A program made the translations under genes and the position numbers. From an uncultured Eubacteriales bacterium (GTDB taxonomy: Bacteria; Bacillota; Clostridia; Oscillospirales; Oscillospiraceae): a stretch of DNA of 36,854 bases. Under the pieces are notes generated by a model that was not told where the DNA came from, searched no databases, and saw nothing but the letters and a program-made list of their open reading frames with translations. The stretch spans positions 1 through 36,854 of the forward strand of contig URNZ01000014.1 of assembly GCA_900549405.1 (NCBI GenBank), read 5' to 3'. Numbering within the stretch: position 1 is the stretch's first letter; each line of letters starts with the position of its first letter. Below are positions 1-36,854 of this stretch, one piece after another.

Positions 1-2
1 CC

Positions 3-50
3 CGCCGCTATTCCGGCCTGAGGGCCCGGCTGGCGGGGGAGGATACTTAG
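3..50 (+). CDS. Possible C-terminal tail of an upstream gene
   Basis: One forward frame is open from the window edge to a TAG at 48-50 and would encode a short Arg/Ala-rich tail ending ..LAGEDT. The stop lies 25 bases before the next gene start, typical operon spacing. Another frame closes even earlier (TGA at 19-21), so the assignment is weak and no function can be given. Confidence 0.22.
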   Translation, partial: RRYSGLRARLAGEDT

Positions 51-75
51 GCGAAAAAACAAAGGAGAAAACGCC

Positions 76-690
76 ATGAGCGAGAAAAAGAGACGAGCCC
101 TTGGCTTTTGGTCCCGGCACGCGGTGCGCGTGGCGGCGCTGGTGCTCATCGCGGCGGCGGTGCTGTCCGCCGGGGCCTTTGGGCTAAAGAGCCTGTTCAG
201 CACCGACGGCAAGACCACCCGCCTGGGCTTTGAGGACATCGGCCAGCTGGCCACCCAGGCGGCCTATTGCACCGAGGTGAAGGTGGCGGAGAAGTCGGCG
301 GAGCTGTGGGGCCTGACCATCCCCTTCACCCAGAGCAAGTATATCTACAGCTATGACGTGGAGGTGAAGGCGGGCTTTGACTTCGGGGCCATCACCTGGA
401 GCGTGGACCGGGACCGGAAGACCATCCGGGTGAAGCTGCCCCAGGTCCAGGTGCTCAGCACCGAGCTGAAGCTGGACTCCTTCAAGGTCTATTATGAGGC
501 AGAGAGCATCTTCCAGCGCTTCTCCCTGGCCGAGAACAACCAGGCCATGACCGAGCTGAAGGAGCAGGCCCAGGCCGACGCCATCGCCAACGGCATCCTG
601 GACAGCGCCCGGACCAACGGAGAGACCATCCTGCGCTCCTTCTTCGCCAACGCTTATGACCTGGATCAATATGAACTGATCTTCATATGA
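76..690 (+). CDS. DUF4230 family membrane-anchored protein
   Basis: A 204-residue protein with a basic N-terminus, one hydrophobic segment at about residues 17-37, and then an extracytoplasmic domain of mixed strands ending in a helix-rich tail. The pattern (membrane anchor, a strand-rich middle with YSYDVEVKAG and VKLPQVQVLS, then a charged helix before DLDQYELIFI) matches the DUF4230 family, whose function is unknown. The start is the ATG preceded by AAAGGAG at good spacing. It may be the last gene of a unit beginning left of the window, and it ends at a strong bidirectional terminator shared with the convergent ammonia-lyase gene. The family assignment is from recognition only. Confidence 0.8.
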   Translation: MSEKKRRALGFWSRHAVRVAALVLIAAAVLSAGAFGLKSLFSTDGKTTRLGFEDIGQLATQAAYCTEVKVAEKSAELWGLTIPFTQSKYIYSYDVEVKAGFDFGAITWSVDRDRKTIRVKLPQVQVLSTELKLDSFKVYYEAESIFQRFSLAENNQAMTELKEQAQADAIANGILDSARTNGETILRSFFANAYDLDQYELIFI

Positions 691-735
691 AAAATCGTCC
701 GCGCCTGAACAACAGCGTCAGGTGCGGACGATTTT
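691..735. terminator. Bidirectional intrinsic terminator
   Basis: An 18-bp stem (691-708 with 718-735, one G-T pair) is flanked by A and T runs on both sides. It separates the convergent DUF4230 gene and the ammonia-lyase gene. Confidence 0.9.
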
Positions 736-753
736 ATGTCATCTGTGAAAAGG

Positions 754-1710
754 TCACTCCTGGAGCAGCTGGGCGGCCAGGGCGGGGTCCAGGTTGCCGC
801 CGGAGAGGACGAAGACCACCTTGTCCTCCGGCTTGACGGGCAGGGCCCCCGCCAGGGCGGCGGCCACAGGCAGGGTGCCGGAGGGCTCCACCGTCAGCTT
901 GGCCTTGTCCATGAGCAGGCGGATGGCCTGGCGGATGTGGGCGTCGTCCACGGCGCACAGGTCGTCCACCCGGGCCTGGATCATCTGGAAGTTGTCCGGG
1001 TTGGCGTGGTCGGTGCGGGTGCCGTCGGCGATGGTCTCTACTTTTTCCAGGGCCACAGGCTCCCCGGCGGCCCGGCTCTTGCCATAGCGGGGGGCCCCGG
1101 CAGGTTCCACGCCGATGGTGCGGATGTTGGGGGCGAGGCCCTTTACCGCCGTGGCCACGCCGGAGATCAGTCCGCCGCCGCCGATGGGCACGGCCACCGC
1201 CGCCGCGTCAGGCAGGTCGGCCACGATCTCCAGGCCGATGGTCCCCTGGCCCGCGGCCACATAGGGGTCGGCATAGGGGTGGATGTTCACCATGCCCTCC
1301 TCCCGGGACAGCTCCTCCGCCCGGGCCTCCCGCTGGGAGGACAGGGTACCCACCAGCTCCACTTCGCCACCGAAGGACTTGACCCCGGCCAGCTTCACCG
1401 GGTTGGCGTTGGTGGGCATGACGATGACGGAGCGGACGCCCAGCCGCTGGGCGGCGCAGGCCACCCCTTGGGCGTGGTTGCCCGAGGAGGCGCACACCAG
1501 GCCGTGGGAGCGCTGCTGGGGGGTGAGAGCGAGGGCCTTGTTCATGGCGCCGCGAATTTTGAACGCGCCCATGACCTGGAACCCCTCGAACTTCAGATAG
1601 ACCTGGCAGCCCAGGGGGGCGTCCAGAGCGGGGATGCGCAGCAGGGGGGTGCGCACCACATAGGGGGCGATGCGGGCCTGGGCGTCCTTCACGTCTTGCA
1701 GAGAGATCAT
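754..1710 (-). CDS. ilvA: Threonine/serine ammonia-lyase (PLP fold type II)
   Basis: A 318-residue PLP enzyme of the threonine dehydratase / serine racemase family, which deaminates L-Thr to 2-oxobutanoate or L-Ser to pyruvate. The Schiff-base lysine is in FKIRGA (Lys51). The substrate loop SSGNHAQG and the PLP-phosphate glycine loop GGGGLISG are intact. It has only the catalytic domain and no C-terminal ACT regulatory domain, so it resembles the catabolic (TdcB) class more than the biosynthetic, isoleucine-inhibited IlvA. The start ATG follows CAGGAGG. It lies downstream of glnS on the same strand but beyond a strong terminator, so it probably has its own promoter. A serine racemase or hydroxyaspartate lyase activity cannot be excluded from sequence; the tdcB-like reading is as likely as ilvA. 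Confidence 0.88.
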   Translation of the reverse strand: MISLQDVKDAQARIAPYVVRTPLLRIPALDAPLGCQVYLKFEGFQVMGAFKIRGAMNKALALTPQQRSHGLVCASSGNHAQGVACAAQRLGVRSVIVMPTNANPVKLAGVKSFGGEVELVGTLSSQREARAEELSREEGMVNIHPYADPYVAAGQGTIGLEIVADLPDAAAVAVPIGGGGLISGVATAVKGLAPNIRTIGVEPAGAPRYGKSRAAGEPVALEKVETIADGTRTDHANPDNFQMIQARVDDLCAVDDAHIRQAIRLLMDKAKLTVEPSGTLPVAAALAGALPVKPEDKVVFVLSGGNLDPALAAQLLQE

Positions 1711-1734
1711 AGCAAATTCCTCCTGTCTGTTGAT

Positions 1735-1772
1735 AAAAAAGCGCGCTGCGGGAAGCGAGGACCCGCAGCGCG
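1735..1772 (-). terminator. Intrinsic terminator after glnS
   Basis: Read on the minus strand, an 11-bp GC-rich perfect stem (1762-1772 with 1742-1752) with a 9-nt loop is followed by a run of six T. It lies 12 bases after the glnS stop. Confidence 0.92.
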
Positions 1773-1784
1773 TGTGAGACGAAG

Positions 1785-3500
1785 TTACTTTTTGGGCTTG
1801 AAGCTGTCCTTCAGGGACACGGCGCGGTTGAAGACCAGGGCGCCGGGGTTGGAGTCTCTGGAGTCGGCGCAGAAATAGCCCACCCGCATGAACTGGAACC
1901 GGTCAGAGGGCTGGGCGTTGGCCAGAGAGGCCTCCAGCTTGCAGCCGGTGAGCACCTCCAGAGAGGCGGGGTTCAGGCAGTCCAAAAAGTTCTTGTCGCC
2001 GCCGTCGGGGTCGGCGTCGGAGAACAGGTTGTCATACAGCCGCACCTCGGCATTCACGGCGGTGGCGGCGTCCACCCAGTGGATGGTGGCCCCCTTCACC
2101 TTGCGGCCATCGGCGGGGTCGCCGCCACGGCTGTCGGGGTCATACTCGGCGGCGATCTCGGTGACGTTGCCGTTCTCGTCCGTCTCATAGCCCACGCACT
2201 TGATGAGATAGGCCCCCTTCAGGCGGCACTCGGGCCCGCCGGGGTACAGGCGCTTATACTTGGGCACGGGCTCGGGGAGGAAGTCGTCGGCCTCCACCCA
2301 CAGCTCCCGGGAGAAGGTGACCTCCCGGGTCCCGGCGGCGGGGTCCAGGGGGTTATTTTCGATGGTCAGGGTCTCGCTCTGCCCCGCAGGGTAATTGGTG
2401 ATGACCAGCTTCACCGGGCGCAGCACAGCCATGGCCCGCTGGGCGTGGTCGTTCAGGTCCTCCCGCAGGCAGTGCTCCAGGAAGGAATACTCCACGGTGG
2501 AGGGGTTCTTGGCCACGCCGATGCGGTCACAGAAGTTGCGGATGGAGGTGGGGGTATAGCCCCGGCGGCGCAGGCCGCACAGGGTGGGCATACGGGGGTC
2601 GTCCCAGCCGGACACCCGGCCCTCCTCCACCAGCTGGCGCAGCTTGCGCTTGGACATGACGGTGTGGTCGATGCCCAGGCGGGCGAACTCGATCTGCCGG
2701 GGGTGAGAGGGCAGGTCGCAGTTCTCCACCACCCAGTTGTACAGGGGGCGGTGGTCCTCATACTCCAGGGAGCACAGGGAGTGGGTGATGCCCTCCAGAG
2801 CGTCCTGGATGGGGTGGGCAAAGTCGTACATGGGATAGATGCACCACTTGTCCCCCTGGCGGTGGTGGTGGATATAGCGGATGCGGTAGAGCACCGGGTC
2901 ACGCATGTTGAAGTTGCCGGAGGTCAGGTCGATCTTGGCCCGCAGGGTATACTTGCCCTCGGGGAACTCGCCGCTGCGCATCCGCTGGAACAGATCCAGA
3001 GACTCCTCAATGGGGCGGTCCCGGAAGGGGGAGCGGGCGGGGGTGTTCACGTCGCCGCGATACTCCTTGAACTGCTCGGGGGTCAGCTCGCACACATAGG
3101 CCAGGCCCTTTTTGATGAGACCCACCGCCTGGCGATAGTCCTCCTCAAAGTAGTCGGAGCCATAGAAGAACCGGTCCCCCCAGTCAAAGCCCAGCCAGTG
3201 GATGTCCTCTTTGATGGCGTCCACAAACTCGGTGTCCTCCTTGGCGGGGTTGGTGTCGTCCATGCGCAGGTTGCAGATGCCGCCGAACTTTTCGGCGGAG
3301 CCGAAGTCGATGATTAGGGCCTTGCAGTGGCCGATGTGCAGATAGCCGTTGGGCTCAGGCGGAAAACGGGTGTGGACCTGCATCCCGGCAAACTGTCCGC
3401 CGGGGGCGATGTCCTCTTTGATGAACTGGTGGATAAAGTTCTGGCTCTCCACAGCCTCGCCCTCTGCTCCGGCGGCAGTGGTTTTCGTCTCTTCCGACAT
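1785..3500 (-). CDS. glnS: Glutaminyl-tRNA synthetase
   Basis: A 571-residue class I synthetase that charges tRNA(Gln) with glutamine in the cytoplasm. It shows the GlnRS form of the HIGH signature (PPEPNGYLHIGH, His55-His58) and the KMSKS-like loop VMSKRKL, followed by the GlnRS beta-barrel anticodon domains. The open frame extends 25 codons upstream, but the ATG at 3500 is chosen because AGGAGG sits 8 bases before it and the promoter lies inside the longer frame. It has its own sigma-70-type promoter and a terminator, so it looks monocistronic. Many Clostridia make Gln-tRNA with GltX plus GatCAB. Having both GlnRS and GatCAB here suggests GatCAB serves Asn. Confidence 0.97.
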   Translation of the reverse strand: MSEETKTTAAGAEGEAVESQNFIHQFIKEDIAPGGQFAGMQVHTRFPPEPNGYLHIGHCKALIIDFGSAEKFGGICNLRMDDTNPAKEDTEFVDAIKEDIHWLGFDWGDRFFYGSDYFEEDYRQAVGLIKKGLAYVCELTPEQFKEYRGDVNTPARSPFRDRPIEESLDLFQRMRSGEFPEGKYTLRAKIDLTSGNFNMRDPVLYRIRYIHHHRQGDKWCIYPMYDFAHPIQDALEGITHSLCSLEYEDHRPLYNWVVENCDLPSHPRQIEFARLGIDHTVMSKRKLRQLVEEGRVSGWDDPRMPTLCGLRRRGYTPTSIRNFCDRIGVAKNPSTVEYSFLEHCLREDLNDHAQRAMAVLRPVKLVITNYPAGQSETLTIENNPLDPAAGTREVTFSRELWVEADDFLPEPVPKYKRLYPGGPECRLKGAYLIKCVGYETDENGNVTEIAAEYDPDSRGGDPADGRKVKGATIHWVDAATAVNAEVRLYDNLFSDADPDGGDKNFLDCLNPASLEVLTGCKLEASLANAQPSDRFQFMRVGYFCADSRDSNPGALVFNRAVSLKDSFKPKK

Positions 3501-3563
3501 AGATGAAGCCTCCTGTTTTGATGGGTGCGCGGCGATGAAGAACCGCGATATCTTAACCGGACC

Positions 3564-3593
3564 ATTATACACCACTCATCGAGTGGTATGCAA
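3564..3593 (-). promoter_or_regulatory. glnS promoter with palindrome in the spacer
   Basis: On the minus strand, TTGCAT (3588-3593), an 18-base spacer and TATAAT (3564-3569). The spacer holds a perfect 7+3+7 inverted repeat, ACCACTC-N3-GAGTGGT at 3571-3587. A dyad exactly between the -35 and -10 boxes is a plausible operator; no cognate regulator lies in the window. Confidence 0.75.
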
Positions 3594-3654
3594 GGATTTC
3601 CGGGGCATTTTCCCCACGCCGGGCGAAAGTGTGGAGAAATGGAAAAAGCAGTCC

Positions 3655-3682
3655 TTGTCAAAGACGAAAAATCGGGTATAAT
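3655..3682 (+). promoter_or_regulatory. Promoter of the flavoprotein-thioredoxin pair
   Basis: TTGTCA (3655-3660), a 16-base spacer and TATAAT (3677-3682), 38 bases before the ATG of the flavoprotein gene. It is divergent from the glnS promoter. Confidence 0.75.
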
Positions 3683-3720
3683 AGCGGTGTGAAGAGGGAA
3701 CATGAAACGGAGGCGAGACC

Positions 3721-4569
3721 ATGAGCCACGATATTCTGGTGCTGGGCAGCGGTCCGGCGGGACTGGCCGCCGCCGTGGCGGCCCGGGGCCGGGGCAAGTC
3801 CGTCCTGGTCATCGGCAACCGCTGGCAGGACAGCCCCCTGGCCCGGGCCGAGCGGGTGGACAACTATCTTGGCCTGCCCGCCAGCAGCGGGAAAGCGCTG
3901 CTGGAGCAGTTCTATGACCACGCGGCCAAGACCGGGGTGGACTTTGTCACCGGGCGGGCCGTGTCCATGATGGTCTACGGCGGCGTGTTCGCCACCGTGG
4001 GCAGTCAGGTGTACGACGGAAAGGCCCTGATCCTGGCCCCCGGGGTGCAGCGACAGGCCAAATATCCCGGAGAGGAGACCTATCTGGGCCGGGGCGTGAG
4101 CTATTGCGCCACCTGCGACGGGATGCTCTACCGGGGTAAGCCGGTGATCGTCGTGGGCCGCAGCCCGGACGCGCCCTTAGAGGCCAACTATCTGAAGAGC
4201 TTGGGCTGTCAGGTGACCTATGTGGCTGGTCAGCGGCCGGAGGGCCTGGACGGGGACGTCCCCTTTGTCCAGGGCAGCCGCCTTGCCGTCATTGGCGAGC
4301 AGGCAGTAACGGCCCTGGAGGTGGACGGAGCCAAGCTGCCCTGTGCCGGGGTGTTCATCCTGCGCCAGGCGGTGGCCCCCACCGACCTGCTGCCCCAGCT
4401 GGAGACGGACGGGGGTACCATCCGGGTGGACCGGACCATGGCGACCAATCTGCCCGGGGTGTTCGCCGCCGGAGACTGCACCGGCGGACCTCTGCAAGTG
4501 GCCAAGGCGGTGGGGGAGGGCCACGTGGCCGCCCTGTCCGCCTGCGCCTGGCTGGAGGAGCAGAAGTAA
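3721..4569 (+). CDS. Thioredoxin-reductase-like flavoprotein with degenerate NADPH site
   Basis: A 282-residue FAD enzyme of the thioredoxin reductase family, shorter than the usual ~310. The N-terminal FAD loop (GSGPAGLAAA), the redox pair CATCD (Cys129, Cys132) and the C-terminal FAD loop (GVFAAGDCTGG) are all intact, so disulfide chemistry on thioredoxin is expected. The second nucleotide-binding loop, normally GxGxxA, reads GRSPDAP (146-152). The downstream HRRxxxR segment that holds the NADPH 2'-phosphate is absent and replaced by a shorter VAGQRPEG stretch. This resembles clostridial ferredoxin- or flavin-linked thioredoxin reductases, so the electron donor may not be NADPH (inference). 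GGAGG precedes the ATG. trxA follows after 36 bases, which supports a TrxR role. Confidence 0.85.
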   Translation: MSHDILVLGSGPAGLAAAVAARGRGKSVLVIGNRWQDSPLARAERVDNYLGLPASSGKALLEQFYDHAAKTGVDFVTGRAVSMMVYGGVFATVGSQVYDGKALILAPGVQRQAKYPGEETYLGRGVSYCATCDGMLYRGKPVIVVGRSPDAPLEANYLKSLGCQVTYVAGQRPEGLDGDVPFVQGSRLAVIGEQAVTALEVDGAKLPCAGVFILRQAVAPTDLLPQLETDGGTIRVDRTMATNLPGVFAAGDCTGGPLQVAKAVGEGHVAALSACAWLEEQK

Positions 4570-4605
4570 GAGATACAACGACAGAAACAGAAAGGAGATC
4601 ATATC

Positions 4606-4917
4606 ATGATCCATTTTACCAAGGACGGACTGGACAAGGCCCTGGCGCAGAAGGGCCTGCTGATGGTGGACTTTTGGGCCGACTGGTGCGGCCCCTGTAA
4701 GATGCTTGCCCCCCTCATCGAGAGCCTGGACAAGGAATATGAGGGCCGGGTCACTGTGGGCAAGGTGAACGTGGACGACGAGCAGGAGCTGGCCATCCGC
4801 TATGGCGTCATGTCCATCCCCACCGTCATCTTCTTCAAGGACGGCCAGGAGATCGACCGCAAGGTGGGCGTCATGCCCCCCCAGGTCTTCACCCAGGTGC
4901 TGGATGAAAACGCATAA
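4606..4917 (+). CDS. trxA: Thioredoxin
   Basis: A 103-residue classical thioredoxin, the small disulfide carrier reduced by the neighbouring flavoprotein. The active site is WCGPC (Cys28, Cys31), preceded by the conserved VDFWADW strand. The cis-Pro lies in MSIPTVIFF, and the usual KVGVMPP region follows. Length is normal. GAAAGGAG precedes the ATG. It is co-transcribed with the upstream flavoprotein and closed by a shared terminator, so the pair forms a complete reductase-thioredoxin module. Confidence 0.97.
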   Translation: MIHFTKDGLDKALAQKGLLMVDFWADWCGPCKMLAPLIESLDKEYEGRVTVGKVNVDDEQELAIRYGVMSIPTVIFFKDGQEIDRKVGVMPPQVFTQVLDENA

Positions 4918-4933
4918 GCTCCAGGAGAACAGA

Positions 4934-4964
4934 ACAACCCCGCAGCCTTGTGCTGCGGGGTTGT
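4934..4964. terminator. Bidirectional terminator between trxA and murC
   Basis: A perfect 13-bp stem (4934-4946 with 4952-4964) and 5-nt loop, followed on the plus strand by GATTTTTG. It lies between the convergent ends of trxA and murC. Confidence 0.88.
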
Positions 4965-4982
4965 GATTTTTGTGGTCAAAAT

Positions 4983-6356
4983 TTAGTTGTCCGTTTTCAG
5001 CAGGGCCTCGCCCGCCTGGTAGATGTCCCCGGCCCCTACAGTCAGGATCAGGTCGCCGGGCTGGGCCAGACGGCGGAGCTGTTCCGTTACGTCGGCCAGG
5101 GTGGGGCAGTAGATGGAGCCGGGGATCTCCCGGGCCAGGTCGTTGGAGGAGATGCCCAGGGTGTTGGTCTCACGGGCGGCATAGATCTCCGCCAGCAGGG
5201 TGATGTCGGGCAGCTTGAGCACCTCTACAAAGTCGTGGAACAGCTCGTGGGTGCGGGAATAGGTGTGGGGCTGGAAGGCGCAGATGATCCGCTGATAGCC
5301 CAGGCCCTTGGCGGTGGTCAGCAGCGCCTGCAGCTCGTGGGGGTGGTGGGCATAGTCATCATAGACCATGGCCCCGTGGAACTCCCCCTTCTTCTCGAAC
5401 CGGCGGCCCGCCCCGTGGAAAGCCCGCAGGCCCTCCTCCACGGCGGCGGCGGGAATGCCCAGACAGTGGGCAGCGGCGCAGGCGGCCAGGGCGTTGCGCA
5501 CGTTGTGGACGCCGGGGACGGACAGGCTCACGTGGGCATAACACTGGCCGTTGACCATGGCGTCAAAGTCGGCAAAGCCCCCGTGCCAGGTGAGATCAGC
5601 GGCGTGGACGTCCCCATCCTCCAGGCCGAAGGTGATGGTGGACCGGTCCAGGCCCGCCAGGGCGTCCATGGTGTTGGCGTCATCCCGGTCCGCCACCACA
5701 AAGCCGGTTTCGGGCACCAGCTCGGCAAAGCGGCGGAAGGAGTGCTTCACGTCCTCCAGGTCCTTGAAGAAGTCCAGGTGGTCGGCGTCCACGTTGAGGA
5801 TGACAGCCACGGTGGGGAAGAAGGACAGGAAGGAGTTGCAGTATTCGCAGGACTCCAGAATAATGGTGTCCCCGTGGCCCACCCGGTGGCCGGCCCCCAG
5901 GGCGGGCAGCACCCCGCCGATCATAATGGAGGGGTCCCGCTGGGCGGCCAGGAAGATGTGGGCGCACATAGAGGTGGTGGTGGTCTTTCCGTGGGTCCCG
6001 GCCACGCACAGGGCGTTTTCATAGTGGCGCATCAGGGCGCCCCAGGCCTGGGCCCGCTCGAACACGGGGATACCGGCGGCGCGGGCGGCGGCGATCTCCG
6101 GGTTGTCGTCGTGGACGGCGGCGGTGCGGATGACGCAGTCGGCCCCGGCCACGCTCTGGGGCAGGTGGCCGATGGTCACGGGGATGCCCAGGGCGCGCAG
6201 ATGGGCCACCTCTGCGCTCTCGTGCATGTCAGAGCCGGTGACCACCACCCCCGCGCCGTGGAGCACCTGAGCCAGGGGGGACATGGACACCCCGCCCACG
6301 CCCACCAGATGGGCCCGCTTTCCGGGACAGATATAGTCCTGTATCTTCAAATCCAT
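4983..6356 (-). CDS. murC: UDP-N-acetylmuramate--L-alanine ligase
   Basis: A 457-residue Mur ligase that adds L-Ala to UDP-MurNAc with ATP, the first peptide step of cytoplasmic peptidoglycan precursor synthesis. It has the MurC N-terminal Rossmann loop (HLVGVGGVSMSPLA), the P-loop GTHGKTTTT (120-128), the Mur central motif (NVDADHLDFF) and the C-terminal VYDDYAHHPHE typical of MurC. Length is normal. The start ATG has GAGGTG upstream. It stands alone with its own promoter, far from the mraZ-murG cluster at the other end of the window, which contains neither murC nor murD nor murF. Confidence 0.97.
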   Translation of the reverse strand: MDLKIQDYICPGKRAHLVGVGGVSMSPLAQVLHGAGVVVTGSDMHESAEVAHLRALGIPVTIGHLPQSVAGADCVIRTAAVHDDNPEIAAARAAGIPVFERAQAWGALMRHYENALCVAGTHGKTTTTSMCAHIFLAAQRDPSIMIGGVLPALGAGHRVGHGDTIILESCEYCNSFLSFFPTVAVILNVDADHLDFFKDLEDVKHSFRRFAELVPETGFVVADRDDANTMDALAGLDRSTITFGLEDGDVHAADLTWHGGFADFDAMVNGQCYAHVSLSVPGVHNVRNALAACAAAHCLGIPAAAVEEGLRAFHGAGRRFEKKGEFHGAMVYDDYAHHPHELQALLTTAKGLGYQRIICAFQPHTYSRTHELFHDFVEVLKLPDITLLAEIYAARETNTLGISSNDLAREIPGSIYCPTLADVTEQLRRLAQPGDLILTVGAGDIYQAGEALLKTDN

Positions 6357-6385
6357 AACAAGGCACCTCGATCATCGTTCAAGAG

Positions 6386-6401
6386 AATTGATAAGTCAAT
6401 T
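6386..6401. promoter_or_regulatory. Palindrome in the murC leader
   Basis: A perfect AATTGA-TAAG-TCAATT dyad lies 10 bases downstream of the murC -10 box and about 30 bases before the start codon. It could be a repressor site; no regulator can be named. Confidence 0.35.
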
Positions 6402-6410
6402 TGTGGTCTT

Positions 6411-6439
6411 ATTATAAGCGCCCAGAGAGAAAAGCGCAA
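6411..6439 (-). promoter_or_regulatory. murC promoter
   Basis: Minus-strand TTGCGC (6434-6439), a 17-base spacer and a consensus TATAAT (6411-6416). Confidence 0.78.
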
Positions 6440-6480
6440 GGCGTCCGGGGAAATATACCCGAAAAACCGGTGGAATATGC

Positions 6481-6520
6481 AAAAAAACAGAGGGCGGACA
6501 GAAAATGGCTCTGTCCGCCC
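6481..6520 (-). terminator. Intrinsic terminator after the DivIVA-like gene
   Basis: Read on the minus strand, a perfect 11-bp stem (6510-6520 with 6492-6502), a 7-nt loop and a run of seven T after a short TCTG gap. Confidence 0.9.
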
Positions 6521-6529
6521 CCTGGCGGT

Positions 6530-7189
6530 TTATTCCTCCGGCTGCTTCTGGCTTTCGGCGGCGATGGTGGTCATCACGGCCTCCTGGCGCTCCATCAGGG
6601 CGTTCACCTGGTCCAGGGCCTTGCCCGCCTGCTCCAGCTGGCGGGCGGCGTGGGTCACGGTGGACTCCACCTCGGCCCGCAGGGCCTCGTACTCCAGGCG
6701 GACCTGGTTGGACCACTGGGCCATCTGCTCGTGGAGCTGGCGCACCTGGCCCTCGGCCTGGTCCTGGACCAGCTGGGCCCGGCGGTGGGCGTCCAGCTCC
6801 AGCCCGGCGGCCCGCTCCTTCAGGGCGGCATAGGCCTGGGCGTCCGGCTCTAAGGCGGCGGCCTTGTCCTTCCAGGTCTGAAGCTCCTGCCGGGCCTGCT
6901 CCAGCTCCTCAGACAGGCGGGAGACGGTCTCCCGGCTGATGGTGAGGTCGGCGTTGGCCTGGTCCAGCTGGCTCTGGAGGGCTTCGGCCTCCTGTTGGGC
7001 TTTCTCCAGCTGCTCCTGGCCGTCGCTCTCCTGGCTCTGGCGGTCAGTCAGTTCTTGACGGGCCTGGTCCAGCTGGGCCTGAAGCTCCTGCTGCTGCTGG
7101 GCCGCCTGCTGGGCGGAGTTCTCCAGATATTCTAATACGTCCTGGCGGTTAAAGCCGCCGAACATGGCGCTGCGGAAGGGATGATCCAT
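6530..7189 (-). CDS. DivIVA-like coiled-coil protein
   Basis: A 219-residue soluble protein that is nearly all predicted coiled coil (about residues 22-215) and rich in Gln, Glu, Ala and Leu. A short non-coiled head, MDHPFRSAMFGGFNRQDVL, resembles the DivIVA/GpsB head (F-x-x-x-x-x-GY-D-x-x-x-V) with FGGFNRQDVLEYL in place of the usual RGYDxxEVDxFL. A role in pole or septum scaffolding is therefore plausible but is inference, and the family call is weak. The ATG follows GAGGTG. It lies 101 bases after purD on the same strand with a likely promoter of its own, and ends at a strong terminator. Cell-wall gene murC is its other neighbour. Confidence 0.6.
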   Translation of the reverse strand: MDHPFRSAMFGGFNRQDVLEYLENSAQQAAQQQQELQAQLDQARQELTDRQSQESDGQEQLEKAQQEAEALQSQLDQANADLTISRETVSRLSEELEQARQELQTWKDKAAALEPDAQAYAALKERAAGLELDAHRRAQLVQDQAEGQVRQLHEQMAQWSNQVRLEYEALRAEVESTVTHAARQLEQAGKALDQVNALMERQEAVMTTIAAESQKQPEE

Positions 7190-7243
7190 GGTGACACCTC
7201 GTTAAAACACTGCCTGAGCGGCAACTTTGTCGTATTCTAACGT

Positions 7244-7273
7244 ATTTTACCACAAAGGACCGGGGTTGCACAA
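7244..7273 (-). promoter_or_regulatory. Possible promoter of the DivIVA-like gene
   Basis: Minus-strand TTGTGC (7268-7273), an 18-base spacer and TAAAAT (7244-7249). No terminator is seen between purD and this site, so read-through from the purine operon is also possible. Confidence 0.5.
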
Positions 7274-7290
7274 GGGGGAGTTGCGGCCTA

Positions 7291-8547
<1,257 letters not shown>

Positions 8548-8586
8548 GGTTTCATTCACCTTTCTATCTTCCAAACCTAGTGGAGG

Positions 8587-8653
8587 CGGGCGGCCACAGG
8601 CCGCCCATACATCCAGGTTCGATTGTTTTAGTAGGGGCGGCCTGTGGCCGCCC
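8587..8653. repeat. Inverted pair of GTAGGGGC palindromic repeats
   Basis: Two copies of a GC-rich palindrome face each other: GGGCGGCCACAGGCCGCCC at 8588-8606 and GTAGGGGCGGCCTGTGGCC at 8631-8649 continuing to 8653, separated by about 20 AT-richer bases. Each copy can fold alone, and the pair can fold together as one long hairpin. The arrangement resembles BIME-type paired REP elements. Related single copies occur at 14671-14694 and 17444-17470. Confidence 0.75.
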
Positions 8654-8670
8654 GTTTGAAGTTCGATGGA

Positions 8671-9843
8671 TCAGTGGTGGAACAGTCTTACGCCCGTAAA
8701 TGCCATGACCATGCCGTATTTGTCGGCGGTGGCGATGACCTGGTCATCCCGGATGGAGCCGCCGGGCTGGACGATGTACTGCACGCCCGATTTATGGGCG
8801 CGCTCCACGTTGTCGCCGAAGGGGAAGAAGGCGTCGGAACCAACGGTCACACCGGACTGCCGGGCGATCCAGGCGGTCTTCTCCTCCTGGGTGAGGACGG
8901 GAGGCTTTTCCGTGAAGATGGTCTGCCACACCCCGTCGGCCAGCACGTCGTCGTGCTCCTGGGAGATATACAGGTCGATGGCGTTGTCCCGGGCAGGGCG
9001 GCGGATGTCGGGCAGGAAGGGCAGGGAGAGGACCTTGGGGTGCTGGCGCAGCCACCAGATGTCCGCCTTGTCCCCGGCCAGACGGGTGCAGTGGATGCGG
9101 CTCTGCTGTCCGGCCCCCACGCCCAGGGTCTGGCCGTTTTTCACGTAGCACACCGAGTTGGACTGGGTATACTTCAGCACGATCTGGGCCAGCAGCATAT
9201 CGTTTTTGGCCTGCTGGGACAGCTCCTTGTGCTCCGTGACGATGTTTTGCAGCAGCTCCTCAGTGATGGCCAGGTCGTTATACCGCTGCTCGAAGGTCAC
9301 GCCGAAGATGGTCCGGCGCTCCACCGGGGCGGGGGTATAGTCCGGGTCGATCTGGACCACGTTATAGCCGCCCTTCTTCTTGGTGCGGAGGATGGCCAGG
9401 GCCTGGTCGGTGTAGCCGGGGGCGATGACGCCGTCAGACACCTCCTCGGCCAGCACCCGGGCGGTGGCCTCGTCGCACACGTCGGACAGGGCGGCCCAGT
9501 CGCCGAAGGAGCACAGCCGGTCAGCCCCACGGGCACGGACATAGGCGCAGGCGATGGGGGACAGGTCCCCCGCCGGGGCGAAGTAAATTTTCCGCTCCAC
9601 GTCAGTCAGGGGCTGGCCCAGGGCGGCCCCGGCGGGGGAGACGTGCTTGAAGGAGGCGGCGGCGGGCAGGCCGGTGGCCTTTTTCAGGGCCCGCACCAGC
9701 TGCCAGGAGTTCAGGGCGTCCATAAAGTTGATGTATCCCGGGCGGCCATTGAGTACCTCCAGGGGCAGCTCCCCCTGGTCCATGGACAGGCGGGCGGGCT
9801 TTTGGTTGGGGTTGCAGCCATATTTCAGTTCCAGTTCCTTCAT
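8671..9843 (-). CDS. purH: AICAR transformylase, free-standing (PurH C-domain type)
   Basis: A 390-residue protein equivalent only to the formyltransferase part of bifunctional PurH. It converts AICAR to FAICAR with 10-formyl-THF. The start MKELELKYGCNPNQKPA, the FKHVSPAGAA catalytic Lys-His segment and the C-terminal GSIRDDQVIATADKYGM are AICAR transformylase hallmarks. The usual ~200-residue N-terminal IMP cyclohydrolase domain is absent. The ATG has GGGAGG upstream, and the preceding gene (16 bases away) is a PurO-type cyclohydrolase, which supplies the missing ring closure. The two-gene pair replaces ordinary PurH. The gene lies downstream of a ZTP riboswitch, and ZMP is its substrate. 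Confidence 0.95.
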   Translation of the reverse strand: MKELELKYGCNPNQKPARLSMDQGELPLEVLNGRPGYINFMDALNSWQLVRALKKATGLPAAASFKHVSPAGAALGQPLTDVERKIYFAPAGDLSPIACAYVRARGADRLCSFGDWAALSDVCDEATARVLAEEVSDGVIAPGYTDQALAILRTKKKGGYNVVQIDPDYTPAPVERRTIFGVTFEQRYNDLAITEELLQNIVTEHKELSQQAKNDMLLAQIVLKYTQSNSVCYVKNGQTLGVGAGQQSRIHCTRLAGDKADIWWLRQHPKVLSLPFLPDIRRPARDNAIDLYISQEHDDVLADGVWQTIFTEKPPVLTQEEKTAWIARQSGVTVGSDAFFPFGDNVERAHKSGVQYIVQPGGSIRDDQVIATADKYGMVMAFTGVRLFHH

Positions 9844-9858
9844 GGTCTGTCCCTCCCG

Positions 9859-10569
9859 TCAGTTATGCTTGTTGATGATGACGCTGTCCCGGCTGCCGGT
9901 GCGGACGTCGATCATGCTCACATAGAGAGAAACTTTATTGTCCTCGTTCAGGCTGGCCCACAGCTTTTTGGCCCATTCCTGGGCAGAGAGCTGGGGAATG
10001 GCCACCCGGCGGGGTTCCCCCTCAAAGGAGGGCAGGGGATTCACGTCCTCCTGATAGGTGTGGATGAAGTGGCCCACCCCGGGGGCGGCGTGGTCATACT
10101 CGAAGAAATAGCGGCAGCAGCAGTCCGGGTCCCCGTCCAGGCTTTTCAGAATGGACAGGTTATAGGTGCAGTCGGGCTTCACCACGCCGGAGATGCGGGG
10201 GGTGAAGTTGGGGCCGTCCGGCTCGAAGGCCCGGGTGTTCAGGGCGTGGCGATAGCAGTGGCCCTGCTGGATGTGGTCCCGGATGGTGTCCGTCTGGTCG
10301 CCGTTGGTGACCACGGTCATGCCGTTGGGCAGAATGCGCACGGGGTGATAGATGATGAGGGAGGGGTCGGTCATCTTGCTCTCGTCAAAGGCCCGGGTGC
10401 GGATGCCGTCCTCAGTCTCCTCGAAGATGCGGTTGCGGCTGTTTTCGCTGCGGCCCATGATGAAATAGGCCACGGCCACTTTATCGTTGTCAGGGGTGCG
10501 GCCCAGGACGATGCCCCGGCCGGGGTAGGTATGCTGGGTGAGATACTGCTCCAGATCCAGCAGCTTCAT
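9859..10569 (-). CDS. purO: IMP cyclohydrolase, PurO family
   Basis: A 236-residue protein that fits the PurO-type IMP cyclohydrolase family, first characterised in methanogenic archaea, which closes FAICAR to IMP. Supporting stretches are the N-terminal TYPGRGIVLG, YFIMGRSENSRNR, the TNGDQTDTIRD segment, and a middle region containing FTPRISGV. The assignment rests on recognition of the family pattern plus context: it directly precedes an AICAR transformylase that lacks the cyclohydrolase domain. The ATG at 10569 is preceded by GGAGG. It is unrelated in fold to the bacterial PurH cyclohydrolase, so this is non-orthologous replacement. It is the first gene after the ZTP riboswitch. Confidence 0.88.
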   Translation of the reverse strand: MKLLDLEQYLTQHTYPGRGIVLGRTPDNDKVAVAYFIMGRSENSRNRIFEETEDGIRTRAFDESKMTDPSLIIYHPVRILPNGMTVVTNGDQTDTIRDHIQQGHCYRHALNTRAFEPDGPNFTPRISGVVKPDCTYNLSILKSLDGDPDCCCRYFFEYDHAAPGVGHFIHTYQEDVNPLPSFEGEPRRVAIPQLSAQEWAKKLWASLNEDNKVSLYVSMIDVRTGSRDSVIINKHN

Positions 10570-10590
10570 TGGTCATTCCTCCAGTTTCAA

Positions 10591-10638
10591 AGAATCAAAC
10601 AGGGCGCACCAACCCCGTGAAGGAGGTTCGGTGCGCCC
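10591..10638 (-). terminator. Terminator-like expression platform of the ZTP riboswitch
   Basis: On the minus strand GGGCGCACC (10638-10630) pairs perfectly with GGTGCGCCC (10610-10602), with an extra AACC/GGTT inner helix. A T-rich but interrupted TGTTTGATTCTTT follows. The first arm overlaps the 3' GGGC of the aptamer, as expected for competing folds. Confidence 0.7.
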
Positions 10639-10705
10639 AGACGGTCGGCAGAATGCACAGGCGATGCTCCCCGTGGTCTGTTCCACTTCCGTCAGTTACA
10701 CCGCG
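10635..10705 (-). promoter_or_regulatory. ZTP (pfl-type) riboswitch aptamer
   Basis: The minus strand between purN and purO carries the conserved blocks of the ZTP/pfl aptamer in order: CTGACGG, a GTGG/CCAC hairpin (10683-10686 with 10673-10676), the near-invariant GGGGAGC directly after it (10672-10666), a variable linker, then CCGACCGTCTGGGC ending at 10635. CGG of the first block pairs with CCG of the last. ZTP/ZMP riboswitches commonly control folate and purine formyl-transfer genes. Here the regulated genes would be purO, the AICAR transformylase and purD. Identification is from memory of the consensus, with no covariance search. Confidence 0.85.
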
Positions 10706-10716
10706 TGTTTGGGTTG

Positions 10717-11352
10717 TTAAAAAGACTTGTCCAGAATGCGGACGGTGCGGCCCTCTACCACCAGGCGGTCCTGGCAGAAGAGGGACACGGCCAGGGGCAG
10801 CAGCTTCCACTCGCACTGCTCCATGATCCGCCGCTGCAATACCTCCGGCGTATCGTCGGGCAGGACCTCCACCGCCTTTTGCAGGACGATGGGTCCCCCG
10901 TCGCACTCCGGGCTAACGAAGTGGACGGTGGCCCCGGACAGCTTGACGCCGTAGGCCAGGGCCTTCTCGTGGACGTGGAGGCCATAGCAGCCCGGTCCGG
11001 CGAAGGAGGGGATCAGGGCGGGGTGGATGTTCAAAATGGCGTTGGGGAAGGCCTGGACCATCTCCTCGGTGAGGATGGTCATAAACCCGGCCAGCACCAC
11101 CAGCTGAATGTCCAGCTCACGGAGCTTGTCCACCAGGGCCACGGTCATGGCCCGGTTGGAGGGATAGTCCTGCCGGGCGAGGACATAGCCGGGGATGCCC
11201 GCCTGTTTGGCCCGCTCCAGGGCATAGGCCTCGGGGGAGGAGGAAATCACGGCGGTGATGGAGCCGTTTACGATCTCCCCCCGGCCCTGGGCGTCGATGA
11301 GGGCCTGGAGATTGGTCCCGCCGCCGGAGACCAGAACGGCGATATGCTTCAT
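10717..11352 (-). CDS. purN: Phosphoribosylglycinamide formyltransferase
   Basis: A 211-residue folate-dependent GAR transformylase (10-formyl-THF donor), the third step of purine synthesis. It has the N-terminal KHIAVLVSGGGTNLQ, the catalytic region FMTILTEEMV..NIHPALIPSF and GATVHFVSPECDGGPI with the essential His/Asp. The ATG at 11352 overlaps the purM TGA by one base (TGATG), so translation is coupled; a GTG one codon earlier is possible. Its stop lies only 12 bases before the ZTP aptamer, so it is outside the switch's control unless by message decay. Confidence 0.97.
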   Translation of the reverse strand: MKHIAVLVSGGGTNLQALIDAQGRGEIVNGSITAVISSSPEAYALERAKQAGIPGYVLARQDYPSNRAMTVALVDKLRELDIQLVVLAGFMTILTEEMVQAFPNAILNIHPALIPSFAGPGCYGLHVHEKALAYGVKLSGATVHFVSPECDGGPIVLQKAVEVLPDDTPEVLQRRIMEQCEWKLLPLAVSLFCQDRLVVEGRTVRILDKSF

Positions 11353-12395
11353 CACACCAGCTCCACGCCGTCTGCCCCGGCGACCACCTCGCCAATGGCA
11401 TAGGCGCTCTCACCGGCGTCAGCCAGGACGGACAGGGCCTGCTGGGCCTGGTCAGCGGGCAGGGCCAGGATCATGCCGATGCCCATGTTAAAGGTGTTGT
11501 ACATGTCCCGCTCGGGGATGTTCCCCTTGTCCTGGATCAGCTGGAAGATGGGCAGCTTGGGGAAGGAGGACAGCTGGATGCGGGCGGTGAGACCGTCGGT
11601 CATCATGCGGGGCACGTTCTCGTAAAAGCCGCCGCCGGTGATGTGGCTGACGGCGTGGATGTCCACCCCGGCCTTCAGCAGGGCCTTGATGGCCTTGACA
11701 TAGATGCGGGTGGGGGTGAGCAGGGTCTCGCCCAGGCTCTTGCCCCCCAGCTGCTCCACGGGGGAGGTGAGGTCGGCGTGCTCCACGTCCAGCACCTTGC
11801 GCACCAGGGAGAAGCCGTTGGAGTGGACGCCGGTGGAGGCCAGACCGATGAGGGCGTCGCCCTGGGCCAGGCGCTTGCCGTCGATGATCTTCTCCTCGTC
11901 CACGATGCCCACGGAGAAACCGGCCACGTCATAGTCGTCATCGGGCATCAGGCCGGGGTGCTCGGCGGTCTCGCCGCCCACCAGGGCACACTCAGACTGG
12001 CGGCAGCCCTCGGTGATGCCGGTGACGATCTCGGCGATGCGGGCGGGGTCGTTCTTGCCGCAGGCGATGTAGTCCAGGAAGAACAGGGGGGCCGCGCCGC
12101 CGCAGATGATGTCGTTGACGCACATGGCCACGCAGTCGATGCCGATGGTGTCGTGCTTGTCCATCAGCTGGGCCAGGCGGAGCTTGGTGCCCACGCCGTC
12201 GGTGCCGGAGACCAGCACGGGCTTTTTCATCCCGGCCACGTCGGGGGCGAACATGCCGCCGAAGCCGCCCAGGGTGCCCATGACGCCGGGGATATAGGTG
12301 GACTCGACCATGGGCTTGATGCGCTCCACCGACTCGTAACCGGCGGTGACGTCCACGCCGGCGGCGGCGTAGGACTCGGAATGGGAGTTCTTCAT
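11352..12395 (-). CDS. purM: Phosphoribosylformylglycinamidine cyclo-ligase
   Basis: A 347-residue AIR synthetase that closes FGAM to AIR with ATP. It has the PurM signatures SGTDGVGTKLRLA, CVNDIICGGAAPLFFLDY, GGETAEHPG and GLASTGVHSNGFSLVRK. The ATG at 12395 has GGAGG 8 bases upstream; seven further upstream codons are excluded for lack of a site. It is transcribed after purF across a 63-base gap holding a perfect 14-bp hairpin, and is coupled to purN by a one-base stop/start overlap. Confidence 0.97.
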   Translation of the reverse strand: MKNSHSESYAAAGVDVTAGYESVERIKPMVESTYIPGVMGTLGGFGGMFAPDVAGMKKPVLVSGTDGVGTKLRLAQLMDKHDTIGIDCVAMCVNDIICGGAAPLFFLDYIACGKNDPARIAEIVTGITEGCRQSECALVGGETAEHPGLMPDDDYDVAGFSVGIVDEEKIIDGKRLAQGDALIGLASTGVHSNGFSLVRKVLDVEHADLTSPVEQLGGKSLGETLLTPTRIYVKAIKALLKAGVDIHAVSHITGGGFYENVPRMMTDGLTARIQLSSFPKLPIFQLIQDKGNIPERDMYNTFNMGIGMILALPADQAQQALSVLADAGESAYAIGEVVAGADGVELV

Positions 12396-12422
12396 GTTGA
12401 AACCTCCAAAAATCATATTAGA

Positions 12423-12453
12423 TGGTTTTCCACCCCAGCGGGGTGGAAAACCA
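12423..12453. other. Hairpin between purF and purM
   Basis: A perfect 14-bp stem with a 3-nt loop (12423-12436 with 12440-12453). No T run follows on the minus strand, so it is more likely a message-processing or stability element than a full terminator. Confidence 0.7.
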
Positions 12454-12458
12454 GAAAA

Positions 12459-13883
12459 TCACTCTTTACCGCTCCAGCAGTAGGTGCAGACCTTGTCCCG
12501 GTCAATGCCGATGGCGTCCAGCAGGCCGTCCAGAGACTGGAAGCCCAGGGAGTCGAAGCCGAACTTTTCGCAGATGGTCTTGAGCATGCACTGGCCCCGC
12601 TGGGTGCTGGCGTCGGCATACTCGTCCAGGTGCTTCTGGCCCTCGTCCCCCTCCAGCTCCTGCACGGTGCGGCGGGCCAGCAGCTCCATCTCGGAGTTGC
12701 TGCTGGAGAAGTTCAGATACTTGCAGCCATACATGATGGGCGGGCAGGCGGAGCGCATGTGGACCTCTTTCGCGCCGCTCTCATACAGAAATTCCACCGT
12801 CTCCCGCAGCTGGGTGCCCCGGACGATGGAATCGTCCACGAACAGCAGCTTTTTGCCCTGGATCAGCTCGGGCACGGGGATCTGCTTCATCTTGGCCACC
12901 TGGTTGCGCACATTCTGATTGGTGGGCATAAAGGACCGGGGCCAGGTGGGGGTGTATTTCACGAAGGGGCGGGCAAAGGGCACATGGCTGGCGTTGGCAT
13001 AGCCGATGGCGTGGGGCAGGCCGGAGTCGGGCACGCCGGCCACATAGTCCAGGTCCTGGGCCACGCCCCGGGCCTTGTCATCCTGGGCCATGCGCTCGCC
13101 GTTGCGATAGCGCATGACCTCTACGTTCACGCCCTCGTAATTGGAGTTGGGGTAGCCGTAGTAGGACCAGAGGAAGGCACAGATCTTCATGTCCTTCCCC
13201 GGCTGGGACAGGGTCTGCCAGCCGTCGGCAGTGACCTTTACGATCTCACGGGGGCCCAGCTCGTGGGAATCCTGATAGCCCAGCTTGTGATAGGCGAAGG
13301 ACTCGAAGGAGACGCAGCAGCCCTCGTCGTTCTTGCCGATGAGCACGGGCAGACGGCCCAGCCGGTCACGGGCGGCAATAATTTCGCCCTTATCGGTGAG
13401 GATGAGCAGGGTGAGGGAGCCCTGGATCATCTCCTGGGCGTGGAGAATGCCGGAGACCAGATCGTCCTTCTGGTTGATAAGGGCGGCGGCCAGCTCGGTG
13501 GCGTTCACCCGGCCGGAGCTCATGGCCATGAACTGGTGGCCGTGGTCGGAGAAATAGGTCTGGATCAGCTCGTCGGCGTTGTTGATGATGCCCACCGTGG
13601 AGATGGCATACAGACCAAGGTGGGACCGCACCAGCAGGGGCTGGGGGTCGGTGTCACTGATGCAGCCGATACCGGCGCAGCCGTGAAAGTCGGCCAGGTC
13701 CCGCTCGAACTTGGTGCGGAAGGGGGTGTTTTCGATGTTGTGGATCTGGCGCTGAAAGCCGTCCTTCTCATCGAACATGATCATGCCGCCCCGGCGGGTG
13801 CCCAGGTGGGAGTGGTAGTCCACTCCGAAGAAAATATCAAGGGTGACATCCCGCTGAGAGACGGCCCCAAAAAAACCTCCCAT
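12459..13883 (-). CDS. purF: Amidophosphoribosyltransferase-like protein lacking the catalytic Cys
   Basis: A 474-residue PurF homologue, the first committed step of purine synthesis (PRPP to phosphoribosylamine). The phosphoribosyltransferase half is intact: the PRPP loop VDDSIVRGTQ, VPDSGLPHAIGYA, and a C-terminal CTYCWSG resembling the Fe-S ligand region of Bacillus-type PurF. The glutaminase half is eroded. The protein starts MGGFFGAVS, where ordinary PurF exposes Cys1 in CGxxG. The RYST and NGN glutamine-site motifs read CISD and INN. The start is secure (GGAGGT before the ATG, no upstream in-frame Cys). It may use free ammonia or a partner glutaminase, or a second PurF may exist elsewhere. 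Similar Cys-less forms are, from memory, also found in Bacteroidetes. It sits between purC and purM with 22-base spacing. Confidence 0.9.
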   Translation of the reverse strand: MGGFFGAVSQRDVTLDIFFGVDYHSHLGTRRGGMIMFDEKDGFQRQIHNIENTPFRTKFERDLADFHGCAGIGCISDTDPQPLLVRSHLGLYAISTVGIINNADELIQTYFSDHGHQFMAMSSGRVNATELAAALINQKDDLVSGILHAQEMIQGSLTLLILTDKGEIIAARDRLGRLPVLIGKNDEGCCVSFESFAYHKLGYQDSHELGPREIVKVTADGWQTLSQPGKDMKICAFLWSYYGYPNSNYEGVNVEVMRYRNGERMAQDDKARGVAQDLDYVAGVPDSGLPHAIGYANASHVPFARPFVKYTPTWPRSFMPTNQNVRNQVAKMKQIPVPELIQGKKLLFVDDSIVRGTQLRETVEFLYESGAKEVHMRSACPPIMYGCKYLNFSSSNSEMELLARRTVQELEGDEGQKHLDEYADASTQRGQCMLKTICEKFGFDSLGFQSLDGLLDAIGIDRDKVCTYCWSGKE

Positions 13884-13905
13884 GTGTTACCTCCCTGCTG
13901 TCGGC

Positions 13906-14616
13906 TTACTTGCCCATCAGACGGCGGGCCATCTCCTGATAAGCGCCCTCCACGTTGCCCAGGTCCCGGCGGAAGCGGTCCTTGTCCAGCTTCTCGCCGG
14001 TCTTGGCGTCCCAGAAGCGGCAGGTGTCGGGGCTGATCTCGTCGGCCAGGACGATGGTGCCGTCGGCGGTCTTGCCGAACTCTAGCTTAAAGTCCACCAG
14101 GGTGACGCCGCACTCCAGCAGGGTCTTCTTCAGGAAGTCGTTGACCTGGAAGGCATACTTCTTGATCAGGGCGATCTCGTCCCAGGTGGCCAGCTTCAGG
14201 GCCACGGCGTGATAGCTGTTGATCAGGGGGTCGTGCAGGTCGTCGTTCTTATAGGAGAACTCGATGGTGGGCTCGGCGAACACGATGCCCTCCTTCACGC
14301 CATAGTTGCTGGCAAAGTGACCGGCGGAGATGTTGCGCACGATGACCTCCAGGGGGACGATGGAGACCTTCTTCACGGCGGTCTCACGCTCGCTCAGCTC
14401 CTGGACAAAGTGGGTGGGTACGCCGGCCTTCTCCAGCTGCTGCATCAGGAAGTTGGTCATCTGGTTGTTGATGGCGCCCTTGCCGGTGATGGTGCCCTTC
14501 TTCAGGCCGTCAAAAGCGGTGGCGTCGTCCTTATAGGAGACGATGACCACGTTGGGGTCCTCGGTGGAATAGACCTTCTTGGCCTTGCCCTCGTACAGCT
14601 GCTCGACTTTCTTCAT
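13906..14616 (-). CDS. purC: SAICAR synthetase
   Basis: A 236-residue enzyme that ligates aspartate to CAIR with ATP. Visible motifs are [10 protein letters not shown] at the N-terminus, [16 protein letters not shown], the central [12 protein letters not shown], and [23 protein letters not shown]. The ATG at 14616 is chosen because AAGGA stands 8 bases before it; the in-frame ATG three codons upstream lies inside that site. It follows purE after about 90 bases that contain one GTAGGGGC palindrome. Confidence 0.97.
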
Positions 14617-14670
14617 GTGAAACATCCTTTCCCTATTTATATCTCTTGATATCGCATTGATGTCTATTCG

Positions 14671-14694
14671 GTAGGGGCGGATATCATCCGCCCG
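14671..14694. repeat. GTAGGGGC palindromic repeat, single copy
   Basis: GTAGGGGCGGATATCATCCG, continuing to CCCG, forms a hairpin between purE and purC. It is the same family as 8587-8653 and 17444-17470: conserved GTAGGGGC edge, variable core. Confidence 0.7.
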
Positions 14695-14706
14695 CTGGGA
14701 TCATCT

Positions 14707-15198
14707 TTAGTCCAGCTCCGCCTGGAGCTTGGCCTCTTTCTCGGCGATCTGCCGGGCCATCTTCTCCCGGGCGGCATCCAGCTTGGCAGCCAGGTCGTCG
14801 TCGGCCACGGCCAGGATCTGGGCGGCCAGCACGGCGGCGTTCTTGGCCCCGTTCAGGGCCACGGTGGCCACGGGGATGCCGCTGGGCATCTGCACGGTGG
14901 CCAGCAGGGCGTCCAGTCCGTCCATAGCGCCCCCCTTCATGGGGATGCCGATAACGGGCAGGGTGGAGTTCCCGGCAAAGGCCCCGGCCAGGTGGGCGGC
15001 CATACCCGCCGCACAGATCATGACACCAAAGCCATTGGCGCGGGCGGAGCGGGCAAACTCCGCCGCCTGGGCGGGGGTGCGGTGGGCGCTGAGAATGTGG
15101 GCCTCATAGGGGATGCCGAACTCCTTTAACTGGGCGCAGGCCCCCTTGACCACGGGCCAATCGGAGTCAGAGCCCATAATGACGGCGACTTTTTTCAT
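14707..15198 (-). CDS. purE: N5-carboxyaminoimidazole ribonucleotide mutase
   Basis: A 163-residue class I PurE that interconverts N5-CAIR and CAIR. It carries the family start VAVIMGSDSDWPV, then SAHRTPAQAAEFA, the AGMAAHLAGAFAG loop and the PVIGIPMKGGAMDGLDALLATVQMP region. AAAGGAGAG precedes the ATG. It is the first enzyme gene of the operon. No purK is present in the window. Transcription appears to start upstream of a 27-codon ORF and must pass an intrinsic terminator 43 bases before this ATG. Confidence 0.96.
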   Translation of the reverse strand: MKKVAVIMGSDSDWPVVKGACAQLKEFGIPYEAHILSAHRTPAQAAEFARSARANGFGVMICAAGMAAHLAGAFAGNSTLPVIGIPMKGGAMDGLDALLATVQMPSGIPVATVALNGAKNAAVLAAQILAVADDDLAAKLDAAREKMARQIAEKEAKLQAELD

Positions 15199-15241
15199 GT
15201 GATCTCTCCTTTCAACTGGCTCCCCCGGTTTGAAACGGGAG

Positions 15242-15279
15242 AAAAAGCGTCAGGCTGCCTGGGCACAGACAGCCTGACG
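15242..15279 (-). terminator. Intrinsic terminator (attenuator candidate) in the pur leader
   Basis: Minus-strand CGTCAGGCTG (15279-15270) pairs perfectly with CAGCCTGACG (15257-15248), 12-nt loop, followed by CTTTTTC. It lies between the leader small ORF and purE, with no second promoter visible before purE. Confidence 0.88.
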
Positions 15280-15287
15280 GAGCGTGT

Positions 15288-15371
15288 TCAATGAGTTTTG
15301 GGCATGTTGCGTCCCTGCCGGTGGGTGCAGTGGTGACACAGAAACACGAAAGAGCGGAAACGGTGGGCCAT
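15288..15371 (-). CDS. 27-residue leader small ORF upstream of the pur operon
   Basis: ATG at 15371 to TGA at 15288 encodes a basic peptide, MAHRFRSFVFLCHHCTHRQG followed by RNMPKTH, with a CHHC cluster, five His and four Arg. AAGGAGG stands 8 bases before this ATG, one of the best ribosome binding sites in the window; an ATG two codons and one base earlier is out of frame and too close to it. A sigma-70-type promoter lies 41 bases upstream of the ATG and a strong terminator starts 9 bases after the stop. It may be a regulatory leader peptide for purE and downstream genes, or an independent small protein. I do not recognise it. Confidence 0.65.
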   Translation of the reverse strand: MAHRFRSFVFLCHHCTHRQGRNMPKTH

Positions 15372-15411
15372 TGCGCATACCTCCTTCACAGAAACGGCAA
15401 CTTAGGTTCTT

Positions 15412-15440
15412 ATTTTAACGAAAATTGACGAACTTTGCAA
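15412..15440 (-). promoter_or_regulatory. Promoter of the pur leader/operon
   Basis: Minus-strand TTGCAA (15435-15440), a 17-base spacer and TAAAAT (15412-15417). Confidence 0.78.
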
Positions 15441-15564
15441 GGGATATCGGCGATTTTGTCGCCTTGCACAAGAAGAAAGAGCCATGATGGGAGATTGTTG
15501 TAGTTCAACATGGAAAGTGGTCCGCGGCTATACCAAAAGGGTGATAGGAGCGGCTTTGTCCAGG

Positions 15565-16656
15565 CTATAGTAGTCCCGCCGTGGTGAGGATGTTCACCAC
15601 CTGGGTACAGCGCAGGGGCCAGGAGGCCGCAGCGGCGTGACTGCGGCGGCGCTGGGCGGCGAAGTTGGGCGGCTCGTCCAGGGCGTGGCGGCAGAGGGTG
15701 AGGAACTCCTGATCGGAGTGGGCCCCGTATACCACGTCGGGCAGGGGCTCGATCTGGTCGGGCCACAGCATAGACACCACGGGCCGCCCGGTGGCCAGAT
15801 ACTCCAGCATCCGGCAGGAGACCAGGTCGTCACAGGTGCGGTCATCCCGAAGAAAGTCCATGAGGATATTGCACCGATAGAGCCAGTCGGGTACCTGGGC
15901 CATGGGGCAGCCCCCGGGCAGGATGACGTTGGGCAGCCGCCGCAGCCGGGGCAGGAGGGGATTGCCCTCCCCCTGGGGCCCCAGCAGGACAAAGGTCCAC
16001 CGGGGCATGGTCCGGGCGGTATAGAGCAGGGGGCCTAAGTCCAGCTCGGGCCGGATGGTCCCCGCCCAGCCCAGCACCGGCCCCGCCGTTTGGGGCAGGG
16101 GATCATAGGAGAGGTCGGAGGGGCGGGAGAACAGGGGGAAATTTACCCCGTTTGGCAGCAGGGCCACGTTGGCGCTGCAGGGAGTCAGCCGGTCGGCCAG
16201 CAGGGGAGAGGCGGCAAAGACCACGTCGGCCGCCCCGGCCAGACAGCCCTCCCAGTCCGGGGGCAGGTCGTCCCACTCCCGGTCACAGTCGTAGACCAGG
16301 CCGCCATAGTCCAGCAGGTCCAGCAGATGGACCTGTCGGGGGTCGGTGGTCCACAGCAGGGGCTCCCGAAAGCGGTGGCGGGCGGCCACCCCCTGGATGA
16401 ACCGGCTCACCTTCCGCTGCCCGGGGCGGAGCAGGCGGCCATAGGCCTCCTCCACCGGGACCCAGGTGGGGGGCAGGGTATAGGCGGTGATGTTGGGCCG
16501 GACCTTTTTGCCCTTTTTTAAATAGGAGCGGTCCAGCCGCCCGGCGGCGGGGGAGAAATACAGCACCTGCGTGTCCCGCAGGCGGGAGAGCAGCTGCTGG
16601 GTCCGCCCGGGGGAGGAGGACCAGGGCTGCCCGGCCAGACAGATGATCTGCTTCAT
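15565..16656 (-). CDS. Glycosyltransferase, GT-B fold (TuaH-like)
   Basis: A 363-residue cytoplasmic protein without membrane segments that looks like a GT-B glycosyltransferase of the GT1/GT4 type. It has an N-terminal half with VYDCDREWDDLP and LADRLTPCSANVALLPNGVNF, then the C-terminal donor domain beginning PVLGWAGTIRPELD and ending with RMLEYLATGRPVVS, the typical nucleotide-sugar E-x7-E-like region. The combination recalls TuaH and similar exopolysaccharide or teichuronic-acid enzymes. Donor and acceptor cannot be read from sequence. The ATG has AAGGAGG upstream. It has no glycan-gene neighbours, so its pathway is open. No clear terminator follows it before the pur promoter. Confidence 0.78.
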   Translation of the reverse strand: MKQIICLAGQPWSSSPGRTQQLLSRLRDTQVLYFSPAAGRLDRSYLKKGKKVRPNITAYTLPPTWVPVEEAYGRLLRPGQRKVSRFIQGVAARHRFREPLLWTTDPRQVHLLDLLDYGGLVYDCDREWDDLPPDWEGCLAGAADVVFAASPLLADRLTPCSANVALLPNGVNFPLFSRPSDLSYDPLPQTAGPVLGWAGTIRPELDLGPLLYTARTMPRWTFVLLGPQGEGNPLLPRLRRLPNVILPGGCPMAQVPDWLYRCNILMDFLRDDRTCDDLVSCRMLEYLATGRPVVSMLWPDQIEPLPDVVYGAHSDQEFLTLCRHALDEPPNFAAQRRRSHAAAASWPLRCTQVVNILTTAGLL

Positions 16657-16751
16657 ACCCAGGACCTCCTTTTCCGTGTGATTTTTGTGTTTGGGTGGGA
16701 AAGAAACATTCTGTTCACAAAAGATTAAAGATAGCTTAATAAGAAAGTGCC

Positions 16752-16780
16752 TTGCGCCCGGAACGGATAACCGCTATAAT
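16752..16780 (+). promoter_or_regulatory. Promoter of the PAP2 gene
   Basis: TTGCGC (16752-16757), a 17-base spacer and a consensus TATAAT (16775-16780). The leader of about 95 bases that follows contains a perfect 8-bp stem, GACGGGGG-N5-CCCCCGTC, at 16842-16862, 22 bases before the start codon. Confidence 0.72.
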
Positions 16781-16884
16781 GATAGTGGACCTGTAAAAAA
16801 ACAGGGCGAAAAAAGGCGATTTTGCTTTCAAATTTATTATAGACGGGGGCCGGACCCCCGTCAAGGACAGAAAGGCGGAAAAGA

Positions 16885-17436
16885 ATGTTAAGTGCGCTGC
16901 AAGGGATGGACGCCGGATTCCTCCTGATGCTCCAGGACGCCCGAACGGCCTGGCTGGACCCGCTGGCGGCGGGCTACACCTCCCTGGGCAACGGGGGGAT
17001 GATCTGGATCGCCGTCTCCCTGGCCATGCTGTGTCACCGGAACACCCGCCCGGCGGGGATGCTGGCCCTGTGCGCCATGCTGCTGGGCCTGGTGTGCACC
17101 AACTTGATTTTAAAGCCGCTGGTCATGCGGCCCCGGCCCTGGCTGGACGTGGCGGGGCTGATCCCCCTCATCAACGAGGCTGACCCCAACTCCTTCCCCT
17201 CCGGCCACACCTGTGCCGCCTTTGCCGCCGCCATGATCTTCTGGCGGGCCCTGCCCGGCCAGTGGCTGGGGGTGCGGTGTCTGCTGGTGGTCATGGCCGT
17301 GTGCATGGGCCTGTCCCGGCTGTATGTGGGGGTCCACTATCCCAGCGACGTGCTGGCCGGGGCGCTGGTGGGCTCCCTGTGCGCCTGGACGGTGTGGTAT
17401 TTCTGGCAGATGTATCAGCTGAGGCATTCGATGTAA
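16885..17436 (+). CDS. PAP2-family membrane phosphatase (undecaprenyl-PP phosphatase-like)
   Basis: A 183-residue integral membrane protein with about five or six hydrophobic segments and the three acid-phosphatase motifs in order: K-x6-RP (KPLVMRPRP), PSGH (SFPSGHTCAA) and SR-x5-H-x3-D (SRLYVGVHYPSDV). Proteins of this size and layout often recycle undecaprenyl pyrophosphate (BcrC/YbjG type) or dephosphorylate phosphatidylglycerol phosphate; the substrate is not decided by sequence. AAAGGCGG precedes the ATG. A GTAGGGGC palindrome begins 8 bases after the stop. Confidence 0.9.
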   Translation: MLSALQGMDAGFLLMLQDARTAWLDPLAAGYTSLGNGGMIWIAVSLAMLCHRNTRPAGMLALCAMLLGLVCTNLILKPLVMRPRPWLDVAGLIPLINEADPNSFPSGHTCAAFAAAMIFWRALPGQWLGVRCLLVVMAVCMGLSRLYVGVHYPSDVLAGALVGSLCAWTVWYFWQMYQLRHSM

Positions 17437-17443
17437 GCAAAAG

Positions 17444-17470
17444 CGGGCCGATGGGGACATCGGCCCCTAC
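17444..17470. repeat. GTAGGGGC palindromic repeat, single copy
   Basis: CGGGCCGATGGGGACATCGG followed by CCCCTAC folds into a stem; the reverse strand begins GTAGGGGC, matching the copies near purD and purC. It sits between the PAP2 gene and the aminotransferase gene and could also end PAP2 transcription. Confidence 0.7.
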
Positions 17471-17519
17471 GCAAATAAAGGGCATTCGCAACATCAATAT
17501 ATTTAGGGGAGAGATCAAA

Positions 17520-18371
17520 ATGAAAGAAGTCGGATATTATAACGGAAAAATCGGGCCGCTGGAGGAGATGACCGTGCCCATGGAGGACCGGGCGCTGTAC
17601 TTTGGCGACGGCATTTACGAGGCCACCTGCGTGGCCAACCGGGTGCCCTTTGCCCTGGACGACCACCTGGACCGGATGTACAACAGCCTGCGGCTGCTGG
17701 AGATCCCCTTCCACATGGAGCGGGACCAGGTGAAGGCCGAGCTGCAAAAGGTCATCGACGCGGCGGAGGAGAGCCCGGTGCAGTTTTTGTACTGGCAGAT
17801 CTCCCGGGGTGTCTGTATGCGCAACCACCCCTTCCCTGACCCGGAGAAGGTGAAGCCCAGCCTGATGATCTATGTGAAGCCCCACACCATGAAGTCCATG
17901 GACAAGCCCTATAAGCTCATCTCCATGGAGGACATCCGCTTTAAGCTGTGCAACATCAAAACGCTGAACCTGATCCCCAGCGTGCTGGCCAACCAGCGGG
18001 CCGTGGAGCGGGGCTGCGACGAGGCGGTGCTCCACCGGGGCAGCCGGGTGACCGAGTGCGCCCACAGCAACATCTCCATGCTGAAGGACGGCGTGCTGCA
18101 CACTGCCCCCACCGACGAGCTGATCCTGCCCGGTATCACCCGCAAGCACCTGCTGCAGCTGGCCCGGGAGCACGACATCCCCGTGGTGGAGAAGCCCTTC
18201 TCCATGGTGGAGCTGATGAACGCCGATGAGGTCATCGTCACCAGCTCCAGCGCCCTGTGCATGAAGGCCGAGTCCATCGACGGCATCCCCGTGGGCGGCA
18301 AGGACCCCCAGCGTCTGAAGCTGCTACAAAACGCCTATCTGGAGAAATTCCAGCGGGAGACCGCCCGATAA
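17520..18371 (+). CDS. dat: D-amino acid aminotransferase (class IV)
   Basis: A 283-residue fold type IV PLP aminotransferase, most like D-alanine aminotransferase, which exchanges D-amino acids with 2-oxo acids and can supply D-Glu or D-Ala for the cell wall. The PLP lysine is in CNIKTLNL (Lys147). The FGDGIYEATCV N-terminal stretch, the LANQRAVERGCDEAVLH segment and the cofactor Glu179 in RVTECAHSN match DAAT; the same fold also holds branched-chain aminotransferase and ADC lyase, which fit less well. The ATG is chosen for AGGGGAGAG upstream; the open frame runs 86 codons further into the PAP2 gene in another frame. It ends at a strong terminator. Confidence 0.9.
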   Translation: MKEVGYYNGKIGPLEEMTVPMEDRALYFGDGIYEATCVANRVPFALDDHLDRMYNSLRLLEIPFHMERDQVKAELQKVIDAAEESPVQFLYWQISRGVCMRNHPFPDPEKVKPSLMIYVKPHTMKSMDKPYKLISMEDIRFKLCNIKTLNLIPSVLANQRAVERGCDEAVLHRGSRVTECAHSNISMLKDGVLHTAPTDELILPGITRKHLLQLAREHDIPVVEKPFSMVELMNADEVIVTSSSALCMKAESIDGIPVGGKDPQRLKLLQNAYLEKFQRETAR

Positions 18372-18386
18372 TCCCCATAGAGACGC

Positions 18387-18417
18387 AAATCGCCCCGCCA
18401 AACGGCGGGGCGATTTT
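18387..18417. terminator. Intrinsic terminator between dat and the NSS transporter gene
   Basis: A perfect 13-bp stem AAATCGCCCCGCC / GGCGGGGCGATTT (18387-18399 with 18404-18416) with a 4-nt loop. It lies between convergent genes and can serve both. Confidence 0.9.
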
Positions 18418-18442
18418 CATGCGCTGATTCTTATGGATGCAC

Positions 18443-19843
18443 TCAGAAGTTCAGCTTCCACAGGCCGGTGGACACCAAAAACAGGATCAGCATGACCACG
18501 GGGACCACATAGCGGACGAGGACGCTGTAAAGACCGGCCCGGGGGAAGGGCTCGCCGTTTTTCTGCACCTCGTCGCAGATCCACTTGGGACCCACGATCC
18601 AGCCAATCAAAATGCTGGTGAGCAGAGAGATGAAGGGCATGAGGAAGCTGTTGCTGATATAGTCCATCACGTCCAGCAGCTGGCCCACCGAGCCGTTGGG
18701 CAGGGGCAGCTCGAAGTACAGGGCGTTATAGCCCAGGCAGATGAGCACGGCGGTGACCAGGGAGTACAGGCCGATGACGGCGCACATCTGCTTCCGGCTC
18801 TTGTGGAACAGCTCCATGCAGTTGGCCACCAGGGTCTCCATCACGGACACACAGGAGGTCAAAGCGGCAAAACCCAGCATCAGGAAGAAGGCTGCACCCA
18901 CCAGGCGGCCCACCAGGCCCATGGACTGGAACACCTTGGGCAGGGAGACAAAGGTCAGGCTGGGGCCGAAGGTCATACCTTCGGTGCCCAAAAAGACATA
19001 GACGGCGGGGATGATCATCATGCCGGACAAAAAGGCGGCGGCGGTGTCGAAAATTTCGATCTGGTTTGTGGCCTTGCCCAGGTCCACATCGTCCTTCACA
19101 TAGGAACCATAGGTGATCATAATGCCCATGGACACGCTGAGAGAGAAGAACAGCTGGCTCATAGCGTCCAGCAGAACCTGGAGAAAGCGCTGTACCGTCA
19201 GCCCCTCCAGATTGGGCAGAAGATAGACCCCCAGACCCTGCAGGCCGGTGCGGGTGACGCCGTCCTCCCCCTGATAGGACAGGGTGAGGGAGAAAATGGC
19301 GATGCCCACGATGAGCAGCAGCAGGCCGGGCATCAGAATGCGGGAATAGCGCTCGATGCCCTTCTCCACGCCGCTGTACACCACAAAGGCGGTGAAGGCC
19401 AGAAAGACCAGGGTGAACACGATGGGAGCCACCGGGGCGGTGATGAAGCCGGTGAAATAGCCGTCCTGGGCGGCGGCGGCGCCGTCGGTGGTGAGATAGG
19501 CGGTGAGATACTTTAAGATCCAGCCGCCGATGACGGAGTAATAGGTCATGATGAGGGCGGGCACCAGGAAGGTGAGAAAGCCCAGAAAGCGCCACTTCTC
19601 CCCCAGAGCGGCATAGGCGTTCAGGGCGTTGAGCTTGGTGCGGCGGCCAATGGCCACGTCGGTGGTCAGCAGGACAAAGCCGAAGGTGAGCACCAGGACC
19701 AGATAGACCACCAGGAACAATCCGCCCCCGTCCTTGGCGCACAGATAGGGAAAGCGCCAGATGTTGCCCACACCCACGGCGCTGCCAGCGGCGGCCAGCA
19801 CAAAGCCCAGCGAGCCGCTGAAACCAGATGACTTCTTTTTCAT
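18443..19843 (-). CDS. Sodium-dependent transporter, NSS (SNF) family
   Basis: A 466-residue inner-membrane protein with about 11-12 hydrophobic segments. The first segment carries the NSS sodium/substrate signature GFVLAAAGSAVGVGNIWRFP and a later one has AFFLMLGFAALTSCVS. Bacterial NSS proteins import amino acids or related compounds with Na+. The substrate cannot be named here, and the neighbouring D-amino acid aminotransferase is only a weak hint. GGAGAG precedes the ATG, and a promoter is visible in the divergent region shared with the lipoprotein gene. Confidence 0.93.
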   Translation of the reverse strand: MKKKSSGFSGSLGFVLAAAGSAVGVGNIWRFPYLCAKDGGGLFLVVYLVLVLTFGFVLLTTDVAIGRRTKLNALNAYAALGEKWRFLGFLTFLVPALIMTYYSVIGGWILKYLTAYLTTDGAAAAQDGYFTGFITAPVAPIVFTLVFLAFTAFVVYSGVEKGIERYSRILMPGLLLLIVGIAIFSLTLSYQGEDGVTRTGLQGLGVYLLPNLEGLTVQRFLQVLLDAMSQLFFSLSVSMGIMITYGSYVKDDVDLGKATNQIEIFDTAAAFLSGMMIIPAVYVFLGTEGMTFGPSLTFVSLPKVFQSMGLVGRLVGAAFFLMLGFAALTSCVSVMETLVANCMELFHKSRKQMCAVIGLYSLVTAVLICLGYNALYFELPLPNGSVGQLLDVMDYISNSFLMPFISLLTSILIGWIVGPKWICDEVQKNGEPFPRAGLYSVLVRYVVPVVMLILFLVSTGLWKLNF

Positions 19844-19879
19844 GTCGTTTCAATCTCTCCTTTTTTCAGTCAATTTAAA

Positions 19880-19908
19880 AGTATGCCTGAAAAAACGAAA
19901 AAAGTAAA
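19880..19908 (-). promoter_or_regulatory. Promoter of the NSS transporter gene
   Basis: Minus-strand TTTACT (19903-19908), a 17-base spacer and CATACT (19880-19885), 37 bases before the start codon. The match is moderate. Confidence 0.5.
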
Positions 19909-19939
19909 GCCCTTGGGGGGAGCATTTCTGTAGAAAAAC

Positions 19940-19967
19940 TTGCTTTTCCGCGAAAATCAGTTATAGT
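19940..19967 (+). promoter_or_regulatory. Promoter of the lipoprotein gene
   Basis: TTGCTT (19940-19945), a 16-base spacer and TATAGT (19962-19967). Confidence 0.55.
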
Positions 19968-20024
19968 GAGAGTAGAAGAGCGGCGAAAAAGCAACAAAGA
20001 TCGAACAAGAAGGGAGTGGCAACG

Positions 20025-20789
20025 ATGAAACGAAACGTAATGGCATCGGTACTGAGCCTGCTCATGCTCCTGTCCCTGTGCTGCGGCTGTCAGGGGAAAA
20101 ACGGGGAGGGCGGGGAGAGTACCAATGCCCCGGATTCCTCCAGACTCTTGTACTTTGATGAGATATTTTCATTGAGTCAGCACCATCCTGTGGTGTGGAC
20201 CGACGTTGTGGTGCAAAAGGTCTACCCGGATGTTTACACGGATAAATACGCGGGAGAAGCGTACCTGTTGGCAAGCTGCAAAGTGCAAAAGACTTTTTTT
20301 GCTTCGCCGGACTGTCCCAATCAAACGGTTTTGTCTCAGGAGGGAAGCGACTGCCTGTTGTGGGTCAGTGTACACGGGATACAAAAAGCGGACTACCCGG
20401 AGATGCGGGAGCTGTTGCAGAGAGCAGATTCTTTCCTTGTGTATGCGCGTAATGAAACGGCACTGATGGGATTCCATGGCATGAGTGAAGCGCTGATACA
20501 GACGCTGGAGCAGGACGGATTTGACTGCCGCATCACGGAGGAGGAGCTGACCTCACCACCCAATCTGTATATCAAGAATCTGTCCGGGTGGGGGCTGATC
20601 CCCATCATCGACGGCGTAGTGGATGGGAGCGTGGTGCAGCGGATGGTGGAAGATGGCCGAGACGGAGAGATCGCGTATCGCATGGACTTGACGGATATGG
20701 ACTGGGACCCGCCCAGGATCGTCAACGGGGACACCAAAGAGGAACTGTATCAGTTTTTGGAGGAGTATGTAAAAGAGCATACGAAGTAG
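20025..20789 (+). CDS. Predicted lipoprotein of unknown function
   Basis: A 254-residue protein with a type II signal peptide: basic MKRN, a hydrophobic core, then a lipobox-like LCCGC with Cys22 as the likely lipidated residue, followed by a Gly/Glu/Asn-rich linker. The exported part (about residues 35-254) has no motif I recognise. The ATG at 20025 has AGGGAG 8 bases upstream; a GTG three codons earlier overlaps that site. The gene uses noticeably more A/T-ending codons than its neighbours, consistent with later acquisition. It is monocistronic, between its own promoter and a terminator. Confidence 0.8.
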   Translation: MKRNVMASVLSLLMLLSLCCGCQGKNGEGGESTNAPDSSRLLYFDEIFSLSQHHPVVWTDVVVQKVYPDVYTDKYAGEAYLLASCKVQKTFFASPDCPNQTVLSQEGSDCLLWVSVHGIQKADYPEMRELLQRADSFLVYARNETALMGFHGMSEALIQTLEQDGFDCRITEEELTSPPNLYIKNLSGWGLIPIIDGVVDGSVVQRMVEDGRDGEIAYRMDLTDMDWDPPRIVNGDTKEELYQFLEEYVKEHTK

Positions 20790-20802
20790 CAAGGGAAGAC
20801 AG

Positions 20803-20847
20803 CGCCCCCGCTCCACATTTTTAGCATGGAGCGGGGGCGTTTGTTTG
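20803..20847 (+). terminator. Intrinsic terminator after the lipoprotein gene
   Basis: A perfect 13-bp stem, CGCCCCCGCTCCA (20803-20815) with TGGAGCGGGGGCG (20827-20839), followed by TTTGTTTGT. Confidence 0.92.
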
Positions 20848-20908
20848 TCATTGCGAGGGACGGGGGACGCGGATCGCCGCGTCGGGCTGCGCCCTCCTCG
20901 CAATGACA
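20847..20908. repeat. TGTCATTGCGAG palindromic repeat
   Basis: A 62-base element with 12-base terminal inverted repeats, TGTCATTGCGAG and CTCGCAATGACA, and a GC-rich partly self-complementary core. It lies between two convergent genes. Elements with these ends are familiar as dispersed intergenic repeats in many bacteria. Confidence 0.8.
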
Positions 20909-20909
20909 T

Positions 20910-21494
20910 TTAAGTCGATTCATAGGTCCGGCTGCACACCTGGCGGATCTTGGCCTGTAGGCTTTTCAGGTCGTCAAAGGTCTCTGGCCGCTTGCCGGGG
21001 TCCCGGAGGATGGCGGCGGGGTGATAGAGGGCGGTCATGGCCACGCCGGCCTTTTCCACCCACTGGCCGTGCTCCCGGGTGATGCGATAGTCCTCACGGA
21101 TCAGACGCATGGCGGCGATGCGGCCCAGGCAGACGATGATCTTGGGCCGGATGAGGGCCACCTGGTTGCGGAGATAGCCGATGCAGGCGTCCTGCTCGGT
21201 GTTCAGGGGGTCTCGGTTGTGGGGCGGGCGGCATTTGACGATGTTGGCGATGTACACGTTTTTCTTCCGGTCCAGGTCGATGAGCTCCAGCATGTCGTCC
21301 AGCAGCTTGCCCGCCCGGCCCACAAAGGGCTCGCCCTGCAGGTCCTCGTTCTCCCCGGGGCCCTCCCCCACGAACAGGACCTCCGCATCCCGGCTGCCCA
21401 CGCCGAACACCACGTTATGCCGCCCATCCGCCAAGGCGCACCGCTGGCAGCCCATGCAGGTCTGCTCCAGGGCGTTCCAGTCCATCCAAGCCAT
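20910..21494 (-). CDS. Uracil-DNA glycosylase, family 4 (Fe-S)
   Basis: A 194-residue base-excision repair enzyme that removes uracil from DNA. It has the family 4 layout: an N-terminal Cys pair (Cys13, Cys16 in CMGC), the catalytic loop GEGPGENED, two later Cys (IVKCRPP and DACIGYL) completing a probable 4Fe-4S site, and the C-terminal motif YHPAAILRDP. The start at 21494 is chosen because AAAGGGG precedes it and the promoter lies just upstream; the frame stays open a further 53 codons through that promoter. Its stop nearly touches the TGTCATTGCGAG repeat. Confidence 0.93.
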   Translation of the reverse strand: MAWMDWNALEQTCMGCQRCALADGRHNVVFGVGSRDAEVLFVGEGPGENEDLQGEPFVGRAGKLLDDMLELIDLDRKKNVYIANIVKCRPPHNRDPLNTEQDACIGYLRNQVALIRPKIIVCLGRIAAMRLIREDYRITREHGQWVEKAGVAMTALYHPAAILRDPGKRPETFDDLKSLQAKIRQVCSRTYEST

Positions 21495-21527
21495 TTTCCA
21501 GGCCCCTTTCTGTCTTGCTTTTGTTCC

Positions 21528-21556
21528 AGTATACCACATCGGGGAAGGGGAGAAAA
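21528..21556 (-). promoter_or_regulatory. Promoter of the uracil-DNA glycosylase gene
   Basis: Minus-strand TATACT (21528-21533) with a weak -35, TTTTCT (21551-21556), at 17 bases. The -10 box is good; the -35 is poor. Confidence 0.5.
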
Positions 21557-21653
21557 GCCCCGGCGAAAGATCGGTATTGGATAGAAATGCAGTTGGACCC
21601 GCCGCCCGTCTATGATAAGCTGAAAACAGAAAATCAAAAAGGAGGCTGACCAC

Positions 21654-21884
21654 ATGAAGCGCAGGAAAACCATTGTCCTCTGCCTTGGGGCAGGAATCGC
21701 ATTCCTCGTCCAGCTCGTCCGGGGGCTTGTCCCCAGTGCAGCGCCCGGAGATATCCCATCCGGGGCCATGAACGACCCGATGGCGGTGTGTTTCTCTGCC
21801 GCTTTGTCGGCCTTCGTCGTGTGGCTGGCGCTGGAGATACTATTCCGCCTGGCGGAGAAATGGCGTGGCGGCAGGAAAAAATAA
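21654..21884 (+). CDS. Small two-segment membrane protein, unknown
   Basis: A 76-residue protein with a basic MKRRK start, a hydrophobic segment at about residues 7-26, a short exposed loop rich in Pro/Gly/Asp, a second segment at about 44-64 and a basic tail KWRGGRKK. AAAGGAGG sits 8 bases before the ATG, which is the main support for it being real. It has no recognised domain. It is divergent from the uracil-DNA glycosylase gene and lies upstream of the T-box leader. No terminator is clear between its stop and the T-box promoter. Confidence 0.65.
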   Translation: MKRRKTIVLCLGAGIAFLVQLVRGLVPSAAPGDIPSGAMNDPMAVCFSAALSAFVVWLALEILFRLAEKWRGGRKK

Positions 21885-21946
21885 ATTTGGGTCGGGCTGA
21901 CGAAATTTATTCACCAAACTAAAACGATATTGTGCAAAAATGTTGG

Positions 21947-21976
21947 TTGACAAATGGGAAAAAGCGGGGGTATAAT
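21947..21976 (+). promoter_or_regulatory. Promoter of the T-box/aspS-gatCAB operon
   Basis: Full consensus boxes: TTGACA (21947-21952) and TATAAT (21971-21976) with an 18-base spacer. Confidence 0.85.
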
Positions 21977-21994
21977 GCGGCCATAAGAAAAAAG

Positions 21995-22262
21995 CGCGGA
22001 CGGAGACCACACCTGACGGCGTCCAACAGAGAGACCGGGCCACTGTGCTGAAAGCCCGGTCAGGAAAGACAAGGTGCTGCAACACTCCTGAGCTTACAGT
22101 TCAAAGGGCGCAAGCCATTGAGGGCTGTACGGATTCCCCACGTTATCGGGGCTCGAAAGAGGTCTCTTGTTGGAGAGACAACGCGGGTGGTACCGCGGAA
22201 TCATTGACACGGATGATTTCGTCCCGGGGTGTATCGTAATCAGATACGCCCCGGGATTTTTT
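21995..22262 (+). promoter_or_regulatory. T-box riboswitch, probable tRNA(Asn) specificity
   Basis: The leader has the stem I apical block CAGAGAGACCGGGC and its partner GCCCGGT, then a specifier region GC-AAC-ACTCCTGAGC in which AAC (Asn, 22081-22083) occupies the codon position just before the conserved ACTCCTGAG. The T-box sequence AACGCGGGTGGTACCGCGG is at 22180-22198. A 14-bp terminator stem follows (22222-22235 with 22243-22256), then TTTTTT. Uncharged tRNA(Asn) would stabilise the antiterminator and turn on aspS-gatCAB. The specifier reading is by alignment with remembered T-box layouts. UGGU in the bulge can pair with an A- or G-discriminator tRNA. Confidence 0.92.
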
Positions 22263-22304
22263 CGTTCCCGGGCGTATCGCCGGACTTGAGAAAGGAAAAG
22301 TGTT

Positions 22305-23618
22305 ATGGAATTTGTCACGGGAACGCCAAAGAAGAGCATGAGCAAGGGGGACCTGGCCGCTTTGGTCGGGCAGACCGTCACCCTGGACGGCATGGTCCAC
22401 GCCCTGCGCCCCCTGGGGGGCGTGACCTTCCTCACCCTGCGTCTGCCCGACGGGGCGGTGCAGTGCGTGGCCGCCCCGGAGCTGCTGCCCCAGGAGCTGA
22501 GCGAGGAGTGCGCCGTCACCCTCACCGGCCAGGTGGCCGACGAGAGCCGTGCTCCCGGCGGGCTGGAGGTGCGGCTGACTGGGCTGGAGATACTGTCCCG
22601 CCCCGCCCAGCCCATGCCGGTGCCCGTGTCCAAGGGGCGGCTGAAGCTGAACCTGGACACCGAGCTGGGCCTGCGCCCGGTGGTCCTGCGGGCGTTGAAG
22701 GAGCGGGCGGTGTTCAAAATTCAGGAGGGCCTGTCCCGGGCCTTCCGGGAATATCTCACCGGCCAGGGCTTTACCGAGATCCACACCCCCAAGATCGTCC
22801 ACGCCGGGGCGGAGGGGGGCAGCAACATCTTCCGCCTGGACTATTTCGGACGCAAGGCCTTCCTGGCTCAGTCCCCCCAGTTCTATAAGCAGACCATGGT
22901 GGGGGTGTTCCAGCGGGTGTTTGAGGTGGCCCCCGTGTTCCGGGCGGAGAAGCACTCCACCCCCCGGCACCTGAACGAGTATACCTCCATGGACTTTGAG
23001 ATGGGCTTTATCCGCTCCTTCCAGGACGTGATGGACATGGAGGCGGGCTTCCTTCAGTACGCCATGGCTCTGCTGGAGCGGGACTACGCGGACGACCTGG
23101 CCCTGCTGGGGGTGACGCTGCCCCAGGCGGACCAGATCCCCGCCGTGCGCTTTGACGAGGCCAAGCGGCTGGCGGCGGAGAAATATGGTCGGCCCATCCG
23201 GGACCCCTATGACCTGGAGCCGGAGGAGGAGCACAACATTGGCCGCTACTTCGAGGAGGAGTACGGCGCGGACTTCGTCTTCGTCACCCACTACCCCGCC
23301 AAAAAGCGCCCCTTCTATGCCATGGATGACCCGGAGGATAGCAAATATACCCTGTCCTTCGACCTGCTGTTCCGGGGCATGGAGGTGACCACCGGCGGCC
23401 AGCGCATCCACGACTATGCCCAGCAGGTGGCCAAGATGGAGGCCAAGGGCATGGACCCGGCGGAGTTTGACAGCTATCTAATGATCCACAAGCACGGGAT
23501 GCCCCCCCACGGCGGGCTGGGCATCGGCCTGGAGCGGCTCACCGCCCAGCTGTGCGGACTGGACAACGTGCGCCGGGCCAGCCTGTTCCCCCGGGACCTG
23601 AGCCGCCTGGAGCCTTGA
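22305..23618 (+). CDS. aspS: Aspartate--tRNA(Asp/Asn) ligase, archaeal-type, probably non-discriminating
   Basis: A 437-residue class II synthetase of the short archaeal AspRS type, with an OB-fold anticodon domain (about 1-110) and a catalytic core, and no bacterial GAD insertion. Motif 2 is FRAEKHSTPRHLNEYTSMDFEM and motif 3 is GLGIGLERLTAQL. In bacteria this form usually charges both tRNA(Asp) and tRNA(Asn) with Asp. Placement directly before gatCAB and behind a T-box with an Asn codon supports that. The ATG has AAAGGAAAAG upstream. An ordinary long AspRS may exist elsewhere. Confidence 0.93.
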   Translation: MEFVTGTPKKSMSKGDLAALVGQTVTLDGMVHALRPLGGVTFLTLRLPDGAVQCVAAPELLPQELSEECAVTLTGQVADESRAPGGLEVRLTGLEILSRPAQPMPVPVSKGRLKLNLDTELGLRPVVLRALKERAVFKIQEGLSRAFREYLTGQGFTEIHTPKIVHAGAEGGSNIFRLDYFGRKAFLAQSPQFYKQTMVGVFQRVFEVAPVFRAEKHSTPRHLNEYTSMDFEMGFIRSFQDVMDMEAGFLQYAMALLERDYADDLALLGVTLPQADQIPAVRFDEAKRLAAEKYGRPIRDPYDLEPEEEHNIGRYFEEEYGADFVFVTHYPAKKRPFYAMDDPEDSKYTLSFDLLFRGMEVTTGGQRIHDYAQQVAKMEAKGMDPAEFDSYLMIHKHGMPPHGGLGIGLERLTAQLCGLDNVRRASLFPRDLSRLEP

Positions 23619-23645
23619 CGAAGAGCGGAAGAGAGGAGAAGCCAC

Positions 23646-23933
23646 ATGAAGATCACCACTGAATTCATCGACCACATCTCCCAGCTGTCCCGGCTGCGTC
23701 TGCCGGAGGAGGAGAAGGCCAAAATGGCCGGGGACCTGGAGGGCATCCTGGCCTATATGGACACCCTGAACACCCTGGACACCTCCGGGGTAGAACCCCT
23801 GAGCCACGTGTTCCCCGTGAAGAACGTGCTGCGGGAGGACGAGGTGCGGCCCTCCATGGACCGGGGGGAGCTGCTGAAGAACGCCCCGGCGGCGGATGAC
23901 GAGGCATTTCTGGTGCCCAAGACGGTGGAATAA
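23646..23933 (+). CDS. gatC: Asp/Glu-tRNA amidotransferase subunit C
   Basis: A 95-residue small subunit that stabilises the GatA-GatB pair. It shows the family pattern IDHISQLSRLRLPEEEKAKMAGDL, a helix, then MDTLNTLDTSGVEPLSHVFP and the VPKTVE tail. AGAGGAG precedes the ATG. It begins 27 bases after aspS and is 15 bases from gatA, so the four genes form one transcription unit under the T-box. Confidence 0.95.
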   Translation: MKITTEFIDHISQLSRLRLPEEEKAKMAGDLEGILAYMDTLNTLDTSGVEPLSHVFPVKNVLREDEVRPSMDRGELLKNAPAADDEAFLVPKTVE

Positions 23934-23948
23934 GGGAGGGAGAACGTT

Positions 23949-25436
23949 ATGCGCGATATCTTTGACTTGACCGCCCTGGAGCTGGGCGCGGCCATCCGCA
24001 AGGGAGAGGTTTCCCCCACCCAGGCCGCCCAGGCGGCTTTAAAGCGGATGGAGGAGACAAAAGAGAACGGGGCCTTTGTGGCCGTCACCGCAGACCGGGC
24101 GCTGGACCGGGCACGGGAGATCGAAAAGCAGATGGCGGCGGGGACGCTTACAAGTCCCCTGGCCGGGGTGCCTATGGCGCTGAAGGACAACATCTGCACC
24201 AAAGGCGTGTCCACCACCTGCGCCAGCAAGATCTTGACCGGCTTTGTGCCCCCCTATGACGCCACCCTGGTGGAGCGGCTGGGGGCCCAGGGGGCGGTGT
24301 GCCTGGGCAAGGTGAACATGGACGAGTTTGCCATGGGCTCCACCACCGAGACCTCCTGCTACGGTCCCACCCGCAACCCCTGGGACCGGGCGCGGGTGCC
24401 CGGCGGCTCCTCCGGCGGGGCCGCCGCCGCTGTGGCGGAGCGGGACTGCTGGTATGCCGTGGGCTCGGACACCGGCGGGTCCATCCGCCAGCCCGCCGCC
24501 TATTGCGGCGTGACGGGGATCAAGCCCACCTATGGGGCGGTGTCCCGCTATGGCCTCATCGCCTACGCCTCCTCCCTGGACCAGATGGGCCCCCTGGCCC
24601 GGGACGCCGCCGACTGTGCCGCCGTGCTGGACGCCGTGATGGGCAAGGACCCCAGAGACGGCACCAGTCTGGACGTGCCCACCGGGGGCCTGCTGGCCGG
24701 ACTCACCGGGGACGTGCGGGGCATGAAGGTCGGCATCCCTGCCGACTGCTTCGGCGACGGTCTTGACCCGGCGGTGCGCCGGGGCGTGCTCCAGGCGGCC
24801 CAGGTGCTGAAGGCCCGGGGGGCGGAGCTGGTGGAGTTCGACTTCCCGGTGATGCAGTATGTCATCCCTACCTATTATATTATCGCCGCCGCCGAGGCCA
24901 GCTCCAACCTGTCCCGGTTCGACGGGGTGAAATACGGCTGGCGGGCGGAGGGCTATGAGGACCTGACCGACCTATACTGCCGCACCCGCACCCAGGGCTT
25001 TGGGGCGGAGGTGAAGCGGCGCATTTTGCTGGGCTCCTTCGTGCTGTCGGCGGGCTATTACGACGCCTATTATAAAAAGGCCCTCCAGGTGAAGGGATTG
25101 ATTAAAAAAGCCTTTGACCAGGCGTTTACTCAGTGCGACGTGATGCTCACCCCCGTGGCCCCCACCACCGCCCCCAAGCTGGGGGAGAGCCTGTCCGACC
25201 CCTTGCAGATGTATCTCAGCGACATTTACACCGTGTCGGTGAACCTGGCGGGGCTGCCCGGGCTGTCTATGCCCTGCGGCTTTGACGAGAAGGGCCTGCC
25301 CATCGGCTGCCAGCTCATCGGCCCGCCCCTGGGGGAGGCCAAGGTGCTGGGGGCGGCCCACGCCTTCCAGCTGGACACGGACTATCACAAGCGCCGCCCC
25401 GGACGGGGACAGGCTGAAAAAAAGGAGGCGGTCTGA
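23949..25436 (+). CDS. gatA: Asp/Glu-tRNA amidotransferase subunit A
   Basis: A 495-residue amidase-signature enzyme that releases ammonia from Gln or Asn for GatB. The Ser-cisSer-Lys triad is complete: Lys79 (MALKDNI), Ser154 (GGSSGG) and Ser178 (DTGGSIRQPA), the same numbers as in well-studied GatA proteins. GGGAGGGAG precedes the ATG. Its stop is one base before the gatB ATG, and the gatB ribosome binding site AAAGGAGG lies inside its last codons, so expression of the two is tied. Confidence 0.97.
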   Translation: MRDIFDLTALELGAAIRKGEVSPTQAAQAALKRMEETKENGAFVAVTADRALDRAREIEKQMAAGTLTSPLAGVPMALKDNICTKGVSTTCASKILTGFVPPYDATLVERLGAQGAVCLGKVNMDEFAMGSTTETSCYGPTRNPWDRARVPGGSSGGAAAAVAERDCWYAVGSDTGGSIRQPAAYCGVTGIKPTYGAVSRYGLIAYASSLDQMGPLARDAADCAAVLDAVMGKDPRDGTSLDVPTGGLLAGLTGDVRGMKVGIPADCFGDGLDPAVRRGVLQAAQVLKARGAELVEFDFPVMQYVIPTYYIIAAAEASSNLSRFDGVKYGWRAEGYEDLTDLYCRTRTQGFGAEVKRRILLGSFVLSAGYYDAYYKKALQVKGLIKKAFDQAFTQCDVMLTPVAPTTAPKLGESLSDPLQMYLSDIYTVSVNLAGLPGLSMPCGFDEKGLPIGCQLIGPPLGEAKVLGAAHAFQLDTDYHKRRPGRGQAEKKEAV

Positions 25437-25437
25437 C

Positions 25438-26877
25438 ATGACATGGGAGACGGTGATCGGGCTGGAGACCCACGTGGAGCTGGCCACCAAGACGAAAATA
25501 TTCTGCTCCTGCACCACCCAGTTCGGCGGCGCGCCCAACACCCACTGCTGCCCGGTGTGCACAGGCATGCCCGGCGCGCTGCCCGTCATGAACGAAAAGG
25601 TGCTGGAGTTTGCGGTGAAGGCCGGGCTGGCCCTGCACTGTGAGATCACCCGCTACAGCAAATTTGACCGGAAAAACTATTTCTATCCCGACCTTCCGAA
25701 GGCATATCAGGTCTCCCAACTCTGCCTGCCCATTGCGCGGAACGGCGCGGTGCCCATCAAGACGGGCAAGACCATCCGCATCCATGAGTTGCACATGGAG
25801 GAGGACGCGGGCAAGCTGGTCCACGACCCCTGGATCGACCAGACCCGGTGCGACTATAACCGCTGCGGCGTCCCCCTGGTGGAGATCGTCACCGAGCCCG
25901 ACTTCCGCACGGCGGAGGAGGTGGTGGCCTATCTGGAGAAGCTGCGCTCTACCTTAGAATATATGGGCGTGTCCGACTGCAAGATGCAGGAGGGCTCCCT
26001 CCGGTGCGACGTGAACCTGTCCGTCCGCCCCGCCGGGACCGAGGAACTGGGCACCCGCACAGAGATGAAGAACCTAAACTCCTTCAAGGCCATCACCCGG
26101 GCCATCGCTTATGAGACCCGGCGGCAGATCGAGCGCATCGAGGAGGGCAAGCGGATCGTTCAGGAGACCCGGCGCTGGGACGACAACAAGGACGCCACCT
26201 TTTCCATGCGCAGCAAGGAGAGCGCCCAGGACTATCGCTATTTCCCCGAGCCGGACATCCCGCCTCTGGAGCTGTCCGAGGAATTTTTGCAGACCCTGCG
26301 GGCCCAGCAGCCCGAGATGGCCCCGGAGCGCCAGGCCCGGTATCAGCGGGACTATGGCCTGACCGAGCAGGACGCCCGGCTCATCACCGGCCAGAAGGCC
26401 CTGGTGGACTTTTTCGAGGCGGCGGTGGCCTGCGGCGCTCCGGCCAAAGAGGTGTGCCACTGGATGCTGGGGGAGATGATGCGCCGCCTGAAGGAGGAGG
26501 CCATCGAGCCAAAGCAGATGAAGCTGACCCCGGACAACCTGGCCCGGCTCATCGCCATGGTGGACGCGGGACGGCTGAACCGGAACACGGCGGCGAAAGT
26601 GTTCCGGGCAGTGTTCCCCGACAACGGGGACGTGGAGGGCTATGTCCGGGACCACGGCCTGGAGCAGGTGAACGACGCCGCCCTGGTGGAGCAGACGGTG
26701 GCCCAGGTGCTGAGGGACAACCCCGCCGCGGTGGCCGACTATCAGGGGGGCAATCAGAAAGTCGCCGGCTTCCTGGTGGGCCAGGCCATGCGGCAATTAA
26801 AAGGCAAGGCCGACCCCGCCGGGGTGAAGGCCTGTGTGGAAAAAGCCCTGTGTCAAATCCACGAAAGCAACATTTGA
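25438..26877 (+). CDS. gatB: Asp/Glu-tRNA amidotransferase subunit B
   Basis: A 479-residue subunit that phosphorylates the mischarged Asp- or Glu-tRNA and amidates it with ammonia from GatA. The start MTWETVIGLETHVELATKTKIF is the family's N-terminus; the frame is open further back only within gatA. The zinc-site cysteines are visible (CSC and HCCPVC), then YFYPDLPKAYQVSQ, HMEEDAGKLVHD, and the C-terminal tail domain that contacts the tRNA elbow (from about 330). It closes the aspS-gatCAB unit and is followed by a terminator. Confidence 0.97.
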   Translation: MTWETVIGLETHVELATKTKIFCSCTTQFGGAPNTHCCPVCTGMPGALPVMNEKVLEFAVKAGLALHCEITRYSKFDRKNYFYPDLPKAYQVSQLCLPIARNGAVPIKTGKTIRIHELHMEEDAGKLVHDPWIDQTRCDYNRCGVPLVEIVTEPDFRTAEEVVAYLEKLRSTLEYMGVSDCKMQEGSLRCDVNLSVRPAGTEELGTRTEMKNLNSFKAITRAIAYETRRQIERIEEGKRIVQETRRWDDNKDATFSMRSKESAQDYRYFPEPDIPPLELSEEFLQTLRAQQPEMAPERQARYQRDYGLTEQDARLITGQKALVDFFEAAVACGAPAKEVCHWMLGEMMRRLKEEAIEPKQMKLTPDNLARLIAMVDAGRLNRNTAAKVFRAVFPDNGDVEGYVRDHGLEQVNDAALVEQTVAQVLRDNPAAVADYQGGNQKVAGFLVGQAMRQLKGKADPAGVKACVEKALCQIHESNI

Positions 26878-26966
26878 CCCAAAAATGTGGAAAAACCAGT
26901 GGAAAACTATGTGAATGCAGGAAAAGCGTCACGTTATAAAGTGAAATAAAACACCTGTTCCAATGA

Positions 26967-27004
26967 AAAAACCGCCGATTTTGTGGAAAATCGGCGGTTT
27001 TTTT
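26967..27004 (+). terminator. Intrinsic terminator after gatB
   Basis: A 16-base stem, AAAAACCGCCGATTTT with AAAATCGGCGGTTTTT (26967-26982 with 26987-27002), and a T run. It is symmetrical and separates gatB from the mraZ promoter. Confidence 0.9.
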
Positions 27005-27028
27005 CTGCGTGGAATTGGGAAAAAACTC

Positions 27029-27057
27029 TTGATTTTTATGTCAACAGCTTTTATACT
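27029..27057 (+). promoter_or_regulatory. mraZ (dcw cluster) promoter
   Basis: TTGATT (27029-27034), a 17-base spacer and TATACT (27052-27057), directly before the MraZ-type repeats. Confidence 0.8.
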
Positions 27058-27067
27058 AAAAAACAAG

Positions 27068-27115
27068 AGTGGGGCAAAGTGGAGTAAATGCCCGCGAAGT
27101 GGAGCCTAAGTGGGG
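27068..27115 (+). promoter_or_regulatory. MraZ-binding repeat array
   Basis: AGTGGGG (27068), AGTGGAG (27078), a degenerate copy (27088), AGTGGAG (27098) and AGTGGGG (27109) recur about every 10 bases between the promoter and the mraZ start. MraZ is known to bind direct GTGGG-type repeats with this periodicity upstream of its own gene, so this is a probable autoregulatory operator. Confidence 0.8.
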
Positions 27116-27128
27116 AGGAGTGAAGGAC

Positions 27129-27545
27129 GTGACCGGCACATACGAGCACAGCATCGATGCCAAGGGCCGTCTGTTCATCCCCGCCAAGCTCCGGGGCGAG
27201 CTGGGGGAGACCTTTTACCTGGCCGTGGGCGTGGACGCCTGCCTGGCCATCTATCCCCAATCCACCTGGGACAAGATTACCGAGAAGATCGCCGCCCTGC
27301 CCATGAGTCAGTCCAAGACCATGCGCCTGCTGTTTGCCAACGCCGCCAAGTGCGAGCTGGACAGCCAGGGCCGCATCGTGGTCCCCGCCAAGCTGCGCAA
27401 GTATGCGGGCCTGGAGAAGGACGCCGTCATCATCGGCGTGAACGACCGGGCGGAGATATGGTCCGCCGACGCCTGGCGCGCCCAGGAGGAAGAGGACATG
27501 ACGCCGGAAAAAATGGCCGCCTGCATGGCGGAGTTGGGGTTCTGA
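27129..27545 (+). CDS. mraZ: MraZ transcriptional regulator
   Basis: A 138-residue protein with two AbrB-like half-domains, each carrying the DxxGR motif (DAKGRLFIPAKLR near residue 10 and DSQGRIVVPAKLR in the middle). MraZ forms a ring and binds repeats in its own promoter to set expression of the division and cell-wall cluster. The GTG at 27129 is chosen: GGGGAGGAG ends 8 bases before it, and the resulting length and start (TGTYEHSIDAKGR) fit the family. An earlier in-frame GTG overlaps the ribosome binding site, and an ATG-less extension runs back into the operator repeats. Confidence 0.95.
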   Translation: MTGTYEHSIDAKGRLFIPAKLRGELGETFYLAVGVDACLAIYPQSTWDKITEKIAALPMSQSKTMRLLFANAAKCELDSQGRIVVPAKLRKYAGLEKDAVIIGVNDRAEIWSADAWRAQEEEDMTPEKMAACMAELGF

Positions 27546-27546
27546 T

Positions 27547-28488
27547 ATGAGTGAGGAGTTTACCCACCGCCCGGTGCTGCTGGACGAGTGCATCCAAGGA
27601 CTGAATATCCACCCGGACGGGATCTATCTGGACGGGACCTTGGGCCGGGCTGGACACAGCCGGGAGATCGCCCGGCGGCTGACCACCGGGCGGCTCATCT
27701 GCGTGGACCGGGACCAGGCGGCCTTAGATGCCGCCCAGGACCGGTTACATGACTGGATGGACCGCGTCACCCTGGTCCACAGCAACTTTGACCAGGTGGC
27801 CAATATTTTGGATGACTTAGGGGTCGCCGGGGCGGATGGCATGCTGTTCGACCTGGGCGTGTCTTCCCCCCAGCTGGACGACGGGTCCCGTGGCTTTTCC
27901 TACATGGCCGACGCCCCCCTGGATATGCGCATGGACCGCAGCGAGGGGCTGACGGCGGCGGATATCGTGAACCAGTGGAGCCAGGAGGAGCTGCGCCGCA
28001 TCCTGTTCCAATATGGCGAGGAGCGCTGCGCCCCCCAGATCGCGGCGGCCATCGTCCGCCGGAGGGAAGAGAAGCCCATTGAAACGACCCTGGAGCTGGT
28101 GGACGTGATCAAAAGCGCCATGCCCGCCCGGGCCCTGCGGGAGAAGCAGCACCCGGCCAAGCGGAGCTTTCAGGCCATCCGCATCGCGGTGAACGACGAG
28201 CTGGCCTCGGTAGACCGGATGATCCAGGGGGCGGTGCCCCGGCTGAACCGGGGGGGCCGCCTGGCGGTGATCACCTTCCATTCGCTGGAGGACCGCATCG
28301 TAAAGAACGGATTTGCCCAGTTTGCCAAGGGCTGCACCTGCCCGCCGGACTTTCCCGTGTGTGTGTGCGGGAAGACGCCGGACATCAAGCTGGTGAACAA
28401 AAAGCCCATCCTGCCCACCCAGCAGGAGATCGACGAAAATCCCCGCGCCCGCAGCGCCAAGCTGCGTGTGGCGGAAAAGATCAAGTGA
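27547..28488 (+). CDS. rsmH: 16S rRNA (cytosine-1402-N4)-methyltransferase
   Basis: A 313-residue SAM-dependent enzyme that methylates N4 of C1402 in 16S rRNA. The N-terminus (HRPVLLDECIQGL), the SAM region (YLDGTLGRAGHS, CVDRDQAALDAA), LFDLGVSSPQLDD and the C-terminal ITFHSLEDRIVK are all family hallmarks. It starts one base after the mraZ stop, so translation is coupled, as is usual at the head of dcw clusters. Confidence 0.97.
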   Translation: MSEEFTHRPVLLDECIQGLNIHPDGIYLDGTLGRAGHSREIARRLTTGRLICVDRDQAALDAAQDRLHDWMDRVTLVHSNFDQVANILDDLGVAGADGMLFDLGVSSPQLDDGSRGFSYMADAPLDMRMDRSEGLTAADIVNQWSQEELRRILFQYGEERCAPQIAAAIVRRREEKPIETTLELVDVIKSAMPARALREKQHPAKRSFQAIRIAVNDELASVDRMIQGAVPRLNRGGRLAVITFHSLEDRIVKNGFAQFAKGCTCPPDFPVCVCGKTPDIKLVNKKPILPTQQEIDENPRARSAKLRVAEKIK

Positions 28489-28573
28489 CCTCACAAAGGA
28501 GAGAGCGTTTTCTTTCCATCGGCCCCCGAGTCCTAAGAAAAATGGGGAGCAAATGAGAAACGGAGTGAGCGGT

Positions 28574-29137
28574 ATGGCCTCCCGCCGACGCGAAACAACA
28601 CAGTATAATACTTATGGAAGCGTGGCTTACGCCCCGGCCTATGAGGGGGGCGCCATCCGCATCCCCCGCCGGGAGGAGGAACAGCACCGCCGCCCCCAGC
28701 CCAAGCAGCGGGAACACGTCCGCCGCCGGGAGCTGACCCGCACCCAGGTACAGGTGCGCCAGGCCGGTCAGGTGGCCCCCTTTGCCGTCATCGGCTTTTT
28801 GGCCGTGGCCGCCTTTGCGGCGCTGCTGCTGTTCAGCCACGTGCAGTACACCGTGCTCAACGGGGAGGTGGCCTCTCTCCGCAGCCAGATGACCAAGCTG
28901 CAAAGCGACAACGCCACCCTGTCGGCCCAGTATGAGAAGGTGTTCGACCTGGACACCATCCAGAACACCGTGGGCGACGCCATGGTCCGCCCCACCGGGG
29001 ACCAGGTGGTCTACATCGACCTGTCCGAGCCGGACAGCGTGGTGCTGTATGGCCAGGAGGAGGGCCAGGGCGGTCTGTCCGGGGCCATCCAGAGCGTGAA
29101 GACCATTGTGGGCGACATGATCGAATATTTCCGCTGA
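28574..29137 (+). CDS. FtsL-like division protein
   Basis: A 187-residue bitopic membrane protein: a long basic cytoplasmic head (about 1-70, rich in Arg/Gln/Glu), one transmembrane segment (PFAVIGFLAVAAFAALLLFS), then a short coiled coil (LNGEVASLRSQMTKLQSDNATLSAQYEK) and a tail. This layout and its place between rsmH and the class B PBP identify the FtsL position; sequence conservation in FtsL is always low. The ATG at 28574 has GGAG at 8 bases; an ATG seven codons earlier is also possible. FtsL works with DivIC/FtsB to activate FtsW and the PBP at the septum. Confidence 0.82.
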   Translation: MASRRRETTQYNTYGSVAYAPAYEGGAIRIPRREEEQHRRPQPKQREHVRRRELTRTQVQVRQAGQVAPFAVIGFLAVAAFAALLLFSHVQYTVLNGEVASLRSQMTKLQSDNATLSAQYEKVFDLDTIQNTVGDAMVRPTGDQVVYIDLSEPDSVVLYGQEEGQGGLSGAIQSVKTIVGDMIEYFR

Positions 29138-29191
29138 AGCGCGCATAGAGTGGACCCAGGGTCAGCCAAACAGAAACCAGAGAGAACAGAC

Positions 29192-29224
29192 AAGGGCGCA
29201 AGAAAGAAATTTTCTTGCGCCCTT
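29192..29224. other. Perfect hairpin between the ftsL-like gene and the PBP gene
   Basis: A 14-bp perfect stem (29192-29205 with 29211-29224) and 5-nt loop, ending 11 bases before the PBP ribosome binding site. No T run follows, so it may be a processing or stability element rather than a terminator. Confidence 0.75.
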
Positions 29225-29250
29225 ATACCGCAAAAGGGAGGAATCCGTTT

Positions 29251-31686
29251 ATGGACGGCAGACAGGAAAAACGACACAGCAGCGAAGTGGCCGCCGCCCG
29301 GGAGCGGCGCTCCAAACGGACCATTCTCAAACGGACCGTGATCTTGATGCTGCTGTGCGGCGTGGGGCTGTTTGTCCCCCTGTTCCTGCGGCTGTGGGAC
29401 ATCGCCATCGTCCACCACGAGGACTATCAGCGCCAGGCCACGGGGCAGCAGACCCTGGACCTGTCCGTCTCCGCCGCCCGGGGCAACATCTATGACTGCA
29501 ACGGCAACGTGCTGGCCATGTCGGCCACGGTGTATAACCTGATCCTGTCCCCCAAGGACCTGATGCAGGACTGCGTGGACAAAAAGGACTATACCGACGG
29601 CGACGGAAACCTGAACGAGGCCGCCTGGAATGCCGCCGTGAAGGCGGCCCAGGACCAGCTGGTGCGGGACCTGATGGGTCTGATCCCCGACCTGGACCAG
29701 GAGAAGCTGGAAAAGCAGGTGCAGGCCACGGAATACTCCTATCGGGAGATCAAGACCAAGATCGAGGAGGAGGACGCCAAGGCCATCCGGGACTACATCG
29801 TGCAGAACAAGACCTCTCACTATCTCTATCTGGTGACGGGGACCCAGCGGTATTACCCCTATGCCAGCCTGGCGGCCCAGACCCTGGGCTTTGTCAACGC
29901 CGAGGGGGGCGCGGTGGGCATCGAGGCGGCCTATGATGACGTGCTGAAGGGCACGGCGGGCCGGGTCATCACCACCCGCACCGGCGCGGGCACCCAGATG
30001 TACAACAACTATTCCGAGTTTATCGACGCCATCGACGGCTATGACCTGACCCTGACCATCGACGCCACCATCCAGTCCTATGCGGAGAAGACCCTGGAGG
30101 AGGGCATCAAGGCCTATGACGTGCGCAACGGGGCCTTCTGCATCGTGATGAACCCCAAGACGGGGGCCATTTTGGCCATGGCCAGCTCCCCCGGCTTCGA
30201 CCCCAACAACTACTCCACCATCACCGACCAGCTGCTCAATCAGGAGATGGAGCAGGATGCTAACGACATCTATGCCAACCTGAAACAAAACAATCCGGAA
30301 AAGCTGACGGATGCCGAGCTTTTGGAGCAGGCCCAGGCCCAGGCCTATTCCAACGCGGTAAACACCCAGTGGCGCAGCAAGGCACTGGACTCCCGGTATG
30401 AGCCGGGTTCCACCTTCAAGGCGGTGGTGCTGGCCTCCGCCCTGGAGGAGGGGGTGGTGTCGGAAAACGACACGTTTTATTGCAGCGGCTCTTATAAAGT
30501 GGCCGGATACGACAAGCCCATCAGCTGCTCCAAGCGCACGGGACACGGCGCGCAGACCCTGGCCCAGGCGGTGCAGAACTCCTGTAACCCCGCCTTTATG
30601 CAGATCGGCCAGCGGCTGGGGCTGAGCAAATTCTATGACTATTTCGAGGCCTTTGGCATGACCGAGCAGACGGGCATCGACCTGCCCGGCGAGGCCAGCT
30701 TGAAGGATGCCTATTGGAGCCGGGAGAAGATGACCAACGTGGACCTGGCGGTGGCCTCCTTCGGCCAGCGCTTTGAGGTCACCCCCCTGCAGATGATCAC
30801 CGCCTTTGCCGCCACCATCAACGGCGGCGACCTGGTAAAGCCCTATGTGGTCCAGTCGGTGAGCACCCGGGACAAGACGGTGGCGGAGAACACTCAGCCC
30901 ACTGTGGTCCGCCAGGTAGTCAGCCAGGAGACCAGCCAGCGGGTGAGCAAGATCCTGGAGAGCGTGGTGTCAGAGGGCACGGGCAAAAACGCCTATGTGG
31001 CCGGTTACCGCATCGGCGGCAAGACGGGCTCCTCCGAGACCCAGGAGGAGGGGCGCACCATCGTCTCCTTCATGGGCTTTGCCCCGGCGGACGACCCGGA
31101 GGTCATTGTACTGCTGGCCTATGACAAGCCCCAGGAGGCCTCCCCCGGCAGCCACTATTCTACCACCGGCGTGTACATCAGCGGCGGCAACATGGCCGCC
31201 CCGAAAGTCGGTCCCCTGATCGCGGACATTCTGGACTATATGGGCGTGGAGAAGAAGTACACGGCGGAGGAGTCCGCAGCGGTGGACGTGGTCACGCCCC
31301 AGGTGTCCGGCATGACGGTGGATGCGGCGGAGAGTACCCTGCGGAAGAAGGGACTGAGCAGCCGCACCGTGGGCGAGGGGGACACCGTCACCGCACAGAT
31401 CCCGGCCTCGGGGGCCGCGGTCCCCGGCGGGTCCAAGGTCATTTTGTACCTGGGCAGCGCCGCGCCGGAGGAGACGGGCACCGTACCCAATGTGGTGGGC
31501 CTGAGTTATGAGTCGGCCAAAAAGCGGCTGGAGGACAGCGGCTTCTTCATGCGGGCCTCCGGTGTGTCCACCTATTACGGAAATTCTACCACCGCCAGCG
31601 GCCAGAGCGTGGCCAGCGGCGAAACGGCCCCCATCGGCACCGTCATCGAGGTCCAGTTTTCCAACGTAGTGGAGGATGGTCTTTGA
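29251..31686 (+). CDS. ftsI: Class B penicillin-binding protein with PASTA domains
   Basis: An 811-residue membrane-anchored transpeptidase that cross-links septal peptidoglycan, partner of FtsW. It has a basic cytoplasmic tail, one transmembrane segment (about 30-50), a dimerisation domain starting SAARGNIYDCNGNVLA, then the transpeptidase motifs Ser387-x-x-Lys390 (PGSTFK), Ser444-Cys-Asn446 and Lys591-Thr-Gly593. Two PASTA domains follow (about 690-740 and 750-805), as in PbpB, PBP2x and SpoVD. The ATG at 29251 has GGGAGG upstream; twelve earlier codons fall in the hairpin. A sporulation-specific SpoVD role cannot be excluded. Confidence 0.93.
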   Translation: MDGRQEKRHSSEVAAARERRSKRTILKRTVILMLLCGVGLFVPLFLRLWDIAIVHHEDYQRQATGQQTLDLSVSAARGNIYDCNGNVLAMSATVYNLILSPKDLMQDCVDKKDYTDGDGNLNEAAWNAAVKAAQDQLVRDLMGLIPDLDQEKLEKQVQATEYSYREIKTKIEEEDAKAIRDYIVQNKTSHYLYLVTGTQRYYPYASLAAQTLGFVNAEGGAVGIEAAYDDVLKGTAGRVITTRTGAGTQMYNNYSEFIDAIDGYDLTLTIDATIQSYAEKTLEEGIKAYDVRNGAFCIVMNPKTGAILAMASSPGFDPNNYSTITDQLLNQEMEQDANDIYANLKQNNPEKLTDAELLEQAQAQAYSNAVNTQWRSKALDSRYEPGSTFKAVVLASALEEGVVSENDTFYCSGSYKVAGYDKPISCSKRTGHGAQTLAQAVQNSCNPAFMQIGQRLGLSKFYDYFEAFGMTEQTGIDLPGEASLKDAYWSREKMTNVDLAVASFGQRFEVTPLQMITAFAATINGGDLVKPYVVQSVSTRDKTVAENTQPTVVRQVVSQETSQRVSKILESVVSEGTGKNAYVAGYRIGGKTGSSETQEEGRTIVSFMGFAPADDPEVIVLLAYDKPQEASPGSHYSTTGVYISGGNMAAPKVGPLIADILDYMGVEKKYTAEESAAVDVVTPQVSGMTVDAAESTLRKKGLSSRTVGEGDTVTAQIPASGAAVPGGSKVILYLGSAAPEETGTVPNVVGLSYESAKKRLEDSGFFMRASGVSTYYGNSTTASGQSVASGETAPIGTVIEVQFSNVVEDGL

Positions 31687-31751
31687 GTGATGAGTTAGGA
31701 GGGATGAGTTAGGAGTTAAAACTCATCTCTCATCACTCCTAACTCCTAACT
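31685..31751. repeat. TTAGGAG/GATGAG repeat cluster before murE
   Basis: Modules GATGAGTTAGGAG and their reverse complements (ACTCATC, CTCCTAACTC) are packed into a 67-base imperfect palindrome that starts at the PBP stop codon. The same modules occur at 34361-34426 between mraY and ftsW. Confidence 0.8.
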
Positions 31752-31815
31752 GCCCCGGAGGGGAACTCGGCGCTTCTTAGAGAGAATGAAACTCCCCGCA
31801 AAGGGGCTAAACGCT

Positions 31816-33309
31816 ATGAAGCTGCGCAAGCTGTTGGCGGGGGTTCCGCTGACGGAAGAAGAATTTGACGGAGGGCTAGAGATATCCTCCCTGTCCTATG
31901 ACAGCCGGACGTTGGAACCGGGGGCGCTGTTTGTCGCCCTGCCGGGAGCCAAAACGGACGGCAGTCGGTTTATTGACCAGGCCATGGAGCGGGGGGCGGC
32001 GGCGGTGCTGTGTGAGCATCCGCCAGAGCGACCCGGCCCATGGCTGACTACCCCGGATGCCCGGCTGGCCCTGGCCCTGACCTCGGCCAACTGGTTTGGC
32101 CACCCGGGGAAGGAGATGACCCTCATCGCCGTCACCGGGACCAACGGCAAGACCACCACCACCTGTCTCATCAAGGAGATGCTGGAGCAGACCCTCCGCG
32201 TCCCAGTAGGGCTGGTGGGGACCAACCGGAACCTGGTGGGCCAGCGGGAGCTGCCCGCCCACCGCACCACCCCGGAGAGCTATGAATTGCAGCAGCTGCT
32301 GCGGACCATGGCCGACGCCGGGTGCGCCTGTGCGGTGATGGAGGTCTCCTCCCACGCTTTGATCCAGCACCGCACGGCGGGGCTGACCTTTGACGTGGGG
32401 GTGTTCACCAACCTGACCCAGGACCACCTGGACTATCACAAGACCATGGAGGAGTACCGCCGGGCCAAGGGCCTGCTGTTTGCCCAGTGCCGCCGCAGCG
32501 TGGTCAATCTGGACGACGAGGCGGGGCGGTGGTACGCCGGACACATCTCCGGTCCGGTGTTCACCTATTCCGAAAATCGGGCCCAGGCCGACCTGACCGC
32601 CCGGAACATCCGCCTGTTCCCCGGCCACGTGGAGTTTGAGGCGGTGACCCTGGGCCATATCGCCCGGGTCCATCTGCCCATCCCCGGGGGCTTCTCCATT
32701 TACAACGCCCTGGCGGCCCTGTCCGCCGGACTGTGCCTGGAGCTGCCCCTGGAACAGCTGGCCCCCGCCCTGCGCAGCGTCCACGGGGTGAAGGGCCGGG
32801 TGGAGGTGGTCCCCGTGCCCCGGGCCTATACCGTTCTCATCGACTATGCCCACAGCCCCAACGCCCTGGAGAACATCCTGCTCACCGCCCGGGACTTTAC
32901 CGCCGGACGGCTGGTCTGTCTGTTCGGCTGCGGGGGAGACCGGGATAAGACAAAACGCCCCGTAATGGGGGCCATCGCCCGGGATTTGGCCGATCTGGTG
33001 GTGCTCACCTCGGATAACCCCCGGACGGAGGAGCCGGAGGCCATCATCCGGGACATTCAGGCGGGCATGACAGAAGAGGGTGGGGCCCCGGTTCATGTAG
33101 AGCCGGACCGCCGCCGGGCCATCGCCTGGGCCCTGGACCAGGGCCGGCCGGGGGACGTGATCGTGCTGGCGGGCAAGGGTCACGAGACCTATCAGGAAGT
33201 AAACGGCGTGCAGCTCCCCATGGACGAACGGGAGATCGTGGCGGACTGGTTCCGGGAGCAGGACGGGCGAAAAGATAGGGCTGGAAATCTTCCTGCCGCC
33301 GTAGTATAA
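31816..33309 (+). CDS. murE: UDP-MurNAc-tripeptide synthetase, meso-diaminopimelate type
   Basis: A 497-residue Mur ligase that adds the third stem residue to UDP-MurNAc-L-Ala-D-Glu. The N-domain (SSLSYDSRTLEPGALFVALPG), the P-loop VTGTNGKTTTT (GTNGKTTTT at 108-116) and DHLDYHKTMEEY are typical. The selectivity loop reads DNPR (Asp400-Arg403), the signature for meso-DAP rather than lysine. The ATG at 31816 is chosen for AAAGGGG upstream and the family start MKLRKLL; an ATG ten codons earlier has a poor site. It sits between two repeat clusters with the PBP and mraY, and murF, its usual next neighbour, is absent. Confidence 0.96.
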   Translation: MKLRKLLAGVPLTEEEFDGGLEISSLSYDSRTLEPGALFVALPGAKTDGSRFIDQAMERGAAAVLCEHPPERPGPWLTTPDARLALALTSANWFGHPGKEMTLIAVTGTNGKTTTTCLIKEMLEQTLRVPVGLVGTNRNLVGQRELPAHRTTPESYELQQLLRTMADAGCACAVMEVSSHALIQHRTAGLTFDVGVFTNLTQDHLDYHKTMEEYRRAKGLLFAQCRRSVVNLDDEAGRWYAGHISGPVFTYSENRAQADLTARNIRLFPGHVEFEAVTLGHIARVHLPIPGGFSIYNALAALSAGLCLELPLEQLAPALRSVHGVKGRVEVVPVPRAYTVLIDYAHSPNALENILLTARDFTAGRLVCLFGCGGDRDKTKRPVMGAIARDLADLVVLTSDNPRTEEPEAIIRDIQAGMTEEGGAPVHVEPDRRRAIAWALDQGRPGDVIVLAGKGHETYQEVNGVQLPMDEREIVADWFREQDGRKDRAGNLPAAVV

Positions 33310-33373
33310 TAACCTGTCCCGCTGTGTGTGTGCGGGATGGACAAAAGAGAAAGAGACCGGGAGGTTTTCCAAC

Positions 33374-34360
33374 ATGACGTATATTCTCAGCTTTATTGTG
33401 GCCTTCGGCGTGGGGGCCATCACCGGGCAGATATTGATCCCCCTGCTCCGCCGCCTGAAGGCGGGGCAGGCCATCCGGGAGGACGGCCCCACCTGGCACA
33501 TGGCCAAGCAGGGCACCCCGACCATGGGCGGGCTGATGTTCATTCTGGCCATTGCCGTGGCGGTGCTCACGGCGGGCTGGCCTGACCTGATGGCGGGCAA
33601 CCGGAACCACCTGTATGTATTTCTGTTCGCCCTGGTGTTCGGTATCATCGGCTTTATCGATGACTTTCAGAAGCTGCGCCACCACGCCAACGAGGGTCTC
33701 ACCGCCCCCCAGAAGTTTCTGCTGCAGCTGGCGGCGGCCATCGCCTTCACGGTGCTGCTGCGCAACAGCGGCTATTTGACCCACACCCTGTATATCCCCT
33801 TCTTCAACGTGGAATTCCCCATGCCCTGGTGGCTGTATATGGCCTTTGCCGCCTTTGTCATGGTGGGCACGGTGAACGCTGTGAACCTCACCGATGGCAT
33901 CGACGGCCTGGCCACCGGCGTGACCATCCCCGTGGCCCTGTTTTATGTAGCCGTGTCCGCCTGGTATGGTCGAAACGACCTGACGGTGCTCTCTGCCGCC
34001 CTGGCCGGCGGCCTGTGCGCCTTCCTCATCTATAACTTCCACCCCGCCAAGGTCTTTATGGGGGACACCGGCTCTCTATTTCTGGGGGGCATGGTGTGCG
34101 GCCTGGCCTTTGCCCTGAACATCCCCCTCATCATCCCTGTCATCGGCCTTATCTATGTGGCAGAGGTGCTGTCTGACATCATTCAGGTGGTCTATTTCAA
34201 AAAGACCCACGGCAAGCGCTTTTTCCGCATGGCCCCCCTGCACCACCACCTGGAGCTGGGCGGCTGGAGCGAGACCAAGCTATTCTGCGTGTTCTCCGGC
34301 ATCACTTTGATTTTGTGCGTCCTGGCGTTTTTAGGCGTAATGAATCGTTTTCCCGTTTGA
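33374..34360 (+). CDS. mraY: Phospho-N-acetylmuramoyl-pentapeptide transferase
   Basis: A 328-residue polytopic membrane enzyme (about ten segments) that moves phospho-MurNAc-pentapeptide to undecaprenyl phosphate, forming lipid I. Motifs are GPTWHMAKQGTPTMGGL, GFIDDFQKLR, NAVNLTDGIDGLATG with the catalytic aspartates, KVFMGDTGSLFLGG and APLHHHLELGGWSE. The ATG at 33374 follows GGGAGG; 16 upstream codons in frame are not supported. A small CCCGC/GCGGG hairpin lies in the 64-base gap after murE. A repeat cluster begins at its stop codon. Confidence 0.97.
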   Translation: MTYILSFIVAFGVGAITGQILIPLLRRLKAGQAIREDGPTWHMAKQGTPTMGGLMFILAIAVAVLTAGWPDLMAGNRNHLYVFLFALVFGIIGFIDDFQKLRHHANEGLTAPQKFLLQLAAAIAFTVLLRNSGYLTHTLYIPFFNVEFPMPWWLYMAFAAFVMVGTVNAVNLTDGIDGLATGVTIPVALFYVAVSAWYGRNDLTVLSAALAGGLCAFLIYNFHPAKVFMGDTGSLFLGGMVCGLAFALNIPLIIPVIGLIYVAEVLSDIIQVVYFKKTHGKRFFRMAPLHHHLELGGWSETKLFCVFSGITLILCVLAFLGVMNRFPV

Positions 34361-34426
34361 TAGTTAGGAGTTAGGAAGGATGAGTGATGAGTTAACTCCT
34401 ATCTCATCACTCCTAACTCATCACTT
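34361..34426. repeat. TTAGGAG/GATGAG repeat cluster between mraY and ftsW
   Basis: The 66-base cluster holds GTTAGGAGTTAGGA, GATGAGTGATGAGTTAACTC and CATCACTCCTAACTCATCAC, the same modules in both orientations as at 31685-31751. It fills the interval where murD lies in many Firmicutes clusters. Confidence 0.8.
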
Positions 34427-34460
34427 AAATTTGATTACTAGAATTAGGGAGGTGCAGGAA

Positions 34461-35684
34461 ATGGCCCGAAAGCCGAAACGTGATATGACCATGGAGCAGC
34501 AGCTGGCCGCCGGGCCGGTGGACCTGCCCTTTCTGATGCTGACGCTGATGCTGGTGGGCATCGGGCTTATTATGGTGTTCTCCGCCTCCTATGCCACCGC
34601 CTATTACGACTCCAGCGCCAGCGTGCAGAATAACCCCCTGTACTACATCAAGCGCCAGAGCCTCTTTGCCGTCATCGGTCTGATCGCCATGTATCTGGTG
34701 TCCAAGCTGAACTATCAGCACTGGCGGCTGCTCACCATCCCTATGCTGGCGGTGTCCATCACCCTGCTGGTGCTGGTGCTCACCCCCCTTGGCGTGAACA
34801 TCAACGGGGCCCAGCGGTGGCTGCGTATGTTCCTGCTGTTCGGTCCCACCTATCAGCCCTCGGAGATCGCCAAGGTGGCCGTGATCATCTTCTTCTCGGC
34901 CCGGCTGTCCAAACGGACCACCGAGAAGAAAAAGAAGTTCTCCAACCGGACCTTCTGGGGCCGCTTGGGTAATCTGGGCACCCGGCTGGGCTTTATGGAG
35001 CTGGTGCCCTATGGCGCGGTGCTGGGCGTTGTGCTGCTGCTGGTGGTGAAGGAGCCCCACATGTCGGGTACCATCCTGATCATGGTGGGAGCGGCGGCGG
35101 TGCTGTTTGCTGCGGGCATCAATATTGCCTGGTTCATCGCCGGCATCGGTTCGGTGGGTGCGCTGATGACCTTTATCATTCTGAACACCACCTATATGAA
35201 CGCCCGGGTGCAGCTGTGGCTGGACCCGTGGAGCGATCCCCGGGGCAAGGGCTTTCAGACCATTCAGTCCCTGCTGGCCATCGGCTCCGGCGGCCTGCTG
35301 GGCCTGGGGCTGGGCAACAGCCGCCAGAAGCTGCTGTATATTCCCGAGCCGGAAAACGACTTTGTCTTTTCCGTGGTGGTGGAGGAGCTGGGCTTTGTGG
35401 GGGCAGCCATCGTGCTCATCCTGTTTGCCCTGCTGGTCCTGCGGGGCTACTGGCTGGCCCTGCACGCCCGGGATAAGTTCGGTTCGCTGACCATTGTGGG
35501 CATCATTACGCTGATGGCCACCCAGGTCTTTTTGAATATCGGCGTGGTGACCAACCTCATCCCCAACACGGGCATCTCCCTGCCCTTTTTTAGCTTCGGC
35601 GGAACGGCATTGGTGATGAACATGGCGGAGATGGGCATTGTACTGGGGATATCCAGACAGATACCCGCCCCGAAAAACGACTGA
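34461..35684 (+). CDS. ftsW: Septal peptidoglycan glycosyltransferase FtsW
   Basis: A 407-residue SEDS-family membrane protein with about ten segments that polymerises lipid II with the class B PBP. Family stretches include VFSASYATAYYDS, NGAQRWLRMFLLFGPTYQPSEIAK, the extracellular WLDPWSDPRGKGFQTIQSLLAIGSGG and PEPENDFVFSVVVEELGF, and IPNTGISLPFFSFGGTALV. The ATG at 34461 has GGGAGG 8 bases upstream; the open frame extends 27 codons back only by reading through the repeat. Its cluster position favours FtsW over RodA or SpoVE. Confidence 0.95.
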   Translation: MARKPKRDMTMEQQLAAGPVDLPFLMLTLMLVGIGLIMVFSASYATAYYDSSASVQNNPLYYIKRQSLFAVIGLIAMYLVSKLNYQHWRLLTIPMLAVSITLLVLVLTPLGVNINGAQRWLRMFLLFGPTYQPSEIAKVAVIIFFSARLSKRTTEKKKKFSNRTFWGRLGNLGTRLGFMELVPYGAVLGVVLLLVVKEPHMSGTILIMVGAAAVLFAAGINIAWFIAGIGSVGALMTFIILNTTYMNARVQLWLDPWSDPRGKGFQTIQSLLAIGSGGLLGLGLGNSRQKLLYIPEPENDFVFSVVVEELGFVGAAIVLILFALLVLRGYWLALHARDKFGSLTIVGIITLMATQVFLNIGVVTNLIPNTGISLPFFSFGGTALVMNMAEMGIVLGISRQIPAPKND

Positions 35685-35725
35685 ATCCGGCGGCGGACAA
35701 ACAAAGATATTTCTGAGGTGATAAC

Positions 35726-36844
35726 ATGAACATCCTCTTTACCTGCGGCGGCACCGCCGGACACGTGAATCCGGCGGTGGCCCTGGCCCGCATCTTTCAG
35801 GACAAGCATCCCGGCTGCCGGGTGCTGTTCGTGGGAGCGGACGGGGGCATGGAGACCCGGCTGGTGCCCAAGGAGGGCTATCCCATCCGCACCGTGACCA
35901 TCACGAATTTCCACCGCTCCCTGGCCCCGGCGGACATCGTCCATAATCTGGGCACGCTGGTGAACATGCAGCGCTCCAAAAAGCAGGCCCGGGCCATTCT
36001 GGACGAGTTCAAGCCAGACCTGGTGGTGGGCACCGGCGGCTATGCCTCCTTTCCCGTGGTGAACGAGGCGGCCCACCGGGGCATCCCCACCGCCGTGCAC
36101 GAGTCCAACGCCGTGCCCGGCCTGACCACCAAGGCCCTGTCTAAAGTGGTGGACCGGGTGATGGTGGGCTTTGAAGAGAGCCGCAGCCACTATGACGACC
36201 CCACCAAGGTGGTGGTCACCGGTACCCCCGTCCGGGGGGACTTCTTCCGGTTTACCCGGGAGCAGGCCCGGGAGCAGCTGGGCTTTCCCGACCAGCGGCC
36301 CCTGCTGCTGTCCTATTGGGGGTCCCTGGGGGCGGAGGTGATGAACCGGAAGATGGTGGACTTCATCGCCAAGGAGTGCTATGAGGGTGCGCCCTATCGC
36401 CATATCCACGCCGCCGGGCGGGACTTCGCCTGGATGAAGGAGGAACTGCTGCGCCGGGGCCTGCAGCTGGGGGACAACGGCATCGAGGTCCGGGAGTATA
36501 TCTATGACATGCCCCTGGTCATGGCGGCCAGCGACCTGGTCCTGTGCCGGGCGGGCGCCTCCACCATCTCAGAGCTCACCGCCATCGCCAAGCCCTGTAT
36601 CCTGGTGCCTTCCCCGAATGTGACCAACAATCACCAGGAAAAGAACGCCAGAGTGCTGGAGCAGCACGGGGCCGCAGTGGTTCTGCTGGAACCGGAAATC
36701 GACGGAAAGCGGCTCTATGGAACAGCGAAGGAGCTGCTGGCAGACCGGGACCGACTGACGGCTATGTCCAAAAGTCTCACCGAGCTCTCCGTTACCGACG
36801 CCTCGGAGGAGATCTACCAGACGCTGATAGCACTTCTGAAGTAG
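35726..36844 (+). CDS. murG: UDP-GlcNAc--lipid I N-acetylglucosaminyltransferase
   Basis: A 372-residue GT-B peripheral membrane enzyme that converts lipid I to lipid II. The N-terminal loop CGGTAGHVNPAVALA, VGTGGYASFPVV, HESNAVPGLTTK, and the C-terminal donor motif RAGASTISELTAIAKPCILVPSPN with NHQEKNA are diagnostic. The interdomain loop usually written GGSxGA reads WGSLGA, a small departure. The ATG has CTGAGGTG upstream. It is complete, ending 10 bases before the window edge. Confidence 0.96.
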   Translation: MNILFTCGGTAGHVNPAVALARIFQDKHPGCRVLFVGADGGMETRLVPKEGYPIRTVTITNFHRSLAPADIVHNLGTLVNMQRSKKQARAILDEFKPDLVVGTGGYASFPVVNEAAHRGIPTAVHESNAVPGLTTKALSKVVDRVMVGFEESRSHYDDPTKVVVTGTPVRGDFFRFTREQAREQLGFPDQRPLLLSYWGSLGAEVMNRKMVDFIAKECYEGAPYRHIHAAGRDFAWMKEELLRRGLQLGDNGIEVREYIYDMPLVMAASDLVLCRAGASTISELTAIAKPCILVPSPNVTNNHQEKNARVLEQHGAAVVLLEPEIDGKRLYGTAKELLADRDRLTAMSKSLTELSVTDASEEIYQTLIALLK

Positions 36845-36854
36845 GCCGGGCACT

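Follow-up and report, generated by a model that had tools for sequence, protein, structure and literature searches.

Attenuators of the trp and his type, which respond to amino acids, combine a leader ORF, a pause and a terminator. In the pyrBI operon of E. coli the leader ORF, pyrL, adjoins or overlaps an intrinsic terminator, polymerase pausing is part of the process, the trailing ribosome prevents the hairpin and a nucleotide serves as the signal; the pausing template is described as requiring U at 49% of its positions, and in the reconstituted pyrL system a trailing ribosome prevented both pausing and termination (PMC10135430). In the Firmicute B. subtilis the leader of tlrB (yxjB) also pauses polymerase for leader translation, and the ribosome then interferes with the terminator. 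There, the pause depends on NusG and lies between leader and gene, the signal is an antibiotic-dependent arrest motif, and a second, translational layer is present (PMC6851288). The distance between ribosome and terminator is known to matter in E. coli: the ribosome is reported to suppress a terminator almost completely when the stop codon lies 5 nt ahead of it, but not when more than 27 nt separate the two (PMC4824070). Shifting the stop codon closer to the terminator, from 28 nt to 5 nt, lowered terminator efficiency from about 90% to below 10% (PMC4824070). According to the same source, terminators inside ORFs within the first 100 bp are normally not suppressed as the ribosome has not yet caught up, and leader-peptide pausing as in pyrBI is given as a way round this problem (PMC4824070). 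In the open-licence literature we found no purine operon described as having an attenuator based on a leader peptide or on a pause.

We analysed the region upstream of purE in the window, i.e. the whole 36,854-nt stretch of contig from an uncultured Eubacteriales bacterium of the Oscillospiraceae, and in its relatives. In the sequences compared, a leader gene, a stop hairpin and a probable pause signal precede the purine genes in many gut Oscillospiraceae. As in pyrBI, the leader ORF adjoins or overlaps an intrinsic terminator and polymerase pausing is predicted; a trailing ribosome that prevents the hairpin and a nucleotide signal would complete the likeness. Unlike pyrL with its U-dependent template, the purE leader contains one consensus pause motif with G at +1, and it differs further in its purine operon and its Oscillospiraceae hosts; homology with pyrBI is not claimed. 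From start codon to motif the leaders of 43 loci are poor in purines (A+G 35.5% vs 49.2% in purE), and because a template rich in the sensed nucleotide before the terminator is thus absent, and the leader is known here from sequence alone, we do not class it as a pyrBI member. Unlike the trp/his type, it has no codon run for one amino acid, and no alternative antiterminator hairpin was found. Purine genes are also controlled by the ZMP/ZTP riboswitch, which occurs inside the window operon and, at two other loci, before purE; in contrast to it, the purE leader contains no such aptamer according to Rfam.

Leader architecture and its occurrence before purE

The initial annotation had proposed a promoter, a strong ribosome binding site, a 27-codon ORF and a terminator before purE, and all of these were confirmed by the sequence and a consensus scan (Table 1). 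The scan of positions 14900-15700 gave a single promoter-like site, compared with a mean of 0.2 in shuffles. The stretch from the terminator to purE has no such site, in line with the earlier statement that a second promoter is missing. The terminator with its CTTTTTC was recovered as well, with a stem of 14 pairs instead of the 10 bp originally assigned. Among the downstream genes, the purC, purM, purN and PRK07106 calls lie above their cut-offs, and the purF and PurO models below theirs. No known purine riboswitch motif had been seen in the leader; likewise, Rfam at gathering thresholds had no match there, and its sole match in the window was the ZMP/ZTP riboswitch at 10709-10628.

Table 1. 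Features of the purE leader and the operon behind it (window coordinates).
Feature	Position	Strand	Basis or remark
Operator-like sequence TTGTGCAAGGCGACAAAATC	15452..15471	-	Upstream of -35 box; 15/20 matches to TTGTRYAAGCNTACGAAAAT
Promoter-like site TTGCAA-17-TAAAAT	15412..15440	-	Consensus scan, 9/12 matches
Shine-Dalgarno (SD) AGGAGG of leader ORF	15380..15385	-	Sequence
Leader ORF, 27 codons and stop, MAHRFRSFVFLCHHCTHRQGRNMPKTH	15288..15371	-	Sequence; SD-preceded counterparts in relatives
Conserved nucleotide motif GGACGCAACATGCCCAAA (consensus GGCNYCNNTNYGYCCAAA)	15297..15314	-	Proposed RNA polymerase pause
Proposed pause	RNA 3′ end 15304, incoming G 15303	-	Predicted from pause consensus
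Intrinsic terminator stem-loop, 14 pairs	15248..15279	-	Scan; compensatory changes among relatives
U-rich terminator tail	15239..15247	-	Sequence; CTTTTTC after stem
purE, first gene of controlled operon	14707..15198	-	TIGR01162, E 8.3e-57
Downstream purine genes: purC, purF relative, purM, purN, PurO-like IMP cyclohydrolase, AICAR formyltransferase	8671..14625	-	
ZMP/ZTP riboswitch inside operon	10628..10709	-	Rfam; between purN and PurO-like gene
PurO-like IMP cyclohydrolase	9859..10569	-	NCBIfam models named for archaea, below cut-offs

Taken alone, the window terminator is not unusual, since shuffles of the region contain 0.9 such terminators on average. The isolated leader is also barely more stable than shuffled sequences (fold z -1.72; 10 of 200 shuffles equal it). 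The case for its being more than chance comes from conservation.

Looking for an ORF plus terminator upstream of purE in relatives, as the initial annotation had suggested, we selected 80 loci by PurE similarity alone, which were the best 80 of at least 456 confirmed relatives in named genomes. At 51 of the 80 loci, as curated by eye and script, purE is preceded by a terminator and, ahead of it, by an ORF that has an SD and shares the C-terminal pattern. Many of the remaining 29 have a different region upstream of purE, and at locus L070 this region is cut off by the contig end. A ZTP riboswitch lies directly before purE in place of the leader ORF at L058 (5832-5915) and L060 (5843-5926). Locus L115 has a plain leader before purE without a recognisable motif.

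For a wider search, a covariance model (R1) comprised 42 leaders, i.e. 41 relatives and the window. It scores the window leader at 50.9 bits, a partly circular value with the window being in the model. When R1 was run on 300 genomes of the family, the 30 best matches all adjoined PurE, although some were already in the model. In 12 of these 30 the PurE is only 56-61% identical to that of the window, which places them well outside the starting set. Eight of the next 20 places had PurE and 12 were ordinary terminators. Of 64 genomes from a related genus, 61 had a strong match, and PurE lay next to it in all 60 that were fetched. The order-level R1 sample of 394 genomes resulted in 26 places, 18 with PurE (including one antisense image of another) and 8 plain terminators, and the class-level sample of 391 genomes, searched with model R2, in 2 matches, both in the family already known. 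With strict filters, these order-level R1 and class-level R2 samples contained nothing new before purE outside the family. Among the matches examined the element stands only before purine genes. The purE leader is real, conserved and purine-specific.

Two further observations concern the surroundings and the variants of the leader. The sequence TTGTGCAAGGCGACAAAATC is a candidate transcription factor site: the operator-like TTGTRYAAGCNTACGAAAAT is matched at 16 or more of 20 positions in 38 of 43 leaders, whereas shuffles average 11.4 with a maximum of 15, although this score is partly circular because these very sequences had served to derive the consensus by eye. Three loci (L062, L063, L072; Oscillospiraceae, Fournierella, Faecalibacterium) have variant purE leaders with GGNNYCCGTGTA. 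Their terminator is farther downstream, 67, 67 and 46 nt from the motif, and they encode GTRVS, GIRVS or GLRVT, with +1 being A, not G.

A conserved nucleotide motif within the leader ORF

Six near-identical leaders (L013, L018, L019, L022, L026, L028) were dropped from 52, and across the 46 deduplicated leaders the relatives keep an SD-preceded ORF of 20-39 codons at this place. The N-terminal part of the peptide diverges freely. The conserved stretch is the 3′ end of the ORF, 18 nt with the consensus GGCNYCNNTNYGYCCAAA, in codons GGC NYC NNT NYG YCC AAA. The motif register was set by hand for L002, L012, L064, L007 and about twenty others.

In a frame-independent test on 28 leaders (30 less 2 without a start), the ORF with the best SD kept a common frame over the conserved stretch in 25. 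The same frame was kept over this stretch in 56 of the 59 distinct leaders of the genus set, from which two duplicates had been removed. The peptide frame, on whose conservation the initial annotation had made its proposal depend, is therefore maintained among relatives. In L002 the motif GGGGTCTTTGCG is complete, yet the frame of the SD-preceded ORF across it is a different one; L200 is a possible second case, where the usual frame would be regained from a weaker TTG start. Since the frame is otherwise kept, our reading is that the ORF and the position of its stop codon are also under selection.

We compared the constraint at the three codon positions after leaving out L062, L063 and L072, which have another spacing (46 reduced to 43 leaders; alignment A1, with 42 rows, leaves out L053 in addition). 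Mean entropies for motif codons 1-5 are 1.28, 1.16 and 0.71 bits at the first, second and third position, the third being the lowest, and 1.78, 1.80 and 1.65 bits for the N-terminal codons. The third base was T at motif codon 2 in 39 of 43 leaders vs 7.5 expected from local codon usage (z 13.1), G at codon 3 in 40 of 42 vs 12.1 expected (z 10.8) and A at codon 5 in 33 of 43 vs 7.3 expected (z 11.0). At ten control codons the values are mostly smaller but still raised, z reaching 6.1-7.7 for T at codons -2, -3 and -8 and for A at codon -6, in keeping with a T-rich leader. The encoded residues vary, codon 2 being N, I, R, F, H, S and others. Judged from these aligned sequences, the motif is constrained as nucleic acid, its third positions being fixed against codon usage while the residues are variable. 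This nucleotide-level, pause-like motif inside the ORF was missed in the initial annotation, whose reading is otherwise partly supported.

Beyond purE the motif occurs at chance. The 64 genus genomes contain 53 exact copies of GGYNYCNNTNYGYCCAAA, 26 at purE matches and 27 elsewhere, and a reversed control gave 25.

The motif resembles the elemental pause signal of RNA polymerase. E. coli pause elements are described as G-10 with TGC-1G+1 (PMC4457086), and the consensus is also given as -10G with -1Y and +1G (PMC10268239). With motif base 11 taken as the RNA 3′ end, and with an E. coli consensus applied to Oscillospiraceae hosts, 62 leaders (without L002, for its register, and L115) contain G-10 in 61, Y-1 in 62 and G+1 in 60 cases, the other two having A; further positions are G-11 in 57, T-3 in 53 and G-2 in 39. 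In the genus set G-10, Y-1 and G+1 are each present in 59 of 59 distinct leaders and T-3 in 50. Both sets of counts are partly circular because the search models include the motif; the codon test is free of that circularity for third positions. NusG-dependent pausing in B. subtilis follows a different, T-rich signal. NusG is described as acting through an ntDNA motif (PMC10268239).

A six-point pause score of at least 5 was reached at the motif by 43 of 46 leaders and at 1.8% of the remaining leader positions; in 36 of 46 no other site scores higher than the motif. The sequence of the consensus elemental pause (G-10, Y-1 and G+1 with T-3 and G-2) is thus found across the leaders, and the window has a weaker copy. 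Here GGACGCAACATG scores 4 of 6, keeping G-11, G-10, Y-1 and G+1 without T-3 and G-2, and another site in the window leader outscores it with 5. By its sequence, the motif is a probable RNA polymerase pause signal inside the ORF.

Spacing of the parts and the proposed mechanism

The motif lies 33-39 nt from the stem in 47 of 57 leaders and in 54 of 59 genus leaders. From start codon to pause the distance is 44-68 nt in 45 of 46 leaders (107 nt in the exception), which would leave a ribosome room to load. All 45 leaders counted, L020 being excluded, have their stop codon either beyond the stem or at most 11 nt ahead of it, and in all 59 genus leaders this distance is at most 14 nt. As in pyrBI, an ORF with a ribosome binding site therefore ends at or in an intrinsic terminator. 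The terminator stem shows compensatory changes at 6 of 13 predicted pairs across relatives.

Going by these sequence features, we consider it rather probable that the leader is a pause-synchronised attenuator that depends on ribosome coupling, with the working principle of E. coli pyrBI applied to purines. Polymerase would start at the promoter, transcribe the leader ORF and pause at the consensus signal embedded there, which lies about 44-68 nt downstream of the start codon and a short way ahead of the terminator. This pause would let a ribosome load on the strong binding site and close up behind polymerase. Once polymerase resumes, the trailing ribosome would reach the stop codon at or next to the terminator and cover its 5′ arm, so that the hairpin is blocked and the operon is read. 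If polymerase left early, or no ribosome followed, the hairpin would form and transcription would end before purE. The parts of this scheme, their order and spacing, the nucleotide-level constraint, the pause-consensus match and the restriction to purE can be read in the compared sequences; we infer an actual pause of polymerase at the motif, relief of termination by the ribosome and timing by GTP. A translated leader ORF and an attenuator-like terminator behind one promoter are conserved before purE, and of the options offered by the initial annotation ribosome movement is the likely decider.

GTP is our tentative choice for the signal that sets the pause timing. As escape from the pause needs GTP, falling GTP would be expected to lengthen the pause and raise purine synthesis, in the way that UTP acts on pyrBI. 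In vitro, bypass of a consensus pause by E. coli polymerase is reported as about 22% at 100 µM and about 7% at 10 µM GTP (PMC6336406), and this drop makes GTP sensing possible. GTP control cannot be separated from a generic pause, however, because G+1 belongs to the consensus anyway. With rather less than even confidence, we propose that the purine operon may be GTP-controlled without a dedicated sensor, GTP-dependent pause escape deciding whether the ribosome catches up before the terminator. The leader would then, again tentatively, play for purines in Gram-positive gut bacteria the part that pyrBI plays in E. coli, with a pause signal carried by the third codon positions of a disposable leader ORF.

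The composition of the leader was also recorded. From start codon to motif, T makes up 33% at the 43 loci vs 15% in purE, and the T-rich, purine-poor leader may bear on Rho or on the pause. In species with runaway transcription, Rho is described as readily terminating purine-poor transcripts (PMC13323073); thus, Rho may take part.

Alternative readings and significance

The main rival to GTP uses the same parts with another signal. Here the pause merely synchronises and translation itself is sensed, through free ribosomes, initiation, charged tRNA or inhibitors, so that purine synthesis would follow translation capacity, not GTP. It fits every structural fact equally, and the tlrB leader of B. 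subtilis, where a pause allows leader translation and the ribosome decides termination, is a precedent (PMC6851288). Against it, the element stands only before purine genes among the matches examined. In addition, no single amino acid dominates the 1130 leader residues (R 10.1%, F 9.5%, S 9.4%), which makes a specific tRNA signal unlikely; with R the highest residue, an enrichment of the trp/his type is absent. We regard a translation-capacity signal as somewhat unlikely.

Several conserved bases of the motif, C-9, C-6, Y+2, C+3, C+4 and A+5, are not required by the pause consensus, and something more may therefore be read. The 18-nt motif could recruit a sequence-specific factor, either of the NusG/RfaH type at an ops-like pause or a purine-responsive RNA-binding protein, that prevents or promotes termination. 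The RfaH ops site is given as an exemplar of the consensus pause (PMC5995543). Recruitment of a factor leaves unexplained, however, why the SD, the ORF and a stop codon at the hairpin are conserved, and we consider it unlikely.

The C-terminal pattern G-x-x-[A/L/V/P]-[S/P]-[K/N] was at first read as a SecM-like arrest peptide, in which a nascent chain stalls the ribosome and the stall controls the terminator. Gly is encoded at the first motif codon in 43 of 46 leaders, a single frame over the motif is shared by 56 of 59 genus leaders, and some relatives encode GIRAPS or GIRVSA, similar to the GIRAGP of SecM. Yet the residues vary where third bases are fixed, and L002, and perhaps L200 (its weaker TTG start aside), keeps the nucleotides in another frame. 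For a SecM-type leader the peptide and not the nucleotides should be conserved, and here the third codon positions are the conserved ones. This reading was demoted since the codon-position counts favour nucleotides, and we judge it distinctly improbable. A conserved leader 'peptide' may owe its conservation to nucleotides, which is a warning for the interpretation of such ORFs.

Ligand-dependent folding, as in a riboswitch, was the other control mode named in the initial annotation, and the ZTP riboswitches directly before purE in L058 and L060 would give it a model. Rfam, which covers described families only, has no match in the leader, and RNAalifold on 42 leaders gave the terminator and a weak 3-pair helix and nothing else, so no conserved aptamer structure was seen. 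No helix between motif and terminator that could act as an antiterminator was found either, but this is weak evidence because the script also failed to recover the terminator itself. Folding of this kind is very improbable.

That the ORF encodes a small functional protein of its own, with a CHHC metal site, as suggested by the CHHC cluster in the window, is barely credible and was dropped: CHHC is present in 1 of 46 leaders, the coding pattern of the window ORF in 0 of 10 relatives' genomes, and the N-terminal part is divergent, so neither the cluster nor the His content stands as a functional feature.

If pause-synchronised attenuation is true, the purE leader would contain a natural, phylogenetically deep pause signal under measurable selection inside a coding sequence. 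It would also be a test case for pause-synchronised ribosome and polymerase where polymerase may outrun the ribosome. Bacteria would also have a further way to sense purine nucleotides, without a riboswitch, repressor or binding protein.
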